Shown: positions 1 through 64,000 of the stretch, piece after piece
Numbering within the stretch: position 1 is the stretch's first letter
Layout: each line of letters opens with the position of its first letter
Assembly: GCA_018824305.1 (NCBI GenBank)
Contig: JAHJGM010000026.1
Location: forward strand, 1-64,000
Origin: a bacterium
Lineage (GTDB): Bacteria > Campylobacterota > Campylobacteria > Campylobacterales > Sulfurimonadaceae
Length of the DNA stretch: 64,000 nt
Direction: 5' to 3'
Notes under the pieces: model-generated
The model's input: only the letters and a program-made list of their open reading frames with translations
What the model was told of the DNA's origin: nothing
Database searches by the model: none
Translations under genes and position numbers: made by a program

Positions 1-99
1 AGCTTAGGCTTCTATAAAAGTAGTGAAGGTGGATTTTGGTTTGATCTCAGATTTAGTCTCGCGAAGATGCTAGGAACGAGTGTGGGATTTTGGAAATGA
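1..99 (+). CDS. possible 3' end of an ORF cut by the window edge
   Basis: Frame 1 is open from the first base to a TGA at 97-99, giving 32 codons ending in GTSVGFWK. The other two plus frames have stops within 15 bases. No family is recognised, and the G/T-rich wording (two copies of a GAGTGTGG-type phrase near 79 and 100) could equally be non-coding repeat DNA. Positions 100-142 hold nothing I can name. Confidence 0.2.
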   Translation, partial: SLGFYKSSEGGFWFDLRFSLAKMLGTSVGFWK

Positions 100-142
100 G
101 TGTGGATTGGATGGAAAATTAGGAATAAGATGAAATAGTTTC

Positions 143-712
143 TCATAATTTTAAAAAGTTTCCTATAATCTCGTATCCAAATTCACTCATAATGGATTCA
201 GGATGGAACTGTACACCGTATATCGGTCTATCTTTAATGCGCAAAGCCATGATCTCATTGTCATCTATACTATACACTGTCGGTTCAATCACTTCAGGCA
301 GATTGTTTTTTTCAACAATGAGTGAATGATATCTCGTCGCACGAAACTGTTGCGGGACTTTTTTAAAGATGTCACACTCGGCCGATTGTTCCATGATCGA
401 AGTCTTGCCATGCATCATATTCTTTGCACGTACTACATTGCCGCCAAATGCCTGTGCGATACTTTGATGACCTAAACAGATACCGAGTATCGGAAGTTTG
501 TCTTTAAAGTAATCTATGACTTTTAGTGTTATCCCTGCATCATCAGGTGTTGCCGGACCGGGAGAGATAATGATCTTTTCGGGCTTTAAAGCAATGATCT
601 CTTCTAAAGTCAGCTCATCGTTTCGTATAACCTTTAAATCCGCACCGAGTTCCAGACAATATTGGACTATGTTATACGTAAAACTATCATAATTATCAAT
701 CATTAAAATCAT
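143..712 (-). CDS. trpG: anthranilate / aminodeoxychorismate synthase glutaminase subunit (TrpG/PabA)
   Basis: Class I glutamine amidotransferase that supplies ammonia to TrpE or PabB for anthranilate or 4-amino-4-deoxychorismate. The protein opens with MILMIDNYDSFTYNIVQY, has the oxyanion-loop motif SPGPATPDDAG, the nucleophile motif GICLGHQ, and the His-Glu pair in YGVQFHPESI, so the catalytic triad is complete. Length (189 aa) is normal. An in-frame TTG lies one codon upstream at 715, but the ATG at 712 fits the family N-terminus and follows an AAAGAGA ribosome-binding stretch. It is the last gene of the long minus-strand series, behind a hairpin. No trpE or pabB is nearby, so I cannot say which pathway it serves; one subunit often serves both. 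Confidence 0.93.
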   Translation of the reverse strand: MILMIDNYDSFTYNIVQYCLELGADLKVIRNDELTLEEIIALKPEKIIISPGPATPDDAGITLKVIDYFKDKLPILGICLGHQSIAQAFGGNVVRAKNMMHGKTSIMEQSAECDIFKKVPQQFRATRYHSLIVEKNNLPEVIEPTVYSIDDNEIMALRIKDRPIYGVQFHPESIMSEFGYEIIGNFLKL

Positions 713-730
713 CAAATTTCTCTTTAGTGT

Positions 731-756
731 AAAAGCTATAATTCTGCAATTATAGC
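731..756 (-). terminator. hairpin between the pglF-like gene and trpG; its arms contain TATAAT
   Basis: GCTATAATT (735-743), loop CTGC, AATTATAGC (748-756): a perfect 9-bp inverted repeat. On the minus strand it starts 12 bases after the pglF-like stop codon and is followed by TTTT, so it can act as a weak intrinsic terminator. The same arms carry TATAAT on the minus strand and could serve as the -10 box of a separate trpG promoter. Seen: the repeat and the T-run. Inferred: either role. Confidence 0.45.
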
Positions 757-767
757 ATTTATTTTAT

Positions 768-2513
768 CTAATTTATTTTGTGATCGAACTCCGGTACCAT
801 CTCTTTTAATTTTGCCAACTTCTCTTTTGTACTTACCAATTCAAAAATATCATTATTCAATTTTTCTAAATCATATTCAGTTCTACCTGCTATTGTTATA
901 GACTCATATTGTGTTTTTGCATCACTATCATCGATTAAAAGCTCTTCATATAGTTTTTCACCTGCTCGAAGCCCAATATACTCTATTTTTATATTATCAT
1001 TACCTGATAAAACAATCATCTTTTTTGCTAAATCTGCTATTTTAACCGGTTCACCCATATCAAGAATAAATATCTCACCACCCTGTCCAATAGCACCTGA
1101 CTGTAACACGAGTTCACAAGCCTCATGTATTAACATAAAATATCTTGTTATATCAGGATGTGTCACTGTTATAGGACCGCCATTTTTTATCTGAACTTTG
1201 AATTTTGGTATTACACTTCCGCTGCTACCTAGAACATTTCCGAACCTTACTGTAATGATTTCTGTATTATTTGCTTTTTTTGAAGAGATTACATTTTGTG
1301 CGTAAAGTTCACAGACTCTCTTAGTCGTTCCCATAACACTTGTCGGTCTAACGGCTTTATCGGTAGAAATCAGAATAAATTTTTTCACATTATGTTCAAT
1401 AGCACAATCGATACTGTTTTTAGTTCCCATGACATTGTTTATGATAGCTTCTGTCATATTTTCTTCTACGAGCGGTACATGTTTATATGCCGCTGCATGT
1501 ATGACTATTTCCGGCTTATATTTTTCAAAAGTCTTGTCTAACAACTCTTTGTTGACTACAGACTGCATTACATGTAGAGGTTTGAAGTTGTCAAGTTCTT
1601 CTGAGATCTTGTATAGATTATATTCACTGTGATCTAAAAGGATTAATTGCTTAGCTCCATATCTTGCGCATTGTCTGCTTATCTCGCTTCCAATACTCCC
1701 GCCGGCACCTGTTATAAGGACTATTTTATTTTTTATGAAATCTTCAATGACATGCTTATCTAAATCTTTAGGGTGTCTTGCAAGAAGATCTTCAACAGAT
1801 ATATTTTTCAACTGTTTCGTAAAACTTTCTTCTCTAAATATTTCATCAAACGAAGGTAAGATTTTAATAGCTTTAAAATATGGGCTAAGCTCATTATATA
1901 TATCTTTTATTCTTTGTTTTGATACAGATGAGATCGTGATGACAAGCAAATCAAGTTTTTTATCTTGTTCTATTTTTTCTTTCAGCTCCTGCATCGAGAC
2001 TATATTGATACCGTCTATTGATCTTTTTTGAAGTATCTTGTCATCATCTAAAAAATATTTTACCTTATATTCACTGTCACGGAACTCTTCTTCAAGCTTC
2101 ATACCGGCTTTTCCGGCTCCATAGATCACTGCTATTTTAGATTTGCTTATTTGACTTTTATTTATGATGTAATAGTATAAATACATAGCGAAATTGATAG
2201 AAAAGAGGTATAAAAACAGTTCTGATGCTAAAAATGCCAACCGGACTATGCCATATAAAATCGGTATATAGACTAAAAAAGCTGCGATATATACGATACT
2301 TTTTATTAAAAATGTTTTTTGTGTAGCCTTACTCCAAGAAAGTGAATAATCTTTAAAGATAAGTCCCGAAGCCAAAATGCGTGTAACCAATACAACTACA
2401 ACTACATAAAGATTAAATGGCATGTGAAAAATAAAAAATGTCCACCAAAAAGTAGCCACTGTCAGTGTTATTATTACTAAAAAATTCAATATTCTCTTGT
2501 CTATTAAAACCAT
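768..2513 (-). CDS. pglF: membrane-bound UDP-HexNAc 4,6-dehydratase (PglF/WbpM/FlaA1 family, long form)
   Basis: Inverting or retaining nucleotide-sugar 4,6-dehydratase, likely making the UDP-4-keto-6-deoxy-HexNAc intermediate from UDP-GlcNAc. The first ~115 residues hold four hydrophobic segments, followed by a CoA-binding-like Rossmann region (YGAGKAG near 130) and the catalytic SDR domain starting at ITGAGGSIGSE (about 265). The motif STDKAVRPTSVMGTTKR has Met-x3-Lys in place of the usual Tyr-x3-Lys, which is normal in this family. Length 581 aa matches WbpM-like long forms. The ATG overlaps the stop of the upstream gene by one base (TAATG). The gene closes a module ordered like Pseudomonas wbpU-V-L-M, so O-antigen synthesis is as likely a role as protein glycosylation. 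Confidence 0.9.
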   Translation of the reverse strand: MVLIDKRILNFLVIITLTVATFWWTFFIFHMPFNLYVVVVVLVTRILASGLIFKDYSLSWSKATQKTFLIKSIVYIAAFLVYIPILYGIVRLAFLASELFLYLFSINFAMYLYYYIINKSQISKSKIAVIYGAGKAGMKLEEEFRDSEYKVKYFLDDDKILQKRSIDGINIVSMQELKEKIEQDKKLDLLVITISSVSKQRIKDIYNELSPYFKAIKILPSFDEIFREESFTKQLKNISVEDLLARHPKDLDKHVIEDFIKNKIVLITGAGGSIGSEISRQCARYGAKQLILLDHSEYNLYKISEELDNFKPLHVMQSVVNKELLDKTFEKYKPEIVIHAAAYKHVPLVEENMTEAIINNVMGTKNSIDCAIEHNVKKFILISTDKAVRPTSVMGTTKRVCELYAQNVISSKKANNTEIITVRFGNVLGSSGSVIPKFKVQIKNGGPITVTHPDITRYFMLIHEACELVLQSGAIGQGGEIFILDMGEPVKIADLAKKMIVLSGNDNIKIEYIGLRAGEKLYEELLIDDSDAKTQYESITIAGRTEYDLEKLNNDIFELVSTKEKLAKLKEMVPEFDHKIN

Positions 2514-3475
2514 TACATAAAAGCCTTTTTTTTATCTATAAACATCATTATCATGTATAGTAATACTAAAGTTACAATAAATGCAACAAATATATTGGAA
2601 ATAAAATATACAAAACCCAATAAAATCATATTAACAAGAATCGAGTACTTTACCGTCTTGCTATGACTCCATCCACTTTGAACAACTCTTTGATAAGCAT
2701 GTTTTTTATGAGCCTGACTCAATTTTTCACCGTTTTTGTATCTTCTAAAAAGCGTCAAAGTTGCATCAAACCAAAATAATCCAAAAAGGATGACCCATGC
2801 CCACAGATCGGTACTTTCTTGATTGGCATAATATATAGTAAATATTGCTATATTGTACCCTAAAAGCGTACTGCCTACATCCCCCATAAATATTTTAGCT
2901 CTCTGCCAGTTCCAGACTAAAAATCCAGATACTGCAAAAGCAAAAACTAAAAAATGTGTTCCGCCAAACAGCAAAAATCCGGCCAATGCCAAAAATATGG
3001 CTTCACTTCCGGCATAACCGTCTATTCCGTCTAAAAAATTATATAGATTTATAAACCAGACAATGAGAAAAAGTGCAAAAAGATTCGTAAAAATCTGATT
3101 TTCGATAACAAATATCCCAAAATTCAGACTATGTAGTCCACCCAAAAGATATAACCCAGATATAGCGATAAAAGTTTGAGCCAATAATCTAATTCTTGCA
3201 CTTAACTCAAAAAGATCATCTATATAAGAAACTGCAGAGATAATCATGCCAAGCATCAGGGGATAAAAAAGATTTTGTTCTATTTGATGGTTGATATAGA
3301 GATAAACAAGCCCTACAAACCAAGTTATGGCAATAGCGATTCCACCGCCGTGAGGCGTCGGGAGAGTGTGACTGCTTCTATCGTTTGGTATATCTATCAA
3401 CGATCTTTTTATCGCATAATTTTTTATAAGATATGTCAGAGTAAAAGAGAGTAAAAATAAAAACAGATAAATCAA
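2513..3475 (-). CDS. polyprenyl-phosphate HexNAc-1-phosphate transferase (WecA/WbpL/MraY family)
   Basis: Polytopic phosphoglycosyl transferase that starts lipid-linked glycan assembly by placing a sugar-1-phosphate on undecaprenyl phosphate. About ten hydrophobic segments cover 320 residues. Family motifs are present in order: DDLFELSARIRL, NFLDGIDGYAGSEA, the metal-binding FMGDVGSTLLGY, and a cytoplasmic KHAYQRV loop. Placement between a WbpV-like reductase gene and the PglF/WbpM-like dehydratase suggests a WbpL-type enzyme using UDP-QuiNAc or UDP-FucNAc. Campylobacter PglC, by contrast, is a small monotopic enzyme of an unrelated fold. The start overlaps the preceding gene by 4 bases. Confidence 0.88.
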   Translation of the reverse strand: MIYLFLFLLSFTLTYLIKNYAIKRSLIDIPNDRSSHTLPTPHGGGIAIAITWFVGLVYLYINHQIEQNLFYPLMLGMIISAVSYIDDLFELSARIRLLAQTFIAISGLYLLGGLHSLNFGIFVIENQIFTNLFALFLIVWFINLYNFLDGIDGYAGSEAIFLALAGFLLFGGTHFLVFAFAVSGFLVWNWQRAKIFMGDVGSTLLGYNIAIFTIYYANQESTDLWAWVILFGLFWFDATLTLFRRYKNGEKLSQAHKKHAYQRVVQSGWSHSKTVKYSILVNMILLGFVYFISNIFVAFIVTLVLLYMIMMFIDKKKAFM

Positions 3476-4329
3476 CTATTTTCTCCCAATATCATCGATT
3501 TTATACCCTCTTCAAGTGAAAAAGGGTTTTTCAGACCAAGTTTCTCTTTTGTGACTCTATTATCGACTTCAAGAGTGCCATAAAGTCTTTTATGAAATGA
3601 TGGTTTTATTATTCTTAAAATAGTTGCAAAAAATGGTATTTTTATAAGAACCATTTTTGTATCAAGATTTTTAGCTATAAGTTTAATAAGCTTCGTAGTG
3701 CTAATCGCTTTATCATCACTAGCCAAAAAAATACCATTAAGTCGCTGTTGTATAACCTCATCTATCATATAAGAAAGATTACCCACATACACAAAACTCC
3801 TTTTATTGGTTATATTACCCAAAGGTATAATCAAAACTTTTTTAACTAATTTCACTAATGAATCTATATTGCCTGGTGCATTTTTTCCATATACCATTGG
3901 AGGCCTAATGATACTTACTACAAACGTTTCATCTTTCAGTTTCAAAAGTTCTTGCTCGGCTTCAAACTTACTTTTCCCATAATGTGTGATAGGGTCACAA
4001 TAACTATTTTCATCAAGTTTTTCAAGTTCTCCACTATAAACTGCAATTGTACTTATAAAAACAAATTGTTTTACCCCATTCTCTTTAGCTTTCTTAGCTA
4101 AATCTAAAGTTTGAACAACATTTACTCTCTTATACTCATGCTTACTTGCTCCATTTATCTGATGAACAAGCGCAGATAGGTGCACTATTGCATCTACATC
4201 CTCAATATGCAAGTTTTTAACATCATCATTTAAAAATGAGAACTTCTGTATATTGTATTTCCTCTTGTACTTATCTATAAAATAACCTCCAATAAAACCA
4301 TTTGCACCTGTAAGTAATATCTTTTTCAA
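3472..4329 (-). CDS. NAD-dependent epimerase/reductase, WbpV-like (probable UDP-4-keto-6-deoxy-HexNAc reductase)
   Basis: Extended SDR of 285 aa. The nucleotide-binding motif is TGANGFIGGYF at the N-terminus, and the catalytic region reads STIAVYSGE followed by YGKSKFEAE (Tyr-x3-Lys). The final ~80 residues vary, as usual for the substrate domain. Its position directly before the WbpL-like transferase and the WbpM-like dehydratase matches wbpV in Pseudomonas O-antigen clusters, which reduces the 4-keto sugar to UDP-QuiNAc. The reaction is inferred from that order; GalE-like epimerisation is the alternative. Translationally coupled to both neighbours by 4-base overlaps. Confidence 0.75.
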   Translation of the reverse strand: MKKILLTGANGFIGGYFIDKYKRKYNIQKFSFLNDDVKNLHIEDVDAIVHLSALVHQINGASKHEYKRVNVVQTLDLAKKAKENGVKQFVFISTIAVYSGELEKLDENSYCDPITHYGKSKFEAEQELLKLKDETFVVSIIRPPMVYGKNAPGNIDSLVKLVKKVLIIPLGNITNKRSFVYVGNLSYMIDEVIQQRLNGIFLASDDKAISTTKLIKLIAKNLDTKMVLIKIPFFATILRIIKPSFHKRLYGTLEVDNRVTKEKLGLKNPFSLEEGIKSMILGENS

Positions 4330-5471
4330 TTTTTATTCTTTTCTATCATTAAAAATTCTTTATAAAGTTCATTATAAAAATATTCTTGAGAATATCTATC
4401 AATGATACTTTTCCTCACATTATTTTTTATAAAATGATAATATTCCTTATCAACAAGAAATTTTTCCATTACTTTATACAGATTATCTTCATCTTTTTTA
4501 TTTACTAAAGCTCCATTTTTACCATTTATAATTACTTCATTGCAGCCATTTATATCTGTTGCTAACAGGGGTATGCCATAGCTCCCAGCTTCTATCAGGA
4601 CATTTGGTAATCCCTCTCGGTAAGAAGGCAATACAAAGAGATCGGATATGGACAGATATTTTCTAATATCTTCTTGAAACGATCTATGAATAATTCTTTT
4701 TTCTATAGTAATATATTTTTTGCTATCCATAGATATAGGGTTTAATTCATCTTCATAATCACCGATCAGTAAGAGTGTCATATTTTTATATTTTTCTTTT
4801 AGTCTCATAAAAACTTGTATTAATTCATCTATTCCTTTGTCTTTGACTATTCTACCTATGAAAGTTATGACAAAGTCACTTTCTTCTATATTATTTTCAT
4901 TACGTACATGTACTTTATCATTATATTTCATATTATCTGAAAAATATTGCGTATCTACACCGTTCACAGAACCGTTGCCGATTACTTTTACTGTTTTTTC
5001 TGTCAATTTTCTAATCTCATCTATTAAATTGAGACTGTTACAATATAGATTTGTTGAAAAAAAATAAGTCAATTTCTCGGTTAATATTAAAATAGCTTTT
5101 CTTTTGCCACCTGCTTCTAAATGCGGTAATCCAACTACGTTATGAATCCTATGTGGGACTCTCGCCATCCAAGAAGCCATCATGCCTAGTAGTCCTGCTT
5201 TAGGTGTCAATGTATATACTATTGTCGGATGAGCTTTTAAAAGATAAAAATATAGTTGGATTAAAACTTTTAGATCTTTCAGCAGATTTATTTTTCTGTT
5301 GAAATCTACGACTTTTATAGAAATATTCTCATTCACTTCGATCTTCTTTATATTTTCTGAATATGAAGTAATTATTTCTATTTCATAATGCTTTGATAAA
5401 AATTTTGGCTGTCCCTTTAACCAAGTCTCTAGTACAACAGGCACAGTAACAATAATAATTATTTTCTGCAT
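4326..5471 (-). CDS. glycosyltransferase family 4 (GT-B), O-antigen or PglA-like
   Basis: Retaining GT-B transferase, 381 aa. The C-terminal half has the family signature: FIGRIVKDKGIDELIQ, then SDLFVLPSYREGLPNVLIEAG with the E-x7-E nucleotide-sugar contacts, then LLATDINGCNEVI. The N-terminal acceptor half includes TPKAGLLGMMASW. It probably adds the second sugar to the lipid-linked primer made by the WbpL-like enzyme encoded two genes downstream, and its position matches wbpU. Donor and linkage cannot be read from the sequence. It overlaps both neighbours. Confidence 0.85.
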   Translation of the reverse strand: MQKIIIIVTVPVVLETWLKGQPKFLSKHYEIEIITSYSENIKKIEVNENISIKVVDFNRKINLLKDLKVLIQLYFYLLKAHPTIVYTLTPKAGLLGMMASWMARVPHRIHNVVGLPHLEAGGKRKAILILTEKLTYFFSTNLYCNSLNLIDEIRKLTEKTVKVIGNGSVNGVDTQYFSDNMKYNDKVHVRNENNIEESDFVITFIGRIVKDKGIDELIQVFMRLKEKYKNMTLLLIGDYEDELNPISMDSKKYITIEKRIIHRSFQEDIRKYLSISDLFVLPSYREGLPNVLIEAGSYGIPLLATDINGCNEVIINGKNGALVNKKDEDNLYKVMEKFLVDKEYYHFIKNNVRKSIIDRYSQEYFYNELYKEFLMIEKNKN

Positions 5472-6289
5472 ACATCAAGCTCTTTTTTTAAATACTCTTG
5501 TACATCTATAAAATCACTTGTGTCAACGATTTGACTCAATAATCTAATATCTGCTGTTGAAGCCTTCAGTTCATCTTTTAAAATATTTTTTGTAGATATT
5601 CTCATACCGTTATTTGATAAAAAATCTAAAATATTTTTAATAGAGCTACCATTTCCTGTACCGATATTTAGTATCTTTACATTTTGAGTATTTAAAAGCT
5701 GTAAATACACGGACACGACATCATCTATATGGATAAAATCCCTGATCGCATTTCCGTTGTTCACCGTAGTAAGTTCTTTGTAATTACAAAAAGCATCTAA
5801 TATCTTGCTAATTATGGAAAATCTATCATTGCTACCATACATATTGAATATTCTAGCTATAGTATAGTCAATATTGTGTTCATCACAATACTGCTCTATT
5901 AACTTTTCGTTTGCAACTTTTAATGATGCATGTAAGTGCATTGGTTTCACTTCATCTTTTTCATTACATAAAATATTATTTCCATAGACCGAGCTGCTAC
6001 TTGTGTATATGATCTTGTTGATACTGGTTTTATTAAAGTACTCCAGTACGTTTGCAGTAACCAAAATAGAGTTCATTATATACTCACTAGCATTCTCAAG
6101 ACTATTGATCTGTGTAGCTGTTTGAAAGTTATTGAAAATAATATTGATCTTATCATCTCTATATTTAGACAATATATGGATATCTTTCAAAAGCTCCCTA
6201 GATGAGATTAAATGACAATCAGTAATTTTTTTATATAAACTATCTGATAAATTACTGCTCTTTCCGATAATCAAAGTTGTCATCTGCAC
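5459..6289 (-). CDS. NAD-dependent epimerase/dehydratase (extended SDR)
   Basis: Extended SDR of 276 aa with a weak N-terminal cofactor motif (IIGKSSNLSDSL, lacking the clean GxxGxxG) and a short substrate region. The catalytic segment has TSSSSVYGN, but the expected YxxxK appears to be replaced by a segment reading LHASLKVANEK. NMYG, FIHIDDVV and ILNIGTGNG further on are typical of UDP-sugar epimerases. The changed Tyr position and glycine loop make activity uncertain. It lies between a glycosyltransferase and the wbpU-like gene and overlaps the latter by 13 bases. Probable role: nucleotide-sugar conversion or reduction for the O-antigen. Confidence 0.7.
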   Translation of the reverse strand: MQMTTLIIGKSSNLSDSLYKKITDCHLISSRELLKDIHILSKYRDDKINIIFNNFQTATQINSLENASEYIMNSILVTANVLEYFNKTSINKIIYTSSSSVYGNNILCNEKDEVKPMHLHASLKVANEKLIEQYCDEHNIDYTIARIFNMYGSNDRFSIISKILDAFCNYKELTTVNNGNAIRDFIHIDDVVSVYLQLLNTQNVKILNIGTGNGSSIKNILDFLSNNGMRISTKNILKDELKASTADIRLLSQIVDTSDFIDVQEYLKKELDVCRK

Positions 6290-6296
6290 TCACTTG

Positions 6297-7112
6297 TCAT
6301 TTATTTAACTTTCTCTTTATACGTCTGCCTACTATTTTTAATCTGTTTATTATGGAACAGATTAAAAATAACATATATGATATTTTTTTTTCATTTAAGA
6401 GTAGAGCATACATATAAAAAGCTTTTTTGTAACTTTTATCCGTCCCTCTTGCCGATATGGAGTTCATATCTATTCTATATTTGATCAACTCTTCTGCTAA
6501 ATAATAGAACTTTTTCCCATCAAATAAATTCTCAATCCAGAACAGCCAATCTTCCAGTGCGATAAGATTTTTGTCTTCACGAAACTTTATGTTTATATCT
6601 TTTTTCATTAATACGGTATTGATGTTAATATAATTGGAAAGAGATAAAATTGTCAGATCATCAAAAAGAAGATGCAGTCTATCATGCACTCTCTGATTAT
6701 TGAGATGACCGATATTGTTGCCGTCTACGTCTATCGTTAATGCCGATGTATGGATGATATCATAGTCGTACTCACGTAAAAAATCTATCTGCTTTTCTAA
6801 TTTATCTTTTAACCACATATCATCGGAATCTAAAAAGGCAATAAACTCACCTTTTGTATGTTCAATACCAATATTTCTGGGTCTTGCCGGTCCACCGAAA
6901 TTTACCTGTGATTCTACAAGCCTGATTCTACTATCTTTTTTCTCAAATTCTTTGACTATTTCTCTACTTGTATCAGTGGAACAATCATCTACAACTATCA
7001 ATTCCCAGTTCGTATATGTTTGATTGATGACACTCTCAATCGTCTCGGATATATATCTTTGTGAATTATAAAGAGGAATTATTACCGAAACCAATGGATT
7101 TTTCCCATTCAT
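6297..7112 (-). CDS. glycosyltransferase family 2 (GT-A)
   Basis: Inverting GT-A transferase, 271 aa. The N-terminus is canonical: VSVIIPLYNSQRYISETIES, then ELIVVDDCSTD, then GEFIAFLDSDDMWLKDKLEKQ, containing the DxD-type metal site (DSDD). The last ~80 residues carry a basic tail (RLKIVGRRIKRKLNK) that may touch the membrane. The sugar donor cannot be told. It sits among O-antigen genes with 7 bases to the next gene and 33 to the previous one. Confidence 0.88.
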   Translation of the reverse strand: MNGKNPLVSVIIPLYNSQRYISETIESVINQTYTNWELIVVDDCSTDTSREIVKEFEKKDSRIRLVESQVNFGGPARPRNIGIEHTKGEFIAFLDSDDMWLKDKLEKQIDFLREYDYDIIHTSALTIDVDGNNIGHLNNQRVHDRLHLLFDDLTILSLSNYININTVLMKKDINIKFREDKNLIALEDWLFWIENLFDGKKFYYLAEELIKYRIDMNSISARGTDKSYKKAFYMYALLLNEKKISYMLFLICSIINRLKIVGRRIKRKLNK

Positions 7113-7145
7113 AATTATATTTTCCGACTTTTTTTCATATTCAAA

Positions 7146-7946
7146 TTATATCGCTTTACAAACAAAGTGTTTCAGAGATTGGTTTTTTATTCCCTTCACT
7201 GTAGAAAGTTCACTATCGATCAACTCTATCAATTCAAATCCTGACAATCTTATAGCCTCTTTCCAAAACCAAATAGGGTAACTTCTATCTCCCAAATACG
7301 GATCATATTTAAACCCTGAAGACGAAATCTCCGGAGAAAGTCTTTTATATTTCAACAGCATCGTATTTTTCAATATTTTTGCAAAAGCCAATAACAATCT
7401 TGCAATATATCTCAGTTGCCCAGAAGGTGTCTCATTTAAGATCACCAATATCCCACCCTCTTTTAATTTACTTCGTATCTCTTTCAGCACTAACTCCAGA
7501 TTGTCTGCATGGTGTAGGGCGGCTGATGCTACGACCATATCCAATGAACCATCATCTAGCAATAGCGGAGCGAATAATCCCTCTATAGGCTGAATTTTAT
7601 TTACCTGACCATCCATTATCTTGATAACATCAGGCATGATTTTATATAAATAGTTTTTACTTGTATCTAATGCAATTATCGATTTTACAAGATCAAATTT
7701 GGACAGATATGCGCTCAACCAGCCTCCTCCGCTACCCATGTCTATAATTTTAGCATCCTCGACTAAATATTTCTCCCAGTCTACAATTTTCACAGATTCT
7801 AAAAAATTACATTTCTCACATACCTGATTATAATATTTATAAGGATCTTTATTCCATTCTTTAACTTCCGGATAGGCATTTTCCATTGCACTGTCCCATT
7901 GTGCAACATTAATTTTTGTTTGTTCGATAATCCAACTATTATTCAT
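7146..7946 (-). CDS. SAM-dependent methyltransferase (class I)
   Basis: Class I methyltransferase of about 266 aa. Motif I reads IIDMGSGGGWLSAYLS, followed by an acidic strand (IIALDTS) and a Methyltransf_11-like block DMVVASAALHHADNLE. This variant is common in surface-glycan clusters and may O-methylate a sugar; the substrate is inferred only from context. An ATG 18 bases upstream (7964) is possible, but the ATG at 7946 follows GGAAAG at proper spacing and overlaps the upstream stop by only 8 bases, so I choose it. Confidence 0.75.
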   Translation of the reverse strand: MNNSWIIEQTKINVAQWDSAMENAYPEVKEWNKDPYKYYNQVCEKCNFLESVKIVDWEKYLVEDAKIIDMGSGGGWLSAYLSKFDLVKSIIALDTSKNYLYKIMPDVIKIMDGQVNKIQPIEGLFAPLLLDDGSLDMVVASAALHHADNLELVLKEIRSKLKEGGILVILNETPSGQLRYIARLLLAFAKILKNTMLLKYKRLSPEISSSGFKYDPYLGDRSYPIWFWKEAIRLSGFELIELIDSELSTVKGIKNQSLKHFVCKAI

Positions 7947-8931
7947 CTTTCTTTCCATCAGCATTTATAAGATTATTTAACCAATTTTCAAACAAATAAT
8001 TATCAAAATTTGTATCAAAATAAAAATTGTTTTGAAAAAAAACCATATCCATATTAAGACTATTTCTGTCTAGAACAAATATATTTTTATCATTGTAAAA
8101 CGGTTCGTCTATTATACTTTTATTTGTCGTGATTAATTTTAATCCGGCACCCAAAGCCTCAAATGTTCTTATTGTCAGTCCATTTTGAATATTTAGTTCT
8201 ATATCCAACACGGCAAAAGTTTCTCGGTACACTTCCAATATCTCTTTTGTATCTATTGAATAAGTCTTTAAATATTTCAAACCATCTAAGCCGATAGCAC
8301 CCGTCATTAAAAGTCTAAATAATGCCATTTTAGTTATATAAAGATGAGATTTAAATATGAGATCATTTTGTTTACAAAAGTTCTCCATATATTTGATTAT
8401 TTCCAATCGATCGCTATGATAAGCACCGTAAAAAACCAAGTCGTATTTTTTATTTTTTTTATTTTTTACAATATCACTATATTTTGAAGTGTAAAACAGT
8501 GGTAAATAATCCAACTTATATTGTATTGAATCCTGTTTATCGAATGTTTTTATGACATCAAAGTACGTCATGATTGACTCATATCTATTCTGTTTCATCG
8601 AGTCCCACTGGTACATCACAAACTTTGCATGTGGTAATTTTTGTTTCAAATGTTCTAATGTAGCCACAGACAATATACCGCCTCGGATGACAAATACTAT
8701 GTCATACATGTCAACAGAGATAGAGTTTAAAATTTTTTTTACATATTTATCTTTTATATGCACTGCAAATTTTGGCAGAAGCCGCTTAGACATTCTGTAT
8801 AAGGGTGAATATATATCCTCAGGATAAAAAGTCACACTGACTTTCATTCTCTGTAGTGATTTTATGATATCGGTATGATATTCATAAAATCTCGGGGCTA
8901 TAAAAAGGACTCTTTTTCCACTCAATTCCAT
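7939..8931 (-). CDS. CgeB-like putative glycosyltransferase
   Basis: 330 aa. It opens with KRVLFIAPRFYEYHTDIIKS and later shows FVMYQWDSMKQNRY, a region around DLVFYGAYHSDRLEIIKYM, and a C-terminal segment TIRTFEALGAGLKLITTNKSI. The last resembles the donor-binding end of GT-B enzymes of the CgeB / spore maturation type, where the protein list is read for E-A-L-G-G/A-G. Assignment as a glycosyltransferase is from this pattern and the cluster; the sugar is unknown. The stop of the upstream epimerase gene overlaps its ATG by one base. Confidence 0.55.
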   Translation of the reverse strand: MELSGKRVLFIAPRFYEYHTDIIKSLQRMKVSVTFYPEDIYSPLYRMSKRLLPKFAVHIKDKYVKKILNSISVDMYDIVFVIRGGILSVATLEHLKQKLPHAKFVMYQWDSMKQNRYESIMTYFDVIKTFDKQDSIQYKLDYLPLFYTSKYSDIVKNKKNKKYDLVFYGAYHSDRLEIIKYMENFCKQNDLIFKSHLYITKMALFRLLMTGAIGLDGLKYLKTYSIDTKEILEVYRETFAVLDIELNIQNGLTIRTFEALGAGLKLITTNKSIIDEPFYNDKNIFVLDRNSLNMDMVFFQNNFYFDTNFDNYLFENWLNNLINADGKKDE

Positions 8932-10055
8932 TACTTAAATAAACCCTTGGCTTTTAATTCATCAATACTTTCTTGATATTTATCCCTCTGTATGGATTGC
9001 CCTTCAACCCACAAAGTAAATTTTTTTATCCCATCAAAAAAACTGTATTTCGGATTAAAATCTAAATATTTTTTTATTTTACTTAAATCTGCAATATTAT
9101 GACGGATATCACCAATTCTATAATTACCCGTGATGTCAATGTTTACATCTGAATTATAATTTATCGCTAAAGCAGAAGCAACTTCTGCTACAGTCGTACC
9201 GATTCCAGAACCGACATTAAAAACTTCAAAATTTGCTTCAGATTTTTCTATTCCCAAAACAGTCGCATCTATGACATCGTCAATATAAACGAAATCTCTG
9301 CTCTCTTTGCCGTCTTCAAACACGGAAATTGAATTATTATTTTTGATTCTGGTTGAGAAGATAGAAAGAATTCCGGTATATGGATTTGACAAAGACTGTC
9401 CCGGACCATATACATTTTGATATCTAAAAGAAACGGCAGGAATATTCAGTGCCTTACATGTAAGCATAACCATCTGTTCTTGATTTTGCTTTGTTATCCC
9501 GTATATCGATGTGGGATGTATTTTAGAGTCTTCATCTGTATGTTTCAACTCTACAGTCACCCCACAAAAAGGACATTTAATATCAAAGTCCAGTTTTCTT
9601 AGAAACTCCTCTTTTCTTGCTTCAGGATAAACTGCACCATGTGTCACACAATGATATTTACCCTCTCCGTAAATCGCTCTTGATGAAGCAATGATCACTT
9701 TTTGTATCGTATGCTTCTCATTTGCCAATATATCAAGAAAAATCGCAGTGCCTTTAATATTGACATCGACATATTTTTCTATCTCATACATAGATTGTCC
9801 GGTACCTGTCTCAGCGGCTAAATGGACAACTATACCTTGATTTAATAAAGCTTTCTTCCAATCATCTTTATTTCTTACATCACCTAAAATAAAATTAACA
9901 CTGTTTTTAATCGAATCAAATAATTCAGAATGCTCCCCATGTATTTGAGGTGATAAATTATCTAATACTGTAACCTTGTATCCATCTTGAATCAATCTTT
10001 TTGCAAGATGAGTCCCGATAAAACCGGCTCCACCTGTAATAAGTATATTTTTCAT
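8931..10055 (-). CDS. NAD-dependent epimerase with Cys insert, dTDP-L-rhamnose 4-epimerase-like
   Basis: Extended SDR of about 374 aa. The N-terminus is ILITGGAGFIGTHLAKRL and the catalytic part SSRAIYGEGKYHC plus SIYGITKQNQEQM (Tyr-x3-Lys). Between these lies an insert with CPFCG and an upstream Cys (KYHC), a combination characteristic of the dTDP-L-rhamnose 4-epimerase group that makes dTDP-6-deoxy-L-talose. No rml genes are in the window, so the substrate must come from elsewhere. An in-frame TTG 12 bases upstream is possible, but the ATG at 10055 gives the usual N-terminus and sits one base after the preceding stop. Confidence 0.75.
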   Translation of the reverse strand: MKNILITGGAGFIGTHLAKRLIQDGYKVTVLDNLSPQIHGEHSELFDSIKNSVNFILGDVRNKDDWKKALLNQGIVVHLAAETGTGQSMYEIEKYVDVNIKGTAIFLDILANEKHTIQKVIIASSRAIYGEGKYHCVTHGAVYPEARKEEFLRKLDFDIKCPFCGVTVELKHTDEDSKIHPTSIYGITKQNQEQMVMLTCKALNIPAVSFRYQNVYGPGQSLSNPYTGILSIFSTRIKNNNSISVFEDGKESRDFVYIDDVIDATVLGIEKSEANFEVFNVGSGIGTTVAEVASALAINYNSDVNIDITGNYRIGDIRHNIADLSKIKKYLDFNPKYSFFDGIKKFTLWVEGQSIQRDKYQESIDELKAKGLFK

Positions 10056-10056
10056 A

Positions 10057-10647
10057 TTATTCTTCAACTTTTATCCACTCTTTTAAAGTAAAATCATATT
10101 TTTTTAAGATTTTTGCCGGGATGCCGCCAACAACACAATAATCAGGAACATCTTTATTGACAAATGAGTTTGCTCCAACGATACAGTGTTTTCCTATCTT
10201 AGCTCCCACAATAGAGACATTTTCTCCGATCCAGCTATTCTCACCGATGATGACTTCACCTTTGAACTCAATCGATTGCTCTTTTATTGGTACATTTACA
10301 TCTTGATAACTATGTATATTGTCTGAGATATACACTTTATCGGCTATCAAAACATTTTTTTCTATTACTATTTTTCTCAGTGCGACGATATGAGCAAACC
10401 TACCGATAGTCGTTTGACTGCATATATGTAATTCCGGTATAACATCCCCTTGTTTATATGCCAAGAGCCAAACTAGAGAACCGATACTTACACCGTCTTC
10501 TAAATAAATATACTCCTCTCCATCGATAATGTCCGGAGATATTATTGAAATATTCTTTCCAAAGTATTTAAATCTATTTGAGAATAATAAATTAAACAGT
10601 TGTCTGTACATGTAACGATATACTCTTTTATAAAAATTAAATCTCAT
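10057..10647 (-). CDS. hexapeptide-repeat acyltransferase (WbbJ-like)
   Basis: 196 aa left-handed beta-helix protein. Hexapeptide-type repeats run through VIIGENSWIGENVSIVGAK and IGKHCIVGANSFVNKDVPD, ending in YCVVGGIPAKILKKYD, the usual closing signature of sugar O-acetyltransferases. The N-terminal ~30 residues are basic and aromatic. It probably adds an acetyl group to an O-antigen sugar. A second, different hexapeptide transferase is encoded immediately upstream with an 11-base overlap. Confidence 0.82.
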   Translation of the reverse strand: MRFNFYKRVYRYMYRQLFNLLFSNRFKYFGKNISIISPDIIDGEEYIYLEDGVSIGSLVWLLAYKQGDVIPELHICSQTTIGRFAHIVALRKIVIEKNVLIADKVYISDNIHSYQDVNVPIKEQSIEFKGEVIIGENSWIGENVSIVGAKIGKHCIVGANSFVNKDVPDYCVVGGIPAKILKKYDFTLKEWIKVEE

Positions 10648-11290
10648 TATTCAATATCTCTATCATCTCTTTTGGATTTTTAAAATATTTAGCTATTTCT
10701 GACAGTTTTTCATCAGTCAATGTCCACCATTTTGTAACCAATAATTGTTCTCTCGTCTCTTTGTCAAATCTATATTTAATATGCTTAGCCGGAACACCCG
10801 CAACGATACTATACGGTTCAACATCTTTTGTCACAACTGCACCTGCACCAACGACTGCACCTACTCCAATATGAACTCCGGCTTTTATAATAGCTCTATA
10901 CCCTATCCAAACATCAGCGTTTACAGTAGTTACAGTTTTACTATTCGTAAGATAATCCGTATCTATAAAGAAGAATGGCAACGGCTGTGTATTATCATAA
11001 AATACAGGATTAGTACTTACCATATTTGTCGGATGTTCTGGCAAACCGATTTGTACACCACCTGCAATAGAACAGAACCTGTCGACTCGAGTATTATATA
11101 AAGCCGAAGAAGACTGGATATAGCTATAATCACCTACCTGAGTGTTTTTTAAGATTACATCTCTAAACAAGACTGTCTTTTTACCTAGTTGACTATCTCT
11201 ATCTATAAAAGTACCAAAATATATTTTACTCTCCGGAAATCTTTTTAATAATATAAAATACTTAATGAGATTTTTTACTGCACTTAACAT
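10637..11290 (-). CDS. CatB-related hexapeptide O-acetyltransferase
   Basis: 217 aa. Hexapeptide repeats include DVWIGYRAIIKAGVHIGVGA and VVGAGAVVTKDVEPYSIVAG, ending in VPAKHIKYRFD. The middle has IAGGVQIGLPEHPTNMVST, the His-containing loop typical of the CatB/VatD xenobiotic acetyltransferase group. In this context the acceptor is more likely a surface sugar than an antibiotic. It overlaps the next gene by 11 bases and the previous one by 7. Confidence 0.82.
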   Translation of the reverse strand: MLSAVKNLIKYFILLKRFPESKIYFGTFIDRDSQLGKKTVLFRDVILKNTQVGDYSYIQSSSALYNTRVDRFCSIAGGVQIGLPEHPTNMVSTNPVFYDNTQPLPFFFIDTDYLTNSKTVTTVNADVWIGYRAIIKAGVHIGVGAVVGAGAVVTKDVEPYSIVAGVPAKHIKYRFDKETREQLLVTKWWTLTDEKLSEIAKYFKNPKEMIEILNNEI

Positions 11291-13107
11291 AATTCCATCC
11301 CATTTTTTGATTTTTGCACTAACTCGTAAATAAAATCTATATTTCTCTGCAGATTATTTCCATCCAACGGACCAATATATTTTTCCATTACTTTCCTATC
11401 CAAAAAGCCGTTATATCTTTTATCATGATTTTTAAAATCATAAAATGCCTGAACCATATCTTCTACGTTCGCTATAGTAACTAATTCTGAATTATTATCA
11501 AACGGCGGATTGAGTATCTCCGTATCTTTTTTGTAGTATACCACCGGAATGCCTAAACAAGAAGCTTCAAACAGTGTCTGCGAGTAAATAGATATATAAA
11601 AGTCTGTTTTTTTCAATACTTCTAGCATCGGTATCATAGATAATATCTCTACTTTTAAATCATCAAAAAACTCATTAACAAAGTTTTGATACTGCTGTGT
11701 ATAGCCATTTGGTCTGACTTTGATGATAATATGAAACTCTTCACCCTTAGCCTTTAATTGACTAAAAGAACTTAGAATATCATACATAAAATCAAATTCG
11801 ACTGCAACGTAAGAGTTTAGATCCATAGGATTAAAACCTGATGTACCTATGGTGACTATTGGTACTTTTCTATTTATATCTTTTGATTCTACAGACTGGT
11901 ATAAATCCATCCTCGGATCACCCAGTGTTACGACATTATCCATCCCATGAAAATAGTTTTCTTTTATACTCTGCGAATACGCATTAATGATTGTCGCATA
12001 CTTGGCTTCATCCATAAAATTCTTCGCCAAGATACCGTTAATGATCATATAGCTCGGTATGTTTTTATATTGACATACAAGATCAAATATCGTAGCGGTA
12101 TGCCCCATATTTGCAATCAGTACGACTAGATCGACTTTGTTATGGTATAAATATCTTATACAACTTTCAAGTGTCCTTATCGTATTGGCGACTCTTTCAA
12201 CAGGCAAACGGTTTTCAATAATCTTATATGCACTCTCTGTGATATCGCTACCGTCACTCAAAATAAGTCTATTAAACCTTTGTGTTTTAAACCTATTCAT
12301 TGAAGCGACGGCATCTGGCGTATATTTTTCTATATTCCCAGATATAGGAATAAGTCTTTCTTTTAAATTTTTCATTTTTTTAGAATATCTTGAAAAATTC
12401 GTTAACACTATTTTCAGATTACTCTTTTCTCGTAAAACTTGAATCAACTTTCTTGTAGGATTATACTCTTGAATAAAAATAGAATGTTCATATCTTTTAC
12501 CAAATAGCTTATCTACTATTGGCATACATGTGCCATAAAGATATGTCACGACTTCTCTTACTTTATATAAAAAACCTCTTATTCCACTTGGATTTATCTT
12601 ACTATCCATCCATTTATTTATAGGGAAATAATATGATTCGAAATCATTAGCGTCACTTGAAGCTGTACTTTTATAAGAGATATTTAACTCTTTTAAAACT
12701 TCTATGATCAGATCATGTTTTGTATTGACATAAAAGTTTTCCACTTCTAATTTTTTTAATATGGAAATTGCCATGTAGATTCTAACATACGACACATAAT
12801 CGTTCCAAAACTCTAATCTAAAAGAAAACCCAAATGGGACATTTTTGTATTGGAATAAATCATCGCCGTTTTTATCATAATGCCACTCTTTAAAGAAACG
12901 GTAAATACTATAGTTATTTTTTTCTAAAGTTTCCTGATCGACTAAATGATCTATATAATAAACCTCTCCACCGAGTCTGGATAGATACCTTTTCAGTCCA
13001 AAATCATACGTAAGTACAAGATCTTGAGCTGAATCATATACTTTTTCAAATGCTTTCCATAAGGATCTTGAATCTACAAAATATATATTTCTATATTTAC
13101 TTTCCAC
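11284..13107 (-). CDS. large surface-carbohydrate biosynthesis protein of unrecognised family, GT-B-like C-terminus
   Basis: 607 aa with no transmembrane segment. I do not recognise the family with certainty. The C-terminal third has features of a GT-B donor domain: VTIGTSGFNP, then IIKVRPNGYTQQYQN, then KKTDFYISIYSQTLFEASCL followed by GIPVVYYKK. This layout is similar to CDP-glycerol or capsule transferases and to UDP-GlcNAc 2-epimerase-type folds. The N-terminal ~180 residues are unlike anything I can place. It lies between the Wzx flippase and the acyltransferases, overlapping both. A role in transferring or polymerising a repeat unit is inference only. Confidence 0.5.
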   Translation of the reverse strand: MESKYRNIYFVDSRSLWKAFEKVYDSAQDLVLTYDFGLKRYLSRLGGEVYYIDHLVDQETLEKNNYSIYRFFKEWHYDKNGDDLFQYKNVPFGFSFRLEFWNDYVSYVRIYMAISILKKLEVENFYVNTKHDLIIEVLKELNISYKSTASSDANDFESYYFPINKWMDSKINPSGIRGFLYKVREVVTYLYGTCMPIVDKLFGKRYEHSIFIQEYNPTRKLIQVLREKSNLKIVLTNFSRYSKKMKNLKERLIPISGNIEKYTPDAVASMNRFKTQRFNRLILSDGSDITESAYKIIENRLPVERVANTIRTLESCIRYLYHNKVDLVVLIANMGHTATIFDLVCQYKNIPSYMIINGILAKNFMDEAKYATIINAYSQSIKENYFHGMDNVVTLGDPRMDLYQSVESKDINRKVPIVTIGTSGFNPMDLNSYVAVEFDFMYDILSSFSQLKAKGEEFHIIIKVRPNGYTQQYQNFVNEFFDDLKVEILSMIPMLEVLKKTDFYISIYSQTLFEASCLGIPVVYYKKDTEILNPPFDNNSELVTIANVEDMVQAFYDFKNHDKRYNGFLDRKVMEKYIGPLDGNNLQRNIDFIYELVQKSKNGMELC

Positions 13108-14599
13108 TTATACGTCCCCGTAAACTATTTAAAAAACTAAACAACTCTATTTTATTAACCGAAAAGATCGATGGATATAATATTGTGACAAGTATAATCA
13201 ACAGTGTATAGATAAACCCATCCAATAAAAAATCAAACAAGACACTCTCAATGTGATAAATCAGGTGAGTACTGATATATGCCATGACTACAAAGATACC
13301 GACTGTATAGACCTGATGAAATATAAAAGGCAGGAGTTTAATCTTTAATAATCTCGTATTGAAATAGAGTTGTATGTTCACACCAATGATCTGTGCTAGG
13401 ATCATCTTCCATGCGAATCCGACAGCACCGAGCTCAAAGTGATAAATAAATAGATAACTAAAAACAAGCCCTATTAAGGCTGAAGTCAAACCTATATTTC
13501 TATACTGCTTTGTCGTACCTGCAGCAAAAAACAGTGAACCGCTTAGCTGTCCATATGTCTGATGCATAGGGTAAAAAGCCATCACTATCAATACAAGATA
13601 AGCACCTTTGAACTTTTCATCTGTGAATAGCATCAACAAGTTTTGACTTTCAAAAGCGATAAAGACACTAAAATATGCTGAAACAGCATATAGCATAGGA
13701 ATATATCTTTTAAATAAGTCTTTAATCCTTTGTATATCGTCATCAGCAAATGATTGAGAAAACTCTCTTGTGATGATAGGTGTCATCGCACTTGTAAAAA
13801 GAAAACACATCGCAGCAATGGAGTAAGCCAAACCATAAAAACCTGTTTGAACTGAACCGCTCATCTTTTGCAATAGCCATATATCAAATAGACCAATCGC
13901 TATAGCAACGGTATTAAAGATAAATAATGGAGAACTAAACGATAAAAACTCTTTAATAATACTTGTATATGCTAGTCTTAACCTCAGTATTTCTTTGGTA
14001 AAAATATTCTTTTTGACAAATAAAATCGTAAGAATCATCAAAAAAGAGAGTAGTGAAATAAACTGGAAGTAAAAATAGATATTGAGGTCAAAAGGTAAAA
14101 AATTGACCATATACAGAAGTAAAAAAAGTGACATCACTTTGTGTAAGATCTTGATCGATTCAGCCGACACTGTAAGTGCGTGAGAATCAGATATTTTGAT
14201 ATAAACTTGTGTGATCCAAGTAAAAAAACTGAATAACGCCCCGTAAACAACATACTCTTTTGGAATATCCGGCAATAGATCATCTAAGTAGTTTAGTATG
14301 TTTGTAACATATAAGAACACTAGTAAAACCACCAATAAAGCAGTCGAAAATAAAAAATAGAAGGTGATCAACTCTTTTCTATGAGACTTTGATGAGAGTT
14401 TTGTAAAAAAAGCCGTAGAGGTCCCGGCATCTAAAAAAGCAATCAATTGTGAAAAAAACTGTTGTAGATAGCTAAACTGTCCAAAAGCTACAGGACCTAA
14501 TGCCTTTGGAACAATTGCGACCAGTACAATATTAATAAGCCCATTTACAATATTGGCCAATAACTTGATAATATATCTTTTTTTTAAACTATCTTCCAT
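13097..14599 (-). CDS. wzx: polysaccharide flippase Wzx (PST/MOP superfamily)
   Basis: 500 aa with about 12-14 hydrophobic segments. It starts with a basic KKRYIIKLLANIVNGLINIV and continues VPKALGPVAFGQFSYLQQFF, the usual N-terminus of O-antigen flippases. It would move the undecaprenyl-linked repeat across the inner membrane. No Wzy-like polymerase (polytopic, large periplasmic loop) is recognised in the window. The next 107 bases upstream (14600-14706) hold A+T-rich DNA with no gene. Confidence 0.87.
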   Translation of the reverse strand: MEDSLKKRYIIKLLANIVNGLINIVLVAIVPKALGPVAFGQFSYLQQFFSQLIAFLDAGTSTAFFTKLSSKSHRKELITFYFLFSTALLVVLLVFLYVTNILNYLDDLLPDIPKEYVVYGALFSFFTWITQVYIKISDSHALTVSAESIKILHKVMSLFLLLYMVNFLPFDLNIYFYFQFISLLSFLMILTILFVKKNIFTKEILRLRLAYTSIIKEFLSFSSPLFIFNTVAIAIGLFDIWLLQKMSGSVQTGFYGLAYSIAAMCFLFTSAMTPIITREFSQSFADDDIQRIKDLFKRYIPMLYAVSAYFSVFIAFESQNLLMLFTDEKFKGAYLVLIVMAFYPMHQTYGQLSGSLFFAAGTTKQYRNIGLTSALIGLVFSYLFIYHFELGAVGFAWKMILAQIIGVNIQLYFNTRLLKIKLLPFIFHQVYTVGIFVVMAYISTHLIYHIESVLFDFLLDGFIYTLLIILVTILYPSIFSVNKIELFSFLNSLRGRISGK

Positions 14600-14706
14600 A
14601 AATCAAAATATACCTATTAATTTAGTTGAATTAATTTTTCCACCATCTAATGTCTTTAGAAATTGTGAATTATCAATATTCTTTTTATATATACACAATG
14701 ACAATA

Positions 14707-16485
14707 CTAAATCTTTGAAAGTAATATATCATCCAAAATCAAATATTTTAATCCTGAATTTTCAAATACATGTATTGCATCTACAACATCGCTTACAACC
14801 GGTAGACCATGAAGGTTATAACTTGTATTTAATAAAGAGCCAATTCCAGTGATTTCTGAAAACTTTTCTATTAAATCATAATATCCACTATTTTGTTCTT
14901 TTGTAAGAATCTGAGGTCTTATAGTTTCATCATAAGGATGTGTCCCGGCTTTAATATCTTTTAAAGATTCCTTCTTGGTATCCATTGCCACTGCCATGTA
15001 TCTTGATTGAAAGCCCTTTGGATTTACTAAATATTTTGATTCATAACTATCAAGTATAGTTGCGGCAAAAGGCATCCAGAAATCTCTGCCTTTAATGAGT
15101 TCGTTAATATGCTGAATAATGTCTGGATTTGATGGATTCGCTAAAATACTTCTATTTCCCAATGCTCTTGAACCAAATTCCATCTTTCCAACAACTCTAG
15201 CTACAACTTTACCATTTGCTAATAGTTGTGCAATCTCATCATTATTTGCATCTGATATTTTATATTTAGCATTTAAATTATTATCTTTAATATAGTTGAG
15301 GACATCTTCTTTAGAGTTTTCTGTTCCTAGATATAAACTTTGTAATGGCTTGTTTTCTATATTGTTCTCATAGTTTGCAACATAACATGCACCTATACAT
15401 TGAGACTCATCTGATGAAGAACCTGCAACAAAAATATCGTGAACAAAATCTTGATCACCTAATGCTTTATTGGCTTTAACGTTCATCGCCACTCCACCAC
15501 TGAAAACAAAGTTGTTAAAACCTATCTCTTTACTTGCTTTTTCAAAAAGTTCAATCAACATTTTTTCTGTATAATTTTGGATACCGCCAGCAATATTATC
15601 AAATCTATAATATTTCAATTTTTCATTTAGAAACTCATATAGATTGCTAGGTCTATTTTGATGGACAATTTTCAAACCATCAAACTTTAATAATTCTTCA
15701 AAAACTTCAGCCACTTCATTTGCATACTTATCTTTTGCATAAGGAGCTAATCCCATCACTTTAAACTCATGTTCAAGCGGCTTCATTCTTAAATATAAAG
15801 TCACCATTCTATATAATCTTGCTATCTCACATTGATTACTCTCTGCCAACAACTCAAATTTATTATTTTCTATCTTCCAAACTGTTTGGTTCTTTCCATC
15901 TCCGTATGCATCCACAGTAATCGCTATAGTTTTGTCTTTTTTATTTTGATTAGCAAAGTAACCATACATTGCATGACAAGTATGATGATCGTAAAATTTA
16001 ATTTTATCCTCATCTATTTTCATAAAATCAGCTATATTTGATACAACGACTTCTCTTATTTTAATTTTCAGTTCATCATTATTTAAATTGTAAAAATCTA
16101 GCGGTATTTGATAAAAGTTCTTTTCATTTTTATATTTTTTTTCAAATATTTGTTTCGCATAGTCTTTTGGATAATCTTCACCAGCTAATTTAGGCTTCCA
16201 ATAATCATTCATCATATCAATATAGTCATCTATACCAAAAACTGTGTCTATTGGATACTGTAAGTTGTTAATATCCGTACGATCCGTGCTCGCCATTGCT
16301 ACAATATCAATATTTGAATTATCTAGATTATATTTACTCAGTATATAGCTAATAGATTTTATTGGAAACCCTGTTTCATTTTTTCTTTTTGTAAACCGTT
16401 CTTCCTGAATTGCACATACTATCTCACCACCTATTGACAACGATGCTGAAGAATTATGCCCATCATAAACACCTATTATAATCAT
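14707..16485 (-). CDS. carbamoyltransferase, NodU/CmcH family
   Basis: 592 aa, two-domain O-carbamoyltransferase using carbamoyl phosphate and ATP. Motifs in order: GVYDGHNSSASL at the N-terminus, DHHTCHAMYGY with the metal-binding His residues, VFSGGVAMNVKAN, FGSRALGNRSILANPS, MPFAATIL, and the C-terminal NTSYNLHGLP. All match NodU, CmcH and TobZ relatives. It probably carbamoylates a glycan sugar. It lies between the legionaminic acid genes and Wzx, so the target could be either the nonulosonic acid or the O-antigen. Confidence 0.88.
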   Translation of the reverse strand: MIIIGVYDGHNSSASLSIGGEIVCAIQEERFTKRKNETGFPIKSISYILSKYNLDNSNIDIVAMASTDRTDINNLQYPIDTVFGIDDYIDMMNDYWKPKLAGEDYPKDYAKQIFEKKYKNEKNFYQIPLDFYNLNNDELKIKIREVVVSNIADFMKIDEDKIKFYDHHTCHAMYGYFANQNKKDKTIAITVDAYGDGKNQTVWKIENNKFELLAESNQCEIARLYRMVTLYLRMKPLEHEFKVMGLAPYAKDKYANEVAEVFEELLKFDGLKIVHQNRPSNLYEFLNEKLKYYRFDNIAGGIQNYTEKMLIELFEKASKEIGFNNFVFSGGVAMNVKANKALGDQDFVHDIFVAGSSSDESQCIGACYVANYENNIENKPLQSLYLGTENSKEDVLNYIKDNNLNAKYKISDANNDEIAQLLANGKVVARVVGKMEFGSRALGNRSILANPSNPDIIQHINELIKGRDFWMPFAATILDSYESKYLVNPKGFQSRYMAVAMDTKKESLKDIKAGTHPYDETIRPQILTKEQNSGYYDLIEKFSEITGIGSLLNTSYNLHGLPVVSDVVDAIHVFENSGLKYLILDDILLSKI

Positions 16486-16506
16486 ACTTCTTCCCTTAAT
16501 TTATTT

Positions 16507-17277
16507 TTATAAAGTAAATCCATCATCAACGATGATATTTTGCCCATTTACATATCTGCTCATGTCACTTAGCAGATATATCAATGTACCTTTTAGATCA
16601 CTTTTATCCAGCATACCCTTATTGGAGCATTGTTTTTTGTATGCTTCTAAAAAAGGTTCGGGCTGACTGTCAAATATACCGCCGGGACTCAGTGCATTTA
16701 CTTTTATGTTCATCCCTTTAAAGTATTTTGCCATATATTTTGTAAGATGGATAAGTCCTGATTTTATAGCTGCATATTCTACAGGCATTGTCATATGTGT
16801 ATTATCATATAACTCAAATTTTGGAGCGACTACTCCGTATATGGAACTAATATTGACGATATTTCCATATCCCTGTTTTTGGAAGTAACTAGCAAACTGT
16901 TGTGAAGCGGTAAAGTAACCGCCTAAGTTTAAACCTATGTTCTGTACAAAGTCCTCATACTTTACATCAAAAAAATGTTTGCCGTAGTTTTTATTTCTCG
17001 GATAAGCATTATTCACCAGTGCATCTATCTTACCGTATCTTCCGTCCAGATATTGAAGACACTCCTGCAGTGAATCCGTAGAAGTGATATCAAGTTTTAT
17101 AAAATCTATACTCGAACTATTTAGTTCTTTTGAGAGGTCTGCTTTTGCCTTTGTGCCAAGCTCTTCATTTATATCCGCGATTACTGCTATACCGTTATTC
17201 TCCACTATGGCCTTGATAAACTCTTTTCCTATCAGTCCTGCCCCGCCAGTGACGACTACTACCCTACTATCTAGCAT
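16507..17277 (-). CDS. ptmA: SDR oxidoreductase PtmA (flagellin-modification / legionaminic acid pathway)
   Basis: Classical SDR of 256 aa: TGGAGLIGKEF cofactor loop, DALVNNAYPRNK, NISSIYG, and Tyr-x3-Lys in VEYAAIKSG, ending VNGQNIIVDDGFTL. It is the last gene of legI-legG-ptmE-ptmF-legF-ptmA, the same order as Campylobacter jejuni Cj1327-Cj1332. In that organism PtmA is linked to provision of the GlcN precursor for GDP-linked legionaminic acid synthesis. The start overlaps the cytidylyltransferase gene by 11 bases. Confidence 0.82.
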   Translation of the reverse strand: MLDSRVVVVTGGAGLIGKEFIKAIVENNGIAVIADINEELGTKAKADLSKELNSSSIDFIKLDITSTDSLQECLQYLDGRYGKIDALVNNAYPRNKNYGKHFFDVKYEDFVQNIGLNLGGYFTASQQFASYFQKQGYGNIVNISSIYGVVAPKFELYDNTHMTMPVEYAAIKSGLIHLTKYMAKYFKGMNIKVNALSPGGIFDSQPEPFLEAYKKQCSNKGMLDKSDLKGTLIYLLSDMSRYVNGQNIIVDDGFTL

Positions 17278-17971
17278 CTTGCTTCCTCATCAAAAACTCT
17301 ACAAATTCAAAATCAAGTTCATTGTCTATATCTATCGACCTCTCTTCAGGCATCACATATAAACCTGTTTTTTCTAAAAAAAGAGATTTTTCATTTAAGA
17401 TAGTATCTCTTTTCCAAATATATATAGAGGCATTCATATCATAACTTTTTGGAGCATCCTGCCTTCTTACTACACTACTCTCTAGTTTTTTAGAAAGCTC
17501 TACTTTACCATTTTTATCTACTTCCACCAAATTAAAATAAGGGCTTCTTCTACTTGGCATAGCCGTAATAAGATTTTCATTATCATTCTCTATGAACTGC
17601 TTCAATGAGTTTACAATATCTTCAACACTTCTTAGTGGTGCTGTTGCATCAAGGTCTATAAGATACTCAAAACTCTTGCCATAATGTTCTTCACTTCTTA
17701 CAAAAGCATCTCTTATGACATCTAGTTTGCCTGCCGTATCGCTTGCCATCTCCGCACTTCTTTTAAAGAATACTTCTGCTCCATATTTTTTTGCGATCTC
17801 CGCGATCTCATCTGAATCAGTGCTGATCACTACATGCTCAAACAATCCTGAAGCTTTTGCTTGTTCTATTGTATATGCTATTAAAGGTTTAGCGTTTAAC
17901 ACTTTAATATTTTTATTTTTAACGCCTTTGCTTCCACCTCTGGCACAAATTGTACACAACACATTTTTCAC
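17267..17971 (-). CDS. legF: CMP-legionaminic acid synthetase (acylneuraminate cytidylyltransferase)
   Basis: 234 aa. Activates a nonulosonic acid with CTP. The N-terminal signature ICARGGSKGVKNKNIKVLNAKP is followed by HVVISTDSDEIAEIAKKYG and YLIDLDATAPLRS, the standard CMP-sialate synthetase blocks. Equivalent to C. jejuni ptmB (Cj1331) by position. The substrate is taken to be N,N'-diacetyllegionaminate because the whole pathway is encoded upstream. Its start overlaps ptmF by 4 bases. Confidence 0.87.
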   Translation of the reverse strand: MKNVLCTICARGGSKGVKNKNIKVLNAKPLIAYTIEQAKASGLFEHVVISTDSDEIAEIAKKYGAEVFFKRSAEMASDTAGKLDVIRDAFVRSEEHYGKSFEYLIDLDATAPLRSVEDIVNSLKQFIENDNENLITAMPSRRSPYFNLVEVDKNGKVELSKKLESSVVRRQDAPKSYDMNASIYIWKRDTILNEKSLFLEKTGLYVMPEERSIDIDNELDFEFVEFLMRKQDAR

Positions 17972-18876
17972 CTGTTCTGCTCCTGAATCAATGCTATGGT
18001 ATCCATCACAGATAGACCCTCTTCATAGCTACATGAACCTTGTTTATCGCCCAATATTGATATGTGCATCTCTTCAAACATAAAATTTCGTTCCAAATCA
18101 GAGAAAGAAAACACTTCTTCCACTCCATTCTTATCTTTTTTTAAAAGTCTATTTAAAATAAAATCAAGTTCAAAACTATTTTCATCTGTATGTACTAACA
18201 TCTTTCTAGTAGTGATCTTACTGATATAATCTATCGAAAGATTAATTATAATCTTTTTTTCTGTCTTTCCTATGAGCGTAGTCAGATCATCTGAATCTAT
18301 TTCTAAATCAGAGATTTTTAATTGATAACTTTTTATCTCTTGCATTTTTCCAAATAGCATCTGAATATAATCGATCTCATGACTTAGATCCAATAAAACA
18401 CCGCCACCCTCATCTTTTTTTGCACTGTAAGAGTTTCTATAGTCGGTGTCTAGCCTCCATGTTGGCAAATACTGTCCACAATTTATATTGGCACTAAGTA
18501 TTTTTTGATCTTTTAAAAGCTGCGTCAGTTTTTTGAGTAGTGGATGGAATCTGAGCACATACCCTATAAAAACTCTATTGTTTTCTATTTTTAACTCTTT
18601 TTTTGTTTCAAAAAGAGGTTTTTCACAAAATATCAGTTTATTAGAGACTTTAGTTTCTAAATATCTCAGCTGTTCATAATGTTTCTTTGTCTCAGATGCG
18701 ATTATAAAATAATCATAGATATTTAAATCGGGAACTTTTTCTAAAGAGTTATACACTACTTTATCGTTACATGTTTGCTTTGTGATTATATCGATACGAT
18801 TTACATTCTCAAATCTTTGCAATACTTCTTCATGTCTTTTCCCGATTGATCCATACCCTATGATAAGTACTTTCAA
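17968..18876 (-). CDS. ptmF: Gfo/Idh/MocA oxidoreductase PtmF
   Basis: 302 aa NAD(P)-dependent oxidoreductase. N-terminal LIIGYGSIGKRHEEVL, then IFCEKPLFETKKEL with the family EKP motif, then GYVLRFHPLL and GGGVLLDLSHEIDYIQ. The order legI-legG-ptmE-ptmF matches C. jejuni Cj1330, proposed to act with PtmA in making the glucosamine precursor. The exact reaction is not established by sequence. Confidence 0.8.
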   Translation of the reverse strand: MKVLIIGYGSIGKRHEEVLQRFENVNRIDIITKQTCNDKVVYNSLEKVPDLNIYDYFIIASETKKHYEQLRYLETKVSNKLIFCEKPLFETKKELKIENNRVFIGYVLRFHPLLKKLTQLLKDQKILSANINCGQYLPTWRLDTDYRNSYSAKKDEGGGVLLDLSHEIDYIQMLFGKMQEIKSYQLKISDLEIDSDDLTTLIGKTEKKIIINLSIDYISKITTRKMLVHTDENSFELDFILNRLLKKDKNGVEEVFSFSDLERNFMFEEMHISILGDKQGSCSYEEGLSVMDTIALIQEQNR

Positions 18877-19923
18877 CTAAAATACCTCATGATACTCATT
18901 GTTTGCTTTCTCATATTCTTCCATTCTTCCAATATCAAGCCAATATTCTCTTAATAAAAAAGAAACAGCTTTTTTCTCTTTTTCTATTAATTTCTCAAAC
19001 AGTGTAGGCATATCAAAAAACTCATTTTTTGGAATCTCCTCCAACACAGAGGGTGAAAGCATATATATACCCGCACTTACAAAAAACTTTTGCACAGGCT
19101 TCTCTTCAATAGACAGTATTTTGCTGTTTTGCATATTTACGACACCATACGGAACTTGAAAATCGTATTCTCTTACACACATTGTCGCTGCTGCATCATG
19201 AGCAATATGATAATCATGCAGATGTTCAAAATTTACATTAGTCAAAAGGTCCCCGTTCATCACAAAAAATGCCTCAGCAAGCTTTTCTTTCAATAGGCTA
19301 AGAGCACCAGCAGTCCCCATTCTTTGTTCTTCTAATATATACTCTATATTTATTCCAAATTCACTTCCGTCACCAAAATAGTCTTGAATGACATGATGCT
19401 TATAATTCACACACATGATGATATTTGTATATCCATACTCTGCAAATTTTTCTACTATGGTTTTAAGTATGGGCTTATTGCCAACGTGGAGCATAGGTTT
19501 TGGAGTACTGTTTGTCAAAGGTCTTAGCCTAGTACCAAGTCCTCCTACCATCAAAACTACTTTATTCGATTTTAAACTTGGTTTTACAAGTTCCTCAATC
19601 TCTTTAATTCCTATGACTCTTCTCTCGTCATCTACTATCGGTATTTGATGTAACTTTTTAGCAAGCGCTTTTTTTAAGATCTCTTCTTTTGTATCAGTTA
19701 TATTTGCAACCGTTGGAGTTCTAAATATAATCGATTCTATGGAACTAGCCAGATCTAGTCCATTTAAAAGTCCTCTTCTTATGTCTCCGTCTGTCAATGT
19801 ACCGATAAGCCTGTCTTCTTTATCCACTACGATCGCTATTTGCATAGCACCACTATCGATAATTTTCAAAGCCTCTTTTATTGTTGAAGTAAGTGTTAGT
19901 TTTATATTATTTATCTGTTTCAT
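18877..19923 (-). CDS. ptmE: glucosamine-1-phosphate guanylyltransferase PtmE with tandem CBS domains
   Basis: 348 aa. Residues ~8-115 form a CBS pair (IDSGAMQIAIVVDKEDRLIG and LHQIPIVDDERRVIG), and from ~122 a sugar nucleotidyltransferase begins with VGGLGTRLRPLTNSTPKPM. FFVMNGDLLTNVNF carries the metal-binding Asp. In C. jejuni PtmE makes GDP-GlcN, which feeds the GDP-linked legionaminic acid route. The CBS pair suggests adenylate- or nucleotide-dependent control (inference). It abuts ptmF with no gap and overlaps legG by 4 bases. Confidence 0.87.
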   Translation of the reverse strand: MKQINNIKLTLTSTIKEALKIIDSGAMQIAIVVDKEDRLIGTLTDGDIRRGLLNGLDLASSIESIIFRTPTVANITDTKEEILKKALAKKLHQIPIVDDERRVIGIKEIEELVKPSLKSNKVVLMVGGLGTRLRPLTNSTPKPMLHVGNKPILKTIVEKFAEYGYTNIIMCVNYKHHVIQDYFGDGSEFGINIEYILEEQRMGTAGALSLLKEKLAEAFFVMNGDLLTNVNFEHLHDYHIAHDAAATMCVREYDFQVPYGVVNMQNSKILSIEEKPVQKFFVSAGIYMLSPSVLEEIPKNEFFDMPTLFEKLIEKEKKAVSFLLREYWLDIGRMEEYEKANNEYHEVF

Positions 19924-21089
19924 CTCTTTATTTCCATATCAAAAAAGGATTTTTTTAAAATGTTATCTAAGTCCACGGTTTTCAAAACTTTTATGATTTT
20001 TAAGCTTGCGACACCATCACCGTAAGGATTTTTTTCAGTGTTCAAGTTTTCTTGAAATTTCGATGAGTAAAGTGTATGAAAAGCCACTGATATCTCTTTT
20101 TTATCCGGCTTGCAATCTATCACACTGTCTGCTTTGATACGCCCTTTTTGTCTGTCTCCGATATTTAAAGTCCCGATCTTAAAGCTTGGTGCTTCAGCCA
20201 AACCGCTCGAACTATTCCCCACCATTGCATCGACATATTGTAAAGCACTTAAGTATCTAAGTTGTCCCAAAGATGCAAAACCGACTGATTTATCGGAATT
20301 TTTAGATACATACTCATCTATCATCTGATTTATTACTCTGCCATCAGTGTCACTGTTTGCTTTTGTAAAGATGATATTTGTATCTTGAAGTTCATCAATT
20401 GCATCCAATAGTTCTTGAAACTGCTCTTTTGCCGTTGCATTTTCCAAAGTCACAGGATGAAAGGTAACCAAGATATTTTTTTTATTTAATTTAAAATCGA
20501 TCGACCTCTCAAATTCCTCTTTTGACATGAGTTCAAGTCTTTTAATGTTTTCTATACCCATGCCACCGACATTAAAGACTCTATCCGGCTGTTCTCCAAG
20601 TTGTATCACTCTATCTTTATACACTTCCGTAGCCGTAAAATGAAGATGACTCATCTTGGTTATACTGTGTCTTATTGCTTCGTCAAAAGCACCCTCTGTC
20701 GTTTCCCCGCCATGGAGATGTGCTATAGGGATACGAGCTATCATAGCAGCACTTACAGCTGAAAATATCTCATATCTGTCACCAAGTACCACTACGATGT
20801 CTGGTTTTAGCTCTTCGTAGACATCTGCAAAACCGATCTGTGCCAATCCCATCGATTTTGATATACCGACAGCAGTGTCAGAAGAAAGTAGCATCTCTAT
20901 TTTTTTGTCTATATGAAAATCTTTTTCTATCTCTTTATAAGTCAACCCGAATTCAGGAGATAGATGCATACCTGTAACCACAACTTGAAGCTGTAAGCTA
21001 TCATCGGCTTCTATCTCTTTCATCAACCAATAAAGCAGTCCATACTCTGCACGGGTTCCGGTAACTATACAGACTTTTCTTTTACTCAT
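19920..21089 (-). CDS. legG: hydrolysing GDP/UDP-diacetylbacillosamine 2-epimerase LegG (NeuC family)
   Basis: 389 aa. Releases the nucleotide and inverts C2, giving the free 2,4-diacetamido-mannose used by LegI. N-terminal TGTRAEYGLLYWLMKEI, then VVLGDRYEIFSAVSAAM, then HLHGGETTEGAFDEAIRH, then GNSSSGLAEAPSFKIGTLNI, all typical of NeuC-type epimerases. Order and neighbours match C. jejuni neuC2 (Cj1328). Overlaps both neighbours by 4 bases. Confidence 0.9.
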   Translation of the reverse strand: MSKRKVCIVTGTRAEYGLLYWLMKEIEADDSLQLQVVVTGMHLSPEFGLTYKEIEKDFHIDKKIEMLLSSDTAVGISKSMGLAQIGFADVYEELKPDIVVVLGDRYEIFSAVSAAMIARIPIAHLHGGETTEGAFDEAIRHSITKMSHLHFTATEVYKDRVIQLGEQPDRVFNVGGMGIENIKRLELMSKEEFERSIDFKLNKKNILVTFHPVTLENATAKEQFQELLDAIDELQDTNIIFTKANSDTDGRVINQMIDEYVSKNSDKSVGFASLGQLRYLSALQYVDAMVGNSSSGLAEAPSFKIGTLNIGDRQKGRIKADSVIDCKPDKKEISVAFHTLYSSKFQENLNTEKNPYGDGVASLKIIKVLKTVDLDNILKKSFFDMEIKR

Positions 21090-22084
21090 AACAATTCATC
21101 TTCTTCATAATCTTTAGATGCGATAGTTCCGATAATCTCATCCCATCTCATCGGACTTATACCGTTGCCCGGTCTTTTTACAGCAAGGTTTTCTTCTGTT
21201 AGGATGTCACCTTTTTTTATTGCCTTTCCCGCTACTATGGACTTTCTAGCTATTGGTTTGTTTTTAGATTCACTTTTACTTGATTTTTTCACACCGTTAC
21301 CAAGAGCCAGTTCGATATTTCGTATTGCTTTTACCATGTCTTTTAGTTCGTCAGGTTCCAAACTTGCTTTATGGTCCGGTCCTTCCATCGTCTTATCAAG
21401 AGTAAAATGTTTTTCTATACAGCTAGCACCCATCGCCACAGCCGCTATATCGACTTCTATTCCTAATGTGTGGTCACTGTATCCATAAGCTGTATCAAAC
21501 GTATTGCCTATTGTGAGCATAGCTTTTAAATTTACATCTTTCATTGGAGTAGGATACTCCGTATTTGCATGTAAGACAGTTATATTTTCTTTACATGTAC
21601 CAGCATCTACTAAAATATCCAGCGCATCTTTTATCTCTTTAATATCACTCATTCCGGTTGATAATATCACTTTCTTGTTAAGTCTTCCGATATGTCTGAG
21701 ATATGGTAGATTTGTTATTTCACCGCTTGAAATCTTAAAGATCTGTAATCCTAAATCATCTAGAAGTTCAATACTGTCATGATCAAATGGCGTTGAGAGA
21801 AACATAATGTTTTTTTCTTGACAGTAAGCTATCAACTCTTTATGAGTATCTGCATCAAGTTCTAACCTTTTTATCATCTCCAATTGAGACTCGTCTTTAT
21901 CGGTACTACGCTTTTGGTAGTCTGCTTTTTCAGCATTTTTACTCACTAGATTTTCAGCTTTGAATGTTTGAAATTTTACAGCATCAGCACCAGCCTCGCT
22001 AGCTACATCTATAAGTTTTTTTGCGAGTTCTTTCGAACCGTTATGATTGACTCCGGCCTCTGCGATAATAAAGACTTTGCTCAT
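21086..22084 (-). CDS. legI: N,N'-diacetyllegionaminate synthase LegI (NeuB family)
   Basis: 332 aa. Condenses the 6-deoxy-2,4-diacetamido-mannose from LegG with phosphoenolpyruvate. The TIM barrel begins IAEAGVNHNGSKELAKKLID and ADAVKFQTF, with YSDHTLGIE and the metal His region CIEKHFTLDK. A C-terminal SAF (antifreeze-like) domain includes RKSIVAGKAIKKGDILTEEN. Complete, normal length. C. jejuni equivalent: neuB2 (Cj1327). Confidence 0.9.
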   Translation of the reverse strand: MSKVFIIAEAGVNHNGSKELAKKLIDVASEAGADAVKFQTFKAENLVSKNAEKADYQKRSTDKDESQLEMIKRLELDADTHKELIAYCQEKNIMFLSTPFDHDSIELLDDLGLQIFKISSGEITNLPYLRHIGRLNKKVILSTGMSDIKEIKDALDILVDAGTCKENITVLHANTEYPTPMKDVNLKAMLTIGNTFDTAYGYSDHTLGIEVDIAAVAMGASCIEKHFTLDKTMEGPDHKASLEPDELKDMVKAIRNIELALGNGVKKSSKSESKNKPIARKSIVAGKAIKKGDILTEENLAVKRPGNGISPMRWDEIIGTIASKDYEEDELL

Positions 22085-22653
22085 TTTACAACACTCCCGG
22101 CTTTTACAAAACCTTCTACTTCAACATACTCTTTTGAAGTTGTATTGCTTCCATAAAATGTATTCGCCTTTACGACAACTCCGCCATTGAGTATAGCACC
22201 TGTGGATATATGACAGTTATCACCTACATGTACATCATGTTCTATGAGTGCTTTTGTGTTAATGATACAGTTCTTTCCGATTTTAACATCAGCATTCACT
22301 ATAACATCATGCATGATGATAGTCCCTTCATCCACTTTTGCATGTTTGGATACATAAGCTCTTGGAGAGATTATAGTTGGCAGTTCAAATCCCGCATCCT
22401 TTGCCAGTTTAAAAAGTCTCATTCGAAGAGCTGAAGATTTTATCTGACCAACCGTAATACATGCGGCTTTATATTTTTTTGAAAGTTCAATTAGATCATC
22501 ATCACAACCTATGACTTCATATCCTAAGACTTTTGAGCCTATCGAGTCATTCTTATCGATTATTCCTGCAATCTTATATTTGCCCTCCTGCTCGATCACG
22601 TCGATGCAAGATTTACAATGACCGCCACCGCCAATAAGGATAATATTTTCCAT
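22081..22653 (-). CDS. legH: sugar N-acetyltransferase, NeuD/PglD family (probable LegH)
   Basis: 190 aa. N-terminal Rossmann-like PglD domain (ILIGGGGHCKSCIDVIEQ) followed by a left-handed beta-helix with VNADVKIGKNCIINTKALIE and the catalytic His in IEHDVHVGDNCHISTGAIL. In the legionaminic acid pathway an enzyme of this kind acetylates the C4 amino group created by LegC, and it lies directly after legC. NeuD-type O-acetylation is the alternative. Adjacent to legC without a gap. Confidence 0.8.
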   Translation of the reverse strand: MENIILIGGGGHCKSCIDVIEQEGKYKIAGIIDKNDSIGSKVLGYEVIGCDDDLIELSKKYKAACITVGQIKSSALRMRLFKLAKDAGFELPTIISPRAYVSKHAKVDEGTIIMHDVIVNADVKIGKNCIINTKALIEHDVHVGDNCHISTGAILNGGVVVKANTFYGSNTTSKEYVEVEGFVKAGSVVK

Positions 22654-23793
22654 TTATATTCTCACCGAACTTGGGATATTGACTACTCTTTCTTCAAGAT
22701 AGATAGAGTTCGTCAAATCTGAGCACTGGCAATCTTTAAACATTTCCAGCCTGTTTATCAATGTCCATATAGGTCTTGTCATAACGCCGTTGTCATTTGT
22801 GAACTCCAAGAACTCGTCCCTTTGATTTTTGTCTTTTAATAAAACTGCATGCAACCAATAGTTTGACTTACTCTGTTGTGGTTCTGTTATAAATGTTATA
22901 TCGGCCAAATTTGTAAAAAACTCTTCATACTCTTTTGCAAGTTCTCTTTTGTTTTGTAAAAACAGTTCCAGCTGTTCGAGTTGTGCCACTAAAAGTGCTG
23001 CATTGAGATTTGGCAGACGATAGTTGTAGCCTATCATATCGTGCGTATACTCCCATCTATGCGGTACTTTTGCAGTTGTAGTCATATGTTTGGCTTTTTT
23101 TGCCAGTTCTTCATCATCTGTGATGATACAGCCGCCGCCGCCTGAAGTGATGATCTTATTTCCGTTAAAACTGATAGCAGCCAGCTTTGCGAAAGTCCCT
23201 GTATGTCTGCCTTTGTAATAACTACCAAGACTCTCTGCTGCATCTTCGACTAAAACTATATGCCATTTCTCGCAGATATCTTTTATCTCGTCAATGCGGC
23301 ATGGATGTCCGAATGTATGCATCGGTACGCAGGCTTTTATGATTTTTCCCGTAGTTTTGTTTATACATCGACTCTCTTTAATCTCGCAGTTCTCATCTAA
23401 GAACTTCTCTAATGATGAGGGAGAAAGTCCAAGTGTATCCAGATCCACATCGACAAAGAGCGGTTTTGCGTTACAGTAGCTTATGGCGTTACATGTAGCG
23501 ATGAACGTTAAAGGCTGAGTTATCACTTCATCGCCGTTTTGCACGCCTGCCAAAAGAAGTGAGATATGCAGTGCACTTGTCCCGTTTGTCGTAGCTATAG
23601 CATATTTTGCACCGGTAAAATCAGCAATCTTTTTTTCAAACTCATCTACAAATTTCCCGACAGATGAGACAAAAGTACTGTCTACGCACTCGTTTAAGTA
23701 TTTTTTTTCATTGCCAATAAATCTTGGTTCATGTAAGGGTATAAATGTTTGTGTATCATAAAGGTTATGTATAAATTCTGTTATTTTCTTCAT
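22654..23793 (-). CDS. legC: LegC-type PLP-dependent sugar aminotransferase
   Basis: 379 aa DegT/DnrJ/EryC1 family. Aminates C4 of the keto sugar made by LegB. PLP-binding Lys213 lies in AISFNGNKIITSGGGGC, preceded by the Asp of LVEDAAESLGS, with ATTNGTSALHISLLLAGV near the N-terminus and GYNYRLPNLNAALLVAQL later. The N-terminus is ~30 residues longer than in many relatives, which is typical of LegC. The start overlaps the SGNH-like gene by 4 bases. Confidence 0.88.
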   Translation of the reverse strand: MKKITEFIHNLYDTQTFIPLHEPRFIGNEKKYLNECVDSTFVSSVGKFVDEFEKKIADFTGAKYAIATTNGTSALHISLLLAGVQNGDEVITQPLTFIATCNAISYCNAKPLFVDVDLDTLGLSPSSLEKFLDENCEIKESRCINKTTGKIIKACVPMHTFGHPCRIDEIKDICEKWHIVLVEDAAESLGSYYKGRHTGTFAKLAAISFNGNKIITSGGGGCIITDDEELAKKAKHMTTTAKVPHRWEYTHDMIGYNYRLPNLNAALLVAQLEQLELFLQNKRELAKEYEEFFTNLADITFITEPQQSKSNYWLHAVLLKDKNQRDEFLEFTNDNGVMTRPIWTLINRLEMFKDCQCSDLTNSIYLEERVVNIPSSVRI

Positions 23794-24890
23794 TTTATTT
23801 TTCCAAAATCTATTCTATCCAAACACTGCTTAGTAGGATGCATAATATCATAAAACTCATCATTTAAACAGCCTAGCTTCTCAGGGAAAAAACTGCCATA
23901 CACCTTAATCTTCAACTCTTTAGATATATCATTCACTACTTTATCTACTGCACGCATATGATTAACAGATTCGGATTTTATTTGAAACACATTTGGATGA
24001 TAGGGCGTCATTATAAAATTTACTTCTATATCATTAGCCAAATATAATTTAACGATCTCTTTAAAATACTCTACCGCATCGTCTTCATAGCTTTTTCCAT
24101 TGATTTTATAATCTCCCCCGCCTAACGGTAATCGCTTTATTTTGGTTTTTTGTTCAGCTATCCATTTAGATGCGTACACATGACTGCCATCACTCAGTGT
24201 TACCGGTTCTATATATCCATTTTCATAGTTAAAGTCATTTTTTGGATATAGAATTCTTTTATTAAATATATCATTTTCTTTTTTTTCAAATATTGTTTTG
24301 AGACTAGAAACAAAATACTCTTTATTCAATAAGTTTTTAACTACGTTGAGTATATATATCTTTTTATTACTACTGCTTTCTTGTAAAAGATTATTCATAC
24401 CTTCATAATAATAATTATAAGCGCCATATCTACTGTCCATATTAAATTTTAATGTCCATGGATCGATATCAATAAAAACTTTTTTGGGCAAGTCGGCATC
24501 ATTTAACATGATAAAAGAAAAAATTGCAATATCTTCAAGTGATCCGCCGCTAACGCCTAAATTAAGTAAACTTTTACATTGTAATGCAATATTACCGGTA
24601 TTATTGACTAGCGATATCCCCATAATATGTGAAGAACCTAAAACTACGCAATCAAATTTTTTTGCATCTTTTACCAAGGTTGTCTTGACCAATCTTTCAT
24701 TCCAACCTGTTTGAATGATCCCATTTTTGGAATGAAAGAGTTTCTCGGCGAATGTTTTTGTTTTACTGTCTGCCAAAATTTTATTAAGATAGATTTCACC
24801 GGGATCAACAATGAAATTAATGGTTGCAATAATAAAAAATAAGATAAATACAAGACTTATAAATAAACTGATAAATTTTTTATTGCTCAT
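23790..24890 (-). CDS. membrane-anchored SGNH-like protein, partner of the MBOAT (AlgJ/PatB/DltD type)
   Basis: 366 aa. A single N-terminal membrane segment (about residues 6-27) leads into an exported domain. Signature blocks of SGNH/AlgX-like esterase-acyltransferases can be read: CVVLGSSHIMG (nucleophile Ser in GSSH), LLNLGVSGGSLEDI (oxyanion Gly), and near the end YDIMHPTKQC with an Asp-x2-His pair. It overlaps legC by 4 bases and follows the MBOAT gene by 8 bases, so the three are probably co-translated. By analogy with AlgI/AlgJ and PatA/PatB the pair would move an acyl group across the membrane onto a surface glycan. The acceptor is unknown. Confidence 0.65.
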   Translation of the reverse strand: MSNKKFISLFISLVFILFFIIATINFIVDPGEIYLNKILADSKTKTFAEKLFHSKNGIIQTGWNERLVKTTLVKDAKKFDCVVLGSSHIMGISLVNNTGNIALQCKSLLNLGVSGGSLEDIAIFSFIMLNDADLPKKVFIDIDPWTLKFNMDSRYGAYNYYYEGMNNLLQESSSNKKIYILNVVKNLLNKEYFVSSLKTIFEKKENDIFNKRILYPKNDFNYENGYIEPVTLSDGSHVYASKWIAEQKTKIKRLPLGGGDYKINGKSYEDDAVEYFKEIVKLYLANDIEVNFIMTPYHPNVFQIKSESVNHMRAVDKVVNDISKELKIKVYGSFFPEKLGCLNDEFYDIMHPTKQCLDRIDFGKIK

Positions 24891-24898
24891 TATTTGAC

Positions 24899-26359
24899 CT
24901 AAAAATTGAAGTACAAAAATTCACTTACTTTTGTAAGCGACAAAACACTGGTCATAAATACAACAACGGTAAAAAACAATATTTTTTTATTTGGTTTAAA
25001 ATCATTGGTCCATTCATTGAAATTTTTAAAGAATAAAATTAAAATGAATCCACAAATCACCCAAGGAACAGTAAATGAATCACCTCCGATATTTTGAATA
25101 AATCTTCCAAACTCAACACCATGATTTTTTAAAAAAAACAACTTACTTTCTAAAAATGTAGGCAACATAACATTATCTAAACAAAACATTCCTCTAAGGA
25201 CTCTAAGGGCATCATCCCACTCTTTTGCCCTAAAGAAAACCCAACTTATATTTATAAAGTTAAATGTTATGAACCAAGCCATAATTGGATTAAGACGAAA
25301 AGTTAATCTTTGCCAAACTCTATGTATGATTAATGCGCTACCGTGAAGAAACCCCCAAAATACGAATGTCCAACCTGCTCCATGCCACAACCCTGCCAAT
25401 AAAAATGTAATCATCAGATTTGCATATGTTCTAAATTCTGCAATCCTATTTCCCCCTAAAGGAATATATATATAGTCTTTTAAAAAACGGGACAACGTTA
25501 TATGCCATCTTCTCCAAAAATCTTGAATATTTACAGCTTTATAGGGAGAATTGAAATTTATAGGAAGTTTTATATTAAAAAGCAAAGCTGCCCCTATAGC
25601 CATATCCGTATAGCCTGAAAAATCAAAATAAAGTTGAAATGTATATGACAGACTTGTGATCCATGCTTCAATAAGATTTAAAGTTGCAGCAGAATCAAAC
25701 CCCGATGTTGCCCATACTGCAAAACTATCTGCAATGACTACTTTTTTAAATAAACCGATTGAAAATATAAATATACCAAGCGCTATGTTACGGTAGTTCT
25801 TGACCAAGTTTAAAGTTTTGCCAAACTGGGGCATCATCTCCTTATGATGCACGATTGGACCGGCTATAAGCTGTGGGAAAAATGTCACAAACAAGGCATA
25901 ATTTAAAAAGTCATACTCTTTTGTCTCACCTCTGTAGCTATCTACCAAATAAGCGATTTGTTGGAAAGTAAAAAAGCTGATAGCCAGAGGTAACGCCAAA
26001 TGCAATAAATCTAAATTCAAGTTTGTAATAAGATTAAAATTTTCAATAAAAAAATCAGAATATTTAAAATATCCCAGAAGTACGATATTTGAGATGACTC
26101 CTAAGATTAAAAGTTGTAATTTTGATACTTTTATATGTTCTGATTCACGGGTAAGAGTATTTCCGATTACATAATTAAACAGTATTGAAGAGAGAATTAG
26201 CGGAAGATAGATAATATTCCACCAACTATAGAAAAATAGACTACCAACTATGAGCCAAGATTTTGCGCCAGTAGTAAGTCTTTTTGATGCAAGATAAAAA
26301 TATCCAAAAAACATAATCGGCAAGAATAAAAAAATGAATCCATATGAGTTAAACAACAT
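24899..26359 (-). CDS. membrane-bound O-acyltransferase (MBOAT; AlgI/PatA/DltB type)
   Basis: 486 aa, about 10-12 hydrophobic segments. The central block has FFPQLIAGPIVHHKEMMPQF, then YFDFSGYTDMAIG, then the ring NIQDFWRRWHITLSRFLKDY, then GLWHGAGWTFVFWG with the invariant His. These are classic AlgI-group motifs. It probably loads an acyl chain (acetyl is commonest) for transfer by the downstream SGNH-like protein. It sits between legB and legC, 3 bases after legB, so decoration of the legionaminic acid glycan is the natural hypothesis. Confidence 0.87.
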   Translation of the reverse strand: MLFNSYGFIFLFLPIMFFGYFYLASKRLTTGAKSWLIVGSLFFYSWWNIIYLPLILSSILFNYVIGNTLTRESEHIKVSKLQLLILGVISNIVLLGYFKYSDFFIENFNLITNLNLDLLHLALPLAISFFTFQQIAYLVDSYRGETKEYDFLNYALFVTFFPQLIAGPIVHHKEMMPQFGKTLNLVKNYRNIALGIFIFSIGLFKKVVIADSFAVWATSGFDSAATLNLIEAWITSLSYTFQLYFDFSGYTDMAIGAALLFNIKLPINFNSPYKAVNIQDFWRRWHITLSRFLKDYIYIPLGGNRIAEFRTYANLMITFLLAGLWHGAGWTFVFWGFLHGSALIIHRVWQRLTFRLNPIMAWFITFNFINISWVFFRAKEWDDALRVLRGMFCLDNVMLPTFLESKLFFLKNHGVEFGRFIQNIGGDSFTVPWVICGFILILFFKNFNEWTNDFKPNKKILFFTVVVFMTSVLSLTKVSEFLYFNF

Positions 26360-26362
26360 TAA

Positions 26363-27568
26363 CTACATCTTTGCATCTAGATATTTACCTGTTTCTTTAT
26401 GTCCAAAGTCCGGGATCATCTTAAAAAACAGTTCGACTAACTGCTCTTTTGTCCAAGATAAACTCGTCTTATACTCTTTTATCGTTGTTTCAAACTTATT
26501 TAAAAGTCTTTCATCGAAAAGAGCCTCGTTTTTGATGACACCAAGGTTTTCAAACCGCTTCATATCCAAAGTTTCTCTGTCTGTGAAGAACTCTTCAAAG
26601 TCCTTCTCACCCGTCGTGTCACTTGTTGTAAAAAGACAAGGCCACTTACCAAGAGACGGCAGTGTCTTTGCCAATTCTCTTGCTTCATCTTCATCTTCAC
26701 ACAGGTACGGTTCATATCCCAAATCTTTTAGATATTTTACTGCGATATCCGAAAAAGTTGTCAGGTGCAGGTTCTCACTGAGTTTTGGAAAGAATATATC
26801 TCTGTTCTCACCGAATATACAGCTCATCAAGCAAAGCTCACCGCTCTCTTTTGGCGTTACAAAATATCTTTTAATATCATTTGGTGCGACGATGGGCTGT
26901 TGTTTTTGGATTCTTTGGTTAAACCCGTGGAGTAAGCTGCCATCACTAAAAGCCACGTTTGCAAATCTAGCCATAGAGACATCTATCTGCTGTGACTTTC
27001 TCATCACGAACATCTCCATGACCCTCTTGCTAGCACCCATCATATTGACTGGGTTTGCAGCCTTATCGGTACTTACACAAAAATATTTTTTCACTCCCTT
27101 ATCAATCGACTGTTGTAAAGTCTTATCTGTATTAAAGACATTTACATCGATCATTCGCATCAGAGTAAAGGGATCTTTTTCACTTCTTACATGTTTGAGT
27201 GCTGACAGATTTAAGACGTAATCATATCTACCGTCAGCCTTTATGAAAGCATCATATTCTACACTTCCGATATCAAGTGCAAAAGTAGCAAACTCACCCT
27301 CGATATATCCAAAAGAACTTCTTATATCACGAACAAGTTCGACCATATTATTTTCAGATATATCTACTACATGAAGTTTTTTTGGATGGCGTTTAAATAT
27401 CTCTTTTGTCACGGCTTGACCGATACTTCCGGCTCCGCCTATGACTAAAAAAGATGAGTTTGAAACAATACGCGCGAGTTCTTTTTCATAATCGTTTATA
27501 TCATCAACAAAAAGTTCTTTTTCTCTTCCAATGAGTTCTAAAATTTTGTTCAAACTATATTTTCCCAT
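26363..27568 (-). CDS. legB: GDP/UDP-GlcNAc 4,6-dehydratase LegB
   Basis: 401 aa SDR of the PglF/FlaA1/CapD group in soluble form. The cofactor loop is FLVIGGAGSIGQAVTKEI and the catalytic block CVSTDKAANPVNMMGASKR (Met-x3-Lys). Unlike pglF it has no membrane N-terminus, and it carries a ~100-residue C-terminal extension with FTTSDTTGEKDFEEFF. It starts the legionaminic acid branch. The GDP preference is inferred from the presence of ptmE. It overlaps galE by 19 bases. Confidence 0.85.
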   Translation of the reverse strand: MGKYSLNKILELIGREKELFVDDINDYEKELARIVSNSSFLVIGGAGSIGQAVTKEIFKRHPKKLHVVDISENNMVELVRDIRSSFGYIEGEFATFALDIGSVEYDAFIKADGRYDYVLNLSALKHVRSEKDPFTLMRMIDVNVFNTDKTLQQSIDKGVKKYFCVSTDKAANPVNMMGASKRVMEMFVMRKSQQIDVSMARFANVAFSDGSLLHGFNQRIQKQQPIVAPNDIKRYFVTPKESGELCLMSCIFGENRDIFFPKLSENLHLTTFSDIAVKYLKDLGYEPYLCEDEDEARELAKTLPSLGKWPCLFTTSDTTGEKDFEEFFTDRETLDMKRFENLGVIKNEALFDERLLNKFETTIKEYKTSLSWTKEQLVELFFKMIPDFGHKETGKYLDAKM

Positions 27569-28548
27569 TCATATGCACTTTTACAGATGAGCGCCAAATC
27601 ATCATATTTTGGGTTCCAATTCATCTTGGTTTTTATTTTTCTATTATCCGAGATGAGAATCGCCGGATCACCTTCTCGTCTGGGTGCGATCTCTACTTGA
27701 AATTGATCAGATGTCACTTGTTTCATGGTCTCTATAACATCTTTTACGCTAAAACCTTTTCCATAACCGCAGTTAAATATATCGCTCTGGTTATTTTCTA
27801 GATAAGCAATAGCTGTTATGTGCGCATCCGCTAAATCCAAGACATGGACATAATCTCTTATATTTGTCCCATCTATTGTGTCATAATCATCCCCAAAGAC
27901 CATTATTTTATCCCTCTTGCCGAGTGCTGTCTTTGCTACTAACGGAATTAAGTGTGTTTCGGGTTCATGGCACTCTCCGATACTCAGGTCATCACTTGCA
28001 CCTGCGACGTTAAAGTATCTAAATATCACGAATTTAAAATCCGTATTGGCAAATGCCGTATCTTGGATGACTCTTTCGCTCATCAATTTACTCATGCCGT
28101 AGGGATTGATAGGATTTGTTAGACATTTTTCATCAATCCCAGATTCCGGTAAGTCAACAGGTTCACCGTAAACAGCTGCCGTACTGGAAAATATAAATTT
28201 ATTTACACTATTCTCTGCTGCACATTTAACAAGATTAATCGTATTGACCGTATTGTTCATATAATATTTTAAAGGATTTTGTACTGACTCCGGCACTACG
28301 ATACTTGCAGCAAAATGGATAATCGCATCAAAACTGTTTTTTCTAAAAAATTGAGAGACTTTGTCAAACTCTTTTAAATCCAACTCTACAAATTCTACTT
28401 CACGTATAGATTTTAAAGTATCAACCGTTTTTCTACGACCTGTACTGAGATTATCAAGTATCGTGACATTATGGTCTGTTGTTTCTAAGAGCTGCTTTAC
28501 TAAATGAGAACCTATATATCCGGCCCCACCAGTTACAAGTATATTCAT
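27550..28548 (-). CDS. galE: UDP-glucose / UDP-GlcNAc 4-epimerase GalE
   Basis: 332 aa. N-terminal ILVTGGAGYIGSHLVKQL, then VTILDNLSTGRRKTV, FSSTAAVYGEP with catalytic Ser/Thr, and YGMSKLMSE with Tyr-x3-Lys. FNCGYGKGFSVKDVI and IAPRREGDPA near the C-terminus are GalE-specific. It supplies UDP-Gal or UDP-GalNAc to the glycan pathways around it. The 56 bases upstream include an imperfect repeat (AATGATA at 28561, TATCATT at 28583) that might mark a local control site. Confidence 0.92.
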   Translation of the reverse strand: MNILVTGGAGYIGSHLVKQLLETTDHNVTILDNLSTGRRKTVDTLKSIREVEFVELDLKEFDKVSQFFRKNSFDAIIHFAASIVVPESVQNPLKYYMNNTVNTINLVKCAAENSVNKFIFSSTAAVYGEPVDLPESGIDEKCLTNPINPYGMSKLMSERVIQDTAFANTDFKFVIFRYFNVAGASDDLSIGECHEPETHLIPLVAKTALGKRDKIMVFGDDYDTIDGTNIRDYVHVLDLADAHITAIAYLENNQSDIFNCGYGKGFSVKDVIETMKQVTSDQFQVEIAPRREGDPAILISDNRKIKTKMNWNPKYDDLALICKSAYEWENIV

Positions 28549-28604
28549 ATTTTAACTTTAAATGATATTTTTTGTTGATTGGTATCATTCTATCAAATTT
28601 ACTC

Positions 28605-29435
28605 TTAATACTCTATACCCATCCTTTGCAGACTTTCTTCATAATGTTTTATCTCTTCTGATTTTTGATGTTTTTGCGCACCTTGAAGTAAAAGCTTGTA
28701 TTTTTTCACAAGCATCTCTTTTACCTCATCTTCCCTTACATGCGAAGTGCCCTCTGGGTATAAAGCCAAAAGTTTTTCTAACGCTTTAACTCTAAATCTG
28801 TCCATACCCCAATATTTAGTCGAGAGTTGGTCATCATTGCCCCCATATTTTACGATCAACGGCTTTTCTATAAGTCCTGCTTTATACTTACATGTAATCC
28901 TTAGCCAAAGGTCATAATCTTCACATACTTCTAAACTTTCGTCAAACAGTCCTATATCATCAAAAATACTTTTATGTATAAGCGCCGAAGATGGTGCAAT
29001 AATGCAATGAGAAAGACACTTATCAAAAATATCTCCGCTATGTTTATGAAACTTTTTTGGGATCTTTACCTCTTTATCATCTCGTATCCATTTCTCATCC
29101 GTATATGAAAACATCAGCTCTTTATCGCTTGCATGTAAGGCTACATGGTAAGCAAGTTTTTCTTCAAACCACTCATCGTCTGAATCCAAAAATGCGATCC
29201 ATTCGTTTGAACAAAGAGCTATGCCGAGATTTCTGGCAGATGACACGCCTGCATTTTCTTGATAGCGGTAGATTATGGATGGGAAATCTTTTTGAATTTG
29301 TGAGGTTGTATCGGTTGAACCGTCGTCTATGACGATCACTTCTGTCGGTTGATGTGTTTGAGCGTAAACTGAGTTTAACGCTCTTTTTAAGACTTCGTAG
29401 CGGTTGTATGTAGGTATGACTACGGAGATTTTCAC
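28605..29435 (-). CDS. glycosyltransferase family 2 (GT-A)
   Basis: 276 aa. N-terminal ISVVIPTYNRYEVLKRAL, EVIVIDDGSTDTTSQ, NEWIAFLDSDDEWFEEKL with the DSDD metal site, and CEDYDLWLRI as the probable catalytic-base region. The C-terminus ends in Lys/Glu-rich helices. The donor is unknown. It overlaps mqnE by 4 bases, an unexpected coupling of menaquinone synthesis with a glycan gene. Confidence 0.88.
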   Translation of the reverse strand: MKISVVIPTYNRYEVLKRALNSVYAQTHQPTEVIVIDDGSTDTTSQIQKDFPSIIYRYQENAGVSSARNLGIALCSNEWIAFLDSDDEWFEEKLAYHVALHASDKELMFSYTDEKWIRDDKEVKIPKKFHKHSGDIFDKCLSHCIIAPSSALIHKSIFDDIGLFDESLEVCEDYDLWLRITCKYKAGLIEKPLIVKYGGNDDQLSTKYWGMDRFRVKALEKLLALYPEGTSHVREDEVKEMLVKKYKLLLQGAQKHQKSEEIKHYEESLQRMGIEY

Positions 29436-30466
29436 CAGACTTTGATCTCGTTGTAGACACTGTCTCGCTCTACGGGAGTAAATCCGCTGTTTTTTATAAG
29501 CTGGACGAATTCGTCTATCTTCATACCGTTTGCACTCTTAGCACCTGCAGCCGAGTTTATGGACTCTTTTTCGATCGTTCCGTCCATATCGTTTGCACCG
29601 AACTCTTGAGCGATGAGAGCAAGATTTACCGTCGAAGTTACCCAGTACGCTTTTAGATTAGGTACATTATCTAGCACCAAACGGCTGATAGCCATAGTGC
29701 GGAGTATCTCGTTTGCGGTGATATCTTTTTTCACGTTTAGAAAGTTATTTTCAGTCTGGTAGACAAGAGGGATAAAACAGTTAAATCCGCCCGTCTCATC
29801 CTGCAAGTCACGGATGCGCATCATGTGATCTATGCGGTGCTCGCGGTTTTCTACATGTCCAAAAAGCATCGTGACATTGCTTTTTTTGCCTCTTTGGTGC
29901 CATTTTTTGTGGATTTCAAGCCATTGAGCCGATGTCACCTTACCCTTACAGATGTAGTCTCTCACCTTCTCATCAAAGATCTCAGCTCCACCGCCGGGCA
30001 TAGAGTCGACGCCGTTTTCTACCATAAGGTCGAGTATCTCGTCATAACTTTTGTTGTACTCTTCTGAGAGAAAATGCACCTCAGCGGCCGTGAGAGCCTT
30101 TACATGTAAGTGAGGATAAGCCGTTTTTATCTTTTTAAATACCTCCAAATACCATTCTAATCCCGTGTTTGGATTATGTGCAGAGACAATGTGCACCTCT
30201 TTAATGCCGCGCGAGTCTATATCTTTTACGATCTCCATGATCTCATCGTGCGTCATCGTGTACTGGTTCGGGTTTTTACGGCTTGCGCTGTATGCACAGA
30301 ATTTACATACATCTTTACACACATTCGTCGGATTTATATGACGGTTGATATTAAAATAGGTTTTTTTGTCATGCAGTTCTTTTCGTTTTTTATCGGCCAT
30401 CTCTGCCAGATCAAAAAAGTCCATTTCATACATCTTCAGTGCTTCTTCAAAAGAGATTCTGCTCAT
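29432..30466 (-). CDS. mqnE: aminofutalosine synthase MqnE (radical SAM)
   Basis: 344 aa. Adds SAM-derived adenosyl to 3-[(1-carboxyvinyl)oxy]benzoate in the futalosine menaquinone pathway. The radical SAM motif is CKDVCKFCAYS (C-x3-C-x2-C, about residues 51-58), followed by EVHIVSAHNPNTGLEWY and GVDSMPGGGAEIFDEKVR, which separate MqnE from MqnC. Normal length. It is the first gene of the minus-strand series. A TATAAT at 30519-30524 facing left and an AAGGC before the ATG suit its expression. Confidence 0.92.
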   Translation of the reverse strand: MSRISFEEALKMYEMDFFDLAEMADKKRKELHDKKTYFNINRHINPTNVCKDVCKFCAYSASRKNPNQYTMTHDEIMEIVKDIDSRGIKEVHIVSAHNPNTGLEWYLEVFKKIKTAYPHLHVKALTAAEVHFLSEEYNKSYDEILDLMVENGVDSMPGGGAEIFDEKVRDYICKGKVTSAQWLEIHKKWHQRGKKSNVTMLFGHVENREHRIDHMMRIRDLQDETGGFNCFIPLVYQTENNFLNVKKDITANEILRTMAISRLVLDNVPNLKAYWVTSTVNLALIAQEFGANDMDGTIEKESINSAAGAKSANGMKIDEFVQLIKNSGFTPVERDSVYNEIKVW

Positions 30467-30509
30467 ATATTGCCTTTTAAAATAATTGATTAAAATTTAA
30501 TTTTTGAAA

Positions 30510-30540
30510 TTGACTCGAATTATAACCAATATACTATAAT
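30510..30540 (+). promoter_or_regulatory. sigma-70 promoter of glnD, overlapping a divergent mqnE promoter
   Basis: TTGACT (30510-30515), 19-base spacer, TATAAT (30535-30540), 27 bases before the glnD ATG. On the opposite strand TATAAT reads at 30519-30524 inside the spacer and points to mqnE. The two promoters therefore share DNA and may exclude each other. Confidence 0.6.
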
Positions 30541-30567
30541 GTTAAAAATATAATAAAAGATTTTAAG

Positions 30568-33075
30568 ATGGATATCATACTTCAAATAGAAAATACGATC
30601 GAGCAAAACGGCTCGGACTTTGAACTTTCAAAAGTCTTCAAACAATATATCAAAGAGTATAAGGACTCCCTTCCAGCCCTTTTTGAGAAAAATCAGGGAA
30701 AAGATTTTTTAGTCAAACACACCAAAGAGCTAGACAAGATAATCTCGTTGATGTACAAAACGGTACTGCGCAGAACTTTTGGTATCTACGTCCCTATGAG
30801 CACCTCTATCCCCATCACTATAGTCGCTCTAGGAAGTTACGGCAGAGAGCAGCTTTGTGTCCACAGTGATATAGACTTGATGATAGTGTACGCAAAATGC
30901 GATGGCTACAACACGGACCTTATTATAGAAAAGTTTTTATATCTTGCTTGGGATGCAGGGCTCAAGCTTGGACACCGCGTGCATGAGCTAAAAGATATCA
31001 TCAAAGCCTCAAGAGAAGATATCACCATCAAGACGGCACTTATGGAATCCCGTTTTATTACAGGTTCGAACTTCACGTGGCACGGTGCACAAAAAGAGCT
31101 AAACAAGGTCAGACTCGACAATCAAAAAGAGTTTATTTTAGCAAAGATAGATGAAGCGACTTCAAGAAGAAAGAAATATCCGACTTCCATGCAGCCAAAC
31201 ATTAAAGAGAGCATCGGCGGACTCCGCGATTCGCAGCTGATCTTTTGGATAGCCAAGACGATCTATGATGTCCAGTCACTCAAAGACCTCAGTGGAACGC
31301 TTTTCACGGACGATGAGTATAACGAATACCGTGTCTCGCTTGAACTTCTCTTTCGTGTACGAAGTGCCCTGCACCTGATCAACAATAAACAAGAGGATAG
31401 ATTGTCTCTTGAACAGATGCCGCAAATCAGCCATATGTTAGGTTTTGCAAATGAAAGAAAAATGGCTACAAAGCTATTTCAATCCCTTTGGCGTGTCAAC
31501 AACTTCACCCAGATATTCGTTAAAAAGATGGTCAGAACGTACATAGCGAGATTAGACAATTTTAAAGAGCTAAAAAACGCTCGACTCTCACGCGGTATCT
31601 TTCTTATGGACAACAGGCTTTACGCTTCTTATAATCTCAAAGCCCAACCCATTGAAAAACTCCTTGATATCCTTATCTCGTTACCGGATGTACATTACAG
31701 ATATGATTCCGGATTTTTGCACCTTTTTACATATTCGATCATCAAACATCCTTTACATGCAAAAGTATATAACCTGCTCAAAGAGCTGTTTAAAAGAGAT
31801 AATTCCTACTGCTTTTTAAAACTGTTTTATGATGCCGGCATACTACACCAGCTCATCAGCAGCTTCAGAAAAGTGATGTTTTTGCCTCAGTTCGACGGCT
31901 ATCATCATTATCCGGTAGATATTCACTCTATTAAATGTGTTCAGGCACTAGAAACTATCAAGGAACCATATATCAAAGCAATCTATGAGACATTGAGTGT
32001 TGAAGAAAAACTGCTTCTTAAAATCTCTGTTTTGCTTCACGATACAGGCAAAGGCAGAAAACAAGATCACAGCGAAGTCGGTGCTAAACTGATCACACAG
32101 TTTGCAAAGCAGCTGAAGTTTAAAGATGAAGCGATCGACCGTGCAGTCACGATCATCAAAAATCATGTGTTAATGAGCAATGTCGCCTTTAGAGAAAATA
32201 TACACCACGAAGAAACCCTATACAAGTTTCTCTCTAATATAAAAGATGAAAAAAACCTCAAACTTTTATATATCCTGACATATTCAGATATCAACGGTGT
32301 CGGCGATGGTGTTTACACTTCATTTAGTGCAAAACTTCTAAAAGAGCTCTATATAAATGCTCTTGAAGTAGCTAAACAAAGTGACAGGATCAGTGATGCG
32401 ACAAAACGCATACAGATAGAAAAACGTATCAAAAACTCTGAGGAGTATGTGACTCTTTCTAAAATAGAGCAGAAAAAAGTTTTAGAGATAGAATCGAATC
32501 TATTTTATTTCAAGCACTCTGCTGAAGAGATCATAGAGATCGTCAAAAAAGCCAGACAAACAGACAATTTTAGTTTCAATGTCACTAACAAGACAAGACT
32601 AAGCATAGAGATATTTAGACGCGTTCCGTTGAATATCTCTTATCTGCTTGCAAATCTGAGCTATTTAGATGTCGGTTCTATGGATATCTTTACGCTTTTT
32701 GACGGTATCAAGTACTTTAAAATAGAATTTTCAGAGAATATCGAAAACGATACGATCGAACAGATAGAGCAGATCGTTGAAGACTCTTTTGATATGAGCA
32801 AAACTATAAATATTAAAAAACCCAATATTAAAAGAGATGAAATAAGTGTAGACTGTGAACACTCCCAAGCATATGCAGAACTCAGTATCTACACAAAAAA
32901 TCAACGCGGGTTGTTAGCGTATATTATGGATATATTCGAGCAAAACAGTATCAACATCGCTACTGCCAAAGTACATTCTACTAAAACAAAAGCAAGAGAC
33001 CACTTTTTAATCGAAAAACAAAATAATGTGTGCAATAATATTGAAAATCTTTTTAAATCACTAAGTGAAGGATAA
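30568..33075 (+). CDS. glnD: bifunctional [protein-PII] uridylyltransferase / removing enzyme GlnD
   Basis: 835 aa nitrogen sensor that modifies PII. The nucleotidyltransferase motif GSYGREQLCVHSDIDL starts near residue 89 and keeps the Asp pair. The HD phosphohydrolase motif LLHDTGKGRKQDHSE is near 490. A clear ACT domain lies at ~770-830 (ELSIYTKNQRGLLAYIMDIF). The first of the usual two ACT domains is hard to see (about 690-760). It lies 6 bases before glmS, so nitrogen sensing and glutamine-dependent amino-sugar synthesis are likely co-transcribed. The start has a weak ribosome-binding site. Confidence 0.9.
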   Translation: MDIILQIENTIEQNGSDFELSKVFKQYIKEYKDSLPALFEKNQGKDFLVKHTKELDKIISLMYKTVLRRTFGIYVPMSTSIPITIVALGSYGREQLCVHSDIDLMIVYAKCDGYNTDLIIEKFLYLAWDAGLKLGHRVHELKDIIKASREDITIKTALMESRFITGSNFTWHGAQKELNKVRLDNQKEFILAKIDEATSRRKKYPTSMQPNIKESIGGLRDSQLIFWIAKTIYDVQSLKDLSGTLFTDDEYNEYRVSLELLFRVRSALHLINNKQEDRLSLEQMPQISHMLGFANERKMATKLFQSLWRVNNFTQIFVKKMVRTYIARLDNFKELKNARLSRGIFLMDNRLYASYNLKAQPIEKLLDILISLPDVHYRYDSGFLHLFTYSIIKHPLHAKVYNLLKELFKRDNSYCFLKLFYDAGILHQLISSFRKVMFLPQFDGYHHYPVDIHSIKCVQALETIKEPYIKAIYETLSVEEKLLLKISVLLHDTGKGRKQDHSEVGAKLITQFAKQLKFKDEAIDRAVTIIKNHVLMSNVAFRENIHHEETLYKFLSNIKDEKNLKLLYILTYSDINGVGDGVYTSFSAKLLKELYINALEVAKQSDRISDATKRIQIEKRIKNSEEYVTLSKIEQKKVLEIESNLFYFKHSAEEIIEIVKKARQTDNFSFNVTNKTRLSIEIFRRVPLNISYLLANLSYLDVGSMDIFTLFDGIKYFKIEFSENIENDTIEQIEQIVEDSFDMSKTINIKKPNIKRDEISVDCEHSQAYAELSIYTKNQRGLLAYIMDIFEQNSINIATAKVHSTKTKARDHFLIEKQNNVCNNIENLFKSLSEG

Positions 33076-33081
33076 TTATAT

Positions 33082-34896
33082 ATGTGCGGAATAGTCGGAT
33101 ACTTAGGATCTAAAAAAACAAAAGATATTTTACTTGATGGACTAAGTGAACTGGAATATCGCGGATATGATTCTGCCGGTATCGCCGTATTGCAAAATAA
33201 TAATTTTTCCGTATTTAAAGCAGTCGGAAAACTTGTAAATCTACAGGAAAAAGCCGCCACATTTGACCCAAGCGGTTTTGCGATCGGGATCGGCCATACA
33301 AGATGGGCGACACATGGAAAACCTACAGAGCTCAATGCTCATCCGCATCTTGGAGAAAGCTCTTATGTAGTTCATAACGGTATCATCGAAAACTACGCTG
33401 CACTTAAACGCAACCTCCAAGAAGACGGTATCAAGTTTTTAAGTCAGACCGATACGGAAGTGATCGTACACCTTTTTGAAAAAGAGCTAAAATCATCGGG
33501 TTCCGTCTTTAATGCATTTACCAAAACCATCTCTCAGCTTCACGGTGCATTTGCAATTTTATTGGTAACGAAATCTGAAAGTGACACTATCTTTTTTGCA
33601 AAACAGGGCTCACCTATGATTGTTGGACGTGACACGGAAGATGAGAAATACTTTGCATCTTCGGACACTCCTCTTATCGGCAAATGCAGTGAAGTGATCT
33701 ATCTTGATGATGGTGATTATGGCTATGTGACACCTAGTGAAATATCTATCTTCGATAAAAATGCACATAAAAAAGCTCCACACTTTTCCAAACTCTCGAC
33801 AAACAAACTCTCAGCACAAAAGAACGGTTTTAGATTTTTTATGGAAAAAGAGATCTATGAACAATCAGAAGTGATCATAGATACTTTGATGGGGCGTATT
33901 TCAGACAATGAAATCAACTTTGAAGAGCTGGACTCCAACCTTTTTGAAGGCATCAATGAGATCAAGCTTTGCGCATGCGGAACCTCTTACCACTCCGCAC
34001 TCGCTTCTAGCTATCTCTTTGAAAGATATGCAAAGATAAGAGTCTCAGTCGAGATCGCGAGCGAATTTAGATACAAAGAACCTCTTTTATGCAAAGACAC
34101 TCTTTTTGTAGCCATCTCACAAAGCGGTGAGACGGCGGACACGTTAGAGACACTAAAGATGGCTAAAGAAGCAGGTCTTAAAACTCTTGTGCTCTGTAAC
34201 GTCGATAACTCCTCTATGGTACGTCTTGCAGATGCTTCGATACTTACACGTGCAGGAATAGAAAAAGGCGTTGCATCTACCAAAGCGTTTGCTACGCAAG
34301 TCGTGGTCTTTTGGATGCTTACACTTTATATTGCGAAGATCAAAAACAGCCTGACTCCAAATGAGATTGAAAAACAGATATCCCTGCTCCGTGAGATACC
34401 TAGTGTTTTACAAATAAAAGACGGTCTGCATGAGAAGATCACAAGACTTTCAAAAAGATACCTTCACGGACACGGCTTTTTCTTCATCGGTCGTGACGTT
34501 TTTTATCCTCTTGCACTAGAGGGCGCTCTCAAACTAAAAGAGATAAGCTATCTCCATGCGGAGGGGTATCCATCAGGAGAGATGAAGCACGGTCCCATAG
34601 CTTTGGCAGATCCAGAACTCTTCACTATCGCCCTGCTTCCCCAACACATGCTTTATGAAAAAAGCAAAAGTAATGTAGAGGAATTAAGTGCCAGAGATTC
34701 GACTATCTGTGCTATCAGCCCAATAGAATTCGATAAAGCCGATGACTATATCAAAATATCAAATGTAAGAGATTATATGCTGGAGTTTTTTGAGATGATG
34801 GTAATCGTTCAGCTTTTATCTATGGAGATCGCGATAAGACTTGGCAATGATGTAGATATGCCGAGAAATTTAGCAAAAAGTGTCACGGTTGAGTAA
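33082..34896 (+). CDS. glmS: glutamine-fructose-6-phosphate aminotransferase GlmS
   Basis: 604 aa. Makes glucosamine-6-phosphate for peptidoglycan and for the glycan pathways in this window. The N-terminal glutaminase begins MCGIVGYLGSKKT with Cys2 as nucleophile, then ELEYRGYDSAGIAVL and HTRWATHGKP. Two SIS domains follow (CACGTSYHSALAS, then AISQSGETADTLETL; later KLKEISYLHAEGYPSGEMKHG). The C-terminus NLAKSVTVE is canonical. AAGGA precedes the ATG. Confidence 0.96.
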   Translation: MCGIVGYLGSKKTKDILLDGLSELEYRGYDSAGIAVLQNNNFSVFKAVGKLVNLQEKAATFDPSGFAIGIGHTRWATHGKPTELNAHPHLGESSYVVHNGIIENYAALKRNLQEDGIKFLSQTDTEVIVHLFEKELKSSGSVFNAFTKTISQLHGAFAILLVTKSESDTIFFAKQGSPMIVGRDTEDEKYFASSDTPLIGKCSEVIYLDDGDYGYVTPSEISIFDKNAHKKAPHFSKLSTNKLSAQKNGFRFFMEKEIYEQSEVIIDTLMGRISDNEINFEELDSNLFEGINEIKLCACGTSYHSALASSYLFERYAKIRVSVEIASEFRYKEPLLCKDTLFVAISQSGETADTLETLKMAKEAGLKTLVLCNVDNSSMVRLADASILTRAGIEKGVASTKAFATQVVVFWMLTLYIAKIKNSLTPNEIEKQISLLREIPSVLQIKDGLHEKITRLSKRYLHGHGFFFIGRDVFYPLALEGALKLKEISYLHAEGYPSGEMKHGPIALADPELFTIALLPQHMLYEKSKSNVEELSARDSTICAISPIEFDKADDYIKISNVRDYMLEFFEMMVIVQLLSMEIAIRLGNDVDMPRNLAKSVTVE

Positions 34897-34959
34897 AATT
34901 AATCAAATCTTAACAATTTATCTTATAGTATATAAGCAATAATAATAATTAGGACAGAT

Positions 34960-36801
34960 ATGAGTACTAAAAATCAATTTCTTTTAATCGTCACGTTAAT
35001 GTTAGCGGCTCTTGCTACGGCAACGATAGTAAATGTGGGTCTCAACTTCAGAGAATTCGCTATAAATGCCGCCGTAGACAAGGCAAAACTAACTGCCAAC
35101 ATAGTAAAAGACGGTCTGACGTCTCATATGGTCAACGGTATTATGGACAAACGTAAATACTTTTTAGACACTATCACTCAAAACAACGAAGTAAAAAAAC
35201 TTTGGATAGCAAGAGGCGAAAACGTTATCGACCAGTATGGCAAAGGTTTTAGCTATGAAAATGCCCGTGATGAGATGGATAGAGAGGTTCTTGCATCGGG
35301 ACAGATGATAAAGACGATTACAGAGAGTCCAGGCACTGTAAATCTTCGTATTACCATTCCGTATAAAGCTGACAGTACGGCTAAGGTAAGCTGTTTAGAA
35401 TGTCATAGTGTAAACGACGGGGCTATCCTAGGCGCGGTCAGTATGGAATTTGATATCAATAACGTCAGAAATGCCAGTACTCTTACAATTTTAAAAATAT
35501 TCGGGATCAATGTTTTATTTATATTTATTGCATTATTCGTATTAAATCATTATATCAAACCATACATGGAGCTTTTTGCTAATCTTAGAGAGGGGATTAA
35601 AAAAGCTCACAGTGGTGATTTCTCTCATAGATTTGATACAAGAGTCTCAGGGGAAGGAAAAGAGGTTGCAGATCAAATAAACACCCTTTTTCATAAGATG
35701 CAGGAGACCTTCGGTGAGATAAAACACAGCTTAGCCACGTTTGTAACAAGATCGAATATCGGATGTTCAGATCCTCTGTTTGAAGCAAAAATAATCATCA
35801 AAGAATTAGCTGATATCTATAAATTTAAAAAGACGATAGAACTTGATGATACAAAAACGCTTGTATATCAAAGAATCATTACCGTTTTACAAACAAAATT
35901 TGACATACATAATTTCTCATTTTTTGAAATCGATAGAATAAATAAGACAAGAGATGCCATATACATCTCCCATAAAAGTTTTTGTGATGCGAATGTAGAT
36001 AAAAATGTAGACTTATGCAGAGCTTACAGGACGGATACAGATATTATTTCTACAGACTTTCCAAATCTATGCAGCAGCTGTCACCATAATCAAGATGAGT
36101 ATGTCTGTATACCTTTTGATATTAACGATGAAGTTTCTTTAACATTAAATATAGTTGTTGAAAATATTACTCAATTTGATCAAGTCAATATGAGTATCAC
36201 AAGTATCAAAAACTATATCGAAGCGGCAAAACCTGTCATAGAGTCGAGAATCTTAACCGATAGACTAAGAGAAACTACTCTAAGAGATGGGATGACAGGT
36301 CTCTATAACAGAAGATTTTTAGAACAATTTATTGACAAGTTGGCAAAACAGGCACTTAGAGATGAAACACACTACAGTGTATTAATGCTTGATATAGATT
36401 ACTTTAAAATGGTCAATGACACTTATGGGCACGATGTGGGTGATATAGTCATCAGAGCACTTTCTGAAGTCATAAAAAAATCCGTAAGAGATGCCGATCT
36501 GGCGATCCGCTACGGTGGAGAAGAGTTTGTTGTCTTGCTGCATAACTCTACAAGAGAAGGCTCGATCGCTGTTGCACAAAAGATCCATGATGAGTTCAAC
36601 AAAATAAAATTCGATCTTAATGGAGAATCTTTACAAAAAACTATCAGTATCGGTATTTCCCAATTTCCAAGTGATGCGAACTCTATCTGGAAAGCTATTA
36701 AGTTCGCCGATACCGCACTATACTATGCAAAAGAGCATGGTAGAAATCAAGTTATAGAGTTCGAAGCAGAGATGTTTGACGGTGAAGGAGATAATTTCTA
36801 A
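34960..36801 (+). CDS. membrane diguanylate cyclase with periplasmic haem c motif (Tll0287-like sensor, HAMP, GGDEF)
   Basis: 613 aa. Membrane segments at about 6-26 and 181-203 enclose an exported sensor with CLECH at residues 145-149, a haem c site typical of Tll0287-like (DUF3365) domains. A HAMP-like linker follows. A cytoplasmic middle domain has Cys353, Cys371, Cys374 and Cys383 (CSSCHH at 371-376). The C-terminal GGDEF domain has GGEEF at 519-523 and an intact inhibitory site Arg510-x-x-Asp513. It should make cyclic di-GMP in response to redox state or a gaseous ligand (inference). AGGA lies 5 bases before the ATG. It ends in a strong hairpin and faces the CydA-like operon. Confidence 0.85.
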   Translation: MSTKNQFLLIVTLMLAALATATIVNVGLNFREFAINAAVDKAKLTANIVKDGLTSHMVNGIMDKRKYFLDTITQNNEVKKLWIARGENVIDQYGKGFSYENARDEMDREVLASGQMIKTITESPGTVNLRITIPYKADSTAKVSCLECHSVNDGAILGAVSMEFDINNVRNASTLTILKIFGINVLFIFIALFVLNHYIKPYMELFANLREGIKKAHSGDFSHRFDTRVSGEGKEVADQINTLFHKMQETFGEIKHSLATFVTRSNIGCSDPLFEAKIIIKELADIYKFKKTIELDDTKTLVYQRIITVLQTKFDIHNFSFFEIDRINKTRDAIYISHKSFCDANVDKNVDLCRAYRTDTDIISTDFPNLCSSCHHNQDEYVCIPFDINDEVSLTLNIVVENITQFDQVNMSITSIKNYIEAAKPVIESRILTDRLRETTLRDGMTGLYNRRFLEQFIDKLAKQALRDETHYSVLMLDIDYFKMVNDTYGHDVGDIVIRALSEVIKKSVRDADLAIRYGGEEFVVLLHNSTREGSIAVAQKIHDEFNKIKFDLNGESLQKTISIGISQFPSDANSIWKAIKFADTALYYAKEHGRNQVIEFEAEMFDGEGDNF

Positions 36802-36839
36802 ACTCTTTACGAATTAGATTAGCTTGATAGCACTTATGA

Positions 36840-36901
36840 AAGAGAGTCTAATAATATCCACGCTTTGAATCTAGGAGTTTTATAATAATTTTGACTCTCT
36901 T
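36840..36901. repeat. 9-bp inverted repeat in the glnD-glmS-GGDEF / CydA-like intergenic region
   Basis: AAGAGAGTC (36840-36848) and GACTCTCTT (36893-36901) flank 44 A+T-rich bases. It lies just before the large hairpin at 36957. No gene is visible in 36802-36956. It may be an operator or part of a longer 3' structure. Confidence 0.3.
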
Positions 36902-36956
36902 ACATCAGGGCTAATTCACTATTGATATAATCATATAAACTTTAATAATTAATGTG

Positions 36957-36992
36957 TTTCTTGCTAAAAGCCATTTAGCTTTTAGCAAGAAA
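36957..36992. terminator. strong bidirectional terminator
   Basis: TTTCTTGCTAAAAGC (36957-36971), 6-base loop, GCTTTTAGCAAGAAA (36978-36992): a perfect 15-bp stem. It is A-rich on the right, so it gives a T-run for minus-strand transcripts, and TTTC on the left. It separates the plus-strand diguanylate cyclase from the convergent CydA-like operon. Confidence 0.85.
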
Positions 36993-36999
36993 AAAGACT

Positions 37000-38199
37000 C
37001 TATACTAATGTATTTTTAAAGAGCGTAAACATGCCCCATGCAAAGTAAATGCCCATCCACGCAACCAAAATCCATAAGGTGGCCGTTCCTAGAACACGCG
37101 TTAATTTGTCATTTTGTCCGTCAAAGACAGTACCTTCATTTTTACCGACTTTCCACGCCATTCTTAATATAAATGCCACGCCCGTGACTCCCAAGAATAA
37201 AAATGTAAGAAGAAACATGATGGTACTTGGCCAATCGATATTCATCGTATATGTATAAATATTGTATCCGTGATCTGCCATTAAGTTATAGCGAATGATC
37301 TCACGGACTCCAGAAATAAGTAAAGCCACAACAACCAATACAACAGTTGTTATATAACTATTTTTATTCATTTTTGCCATCAACAACAATACCACGACAC
37401 CTGCAATGGTCGCTAAAGAGATAACACTCAAAAGCATATTTTCTTGTAGCATCCAAAGGATAAATAGAACGGCACTTACAAGTAATCCGCCCACAGCTGT
37501 CTTCGTACCAAGTTTTTTTGTGAATTCGATGTATTTACTAGTAAAATCTTTTCTAGTGCTCAAAAAATCACTGTAATTTTGTAAGAAAATTCCAAGTACG
37601 GGTATAACTAAACTCACCATAAATGCGAGTCTTATAAGATCATAGTGGAAATTAAGCCCTGAAGTATCAACAACACCATTTGGAGCATACCATGCAAGCC
37701 ATTTATCTGGTTGGATCGATTCTACAGCAAAGTTATGCATCAATACACCACAAAAAACAAGTATGGCAAACGATATCGTACCGATTAAAGTATTACTAGC
37801 TCTTCCTGCTTTATTGGCATAATAGTACCAATAATACATCAAATATCCAACAATAAGTGCGTAGATAAAAATAAATATCCATATTCCTGAAAGCGCATTT
37901 GTAGTGTACCAATTTGGATCATAGATAACCTGTGTAAACAGTAACGGTGCTACACCAAGAACAATTAAAATTGAAATACTGAGCTTACCCGTTTGAATTA
38001 AATGCGGTGTCAGTAATTTCCAGTTTGAGTCGCTTTTTTGCTGTGTACTTCCATAAATGGAAAGCCCCATACTGCCCAGTGCTAAGAGCACAAAAGCAAT
38101 ATGTAAAGCCCATGTTAAAACATAAAGTCCTTGAAAAACCACAGGATAAAAAGGAACTCCGGCGGGATCTCTTAGTAAATTTAAAATAGTTGCATCCAT
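37000..38199 (-). CDS. CydA-superfamily membrane protein without cytochrome c domain (CydA'-like paralogue)
   Basis: 399 aa with about nine hydrophobic segments. It is a paralogue of the gene just upstream. Compare LHIAFVLLALGSMGLSIYG with IHVLFSHTSVGAAILFAFL, and FHYDLIRLAFMVSLVIPVLG with FPHMFLRIGFMIMMSAVIGI. His residues at the head of both segments are kept, as expected for haem b ligands of the CydA family. It has no CxxCH and no clear Q-loop. AAGGAGT precedes the ATG at ideal spacing, and the gap from the upstream gene is 9 bases. It may replace CydB as the second subunit, as in CydAA'-type enzymes. That is inference. Confidence 0.6.
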   Translation of the reverse strand: MDATILNLLRDPAGVPFYPVVFQGLYVLTWALHIAFVLLALGSMGLSIYGSTQQKSDSNWKLLTPHLIQTGKLSISILIVLGVAPLLFTQVIYDPNWYTTNALSGIWIFIFIYALIVGYLMYYWYYYANKAGRASNTLIGTISFAILVFCGVLMHNFAVESIQPDKWLAWYAPNGVVDTSGLNFHYDLIRLAFMVSLVIPVLGIFLQNYSDFLSTRKDFTSKYIEFTKKLGTKTAVGGLLVSAVLFILWMLQENMLLSVISLATIAGVVVLLLMAKMNKNSYITTVVLVVVALLISGVREIIRYNLMADHGYNIYTYTMNIDWPSTIMFLLTFLFLGVTGVAFILRMAWKVGKNEGTVFDGQNDKLTRVLGTATLWILVAWMGIYFAWGMFTLFKNTLV

Positions 38200-38208
38200 A
38201 TCGACTCC

Positions 38209-39549
38209 TTATTTATTTTTTTCTACAAGCCATGTAGCGATGGCGTCATATTCATCATCCGGCAAGACGATTTTAGGCATGTAAGGAACGCTACCTGTTC
38301 CTATTACATCTTTCATATAGCTTACAAGTGCCCCTTTATCGTTCATTGGGAACAATTTGCTAAGAGGACGATACTTACCGTTTTTATCCAATGAATGACA
38401 GTTTGAGCACGCCATTTTTGCTAACAATTCCCCTGCTTGAAGTTTATTTTCAGGTGTAATGACGCGAAGACTTTCTGGGACAAAAGGTGATACTTTCAGT
38501 AAACCATTTTTAGCTACGACTTCGACTTCACTTTTAATCCCTTTGCCGGGAACGTCTCTACCGATTATTTGATTACTATAAATATATTGACCAGCGACAA
38601 ATGGTTTACGAAGCGATTCTCTTAATTTTTCTCCGGGCCATAATCCTGCTACAAGAATGACCACAATCATACTTGCTGCCAAGCTCTTATGAATCCATGT
38701 AGGTTTAAAGATAGCAAGAGCAAAATAAGCGGTAAATACACCGGTAAGAATAAGACGACTCATAATAATACCAGGTAGCAATCTACTCAATAGTACATGT
38801 GAACTCTCTGGAAGTGTATTGATGTACCACATAAAGAAAAAGAGGGTCATAAAGCCTCCAAAAATAGCTACAACTCCCATCTTTTTCGTCAACTCTTGAG
38901 CTAAAGGAGGATTTTCCTTTTTCATAGCACTGGCAATAAATATACCAATAACTGCTGACATCATAATCATAAAACCAATACGTAGGAACATATGAGGGAA
39001 AGTATTTACGCCAAAAAATGCATCACTAGCAGAGCCTGTTGTAAAATATGCGTCGGCTCCTGGCCACATCATAAAGCTAATAATACCAATTATGAGAGCT
39101 AATGTACCTACAGATGCAAGAGCGAACGTATAGGTTAACTTTAGATGTGTTTTACGATCAATCTTGCCAATAAAGTAAACAAGAGCAAAAACTCCGATTA
39201 CTTCATACACGAAGAATACCCATTCGGTCGCCCAAACCCATACAAAATTATGGATCAATGCACTAATACCTCTGGGACTGGCTGCTGTTGCCGTATACCA
39301 AATACCCGGTCCTGTAATAGAACCTAAAACATATGAAAAAATCAGTAAAAACATACCATACTTTTTCATATATACATACAGATCTGCTCTGTCTTCTTTA
39401 TAAGCCTTGTGTGCTAAAAAAGCAAACAATATGGCTGCTCCGACAGATGTATGTGAAAATAGAACGTGTATCGTACCGGTTATTCCCATTAACCATGCTG
39501 TACCAAATTCTGGAAAATAAAAGACGGGAAAAAGCCCTAACATATCCAT
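38209..39549 (-). CDS. CydA-superfamily oxidase-like subunit with C-terminal cytochrome c domain
   Basis: 446 aa from the ATG at 39549, which follows TAAGGAG at 6 bases. An upstream in-frame extension to 39615 has no ribosome-binding site. About nine hydrophobic segments lead to a soluble C-terminus with CSNCHSLDKNGKY (haem c, residues 381-385) and a Met-bearing SVPYMPKI. CydA-like marks: TIHVLFSHTSVGAA (His of the first helix), ATEWVFFVYEV with two Glu one helical stretch apart, and FPHMFLRIGF. This suggests a bd-type reductase fed by cytochrome c or passing electrons through it. Oxygen and nitric oxide are both possible substrates. Confidence 0.65.
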   Translation of the reverse strand: MDMLGLFPVFYFPEFGTAWLMGITGTIHVLFSHTSVGAAILFAFLAHKAYKEDRADLYVYMKKYGMFLLIFSYVLGSITGPGIWYTATAASPRGISALIHNFVWVWATEWVFFVYEVIGVFALVYFIGKIDRKTHLKLTYTFALASVGTLALIIGIISFMMWPGADAYFTTGSASDAFFGVNTFPHMFLRIGFMIMMSAVIGIFIASAMKKENPPLAQELTKKMGVVAIFGGFMTLFFFMWYINTLPESSHVLLSRLLPGIIMSRLILTGVFTAYFALAIFKPTWIHKSLAASMIVVILVAGLWPGEKLRESLRKPFVAGQYIYSNQIIGRDVPGKGIKSEVEVVAKNGLLKVSPFVPESLRVITPENKLQAGELLAKMACSNCHSLDKNGKYRPLSKLFPMNDKGALVSYMKDVIGTGSVPYMPKIVLPDDEYDAIATWLVEKNK

Positions 39550-39595
39550 GAAATTCTCCTTAAGATAAAATTTATTGTGTAAGTCATACGTAGTG

Positions 39596-39614
39596 TGAAT
39601 ATTGAAAATATTCA
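39596..39614 (-). promoter_or_regulatory. inverted repeat upstream of the CydA-like operon (possible operator)
   Basis: TGAATATT GAA AATATTCA, an 8-bp perfect repeat with a 3-base centre, ends about 47 bases before the chosen start codon. Size and position fit a dimeric regulator site. No regulator can be named. Confidence 0.4.
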
Positions 39615-39751
39615 TATATCTATTACACTAAAAGTATCTGCTGAGTTTTTGAGAATATACTTTCAGTAAAAATAGAGATGTTGGCGCGGAAACATCGAAG
39701 AAATAGTTATAAAATTTGCTATAATTCTGACGTTGTTACGCAACACTTTTT

Positions 39752-39804
39752 CCGTCTGCTTGAGAGCTGCAATTTTCATAGCAGACGGATCATCTTTGAT
39801 CCCC
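39752..39804. other. structured intergenic element of unknown function
   Basis: CCGTCTGCT (39752-39760) pairs with AGCAGACGG (39780-39788). Right after it GGATCA TCTT TGATCC (39787-39802) forms a second, overlapping stem. Neither stem is followed by a T-run, so a simple terminator is unlikely. The gap 39550-40002 (453 bases) holds no ORF; apart from this element it contains the repeat at 39596 and the hairpin at 39969. A structured leader of the CydA-like transcript is possible. It does not match the riboswitch families I checked by eye (TPP, cyclic di-GMP type I, cobalamin). Confidence 0.35.
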
Positions 39805-39968
39805 TTATAACTTTTTTCCTCCTTACCTTATGATAAATATAAGATACTATTAACGCATTATGTCTATGGATTGTTAATTTTGTGTTAATTATGATTTATA
39901 AAGTTAAATTTATTTTATTATTGTGTAAAGTAGTTTTGAAGAATATTTTTAGAAGAAATAGACTGCTT

Positions 39969-39994
39969 CCTTACATGTAGAGTTACATGTAAGG
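39969..39994 (-). terminator. hairpin after mrp built from two TACATGTA palindromes
   Basis: CCTTACATGTA (39969-39979), loop GAGT, TACATGTAAGG (39984-39994): an 11-bp stem beginning 8 bases after the mrp stop codon. No T-run follows on the minus strand, so it may protect the 3' end or work with a factor instead of terminating alone. Each arm is itself palindromic. Confidence 0.5.
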
Positions 39995-40002
39995 ATTAAA
40001 AA

Positions 40003-41181
40003 TTAGTGACAACCACATCCTGTGCCGCAGCTTTCAGAACTTTGTTTTGCATTCTCAGGCTGTTTTGGAGCAGCTGCAGTTGAGCAAGCACTTACTCCCG
40101 GAGGTGTATTTGGCTGAATAGCTTGATTGTCTACTCCGCCCTCTTCGTTTATCTTTTCTATCATAGCCCATACTTTTTCAGCAGCAGCCATGTAACGTTT
40201 TGCAGTCTCACTTGTAGGTACTGCATAAGTGATAGGTTTACCCTCATCTCCACCTGTTCTCACAGCAGGTTCTATCGGGATCTCAGCTACGATAGTCGTG
40301 TTGAACTCATCTGCCATCGGCTGAGTAGTGCCTTTACCGAAGATATCGTACTCGACACCAGTATCCGGAGCGATAAATCCGCTCATGTTTTCAATGATAC
40401 CGGCTATTGGGATATTCAATTTTTTGAACATATCTAATGAACGGCGTGAATCATCAAGTGAAACCATTTGAGGCGTAGTCACTGTCAGACCTGCAGTCAC
40501 AGGAACACTTTGAGCCAATGTCAACTGAGCATCACCTGTTCCAGGAGGCATATCGATAACTAAGACATCCAATTCACTCCATAAGATATCGCGTAAGAAC
40601 TGCTCGATCGCTTTCATGATCATAGCACCACGCCAGATAAGTGACTGTCCCTCTTCCATAAGAGAACCCATAGACATCATCTCTATTCCGTATGCTTTTA
40701 TCGGAAGGACTTTGTTCCCGTTTATTTCAGGTTTGATCCCTTCTACCCCGAGCATTCTAGGTACATTCGGTCCATAAATATCAGCATCTAAAAGACCTAC
40801 TTTTTTGCCCTGCATAGCAAGAGCAATAGCGATATTTACCGATGTAGTCGATTTACCGACTCCGCCTTTTCCTGAGCTTACCATCAAGAAGTTTTTTACT
40901 TGAGGTGCTATGTTTTTACCGCGAGATGAACTCTCTCTTGGCATCTTTGGAGCATTGATATTGATGTTGATGTCAGTTGCCCCGATAGATTTCAGTTCTC
41001 TAGCAGCATCATCTCTTATCTGCGCGGCTACTTCAGGTGCACTAGATGTGATGTCTACGGATAAACTCACTGCAGTTCCGTTTATGTTGATGTTATTTAC
41101 AAATCCAAAAGTCACGATATCTTTGGTAAAACCAGGATATAGTACTTTTGAAAGTGCTGATTTTATAATTTCTTCAGTCAT
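40003..41181 (-). CDS. mrp: Mrp/ApbC P-loop iron-sulfur carrier
   Basis: 392 aa. N-terminal MIP18-like (DUF59) domain of ~90 residues, then VSSGKGGVGKSTTSVNIAIA (deviant Walker A), DIYGPNVPRML, and MPPGTGDAQLTLAQ. Binds and delivers Fe-S clusters to apoproteins in the cytoplasm. The CxxC used by most relatives is not obvious in the core. The C-terminus instead ends in a Cys-rich tail (SCGTGCGCH). AGGAAAA precedes the ATG. It follows thiC by 133 bases; ThiC itself is a 4Fe-4S enzyme. Confidence 0.92.
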   Translation of the reverse strand: MTEEIIKSALSKVLYPGFTKDIVTFGFVNNININGTAVSLSVDITSSAPEVAAQIRDDAARELKSIGATDINININAPKMPRESSSRGKNIAPQVKNFLMVSSGKGGVGKSTTSVNIAIALAMQGKKVGLLDADIYGPNVPRMLGVEGIKPEINGNKVLPIKAYGIEMMSMGSLMEEGQSLIWRGAMIMKAIEQFLRDILWSELDVLVIDMPPGTGDAQLTLAQSVPVTAGLTVTTPQMVSLDDSRRSLDMFKKLNIPIAGIIENMSGFIAPDTGVEYDIFGKGTTQPMADEFNTTIVAEIPIEPAVRTGGDEGKPITYAVPTSETAKRYMAAAEKVWAMIEKINEEGGVDNQAIQPNTPPGVSACSTAAAPKQPENAKQSSESCGTGCGCH

Positions 41182-41314
41182 TAAAATATTTTCCTTTTCT
41201 ATTAAATTTAAAACGCCAAAGCGGCAAAGCCACTTTAACTACGTTAACACTTAGTTCTCTTCAGCAGAGAGCTCTCGCTGCCATTGCAGCTCTTTTATTA
41301 TCTTAACAAAAACT
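41182..41314 (-). other. thiC-mrp intergenic region with small hairpins
   Basis: On the minus strand a stem GCTGC AATG GCAGC lies just after the thiC stop, followed by the palindrome AGAGCTCT and then AAAGTGGC TTT GCCGCTTT with one G-T pair. None has a convincing T-run. They may attenuate or stabilise the thiC-mrp transcript. Confidence 0.3.
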
Positions 41315-42691
<1,377 letters not shown>

Positions 42692-42929
42692 TTAATTCTC
42701 CTACGTTTAATTCTCATATTACATAAACAAAATCCATATAATATTTAGTCTTAGAAGCTTTGCATCAAAGCAAAAAGAATCATATCGATTCCCGCTTACA
42801 AACTCTTTTGTACTTATACAAGACTGCACAAAAAATTTACATCTGTTTAATCAATAATAAAAAAAATTTCAACTAATTTTAAACTTCTAGAATTTTACAC
42901 AAACAAGATAAAAAAAAGCTTTTTCACTG

Positions 42930-42935
42930 TATAAT
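42930..42935 (+). promoter_or_regulatory. -10 box of the ispDF operon
   Basis: TATAAT 34 bases before the ispDF start, in A+T-rich DNA with no clear -35, which is usual for Campylobacterota promoters. AGGAG follows at the ribosome-binding position. Confidence 0.5.
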
Positions 42936-42968
42936 TTCGTAACAGTTTTAGGAAAAACAGGAGAATTT

Positions 42969-44090
42969 TTGTCTGATTTAACACTAATTATTCTTGCTGC
43001 AGGCGATTCTACCCGCTTTAACAGCCCTATTAAGAAACAATGGTTGAGAATTGGTCATGAACCATTATGGCTTTTTGTAGCGAATAGATTTGAAAAAACA
43101 GAAAAATTTTCAAATATTATTATTACTGCATCCAAAAATGACGTTACCTTTATGCACAGCTATACACAAAATAAAATAGTTGTCGGCGGGTCCTCTCGTC
43201 AAGCATCCTTAAAGAATGCATTGCAGTATGTAGACACGCCCTATGTCCTAGTAACTGATGTTGCAAGATCATGTGTAAGCGATGCAATGCTTGCTAGAGT
43301 TTTAGATAAAAAAGGGGAAGCTGATTGTATTGTTCCCTCTTTACATGTAAGCGATACTATCGTTTATGATGACGATACGGTAAACAGAGACAAGATACTC
43401 CGTATCCAGACACCTCAGCTTTCCCGTACGGATGTTCTAAAAAAAGCATTAGATACAGATGTCGAATATACCGATGAGAGCAGTGCGATCGTAGCAAACG
43501 GCGGTACACGATTATTTGTAGATGGTGAAGATGATGCATTTAAACTTACATTTGCGAATGATCTAAAAGAGTTGGGATGTCTCAAAGAGCCTGCTTGCAT
43601 TACTCTTGTCGGTAACGGATTTGACGTGCATGCATTTGACGACAAAGGTGAGATGTTTTTATGCGGAGTAAAAATCGAAAACAGTTTTGGATTTAAAGCT
43701 CACAGTGACGGAGACGTAGCGATACATTCTCTCATCGATGCTTTGCTTGGAGCTGCAGGAATGGGTGACATAGGTATGCTTTTTCCTGATAATGATGACA
43801 AATACAAAGGTATAGATTCAAAACTGCTGCTGCAAGATGTAGTACAGCGTTTATACAGATTCGGATACAAGATCGTAAACGTAGATATAACCATAATTGC
43901 CGAAACTCCAAGGATCGGAGCATATAAAGATGCAATGAGAAATACATTATCTGCGATACTTCAGATTCCGTCTTACTATGTCAATGTAAAAGCCACAACT
44001 ACGGAAAAACTTGGGTTTATCGGGAAAAAAGAGGGCGTCGGCGTTATGTCGAGTGCATCATTAAACTACTTTAATTGGACAAATAAGTGA
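42969..44090 (+). CDS. ispDF: bifunctional IspD/IspF (MEP pathway)
   Basis: 373 aa fusion of MEP cytidylyltransferase (residues 1-~205; LTLIILAAGDSTRFNSPIKK, VTDVARSCVSD) and MECDP synthase (from ~212; GNGFDVHAFDDKGEM, HSDGDVAIHSLIDALLGAAG, VKATTTEKLGFIGKKEGVGV). IspF metal ligands Asp and His of DVHAF and the later HS pair are present. The fused form is typical of Campylobacterota and alphaproteobacteria. Start is TTG, chosen because GGAG sits 7 bases upstream and no ATG fits. Overlaps the next gene by 4 bases. Confidence 0.95.
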   Translation: MSDLTLIILAAGDSTRFNSPIKKQWLRIGHEPLWLFVANRFEKTEKFSNIIITASKNDVTFMHSYTQNKIVVGGSSRQASLKNALQYVDTPYVLVTDVARSCVSDAMLARVLDKKGEADCIVPSLHVSDTIVYDDDTVNRDKILRIQTPQLSRTDVLKKALDTDVEYTDESSAIVANGGTRLFVDGEDDAFKLTFANDLKELGCLKEPACITLVGNGFDVHAFDDKGEMFLCGVKIENSFGFKAHSDGDVAIHSLIDALLGAAGMGDIGMLFPDNDDKYKGIDSKLLLQDVVQRLYRFGYKIVNVDITIIAETPRIGAYKDAMRNTLSAILQIPSYYVNVKATTTEKLGFIGKKEGVGVMSSASLNYFNWTNK

Positions 44091-44974
44091 AAATATTAAT
44101 TATCGAAAATGAAATCTATCTGGCGCAAAGCATTGCAACAAAACTAGGCGAACTAGGTCATATCTGTGACATGTGTACATCAACGAAAGATGCCCTGAAA
44201 AGCAATCTTTACGACGTCGTTCTTCTTTCTACAAACATAAACGGTCAGGATTTTAATCCGATCATCGAGTCATTTAAAAACTCTATCGTCATCCTGATGG
44301 TCTCATATATCAGTAACGATACTGTATCAAAACCCCTTTCAGCAGGGGCTAAGGACTATATCCTAAAACCTTTTATGATCGAAGAGCTTATCCGCAAGAT
44401 CAATCATTTTCAAGATTACGAAAGATTAAAACGTCAATCGGAATCATATGAAAGATATCTAAATCACAGCTTTTCATCAATTTCAAACGAACATAATTTT
44501 GACAATGCAGAACTCCCTTTGTTCATATCTTGTAATTTTCAAAAATACTCCGATTCATTTGCCTTCAAATATGCAAACAAGCAAAACAAACCACTTTACT
44601 TCGTATCTCTTACAAACCCTAAAGCTATCAGCGAGATCTCATCTTTGCCTATTAGCACCATCATTTATGTAACGGATTTTCAGGTCATTAAAAAATCTGA
44701 GAAAAAAGAGTTTTTAGAACTTATCAAAGACAGAAACGTGATCGTTTCCAGTACGGATAAGATAGATGACGTAGATTTTGACATTATTGACATCAAAAGT
44801 GATAACAATATCTTTGACCAAAGTGATATACTACCTATAGAAGATTACGTCAAATATATCGTTTTAAACTATCAACATAAATTTCCGGACACTGAGTTAT
44901 CAAAAAAACTGGGAATATCAAGAAAAAGTTTATGGGAAAAGAGAAAGAAATATGGCATCACAAAGAAAAAATAG
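44087..44974 (+). CDS. HP1021-type atypical response regulator
   Basis: 295 aa, GTG start overlapping the ispDF stop. The receiver domain (1-~120) has ILIIENEI with Glu7-Asn8 in place of the acidic pair, and Ser48 at the phosphoacceptor position (YDVVLLSTN). Phosphorylation therefore cannot control it in the usual way, as known for Helicobacter HP1021. Lys of ILKPF is kept. The C-terminus has a Fis-like helix-turn-helix ELSKKLGISRKSLWEKRKK. HP1021 is a redox-responsive regulator that also acts at oriC. The order ispDF - HP1021 - sulfurylase-like - pgpA matches C. jejuni Cj1607-Cj1610. Confidence 0.87.
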   Translation: MKILIIENEIYLAQSIATKLGELGHICDMCTSTKDALKSNLYDVVLLSTNINGQDFNPIIESFKNSIVILMVSYISNDTVSKPLSAGAKDYILKPFMIEELIRKINHFQDYERLKRQSESYERYLNHSFSSISNEHNFDNAELPLFISCNFQKYSDSFAFKYANKQNKPLYFVSLTNPKAISEISSLPISTIIYVTDFQVIKKSEKKEFLELIKDRNVIVSSTDKIDDVDFDIIDIKSDNNIFDQSDILPIEDYVKYIVLNYQHKFPDTELSKKLGISRKSLWEKRKKYGITKKK

Positions 44975-46142
44975 TTCTTTATTTATAGATCCCGAGGCTG
45001 CATCGGCCTTAGAGTTTTTAAAAGCCGGTTTATTGTATCCGGCTACATCTTTGATGAACAAAAAAGAAGTTTTGGAAGTACTTTCCACTTCGACCATAAA
45101 TAAAAAAACATTTCCTTTTCCATTTATACTGGCACCATCGGGCAAGCGTAATGCCAAAGTCTTAAAGGAACTAAAAACAGGCGATGAACTTGATCTTATC
45201 AGTAACGGAGAGCTTTTTGCCACACTTATAGTCGATGAAATCTTTGAGATAGATCCAAAAGAGAGACTCCGCCATATATATGGTACAGACGACGAATCAC
45301 ATCCAGGTGTCAGATCGACAAGCAAAAGACTTGGAAAGTATGCGGTCTGCGGTGACTATATCCTTGTCAACGATATGCCAAACCTTCACAAAGAGTATAT
45401 ACGAGATTCCATCGAACTCATCGGCGCAAAAAACATAACCGCAATGATGATGGCTGTAAATCCATTGCACCGTGCTCATGAACGTCTCATAAGACAATCA
45501 TTGGAAAACAGTGATCTTGTTGTCATATTTTTACTCAAACCGTATGAGAGCGCAGACCTAAAATACAGTATTCGTTATGAATCTCTAAAATACTTTGTAG
45601 ACAACTACCTGCCAAAAAACAGAGTCATCATCGTTCCTCTTGAATCCAATTACATTTTTGCGGGTATCAATGAGATCATCATCGATGCTATCGTCGCTAA
45701 AAATTACGGCTGTACAAAACTTACGATCGGACAGAACCATGCGGGTCTTGGTATGTATTATGACAGTAACACAAACAAATCCATCTTGGACCGTGTCACT
45801 GACTTGGATATAAATATTTCTATCGCAAGTGAATATGTTTACTGTAATGTATGTAAAACATTGGTCAGTACATGTACATGTCCGCATGGTCAACACCATC
45901 ATATCTCATACCATTCCGAGTCTATTTTAGAACTTTTAAAACTAGGGATCGTACCGCCTGCTGTTTTAGTCAGAAAAGAGATATCTGCATTGGTCCTTTC
46001 TAAAATGTTTGAAAACAGGTTTAAAAACCTTGAAAAACTTTACTATAATCTTCTTCCTGTCGGCGGACTCTTGGAAAACCATACGGAAGAGGAGTTTTAT
46101 AAAGAGCTTATGAAGCTTTATCAAACGACATCTTTAACTTAA
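44952..46142 (+). CDS. ATP-sulfurylase-family nucleotidyltransferase lacking sulfate-binding residues
   Basis: 396 aa. The ATP-sulfurylase architecture is plain: N-terminal PUA-like part, catalytic part with NPLHRAHERLIRQ, and a C-terminal zinc-type motif CNVCKTLVSTCTCPHG. But the substrate loop Q-x-R-N-P reads MAVNP, losing the Gln and Arg that hold sulfate, and GRDHAG reads GQNHAG. The nucleotide-binding HxxH (HRAH) is intact. No other sulfate-assimilation gene is nearby. Homologues occupy the same site in Campylobacter (Cj1609, annotated as sulfate adenylyltransferase). The true substrate is open. It overlaps the regulator gene by 23 bases, with GAGAAAG before the ATG. Confidence 0.8.
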   Translation: MASQRKNSSLFIDPEAASALEFLKAGLLYPATSLMNKKEVLEVLSTSTINKKTFPFPFILAPSGKRNAKVLKELKTGDELDLISNGELFATLIVDEIFEIDPKERLRHIYGTDDESHPGVRSTSKRLGKYAVCGDYILVNDMPNLHKEYIRDSIELIGAKNITAMMMAVNPLHRAHERLIRQSLENSDLVVIFLLKPYESADLKYSIRYESLKYFVDNYLPKNRVIIVPLESNYIFAGINEIIIDAIVAKNYGCTKLTIGQNHAGLGMYYDSNTNKSILDRVTDLDINISIASEYVYCNVCKTLVSTCTCPHGQHHHISYHSESILELLKLGIVPPAVLVRKEISALVLSKMFENRFKNLEKLYYNLLPVGGLLENHTEEEFYKELMKLYQTTSLT

Positions 46143-46150
46143 GGCATAGA

Positions 46151-46660
46151 ATGAACTGGTTTTTTATAACTTTAGGCTATAGCGGACTGTTTCCAAAAGC
46201 ACCCGGCACGATGGGCTCTTTAGTTGCACTGATTATCGGTATCCCTGCTTTGGCATATCTCGGTTCTCAGCTTATGTTTACATTGACGCTGCTGATCTCT
46301 GCTATCGCCGTAAAAGAGATAAATAAATATGAACTGCGGACTAACAGCCATGATGACAAACGTATCGTAATAGATGAACTTGCAGGGATGTGGTTGGCAC
46401 TGAGCATCGCACCTGGGGTTATGCTGGGATATGATGAGATATTCAGCTATGACAATGGATTTTTAGCACAAGCTGTTTTAGCATTTGTCTTTTTTAGATT
46501 TTTTGATATTAAAAAACCTTCGATCATCGGTAAAATAGACAGAAAAATGAGCGGTGGGCTTGGAGTGATGGGAGATGATATCGTTGCAGGTTTTGCAGCG
46601 GGGATATCATCCGCACTTGTTTGGCAGCTCATCTTAAAACTGCAGCAATATCTCTCATAG
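46151..46660 (+). CDS. pgpA: phosphatidylglycerophosphatase A
   Basis: 169 aa membrane phosphatase of phosphatidylglycerol synthesis. Motifs GYSGLFPKAPGTMGSLVAL and VIDELAGMWLAL are diagnostic, with FDIKKPSIIGKID and GVMGDDIVAGFAAG. About four hydrophobic segments. Follows the sulfurylase-like gene by 8 bases. The stop codon forms part of a palindrome shared with gdhA. Confidence 0.93.
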   Translation: MNWFFITLGYSGLFPKAPGTMGSLVALIIGIPALAYLGSQLMFTLTLLISAIAVKEINKYELRTNSHDDKRIVIDELAGMWLALSIAPGVMLGYDEIFSYDNGFLAQAVLAFVFFRFFDIKKPSIIGKIDRKMSGGLGVMGDDIVAGFAAGISSALVWQLILKLQQYLS

Positions 46661-46680
46661 CCTTTAGATCTAAAGGCTAT
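46657..46680. terminator. palindrome spanning both stop codons of pgpA and gdhA
   Basis: ATAGCCTTTA GATC TAAAGGCTAT, a perfect 10-bp stem. It contains the TAG of pgpA (46658-46660) and the complement of the TAG of gdhA (46677-46679). No T-run on either side, so termination would not be of the classical kind. Confidence 0.5.
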
Positions 46681-48035
46681 ATACCCTCGGCTATCATCGC
46701 ATCTGCGACACGTTTAAATCCTGCGATATTTGCACCATCCACATAGTTTCCTTCAACACCATAATCTTTTGCCGTAAGTGCCACACGTTTACATATCTGC
46801 TGCATCGTTTCTTTGAGTTTATTATCTACTTTTTCAAACGACCATTTTTGCATTGAAGCATTCTGACTCATTTCGAACTCACTCACGGCCACTCCGCCAG
46901 CATTTGCCGCTTTAGCAGGAGCAAAACATATTTTAGTTGTTAGAAAAAGCTCCGTTGCTTCAGGAGTAGAGGGCATATTTGCCCCTTCACTGACGGATAT
47001 ACAGCCGTTTGCTATCAGATTTTTTGCATCTACTTCTGTCAGTTCATTTTGTGTCGCACATGGAAATGCGGCATAACACGGGATATTCCAAACCGCATGT
47101 CCGCCCTCCGGATATTCACTTGCCGTAATATACTTAGCCTCTTTATGAACATCCAAATACTCCGATAAAGACCCTCTTCTTTCGAGCTTGATCTCTTTTA
47201 ACAGCTTTAGATCGATCCCTCTACTGTCATAAAGTGTTCCCTGCGAATCTGAACATGTAACCACGACTGCCCCTATCGCCTGTAGTTTTTCGATCGTATA
47301 AATAGCAACATTTCCTGCTCCGCTGACAGTACATACTTTCCCGCTGAGAGGCTCTTTATTTTCCTGTTCCAACATCGCCTCGGTAAAATATACGACACCG
47401 TAACCCGTAGCTTCTGGTCTCATAAGAGAGCCTCCGAACATAAACGGCTTTCCTGTAAGCACACCCTCATATGAAGAGGTTATTTTTTTATACTCTCCAA
47501 AAAGATAGCCTATTTCACGCGATCCGACACCGATATCGCCTGCAGGAACATCAACACGCGGTCCGATATATTTATGCAGTTCTGTCATAAAAGCCGAACA
47601 AAACTTCATAATCTCAAAGTCACTTTTTCCTTTGGGATTAAAGTCGCTGCCACCCTTTGCCCCGCCGATTGGAAGACCTGTAAGAGAATTTTTCAATATT
47701 TGCTCAAATCCTAAGAACTTTAAAACACCCTCATTCACAGTCGGATGGAAACGAAGTCCTCCTTTATATGGTCCAAGTGCATTATTGAACTGTACTCTAT
47801 AACCAGTATTCACCTGTATCTTATTATTGTCATCAAGCCATGCGACTTGAAACTTAATGATCCTGTCCGGAACGACAAGACGTTCTAAAATCGCATGTCT
47901 TTTGTATTTTGGATCAGACTCTAATAACGGTGATATAGAGTATATGACTTCTTCCATTGCTTGAAAAAATATACTGTCTTCAGCACAATTTGAATTCTCA
48001 AATTTCATCACTTCATCTTTTATGCTGTCTACCAT
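46677..48035 (-). CDS. gdhA: NADP-type glutamate dehydrogenase
   Basis: 452 aa. GYRVQFNNALGPYKGGLRFH and GGAKGGSDFNPKGKSDFEI carry the catalytic Lys residues, followed by VDVPAGDIGVGSREIGYL and the Rossmann segment VSGAGNVAIYTIEKL. Length and motifs match the hexameric small-subunit GDH used for ammonia assimilation. With glnD and glmS in the same window it belongs to nitrogen handling, though in a separate transcript. Convergent with pgpA. Confidence 0.95.
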   Translation of the reverse strand: MVDSIKDEVMKFENSNCAEDSIFFQAMEEVIYSISPLLESDPKYKRHAILERLVVPDRIIKFQVAWLDDNNKIQVNTGYRVQFNNALGPYKGGLRFHPTVNEGVLKFLGFEQILKNSLTGLPIGGAKGGSDFNPKGKSDFEIMKFCSAFMTELHKYIGPRVDVPAGDIGVGSREIGYLFGEYKKITSSYEGVLTGKPFMFGGSLMRPEATGYGVVYFTEAMLEQENKEPLSGKVCTVSGAGNVAIYTIEKLQAIGAVVVTCSDSQGTLYDSRGIDLKLLKEIKLERRGSLSEYLDVHKEAKYITASEYPEGGHAVWNIPCYAAFPCATQNELTEVDAKNLIANGCISVSEGANMPSTPEATELFLTTKICFAPAKAANAGGVAVSEFEMSQNASMQKWSFEKVDNKLKETMQQICKRVALTAKDYGVEGNYVDGANIAGFKRVADAMIAEGI

Positions 48036-48102
48036 TTAATCTCCATTACGAACTCTCTAATTATGTTATGATTATATCAAATTAACTTCAGGAAAGGTAA
48101 TC

Positions 48103-48822
48103 ATGCAAGAGAATGGATCATTAAACAATGCCTTGAATCAGGAGTATGACTTTAGTGTCAAAGAGATTTTATCTGAAGCATGGAGATTAACAGAAGGAGC
48201 GAAACTCATACTCAATGTATCATTTATATTATATATATTAGTCGCTGTACTGTTATCCGCTCTGCTTTCTCTTATCTTTGATCCTAAGATCTATTATGAA
48301 TCACAGCAGTTTTTCAAAGGTTTTTTAAGCGAACAGGCACAGTCTCTGCTTTCACTTCCAATATTAATGCCGATAATGTCCGGAATCGTTATGCTTGCCA
48401 TTAAAAGAGCCTCCCGTAAAAAGATGGAAATTCTCTCTATCTTCAATTACTATGTCCTCGTCTGGCCATTGGTATTTGCTTCATTGCTTGTCAATGCCGT
48501 AGTGATTTTAGGGTTTGTCATGCTTATTATCCCGGGGATCTACCTAAGCATTACTTTCGCATTTGTGATCCCGCTTATCATCGACAAGCAGCTGGGCATC
48601 ATAGATGCTATGAAGACCTCATATAAAGTCGTAAGCAAAAGATGGTTTAAGTTCTTTGGGCTCTATGCGACTCTTGCATTCTTTGCCCTTTTGTGCATAT
48701 TGACATTGGGAATCGGATTTATTTGGGTGTTGCCTTTATCATTAATGGTAAACGGTGTTTTATATCGAAGGATCTTTGGTTTTTCAAACTTAGAAAAAAC
48801 AGAGGATGACGCTAGTTTCTGA
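48103..48822 (+). CDS. polytopic membrane protein, glycerophosphodiesterase-membrane-domain-like
   Basis: 239 aa with about six hydrophobic segments in a short cytoplasmic frame. VLGFVMLIIPGIYLSITFAF followed by VIPLIIDKQLGIIDAMKTSY is the pattern of the GPDPase_memb / YciC-type family of unknown function. AGGAAAGG precedes the ATG. Divergent from gdhA and overlapping the convergent permease gene by 11 bases. Confidence 0.7.
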   Translation: MQENGSLNNALNQEYDFSVKEILSEAWRLTEGAKLILNVSFILYILVAVLLSALLSLIFDPKIYYESQQFFKGFLSEQAQSLLSLPILMPIMSGIVMLAIKRASRKKMEILSIFNYYVLVWPLVFASLLVNAVVILGFVMLIIPGIYLSITFAFVIPLIIDKQLGIIDAMKTSYKVVSKRWFKFFGLYATLAFFALLCILTLGIGFIWVLPLSLMVNGVLYRRIFGFSNLEKTEDDASF

Positions 48823-49612
48823 TCTCTTTTTGATTTGTCAACTGCTGTAGATAATTTGAGATATTGATTAGGGAGAATGTGATGAGAAATATCATAAGTC
48901 CGGGAAAGAAACTTACCCACCAAGCTATCTCGATCACCTCTTTGCCATCACTGATAACAGTCCCCCAGCTCATCTGAGGCGCTACGATACCAAGACCTAA
49001 AAAACTAAGACTCGATTCTGCGAGGATCGCTCCACCTACTCCAAATGTAAAACTTACAAAAAATATCGGTGCCAAAAGCGGTGCATAATATTTCAAGAGT
49101 ATCTTGAGTTTTGGCACATTTGCAATACGCAAGACTTTTATAAAAGGCTGTGAAGTAATCGCAAAACTTTCGCTTCGTATCAACCTTGCCGTTGTCATCC
49201 ACCCGGTAACCGAGATGATGATGATCAAGACCCACACCGAAGCATTTACATAACTGACTAATGCCAATAGCAAAAAGAATGTCGGAAATGTCAAAAACAG
49301 ATCTATAAGTATGACAAAAGCCCGATCCACTCTGCCCTTTAAATATCCGGCGGTGGCACCCACCATCAGACCGATAAAAGTAGAGATAAAAGCGCTTAAA
49401 ACACCAATGATCAAAGAGACTTGTCCACCTTCGATCAAACGTGCCAAAAGATCGCGTCCGAGTCTGTCGGTGCCTAAAATAAATTGTGCCGATGGATGGG
49501 AAAGTATAAAGTCTACATGTAGCTCTGAGGGAGAAACCGTGTAAAAAAAAGAACCAACAAAAGTAAATAGAACGATAGATATCAAAATCGCTATACTAAA
49601 ATATGGTATCAA
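48812..49612 (-). CDS. OppC/DppC-type ABC transporter permease
   Basis: 266 aa inner-membrane permease of the peptide/nickel family. N-terminal LIPYFS-like membrane segment, then FILGTDRLGRDLLARLIEGG (diagnostic for OppC/DppC), and the coupling loop around KVLRIANVPKLKILLKYYAP, ending in AESSLSFLGLGIVAPQMSWG. No OppB, ATPase or binding protein is beside it, which is unusual. It sits 13 bases downstream of flgK. Confidence 0.87.
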   Translation of the reverse strand: MIPYFSIAILISIVLFTFVGSFFYTVSPSELHVDFILSHPSAQFILGTDRLGRDLLARLIEGGQVSLIIGVLSAFISTFIGLMVGATAGYLKGRVDRAFVILIDLFLTFPTFFLLLALVSYVNASVWVLIIIISVTGWMTTARLIRSESFAITSQPFIKVLRIANVPKLKILLKYYAPLLAPIFFVSFTFGVGGAILAESSLSFLGLGIVAPQMSWGTVISDGKEVIEIAWWVSFFPGLMIFLITFSLINISNYLQQLTNQKEIRN

Positions 49613-49625
49613 CTCTCTTCACTTC

Positions 49626-51500
49626 TTACTGTTTGATGCCAAGGAGCGTATTCATCATCTGGTCAATAGTCGTTATGACTTTTGCCGCTGCTCCGTAAGA
49701 GGTCTGATAACGGATAAGATTACTCATCTCTTCATCCATGCTGACCTTTGATACAGAGTCATACTGTTGCTTGACAGCTGTGTATTTTGCGGTTATCGCA
49801 TCATTTGCGATAACTGCCGCATTTGTCTGTGTACCGATTCCCGTTGCGATGGTGTCAAATATCCCATAAACAGTGTCATTTAATTGAACGTCACTATTGT
49901 TTTGGTGAAAATCCATATTTTCAAACTGTGATTGAACCATGCCAAGTGCAACTTCATTGTTTCCTGACGTCGGTGCTGTGTGTGCTGAGATCTGTGTGGG
50001 ATCATATTTAAGCTCACTTGCTAAATCTATCGTATTGGCATCAGTCCCGTCAAAAAATCTGTTCATTCCAAGTGCACCGGCAAAGTTCGTACCTGAATCA
50101 AAGTTATTGTTACTGTTTAGGTTATCCTCGATTGCAAAAGTATACCCCTGTGCTTTTGCCTCGGAATTTTTTAGGTCAAAAGATATCTTTCCGTTTTGAT
50201 AACTTACAGATACAAAGTCATCTAGGTCATTGTTTGCATTATTGTCGTTATTGTCGTCTTTGTTATCCTCGATCTGACTTTTTATCGAGTTAGTCGCACC
50301 TGCGAATGTAGTAAGATCATCGATGTTAACGGTACGTCTTGCAGTCTCTTTTCCGTTGATATCATATAAAACGACATTAAAACTGCCCTTTTTAATATTA
50401 AGACCTGAATTGACTATTGCATTTGCAGGATCTTCTATGACCTGATTTGACTGCATAGTCGTGTTTGAACTTTTTGCATAGATATTATTTGCGCTTTTGA
50501 TCAGTCCAACGGCAAACATATCCAACTGGTCATTGACATTTTGCAAGACACCGTCTGTAGGAATACCATTGGCAGTGTTTAATGTAGAACCTCTTAATTT
50601 CAATATAGAACCTACTATACCGCCTTTTGCCTCTTCTGCAAAAGGAATCTTCACACCGTCTTGACGCTCATAATAAAGATTATACATGCCGGTCTGATTA
50701 TTGGAATTATCTATATTGATAGGATGAAATGCACTTCCGTCAACAATATTAAATCCTGCAACGCTGATGCTGTAACTGCCGCCTTTGATCGCTACACTCG
50801 GGTCAATTGAATTATTCGATTCGATTTGACCTGCCATCACTTTTGCCCCGATCAAGTTAGAGAGAGATACCTCAAGTACATTTCGCTTGTCTCTTAAATC
50901 GTTGGCATTGTTTGAATCACCCGCTTCAGTTGTGCTGATGGCTACGTTGATATCTGCTATCTGCTTTGCTATTTTATTGACTTCGTCTATCTTTACTTTG
51001 AGTTCATCGTTGAGTTTATTTTGTAAAGTAGTGACTTGTTTTTTAGTAGATTGTATATGTTGGGTCAGTGTTTGGGCTTGCTGTGCCAATGCGACTTTAA
51101 TGGCATTATTATCTGGATTGTCAGAAAGCGACTGCCATAAGTCATAATACGCATGCAGATCCGATTTGATTCCCACATCGTCGATTTCAGGGAAGAAAGT
51201 CGATAATTCCTGCAGGGTCTTTTTTGTAAAGTCGGAAGATTCTTTATCGGCAGAAACAGAGTTGTAATTACTAAATACGAACTGGTCAAAGATCCTTGCG
51301 ATCTGCTGGACCTTTGTACCGTTTCCTACAGCACCCGGAGTTACGTTGCTTATAGGCTCTGTTGCCTGCGTTACGACTCTTTGTCTTGTATATCCGTCAG
51401 TCTCTGCGTTAGATATATTATGGCCGGTCGTATCTATCGCTACCTGAGCTGCGTTTAACCCAGAATAGCCGATACCTAGAGTATTAAATATTGATGCCAT
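49626..51500 (-). CDS. flgK: flagellar hook-associated protein 1 FlgK
   Basis: 624 aa hook-filament junction protein. N-terminus GLNAAQVAIDTTGHNISNAE is the conserved rod/hook motif. The C-terminus SNLIRYQTSYGAAAKVITTI is the matching helix. The variable middle (about 200-500) has Asn/Asp-rich loops, including a run of DNNNDN-type residues near 400. Lies behind flgM and a flgN-like gene, the usual late-flagellar group. Confidence 0.94.
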   Translation of the reverse strand: MASIFNTLGIGYSGLNAAQVAIDTTGHNISNAETDGYTRQRVVTQATEPISNVTPGAVGNGTKVQQIARIFDQFVFSNYNSVSADKESSDFTKKTLQELSTFFPEIDDVGIKSDLHAYYDLWQSLSDNPDNNAIKVALAQQAQTLTQHIQSTKKQVTTLQNKLNDELKVKIDEVNKIAKQIADINVAISTTEAGDSNNANDLRDKRNVLEVSLSNLIGAKVMAGQIESNNSIDPSVAIKGGSYSISVAGFNIVDGSAFHPINIDNSNNQTGMYNLYYERQDGVKIPFAEEAKGGIVGSILKLRGSTLNTANGIPTDGVLQNVNDQLDMFAVGLIKSANNIYAKSSNTTMQSNQVIEDPANAIVNSGLNIKKGSFNVVLYDINGKETARRTVNIDDLTTFAGATNSIKSQIEDNKDDNNDNNANNDLDDFVSVSYQNGKISFDLKNSEAKAQGYTFAIEDNLNSNNNFDSGTNFAGALGMNRFFDGTDANTIDLASELKYDPTQISAHTAPTSGNNEVALGMVQSQFENMDFHQNNSDVQLNDTVYGIFDTIATGIGTQTNAAVIANDAITAKYTAVKQQYDSVSKVSMDEEMSNLIRYQTSYGAAAKVITTIDQMMNTLLGIKQ

Positions 51501-51503
51501 TAT

Positions 51504-51935
51504 CTATACTCTGACTTCCAAGAATGACGGATTTTTTGATGCTACCTTATTGTAACCGTTCATCTCCGTTGGAACTATCCTCTCCAACAATCTGTTATAA
51601 AATGAACTTACAGTAAGAACCATTTTCGCATACTTTTGATTGATATCCCGTAGATTTAACAACTCAGCTTTTAACTCGTCAAGCGCATCATGTTGTTCAT
51701 CATCGAGTAAAGTTGAGAGATCCTTCTCAGGATTTTCACTCATCAACTTTGATATTTCATGATCGATCATAGCTTTTTTAGATTCAAAACTTTTAATCTT
51801 TTCATCTTTTAAAGGTAAACGATCAAATTGAGGAGATTGTCTCGCCTCTTTTATATCTTCTATATCAGTCTGCGTAATGCTGATCAGATCTTTTAAATCT
51901 TTTATAGCACTCTTCAAATGGTGTAATAGCATCAT
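51504..51935 (-). CDS. FlgN-like flagellar chaperone
   Basis: 143 aa, almost wholly helical with heptad-like Leu/Ile spacing (LLHHLKSAIKDLKDLISI, later LLNLRDINQKYAKMVLTVSS). Weak sequence similarity, but size, helix content and position between flgM and flgK are those of FlgN, the export chaperone of FlgK and FlgL. The protein ends NKVASKNPSFLEVRV. Confidence 0.6.
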   Translation of the reverse strand: MMLLHHLKSAIKDLKDLISITQTDIEDIKEARQSPQFDRLPLKDEKIKSFESKKAMIDHEISKLMSENPEKDLSTLLDDEQHDALDELKAELLNLRDINQKYAKMVLTVSSFYNRLLERIVPTEMNGYNKVASKNPSFLEVRV

Positions 51936-51957
51936 AAACTCCTATATTTGTTAAGTT

Positions 51958-52164
51958 TTACATCAATTCATCAGCGATTCGCTTTGACAAGGCCTGTAAA
52001 TTGATTTTGTATTCACCGGAGGCAATCGACTCTTTGAGCTTGTCTACTTTGCTCATATCAGCCTCTTGATTCATCTCCTGTGTTTTTTTAGTATTGGATT
52101 TCAGTTCAGTATTACCGTTTTGGTACGCTGTTCTTATTCCTGCACTATTTAATTGAGATATCAT
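51958..52164 (-). CDS. flgM: anti-sigma-28 factor FlgM
   Basis: 68 aa. The C-terminal half MSKVDKLKESIASGEYKINL and QALSKRIADELM is the sigma-28-binding FlgM core. The N-terminal part is short and Asn/Thr-rich, as in Campylobacter and Helicobacter FlgM. Preceded by a consensus sigma-28 promoter, giving the usual feedback loop. Confidence 0.88.
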   Translation of the reverse strand: MISQLNSAGIRTAYQNGNTELKSNTKKTQEMNQEADMSKVDKLKESIASGEYKINLQALSKRIADELM

Positions 52165-52222
52165 CGATATTCCTTTTTTTCTCTTACGAGAGTGTATATA
52201 TTAGTTTATGATCTATACTCCA

Positions 52223-52249
52223 ATATCGGCAATTAAACTATTTTTTTTA
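52223..52249 (-). promoter_or_regulatory. sigma-28 (FliA) promoter of flgM
   Basis: On the minus strand TAAA (52249-52246), 15 bases, GCCGATAT (52230-52223). This is one base from the consensus TAAA-N15-GCCGATAA. The -35 lies over the flgJ stop codon, and the flgM ATG is 59 bases downstream. It would drive flgM, the flgN-like gene and flgK. Confidence 0.75.
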
Positions 52250-52567
52250 GTTTATTTTGCCGGACTTTTGGCTTAGATAGTCATAGAGCATTTGAGAAAA
52301 ACCGAAACTCCCCGCACTCGCCTTACTCAGCTCATCACGATACATTGATTTATATATTTTATCTCCCGGATCATTTTGTGAACCAAAAAGATTTTTTTCA
52401 TCTTTCATGGCATTGTCCATCATCATTTTTATGATGACCGACTCGAATGCATCCGTTTGTTCTCGTAATTTCTTATCATCAGTCGTAGCAACTATTTTAG
52501 GTGTGGAAGCCACATCCTGAGACAACATCGCCTGCTGTAAGTAAGCAGAATTTATAGAAGAACTCAT
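52247..52567 (-). CDS. flgJ: FlgJ-type rod-binding protein, N-terminal domain only
   Basis: 106 aa. Core motif LREQTDAFESVIIKMMMDNA and ending KASAGSFGFSQMLYDYLSQK match the rod-capping half of FlgJ. The muramidase half of enterobacterial FlgJ is absent, as usual in Campylobacterota. Overlaps flgI by one base. Confidence 0.8.
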   Translation of the reverse strand: MSSSINSAYLQQAMLSQDVASTPKIVATTDDKKLREQTDAFESVIIKMMMDNAMKDEKNLFGSQNDPGDKIYKSMYRDELSKASAGSFGFSQMLYDYLSQKSGKIN

Positions 52568-53613
52568 TAAATAACCTCCAGATCAGCTGAGATGGAACCT
52601 GCACTTTTCATAGCTTCAAGTATAGAGATGATCGCTTTTGGAGAAGCTCCGAGTTTTTGAAGCGATCTTACGATATTTGCTACTGTTGTCGTTCCTCTTT
52701 TTGTATAAACTTCATTCTCATTAAGTCCTATTACTAGATCATTGTCTACTTTCATGCTTCCAGCAGGAGCATTCACATCATCGGATTCTTGTATCTTTAT
52801 GGTTATATCGCCCTGTGTGATTATCACCGGTTTAATCTCTATATCCACACCTGCAATGATCGTTCCGGTTCTTTCATTGATGATTATTTTATTTTCCGGT
52901 TTGTAGTCCATATCCATATTTTCTATCTCAGACAAAAACTCGATCATTGAGAGATTGGACGGGCGTTTTAATTCGATAGTCCTTGGATCGAGCGCTACAG
53001 CTATTTGAGTATGAAAGTTTAAGTTTATCGCTCTTTGGACAGCCACTGCATTTTCAAAATTTGATTCTTTTAAAGAGAGTGTCGCATATTGTTGATGATA
53101 AAGATCGATGTTGATCTCTTTTTCCATGATACCGCCGGAATAAACGATACCGACAGTCGGATGAGAATCCGCACCCGCTCCACGCTCATTTTTTCCGCCT
53201 ATACTGATGGGACCTTGAGCAAGTGCATATATTTTTCCGTCCACCCCTTTAAGAGGAGCCATTAAAAGTGTACCGCCTTGTAGAGACTGCGCATCTCCGA
53301 TGGATGAGACGGTAACATCTATTTTGTCCCCCTGTCTGGCAAAAGCTCCGATCTTTGCAGTAACCACGACAGCAGCGACGTTCTTTGATTTTATGTCCAC
53401 GGGATTCATATCGATATTCATTGCTTTTAGCATATTTGCGATAGATTGGAGCGTAAACTTAGAGGTTGTGCCATCCCCGGTTTTCTTTAGACCGACGACT
53501 AATGAATAGCCTATGACCTGATTGTCCCTAACGCCCACAATTGATGATATATCTTTTATTTTTGTAGCTTGCAGTGTTAACGATAATAAAAAAATGATTA
53601 AAAAAGGTTTCAC
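52567..53613 (-). CDS. flgI: flagellar P-ring protein FlgI
   Basis: About 348 aa. Periplasmic ring around the rod. I choose the GTG at 53613: it has AAGGAT 6 bases upstream and gives a clean signal peptide (KPFLIIFLLSLTLQA). The ATG at 53628 adds five polar residues and has no ribosome-binding site. The mature part begins TKIKDISSIVGVRDNQVIGY and contains GLKKTGDGT and NLNFHTQIAVALDPRTIEL. It lies 37 bases after rsmD. Confidence 0.93.
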   Translation of the reverse strand: MKPFLIIFLLSLTLQATKIKDISSIVGVRDNQVIGYSLVVGLKKTGDGTTSKFTLQSIANMLKAMNIDMNPVDIKSKNVAAVVVTAKIGAFARQGDKIDVTVSSIGDAQSLQGGTLLMAPLKGVDGKIYALAQGPISIGGKNERGAGADSHPTVGIVYSGGIMEKEINIDLYHQQYATLSLKESNFENAVAVQRAINLNFHTQIAVALDPRTIELKRPSNLSMIEFLSEIENMDMDYKPENKIIINERTGTIIAGVDIEIKPVIITQGDITIKIQESDDVNAPAGSMKVDNDLVIGLNENEVYTKRGTTTVANIVRSLQKLGASPKAIISILEAMKSAGSISADLEVI

Positions 53614-53650
53614 ATACCATCCTTGCATATTGCAAAAACGGTAGCAATTA

Positions 53651-54247
53651 CTATTCCAATAATGAGCTATAGTAGGTCAAAGAGGTATTGCCGAATTTTT
53701 TCGTTTTCAGTTTTTTATAATCTTTTATCTCATCGGGCAGTTTTAGAGAACTCATATGTTCAATGATGATCATCTCGCAAAGTTCTTTTGGAAAATCTTC
53801 TATAAGTTTTATCATCTTGTCATATATATCCTCCATCCCCTCTCTGATAGAAAACGGCGGATCAATGTAGATATATGCACTTGTGTTTAAACTTTTGAGT
53901 CTTGATATTACTGTTTTGATATTTGTAAAACTGTCTCCGGCTATCACTTCACAGGCATTCGGGTCTGTTTGTGATATATTTTCATGCAGTGTACGCAGAG
54001 CGTCTCTGTCTTGTTCCATAAAGATTATCTTCCCTGCCCCGCGGCTGAGCGCTTCAAGCCCTATCGAACCGCTTCCCGAAAACACTTCGACAAAAACGGC
54101 ATCTATAATATCAAACTGTAGCGTGTTAAAAAAAGACTCCAGTACGATGCTTTTAGAACTTCTTGTTGTCGTTTTTGAGGGAAGTTTTAAAGTTTTTCCC
54201 TTGTATTTTCCTGCAATGATCTTTTTTGTCAAAGTATTACTTTTCAT
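53651..54247 (-). CDS. rsmD: 16S rRNA (guanine-966-N2)-methyltransferase RsmD
   Basis: 198 aa. N-terminal KKIIAGKYKGKTLKLPSK, SAM motif VFVEVFSGSGSIGLEALSRG, and catalytic IYIDPPFSI (DPPF, a permitted form of DPPY). Small-subunit rRNA modification. Overlaps the upstream hypothetical gene by 11 bases. Confidence 0.9.
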   Translation of the reverse strand: MKSNTLTKKIIAGKYKGKTLKLPSKTTTRSSKSIVLESFFNTLQFDIIDAVFVEVFSGSGSIGLEALSRGAGKIIFMEQDRDALRTLHENISQTDPNACEVIAGDSFTNIKTVISRLKSLNTSAYIYIDPPFSIREGMEDIYDKMIKLIEDFPKELCEMIIIEHMSSLKLPDEIKDYKKLKTKKFGNTSLTYYSSLLE

Positions 54248-54635
54248 AAAACGCTCTTATTGTTTTGATGAGATTTTCCTGATACTCTTTAGTCAATTTT
54301 TCTATTCTGTCTTCCAAAAATTTAAAATCAAGTTCACCTTTTGAGAGGTGCCCTTCATCCTGTGCTTCCAAATCATCGACAAGTGAAAGGATGTTCTTTC
54401 GCTCCTTATCGTTTTTGGTAAATCTTTCCAAAACCAAGATCAGCTGTGATTTTGAAAAGGGTTTTATCAGATCGGCATCTTTACTGTCTGATATGTAGAT
54501 GGTTTTTTTATCAATATCCAGCTTTTGGTCGCTGATGACTATGTCACTGCTCTTTAACGGACTGAGATACTTGCTTAAAAAAAGTTCCAGACTTTTTTGA
54601 AGCAGCGGTGATTCACATTTTACGGCTACTTTCAT
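54237..54635 (-). CDS. hypothetical protein conserved beside rsmD
   Basis: 132 aa, soluble, no motif I recognise. The N-terminal half is beta-like (KTIYISDSKDADLIKPFSKS) and the C-terminal half strongly helical and charged (FLEDRIEKLTKEYQENLIKT). Sandwiched between pglB (2-base gap) and rsmD (11-base overlap), so expression is coupled to both. Confidence 0.6.
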   Translation of the reverse strand: MKVAVKCESPLLQKSLELFLSKYLSPLKSSDIVISDQKLDIDKKTIYISDSKDADLIKPFSKSQLILVLERFTKNDKERKNILSLVDDLEAQDEGHLSKGELDFKFLEDRIEKLTKEYQENLIKTIRAFYEK

Positions 54636-54637
54636 AT

Positions 54638-56770
54638 CTATATCTTTAATTTGTAAATTTTTGCATAAGGAGTCATCTCAACGGCCTCAAAAAGATTTCT
54701 ATCATAATTTTCCAATACGAAAAGTTGGATATATAAAGAGTTGAACGTAGCCTCATCAAGTATGAGAAACTGTCCATAGTCAGCCATATAGATGACATTG
54801 ATATTGGACATCGAACTGAATCTCTTCGTAGCCATTCTTAATTTATGATCTTTATCATACCAAGTCTTTACAAAACGGTTCATCTCGACTGTTTTATCCC
54901 CCAGTTTGACCGTAGCATTCTCTTTACTGATCGCTACACTGCCTTGCAGATATATAAACTCACTGTCTTCACTTATAGCTTGTGAAGCAAAAAAGAGAGG
55001 ATTGTTGAACTTGTCTCCGCTCATCAGATCCAGATTTGAAAACAGCGTGATCGTAGGATAGATACTAAGCATCCTGTACGGCAAGTAAAGATAGATATCT
55101 CTTGTTTTCTTCGGCAGTGTTACGGCACCGTTTTCCAAAGCTGTTAAAAAATCATTCGTATCGTTAAAACCGCCCGCTTTTGTCATCTCTTCTATAGTTG
55201 AAAAGAGTTTCGTCTGATTTTGTTCCGATACTGTTTTATTTTGCTCTGAGATATCATAGGCTCTTACATCATACTCCACATCAAGTCTTGCCATTTTTGC
55301 AGCAGCGGCTTGCGGTTTTGTCAAAATATAGCTGATTGGAAAATTTACTTCTCCACTGTGTTTTCCGCCGTCTCCCAAAGTAAACACATCGCTGTAATAA
55401 CGAAGCGGATACCCGTAATCCCACCATCCTACGACATAATCCTCTCTGCTTGATTTTTTCTTTAAGTTATCAAGCAAGAGAACCTCATTTTTATTGAAGA
55501 CCGTAGGTACTTTGTACTCTTTGATATGGACAATATTTGGCAACAAGACAAGAAGTGAACCGATGAAGATAGTCGCATATTGTAAAAAATAACTCGGCAT
55601 CTTGTTTGCGATCTCCGCGATGATAAATGCGATACCAAAAGCCATAGGTACGACCGCATAAATGGTAAATCTCAGACCGCTGTTCATCGCCAAAAATCCC
55701 AGTCCCACCAAAGGAATTGCCAAAAGCATAATGCGGTATCTGTAACTAAGCCAGATGTAACCTGCGATAGATAAAAGGAATGTGATTACATGTCCGCTTA
55801 TCCTGTTTGCAAAGGTTTCAAAAGAGATATGTCCCGCTTCTCTGACAGTCTGCATTACCGTAAAAAAATGCAATCCCAGTCCGTTACTTACCGCATTTAC
55901 AGTTTCTCTAAAAACATACCCTTTCAACTGTCCTAATATAGGGTTCAAACCGCCTGTTATCATAAATGCTATAACACCTAAACCCAATACATAATAGGTA
56001 TATTTGTTGAATTTCTCATTCTTAAAGAAGACATAAAGCCCAATAACTAGAGGAAGACGTATGATATTGTCAGCCATCATCATAGCAAAAAGCATAATTG
56101 CCAAAAGCTTATAGTTATAAATATTTTTTCTGTCAAATACAAGTGTGTACAAAAGGATGAGTCCGAAAAATGCGAACTCTAAAGAGTAGCTTTGCGGATA
56201 CCACCATCTGTAGACTAAGATATCAAGTGCGGTGATAAGCAGAAACTTGTCTTGGTTTGAGTTGATCGCCCAGATAAGAGACCAAAGCAAAAATATAGGA
56301 ATAACAATGTTGAGCATATCGGTGTCATAATACCCTGCCATCGTACGGTTATAGTAACTCCATGCAATAGATGAGAGAAGAGCCGCGATAAATCCGACAT
56401 CAAGACGTCTAAAACTGTATGAGATAAGGATGATAGGGATCACTATGAGTGAACTCAAAAATACAGGCATATAAAAGATAATACTCTCAAAAGAAAAAGG
56501 CAGTATATTTGCGAAAATATATGTCAGCTGTGATGCTGCACTGTCTGTGGGAGAGAGATCACCGTTTTGATGAATACCAGAGAGCAGATCCCTTGCACCC
56601 TCCGCCCAGTAATAGCCGTCATTCGTGTTTATCATAAACTGACCGTTGAAGATAAACTGTTCATACCCCTCAAACTGATATACCCAGATAAAACGCATTG
56701 CGACACTAAAAAGGTAAGCGACCGCTATTAAAAGTAAAATCTTTTTATTGTCTTGTGAAATTGTCATCAT
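54638..56770 (-). CDS. pglB: oligosaccharyltransferase PglB (STT3 family)
   Basis: 710 aa. About 12 hydrophobic segments, then a periplasmic C-terminal domain. The signature WWDYGYPLRY starts near residue 449. An N-terminal NDGYYWAEGARDLL and a second loop GYYDTDMLN provide the metal-binding acidic residues. Transfers an undecaprenyl-linked glycan to Asn in D/E-x-N-x-S/T sequons. It is 40 kb from the glycan cluster. A WbpL-primed glycan with a C2 acetamido group at its reducing end could be a substrate (inference). Confidence 0.92.
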   Translation of the reverse strand: MMTISQDNKKILLLIAVAYLFSVAMRFIWVYQFEGYEQFIFNGQFMINTNDGYYWAEGARDLLSGIHQNGDLSPTDSAASQLTYIFANILPFSFESIIFYMPVFLSSLIVIPIILISYSFRRLDVGFIAALLSSIAWSYYNRTMAGYYDTDMLNIVIPIFLLWSLIWAINSNQDKFLLITALDILVYRWWYPQSYSLEFAFFGLILLYTLVFDRKNIYNYKLLAIMLFAMMMADNIIRLPLVIGLYVFFKNEKFNKYTYYVLGLGVIAFMITGGLNPILGQLKGYVFRETVNAVSNGLGLHFFTVMQTVREAGHISFETFANRISGHVITFLLSIAGYIWLSYRYRIMLLAIPLVGLGFLAMNSGLRFTIYAVVPMAFGIAFIIAEIANKMPSYFLQYATIFIGSLLVLLPNIVHIKEYKVPTVFNKNEVLLLDNLKKKSSREDYVVGWWDYGYPLRYYSDVFTLGDGGKHSGEVNFPISYILTKPQAAAAKMARLDVEYDVRAYDISEQNKTVSEQNQTKLFSTIEEMTKAGGFNDTNDFLTALENGAVTLPKKTRDIYLYLPYRMLSIYPTITLFSNLDLMSGDKFNNPLFFASQAISEDSEFIYLQGSVAISKENATVKLGDKTVEMNRFVKTWYDKDHKLRMATKRFSSMSNINVIYMADYGQFLILDEATFNSLYIQLFVLENYDRNLFEAVEMTPYAKIYKLKI

Positions 56771-56808
56771 TTATCCTACTAAATTCTTTGATTATTTTAA
56801 CGCACGTA

Positions 56809-57522
56809 TTATAGCATCTTCATATAATACTCAATTGAGTACCTTAAATCTTCATCAAGGGTGTCCATACCGTTTAAAAGCCAAGTGAGATAACTCATGT
56901 CGTTCATCACTATCTCCTCTATAAACCTGCCCTTGTATTTTCCAAAGTTCAGCTTTTGGATAAGTACCGGGTTTACGCTCAACTCTTGGAGTCTTTCATC
57001 ATCTGCCAACTCATTTAAATAGATATGCAGAAGTCTTACATGTAAAGCATCACTAAGGACTTCATGGGCTCTTAGTTCAATGCCCAGTTCATCCGAGAGC
57101 TGTTTTTCATCTTGATAAACTCTAAGTTCATATCTTAAAAACTGCAAAGCGAACTGTTCACACTCAGGGATGAGACTTCTACTGCATTTGAGTGTATCGA
57201 TGATCGCTCCGTTAAAGATGAAACCCTCTTTTTTCAGCATCTGCAGAGCAAAGACGACATTGTGACCGACTAGTGTCGTGTCGTAGTCATTGTATTTTTG
57301 CAAGATATCTTTTATCTCTGAATCTTCAAACTCTTTTGCATCTTGAAGCATCTCGTTTGTTATGTGATTAAGCGCCGATGCTTCGGGACGTATTTTTTTG
57401 GGCGGTTTTATCAGTTCTTTATGCGTAGATATCGTCTCTTTGTCATACAGGATGAGACCGATACAACAGATCCTGTCATTCTCTTCCAGTCCTGTCGTTT
57501 GGATATCTATATATATCAGCAT
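56809..57522 (-). CDS. degenerate DEDDh exonuclease-like protein with DUF3820-like tail
   Basis: 237 aa. The fold of DnaQ-type 3'-5' exonucleases is recognisable, but ExoI reads YIDIQTTG (Asp6 kept, the essential Glu replaced by Gln8) and ExoII reads GHNVVFALQML (Asp replaced by Ala). ExoIII HEVLSDALHV keeps His and Asp. The C-terminal KLNFGKYKGRFIEEI with SYLTWLLNG is a DUF3820-like nucleic-acid-associated block. Probably catalytically inactive. Overlaps the next gene upstream by 7 bases. Confidence 0.75.
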   Translation of the reverse strand: MLIYIDIQTTGLEENDRICCIGLILYDKETISTHKELIKPPKKIRPEASALNHITNEMLQDAKEFEDSEIKDILQKYNDYDTTLVGHNVVFALQMLKKEGFIFNGAIIDTLKCSRSLIPECEQFALQFLRYELRVYQDEKQLSDELGIELRAHEVLSDALHVRLLHIYLNELADDERLQELSVNPVLIQKLNFGKYKGRFIEEIVMNDMSYLTWLLNGMDTLDEDLRYSIEYYMKML

Positions 57523-58046
57523 TTAGCCAATTTCACACGTTTACATCTGCTTCCCATAAGCGGAAGCGTGATCGCACCGGAGATAATGATGAAGAGATAT
57601 AAAACATAAATATTGTACCAATGATATGAGTTTGCAAATGTATAACTGATGGAAAATGAGAGTATCATCAACGCTGTAACAGACCAGATCATCGCCATCA
57701 TCCATTTTCTGAACACTTTTGATATATCGCCATACCCGACAGTCTCTATGATCTCATCACCCTTACATGTAAGCAGTTTAAGCACATATCCGTTATAACA
57801 GCGGTTAAAAAAGTGTTTTACTCCGCGAAACAGCGAGATCAAAAGTGTCAAGCTCCAAAATATGACGAACCAAAACCTGAAAATATCTATGAGTGCCATT
57901 ATCACATCACTGTTTAACGAAGCGGTGCTCTTTACAAAGTAAATAACAAAAGTTGCTACAAAAGAGAATAAAGATGCCAAGACGATGCTCTCGATAGTAA
58001 ATCGAATGACCCAGCTAAGCCAAAGTCTGAACCAAAATCTACTCAT
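57516..58046 (-). CDS. hypothetical four-helix membrane protein
   Basis: 176 aa with two pairs of hydrophobic segments (about 12-38, 50-70, 118-135, 145-162), separated by a charged loop with LLTCKGDEIIETVGYGDISK. I do not recognise the family. Translationally coupled on both sides (8- and 7-base overlaps), so the three genes 56809-58464 form a unit. Confidence 0.6.
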   Translation of the reverse strand: MSRFWFRLWLSWVIRFTIESIVLASLFSFVATFVIYFVKSTASLNSDVIMALIDIFRFWFVIFWSLTLLISLFRGVKHFFNRCYNGYVLKLLTCKGDEIIETVGYGDISKVFRKWMMAMIWSVTALMILSFSISYTFANSYHWYNIYVLYLFIIISGAITLPLMGSRCKRVKLAKC

Positions 58047-58464
58047 GTGAATATGGCTCCAGCATATTATGATAATGCTCCAGTGTCATGAAACTTTTTT
58101 CATATCTCCATCTGAGGACGAACTCGACGACGCTCTCTTTTAACTCTTTTTCCACACTCTCTACACGCCCAAAATATGCCAGTGAAATATTTTTACTTTT
58201 GACCACAGCCTCTTTATCGTAAGAGATAGCCAAGATCTGAAGATATTTTCTCTCTTTGATCTCTCCGACCTCTTCGCTTTTAAGAGATACTCCCGATAGA
58301 TTGATCGCTTTAAACTCAAAAATATCGGAAAAATTATCTATTTTTTCATTGATGTGCAAGGTTGAGAATAGTTCTTGAAGGAACTTTAGGTTCTCTTTTC
58401 TTGCAACTTCATACCCTGATATTTTTGATGTTAAGTTTTTTAACCTATCTAATGCGCTGCTCAT
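58039..58464 (-). CDS. hypothetical soluble protein
   Basis: 141 aa. Charged, alternating helix and strand (FKAINLSGVSLKSEEVGEIK), no motif recognised. First gene of the three-gene unit, divergent from murA. Confidence 0.55.
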   Translation of the reverse strand: MSSALDRLKNLTSKISGYEVARKENLKFLQELFSTLHINEKIDNFSDIFEFKAINLSGVSLKSEEVGEIKERKYLQILAISYDKEAVVKSKNISLAYFGRVESVEKELKESVVEFVLRWRYEKSFMTLEHYHNMLEPYSHE

Positions 58465-58507
58465 AATTTTGTAATTTCCCTTTATGCAAAAACAAACTTT
58501 AAAAAGA

Positions 58508-58513
58508 TATAAT
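58508..58513 (+). promoter_or_regulatory. -10 box of murA
   Basis: TATAAT 24 bases before the murA ATG at 58538. It places the transcript start downstream of the ATG at 58484, which supports the later start codon. Confidence 0.5.
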
Positions 58514-58537
58514 ATCTTAAAAAAGATAAAGATAAAT

Positions 58538-59800
58538 ATGGATTACTTAAAGATTCAAGGCAATACGAAGTTAAACGGTTCGATAGATATCTCAGGCGCA
58601 AAGAATGCAGCATTACCACTCATTGCAATGACTATTTTGGCAAAAGGCGATCTTACCATCACAAATATGCCCGATGTCGTTGATATTAAAACACTTTTGA
58701 AACTCCTGCAAAATCTCGGTGCATCATACACATTTGAAAATAACAGATTAGATATCAACACCTCCGAAGTACATCATACTAAAGCGACTTACGACATCGT
58801 AAAGACCATGAGGGCTTCCATCCTCGTCCTTGGTCCTTTGCTGGCTCGTTTTGGACATTGTGAAGTTTCGCTTCCTGGCGGATGTGCCATCGGACAACGC
58901 CCGATCGACCTGCATCTAAAAGCTCTGGAACTCATGGGTGCAAATATAACCATAGAAGCGGGTTATGTCAAAGCCGAAGCACCGGAGGGTCTTGTGGGAT
59001 GCGACATCATATTTGACAAGATCACGGTCACGGGTACGGCAAACATCGTTATGGCTGCAGCTCTTGCACGCGGAAAGACGACGATCACAAACGCCGCTCG
59101 CGAGCCTGAGGTCGTTCAACTTTGTGAAGTCCTCAAAGAGAGCGGAATCGCTATCGAGGGTGCGGGGACATCTGTCATCACTGTAGAGGGAACAGACAGA
59201 AAACTTATCGATATGAAATCTTTTAGTGTTATCCCCGACAGGATAGAAGCGGGAACATACCTTTGTGCTGCTGCAATCACAAACTCTGAACTGACTCTCA
59301 ATAAAGTAAGAAACGACCATCTCGGTTCTATCATCTCTAAACTTGAAGAGATGGGATTCAAATTTACAAAAAATGAGAATCAGCTCATCATTCATCCGGC
59401 TCAAAAGATCAAATCTGTTGATATAGTCACTCAGGAATACCCGGGATTTCCTACAGATATGCAGGCACAGTTTTTAGCCCTTGCAACTCAGGCAGAGGGA
59501 ACATCAACCATAGAAGAGCGTCTTTTTTAAAACAGATTTATGCATGTAAGCGAACTGCAGCGTCTTGGTGCAGATATCAAACTCAACGGTCACGTAGCAA
59601 GCATCAAAGGTGCGACAAAACTCTCGGGAACGGATGTCATGGCTACGGACTTAAGAGCTTCAAGCGCTTTGGTACTGGCTGCTATGGTAGCTGAGGGAGA
59701 GACAAGCATCCACCGTATCTATCATCTTGACCGCGGATATGAAAAATTAGAGAAAAAACTGGAAGCTGTAGGGGCAAAAATAGAGAGATTAAAGGAGTAG
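58538..59800 (+). pseudogene. murA: UDP-GlcNAc 1-carboxyvinyltransferase MurA, interrupted by an in-frame TAA
   Basis: Read through, the gene gives 420 aa, the normal MurA length. [20 protein letters not shown] starts it, the catalytic Cys116 lies in [16 protein letters not shown], and the C-terminus has [19 protein letters not shown]. Codon 331 (59528-59530) is TAA where the family has Glu: the frame reads EERLF[14 protein letters not shown] against the usual FENRFMH. Frame is unchanged across the stop, so this is a G-to-T substitution and not a frameshift. MurA is essential unless a second copy exists. A sequencing or assembly error is the first explanation. As written the product lacks its last 90 residues. 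Confidence 0.85.
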
Positions 59801-59813
59801 AAAAACTCTACTC
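59795..59813. terminator. hairpin spanning the stop codons of murA and hspR
   Basis: GAGTAGA (59795-59801), loop AAAAC, TCTACTC (59807-59813). It includes the TAG of murA and the complement of the TAG of hspR, with AAAG/CTTT flanks that extend pairing imperfectly. Likely a shared terminator for the two convergent genes. Confidence 0.5.
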
Positions 59814-60185
59814 TTTAAAGATTATCATCTCATAAATGCTTTTTTTAGTGACAAGCGATTTGTCGGGAGCGACCGAATGGGAATTTCTCAGACGCGCTAT
59901 CTCATGGCGGAGTTCTGCGATCTCCTGCTCCATAGAATCGATCTGGTCTTTTAGCCTTATCGCCACATCCACACCCGCAAGATTGACTCCAAGCTCACGA
60001 GTCAAACGAAGTATCATTTTTATCTTGTCTATATCGCGCTGAGAGTACATGCGTATCCTACCATCTGAACGAGAAGGTATGATAAGGTTTTCTCTTTCAT
60101 ATTGGCGTAACGTCTGCGGATGAATTTCCAATATCTTAGAAACAACACTTATCAGGTAAACCGGCTCATCATAATGGTGCGGCAT
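59808..60185 (-). CDS. hspR: heat-shock repressor HspR (MerR family)
   Basis: 125 aa. The N-terminal winged helix LISVVSKILEIHPQTLRQYE followed by GRIRMYSQRDIDKIKMIL is the MerR/HspR signature. A coiled coil (IRLKDQIDSMEQEIAELRHE) dimerises it. In Helicobacter and Campylobacter HspR represses the chaperone operons including its own. It is co-transcribed with cbpA (3-base gap), and a HAIR-like operator precedes cbpA. Confidence 0.92.
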   Translation of the reverse strand: MPHHYDEPVYLISVVSKILEIHPQTLRQYERENLIIPSRSDGRIRMYSQRDIDKIKMILRLTRELGVNLAGVDVAIRLKDQIDSMEQEIAELRHEIARLRNSHSVAPDKSLVTKKSIYEMIIFKE

Positions 60186-60188
60186 AAT

Positions 60189-61088
60189 CTACTCCTTTGG
60201 TAACTTTTCTTTCATAACATCGACTAAGTCGTTGCTCAGACTCTCCACAGGAGGCAACACGATATTGGCTTTTAAATACAGATCGCCTCTTGTGTTGGTC
60301 TTACGGTTGAGTACGCCCATCTCTTTGACACGGAAACGCTGACCGTTCTTCGTGTTTTGAGGGATTTTCAGTTTTATCTCTTTCTCTAAAGTCTGAATAG
60401 TTATCTTTTCGCCAAAAAGCGCCGCATAAAGCGGTACGTCTACGGTCTTGACAAGATTGTCGCCCTCTCTCTCATACTCAGGAGAAGCCGCGACGTTTAT
60501 CTTTAGAAAAAGGTCTCCCGCACGTCCGCCTTGGGCATGACCTTTACCTCTTACACGAAGTTTCTCTCCGCTTTTTACGCCTGCGGGGATCTTGATGTCA
60601 AATCTCTCACCGTTGACCGAGACGGAATGAGAACCGCCTAGAATTGAGACGCTAAAGGGGATAGTCACGTTTGACTCGATGTCAAGGTTTGGCTCTTGAT
60701 GAAAACCGCCACCGCCAAATCCGCCTCTTGAACCACCGCCAAAACCGCCGAATCCGCCAAAGCCCGAAGAACCGCCAAATCCACCGCCGCCTCCGAACAT
60801 GTTGCGTAAAATTTCGTCAAGGTCAACGTTGCCGCCTTGAGAACTTGCAAAATCGTGGAAGTTCTGTCCGCCGAACATACTGTCACCGTACTGGTCGTAC
60901 TGTGCGCGTTTTTTCTTGTCGCTTAGTATCTCGTAAGCCGCATTGACCTCTTTAAATTTCTCTTCGGCATCCGCTTCTTTATTGATATCGGGATGAAATT
61001 GACGTGCAAGTTTTCTGTATGCTTTTTTTATGTCCGCTTCTGTAGCGTTTTGTGAAATACCTAATGTCTCATATAATGATTTGCTCAT
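60189..61088 (-). CDS. cbpA: CbpA/DnaJ class B co-chaperone
   Basis: 299 aa. J-domain with the HPD motif (KLARQFHPDINKEA), then a Gly/Phe-rich region of ~45 residues (about 90-130), then the C-terminal client-binding domains (VRGKGHAQGGRAGDLFLKIN). No zinc-finger CxxCxGxG repeats, hence CbpA type. Stimulates DnaK. Confidence 0.92.
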   Translation of the reverse strand: MSKSLYETLGISQNATEADIKKAYRKLARQFHPDINKEADAEEKFKEVNAAYEILSDKKKRAQYDQYGDSMFGGQNFHDFASSQGGNVDLDEILRNMFGGGGGFGGSSGFGGFGGFGGGSRGGFGGGGFHQEPNLDIESNVTIPFSVSILGGSHSVSVNGERFDIKIPAGVKSGEKLRVRGKGHAQGGRAGDLFLKINVAASPEYEREGDNLVKTVDVPLYAALFGEKITIQTLEKEIKLKIPQNTKNGQRFRVKEMGVLNRKTNTRGDLYLKANIVLPPVESLSNDLVDVMKEKLPKE

Positions 61089-61129
61089 ATCTTTTTCCTA
61101 AAAATCTATATTTACTCTATTTATGTCAG

Positions 61130-61164
61130 ATTATATCACAATAGTTGAGTCGGTGTCAATCAAG
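61130..61164 (-). promoter_or_regulatory. cbpA-hspR promoter with HAIR-like HspR operator
   Basis: Minus strand: TTGACA (61159-61154), 18 bases, TATAAT (61135-61130), 41 bases before cbpA. Overlapping the -35 is GTTGAGT (61144-61150)-N7-AATCAAG (61158-61164) on the plus strand, matching 12 of 14 positions of the HAIR consensus CTTGAGT-N7-ACTCAAG. HspR bound there would block RNA polymerase. Confidence 0.75.
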
Positions 61165-61185
61165 TTTTTTGAAGAAATTTTGCAG

Positions 61186-61214
61186 TTACATGTAGGTATT
61201 TTACCTACATGTAA
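61186..61214. repeat. 13-bp hairpin of TTACATGTA type between purH and cbpA
   Basis: TTACATGTAGGTA (61186-61198), loop TTT, TACCTACATGTAA (61202-61214), a perfect stem starting ten bases after the purH stop codon on the minus strand. No T-run follows on that strand; on the plus strand GGGTTGTTTTT follows. Probably a transcript end for purH. Confidence 0.5.
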
Positions 61215-61223
61215 GGGTTGTTT

Positions 61224-62759
61224 TTAATGTAAGAAGTGTCTAATCTCTGAGAAGTAAAGAGCCATGCCATGCTCGTTTGCAGCGGCTATGACCTCATCAT
61301 CACGGATAGAACCGCCAGGCTCGATCACGCTTTTTACACCCGCAGCAGCAGCAGCATCGATGCTGTCACGGAACGGGAAAAATGCTTCTGAAGCTAATGC
61401 GGCACCAGTCACGTCCAGCCCCATATCTTTTGCTTTTTTAAGCGCACACTGGCTTGCATCCACGCGAGATGTCATACCCATACCCACTGCTACCATTGCA
61501 GAGTCTTTGACGTAAACGACACAGTTAGATTTTGTCAAAGATGCCACTTTGTAAGCGATCTCCATATCTTTTAACTCTTGTGCAGATGCAGCTTTTGCAC
61601 TTACAAGTTTAGAGTTTTTGACCTCATCCTCTTTCACATAATCAGCATCTTGGAAAACAAATCCGCCATCGATATGTTTGAAGTCATGAGTGTCATTTGC
61701 AAGAACAAGCTTATCACTGCCATACTCAAAAAGCTTGATACGTTTTTTTGATTCAAACACCGTCTGAGCTTCTGGCGTAATGCGTCCAGCTATAAGTAGT
61801 TCTATAAAAATCTCATTTATTTTTTCTGCAAGCGCTTTGTCTACCGTACCATTTACTGCAACCACACCGCCAAATGCTGATACTGGGTCACACTTTAGTG
61901 CCTCAGTATAAGCTTCTAAAAGTGTATCTTTGATAGCAAAACCACAAGGGTTTCCGTGTTTAACGATACATACCGCATTATCATTACCAAATGCCGCAGC
62001 GATCTTCACCGCACCGTTGATGTCAGTAAGATTGTTGAAACTCGCTTCGCCTTTTAACGTCGTGAAGTTTTTAGAGAAGTATTTGTCAAACTCGTAAAGC
62101 GCACCTTTTTGGTGTGGGTTTTCCCCGTAACGAGTATCCATAACTTTGTTTCCTACGATGAACTGCTTTTCGCCCATACCGTTGTTAAAACGGCTGTTCA
62201 TGTAGTTTGCTATCATAGAATCATACGCCGCTGTATGCTCATACGCTTTTATCATCAGTGAACGGCGGAACTCTACCGTGTTTGTATCGCTCTCAATAGC
62301 GTTTAGCACTAAAGAGTAGTCAGACGGGTCAGTCACGATGATAACGCTGTCAAAGTTCTTTGCAGCACTTCTTACCATCGCAGGTCCGCCGATGTCGATG
62401 TTTTCGATGATCTCTTCAAAATCATCAGTTCTCTCGATAGTCGCTTTAAAAGGGTAAAGGTTTACACACACAAGATCAATTGCCTCGACGCCAAGCTCTT
62501 TTGCCTGATCCAGGTGAGACTGCTTGTCGCGACGATGTAAGATACCGCCGTGAACGTACGGGTTTAATGTCTTTACACGCCCCTCAAAACATTCAGGAAA
62601 CTTCGTCACCTCATCTATTTCTATCGCTTTGATGCCGTTTTCAACGAGAATCTTATATGTTCCGCCTGTAGAGATTATCTCAAAACCGTTGTTTACTAGC
62701 GACTTTGCAAATTCTACGATATTGCTTTTGTCACTGACACTTAGTAATGCACGTTTCAT
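61224..62759 (-). CDS. purH: bifunctional AICAR transformylase / IMP cyclohydrolase PurH
   Basis: 511 aa. Last two steps of IMP synthesis. N-terminal MGS-like IMP cyclohydrolase domain: [38 protein letters not shown]-terminal transformylase: [15 protein letters not shown] and [13 protein letters not shown] with the active Lys-His. Ends [20 protein letters not shown]. Its leader has a perfect TTAAGTA TCGG TACTTAA repeat (62775-62792). Confidence 0.96.
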
Positions 62760-62774
62760 TTCTTTCCTTGAGGG

Positions 62775-62792
62775 TTAAGTATCGGTACTTAA
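62775..62792. promoter_or_regulatory. inverted repeat in the purH leader
   Basis: TTAAGTA TCGG TACTTAA, 16 bases upstream of the purH ATG, next to a second A/T repeat (AAAATTT 62791-62797, AAATTTT 62803-62809). It could be an operator or an RNA hairpin in the divergent purH / NIF3-like region. Confidence 0.4.
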
Positions 62793-62878
62793 AATTTAAA
62801 TGAAATTTTACCGACTTTTTTATACAGATAAGCTTATTCATGCTAACATATTTCTCACACTTACCAGAAGGACAGATC

Positions 62879-63190
62879 ATGTACAAACTCGCCTACTTTG
62901 TACCAGCCGAAGCAAAAGAAAAGACAAAACAAGCTCTTTTTGAGATAGGTGCCGGAAGATACGCAAACTATGAGTGCTGCAGTTTTGAGACGCTGGGACA
63001 CGGGCAGTTCAAGCCCATAAAAGGTGCCAATCCGCACATAGGGGAGTTGGACAGACTCGAGGTTGTCGAGGAGTATAAAGTCGAGATGATATGTGATGAT
63101 GAGATCATCAAGAAAGCTGTGGAAGTACTAAAAGCAGCTCATCCTTATGAAGAGGTTGCGTATGAAGTTTTTAAAATGGAAAAATTTTAG
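62879..63190 (+). CDS. stand-alone NIF3 insert / CutA-like domain protein
   Basis: 103 aa from the ATG at 62879, which follows AGAAGGA at 6 bases; the ATG at 62840 has no such site. Sequence YKLAYFVPAEAKEKTKQALF, GAGRYANYECCSFETLGHGQ, and HPYEEVAYEVF match the PII/CutA-like domain that is inserted in YqfO-type NIF3 proteins, here on its own. Function unknown; metal binding has been suggested for the family. The 3' end overlaps the convergent hypothetical gene by 63 bases. Confidence 0.8.
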   Translation: MYKLAYFVPAEAKEKTKQALFEIGAGRYANYECCSFETLGHGQFKPIKGANPHIGELDRLEVVEEYKVEMICDDEIIKKAVEVLKAAHPYEEVAYEVFKMEKF

Positions 63191-63676
63191 TTTTTTAGAC
63201 TTATCTTCTATAGTATCACGAAGAACACGTGTACTTCGTATCTCTCTGACCGGATCATATTTTCTACAACAACTTCGTGCAATATATGTATATGTTTTGC
63301 CTAAGTCATCATTGATAACTACTTTACATAAAAATGGTTCACCCCATACATTTTTATAAAGCTTTTCCAATTCTGTTGGTGAACAACACTGAAAAGACAA
63401 TATAACACTTGCTGTTCTTATAATACCTTTTTTAAATCCGCGCACTTCCAATTGTCTCATTAAAAAGTCATAATAAAATTTAGTTGCACTATTGATATCA
63501 TTTTCTATCGATTCTTCTAATGGATACAAATCTAATATTAATGTGTTGGTATTCATTTCATACGCTTTTTTGTATAATTTCCCCATTCCCCAATAACCGT
63601 CGATATCATTATTTCGAGAGATAAAACTTGTGGCCATCCCTTCAACAACACTCTTTAATTCTTTTCGTCTTGGCAT
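63128..63676 (-). CDS. conserved hypothetical protein
   Basis: 182 aa, soluble and basic. N-terminal part SRNNDIDGYWGMGKLYKKAY is a block I associate with a widespread small family without known role. CCSPTELEKLYKNVWGEPFLC follows. The last ~35 residues (KSKKLKFFHFKNFIRNLF) overlap the convergent NIF3-like gene and look like an unconserved tail. A stop lost near 63190 would explain this. Confidence 0.6.
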   Translation of the reverse strand: MPRRKELKSVVEGMATSFISRNNDIDGYWGMGKLYKKAYEMNTNTLILDLYPLEESIENDINSATKFYYDFLMRQLEVRGFKKGIIRTASVILSFQCCSPTELEKLYKNVWGEPFLCKVVINDDLGKTYTYIARSCCRKYDPVREIRSTRVLRDTIEDKSKKLKFFHFKNFIRNLFIRMSCF

Positions 63677-63749
63677 TACTTTTCTTCTCTTTTTTTATTT
63701 ACTGAATAAACATTATATTCATTATATGTTTATATGTAAAGATTTTACT

Positions 63750-64000
63750 CCATACTTTTTGTCCGCAAAAAGTACACAAAAACTCTTGCAACGGCTTCGA
63801 GCTTGACTACGTCAAGTTCCCAAGAAAGAGTAATTCCACTCCTAAAAATGCAAAACTCGGCAAGCCTCAAACAGTTGCATTTTTTTAACGTCATTACTTT
63901 ACTATTTCTCGGCTCTGCAGGGGTTGCAACTGACGAAGAGGTTTGGTCGGCGTTTTCTTGGTGTCACTTTGGATTTTAGTCTTTTTGACCGAGTGGAGTC
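63750..64000. repeat. structured repeat-like DNA at the right edge
   Basis: No credible gene in 63677-64000. Perfect inverted repeats occur in succession: TACTTTTTG TCCG CAAAAAGTA (63753-63774), CTTGAC TAC GTCAAG (63802-63816), AAAAATGCAA-21-TTGCATTTTT (63844-63884), and CAGTTGCA with TGCAACTG (63872-63879, 63925-63932). G+C rises toward the end compared with nearby A+T-rich DNA. It looks like a dispersed, hairpin-forming element continuing past the window. Confidence 0.4.

Follow-up and report, generated by a model that had tools for sequence, protein, structure and literature searches.

The two genes described here probably encode the subunits of a terminal oxidase that belongs to the cytochrome bd superfamily, contains no copper and is fed by a periplasmic cytochrome c. 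The genes, here called A and B, belong to a sulfur-bacterium-like genome and lie in the window, by which we mean the whole 64,000-nucleotide stretch of DNA that was analysed. The first specifies a relative of CydA ending in a cytochrome c domain and the second a paralogue of the first:

38209..39549, reverse strand: gene A with its stop codon, encoding a membrane protein of the CydA superfamily; open reading frame with Shine-Dalgarno site, PF01654 family matches, AlphaFold model
37000..38199, reverse strand: gene B with its stop codon, encoding a paralogous membrane protein where CydB would be expected; open reading frame with Shine-Dalgarno site, match to the A profile, AlphaFold model

The A-B gene pair

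The A protein (446 amino acids) has eight predicted membrane helices, followed by a cytochrome c domain with a CSNCH motif. The B protein (399 amino acids) is devoid of a haem-c motif. A comes first, and the two genes are separated by 9 bp; their ATG codons, at 39549 and 38199, are each preceded by AAGGAG. An mrp-like ATPase gene is found 453 bp upstream of the pair on the same strand. Database records of relatives label the two genes 'cytochrome c' and 'hypothetical protein'.

In a genome of the same genus (L029), the site after mrp is occupied by a divergent pair (31-1164 and 1492-4064; about 30% and 26% identical, both with CXXCH). Compared with positions 37000-41181 of the window, one pair seems to have taken the place of another there.

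Downstream of B lies a convergent gene for a diguanylate cyclase whose presumed periplasmic part contains a CLECH motif. An earlier note on this DNA had suggested that this facing haem-c protein might sense the same chemistry as the pair. That linkage was rejected, since GGDEF genes occur in the flanks of 3 of 80 loci and in none of them are they arranged as in the window. The cyclase gene itself (34960-36801) encodes two CXXCH motifs, at residues 145 and 371, one in what is presumed to be a periplasmic sensor domain, flanked by two membrane helices, and the other past the second helix; the sensor part bears a weak likeness to the Tll0287-like family (E=0.29). A stand-alone Tll0287-like CXXCH protein, a possible haem sensor, is encoded just upstream of A in Halothiobacillus (L118, 3114-3686).

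Membership in the cytochrome bd superfamily

That A and B are paralogous CydA-like proteins, as the earlier note had proposed, is borne out at several levels. Pairwise BLASTP aligns them over 157 amino acids with E=6e-4, beyond chance, and the profiles of the two families align over 208 columns with E=3e-5. The latter alignment places A H28 on B H33, in the His-led first helix that had been noticed before, and R190 of A on R190 of B; all these residues are invariant across 53-55 homologues. The BLASTP alignment begins at the helix motifs quoted in the earlier note (FPHMFLRIGF in A, FHYDLIRLAF in B), but their histidine is not invariant (A H186, 73%; B H185, 83%).

The Pfam CydA model (PF01654) matches neither protein alone, nor anything in the whole genome, and family-level searches were therefore used. 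At that level it matches 41 of the 55 A homologues at E<=0.01 (best 6.1e-11), and in three genomes the match lies above the curated cut-off. The B family is not matched by PF01654; B is tied to CydA via the A profile and the fold only. A PDB sequence search with the family profiles returned cytochrome c domains only for A and nothing for B. With hhalign, comparison against a narrow CydA set was weak and partly misregistered, and an HMM of narrow CydA scope brought no improvement. A wider CydA profile proved usable.

The AlphaFold models of A (pLDDT 80, pTM 0.79) and B (pLDDT 88, pTM 0.85) were compared with the PDB by Foldseek. The top 16 matches of A (best E 4.8e-5) and the top 14 of B (best E 4.4e-5) are all CydA or CydB chains of bd oxidases. 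Chains of alternative complex III come low in both lists, with E about 0.1 as against about 5e-5 for the bd oxidases. In a maximum-likelihood tree, A (98/91), B (100/98) and CydA (100/100) form three supported clades. The branches joining these groups are long, so that their mutual order is not to be trusted. The same deep split is seen within A and within B, separating the Agrobacterium-plasmid pair and divergent Campylobacterota from Thermus and the main group; the duplication into A and B therefore seems older than this split. The fold prediction and the CydA tree had both been proposed as checks, and in both the two proteins stay within the superfamily. Judged from sequence profiles and predicted folds, A and B are both members of the cytochrome bd superfamily.

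No CydB-like gene follows the pair, as had been remarked, and none exceeds the family cut-off anywhere in the genome; a single sub-cut-off match lies beside cbb3 genes. CydC was uninformative as a marker of bd assembly, just general ABC transporters below the cut-off being found in the genome.

Predicted haem ligands of A and B

The residues and domains of the A protein that bear on its function are the following:

39466..39468, reverse strand: A H28, corresponding to CydA H19, a ligand of the active-site haem; HMM alignment with CydA, invariant
39202..39225, reverse strand: A E109 to E116, whose end residues correspond to CydA E99 and E107 of the haem pocket and the proton path; HMM alignment, both invariant
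38602..38619, reverse strand: A E311-x-x-R314-K-P316, proposed counterpart of CydA E445-x-G-R448-Q-P450 with its haem b595 ligand; similar motif where helix 8 ends
38215..38445, reverse strand: cytochrome c domain of A, residues 369-445; PF13442 at 1e-5, aligns with cytochrome c-551/552
38395..38409, reverse strand: CSNCH haem-c attachment, A residues 381-385; invariant in 55 homologues
38278..38280, reverse strand: A M424, probable sixth haem c ligand; 96% conserved, placed where domains of the cytochrome c-551 type have their YMP

H28, E109, E116, E311, R314, K315, P316 and the CXXCH motif are all invariant in the 55 homologues. In the HMM alignment, the reference of which is E. coli CydA, E116 falls on E107 and E109 pairs with E99 past a gap of one residue. 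The helix-3 glutamates of A are thus 7 residues apart as against 8 in E. coli CydA. The E99/E107 helix of the E. coli protein contains an inserted leucine that is absent from the Geobacillus enzyme (PMC8951039). A E311 is probably the equivalent of CydA E445, a likeness that lies in the motif and the order of helices rather than in an HMM or structure alignment.

The quinol side of A is different. H186, which likely occupies the position of the b558 histidine, is His in 73% and Gln in 27% of homologues, and the homologue alignment reveals no conserved methionine in helix 7; the b558 ligands of CydA, H186 and M393, are therefore not kept. The link between helices 6 and 7 is about 3 residues long and the Q-loop is missing. 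Taken together, these features indicate that the quinol-side haem b558 and the Q-loop appear to have been lost from A.

Fewer of these positions are recognised in B:

38101..38103, reverse strand: B H33, equivalent of A H28 and CydA H19; profile alignment with A, invariant
37291..37302, reverse strand: B E300-x-x-R303, candidate for a second haem site in B; E300 invariant, R303 98%

The helix-8 stretch R299-E300-x-x-R303 of B resembles CydA E445xGR448QP in its motif, not by HMM or structure alignment. The helix-3 glutamates are missing from B. From these residues, B may be haem-bearing, at H33 and E300. The earlier note had asked whether the haem ligands are conserved: A retains H28, E109, E116 and probably E311, and B retains the helix-1 histidine and the helix-8 ExxR but not the helix-3 glutamates.

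Distribution, co-inheritance and operon context

Matches to the pair were found in 26 of 249 genomes sampled from the phylum. Two of these (L031 and L032) were discarded as partial matches in unrelated or broken frames, leaving 24 real cases, 22 close and 2 divergent. A scan of public genomes yielded 237 relatives, of which 80 loci were kept, about 44 from Campylobacterota and 36 from elsewhere, the latter mainly Pseudomonadota together with three Methylacidiphilaceae-type loci.

B adjoins A in 79 of the 79 loci with enough contig, with a median gap of 9 bp. Distances among A proteins and among B proteins are tightly correlated (r=0.973 over 77 pairs, equalled in 0 of 2000 permutations; 0.91-0.96 within groups). 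Constant adjacency and co-inheritance, both read from sequence, strongly suggest that A and B form a complex.

Outside Campylobacterota, 29 of 33 loci have a gene, starting 0-83 bp past B, for a short CXXCH protein whose N-terminal stretch is signal-like; three of the four exceptions are Methylacidiphilaceae-type. Campylobacterota loci, the window among them, mostly do without this extra cytochrome c gene. L117 and L126-L128 also have a flavocytochrome c sulfide dehydrogenase (FCSD)-type flavoprotein, which Pfam confirmed in L117 and L127 and which is followed by larger cytochromes c. In L082 a bc1 operon directly precedes the pair; it encodes a Rieske-like protein, cytochrome b, a protein like cytochrome c1 and a small protein with CXXCH. 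A further conserved-neighbour cluster (c4) was rejected as antisense open reading frames in GC-rich DNA. In Thiomicrorhabdus heinhorstiae (L126, L128), the cluster A-B-cytochrome c-FCSD-cytochrome c occurs twice in tandem.

Several loci have neighbours related to metals or regulation. On the Methylosinus plasmid pMSC49c (L132, 7001-15323), A, B and the cytochrome c gene are followed by genes for a histidine kinase and a response regulator, and genes for methanobactin (copper uptake) are nearby; a two-component pair also follows in the Agrobacterium plasmid locus (L134). CobW-type GTPase genes lie near the pair in L115 (4072-5749), L116 (1864-3048) and L133 (9352-10631), accompanied in the first, from Thiomicrorhabdus, by a Fur-family regulator; those on the Thermus plasmid are 'GTP-binding protein' genes. 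The CobW-type and Fur neighbours hint at metal limitation. A role under copper shortage would suit a copper-free oxidase, but the methanobactin, CobW and Fur neighbours provide only a lead in that direction.

The host genome also encodes aa3-type and cbb3-type oxidases, typed by eye from their sequences. A bc1 cytochrome b was not found in the host assembly, which consists of 71 contigs. Since bc1 is present in 30 of 31 good genomes of the host family, true absence was set aside, and the missing bc1 is probably an assembly gap.

Electron donor and substrate

Genes for cytochrome c, bc1 and FCSD are the partners expected of a cytochrome c oxidase, and the donor is therefore inferred to lean to cytochrome c; the substrate leans to O2. 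The pair might instead use electrons from cytochrome c to reduce a different small molecule (nitric oxide and hydrogen peroxide are examples), for detoxification or respiration. With aa3 and cbb3 oxidases already present, a further O2 reductase is not strictly needed by the host, and bd oxidases are able to handle both compounds. We nevertheless consider this unlikely, as the residues of the O2-reducing site and of the proton path are invariant, the bc1 operon joined to the pair in L082 looks respiratory, and genes of NO metabolism were not seen among the neighbours.

Slightly less probable still is that A-B resembles other bd oxidases in being a quinol:O2 oxidoreductase, with the cytochrome c domain serving just as an extra electron buffer. 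Archaeal CydAA' uses quinol and likewise does without CydB. According to a 2021 review, every bd oxidase characterised biochemically by then is a quinol oxidase, and an enzyme with another donor was still to be characterised (PMC8509429). Against this stand the missing Q-loop with its helix 6-7 link reduced to a few residues, the b558 ligands that are not kept and the cytochrome c, bc1 and FCSD genes next to the pair. Electron exchange between cytochrome c and quinone without O2 reduction, in the manner of alternative complex III or in reverse, is very improbable: a similar role has been suggested for the Nitrospina bd-like protein (PMC3578206) and alternative complex III chains do appear low in the Foldseek lists, but bd oxidases score far better there, A keeps the active-site residues and no quinone site was recognised.

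Relation to known enzymes

Canonical CydAB (qOR) has in common with A the fold, the helix-1 histidine, the helix-3 glutamate pair and probably the helix-8 glutamate. It differs in having the Q-loop, the low-spin b558 with its His/Met ligands, CydB and a quinol donor; in our pair the Q-loop is absent, the b558 ligands are not conserved and the second gene is a paralogue of A, not CydB. The cbb3 oxidase (CcoNOP) resembles A-B in the overall reaction proposed, and A and CcoP have similar c domains, but the catalytic subunit of cbb3 is unrelated and contains copper.

Archaeal CydAA' (Caldivirga) is, like A-B, a complex of two superfamily paralogues without CydB. However, it is a quinol oxidase with no fused cytochrome c, whereas the neighbourhoods of A-B point to cytochrome c. 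The comparison with CydAA' and cytochrome-c-bearing branches drawn in the earlier note fits as regards the paralogous, cytochrome-c-linked bd branches, with the archaeal enzyme probably differing from A-B in its donor. The OR-C family of Murali, Gennis and Hemp (2021) is said to comprise a CydA-superfamily protein without a quinol site, linked to cytochrome c and having a paralogous partner. A-B resembles this description in each of these traits.

Papers citing Murali 2021 distinguish three bd families. One, qOR, has a quinol site; for the other two, OR-C and OR-N, the presumed donor is cytochrome c or something else. The OR-N CydAA' of Nitrospira and Nitrospinota is described as two CydA paralogues, presumed to form one complex, without a quinol site and with cytochrome c as presumed donor (PMC10839748, PMC12342949), and in each of these respects it is like A-B. 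The Nitrospina bd-like protein has 14 predicted helices and lies among nitrite oxidoreductase genes (PMC3578206), unlike A with its eight helices and fused cytochrome c domain and its relatives accompanied by bc1 or sulfide dehydrogenase genes. The best reading is that A-B resembles the OR-C and OR-N branches, beside which it is set by description. Because it lacks the distinguishing features of qOR and fits the description of OR-C/OR-N, the pair is a new, unusually well-contexted example of a bd kind that has been described but not characterised.

Proposed mechanism and significance

As a cytochrome c oxidase, the A-B pair would work as follows. A soluble periplasmic cytochrome c would receive electrons from the bc1 complex or from sulfur-oxidising enzymes and deliver them to the haem c domain of A. 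From there they would pass to two haems in the helix bundle of A, around H28, E109 and E311, where O2 would be reduced to water with cytoplasmic protons arriving past E116 and E109. B would be the obligate partner in the place of CydB, possibly holding a haem of its own at H33 and E300. The haem types, the haem content of B and the charge separation are all inferred.

More tentatively, A-B may be a copper-free complex IV, that is, a bd-superfamily cytochrome c oxidase with haems in both paralogues (H28/E311 in A, H33/E300 in B) arranged as a pseudo-symmetric pair, and used when copper is scarce or when haem-copper oxidases are poisoned by sulfide.

The pair is compact, and relatives occur in named isolates of Sulfurospirillum, Arcobacter, Hyphomicrobium and Paraburkholderia. 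The operons of these relatives name the likely donor: the small secreted cytochrome c, the bc1 complex or flavocytochrome c sulfide dehydrogenase. The pair thereby makes the standing prediction of a non-quinol donor directly testable, and it would offer a second, copper-free form of complex IV.
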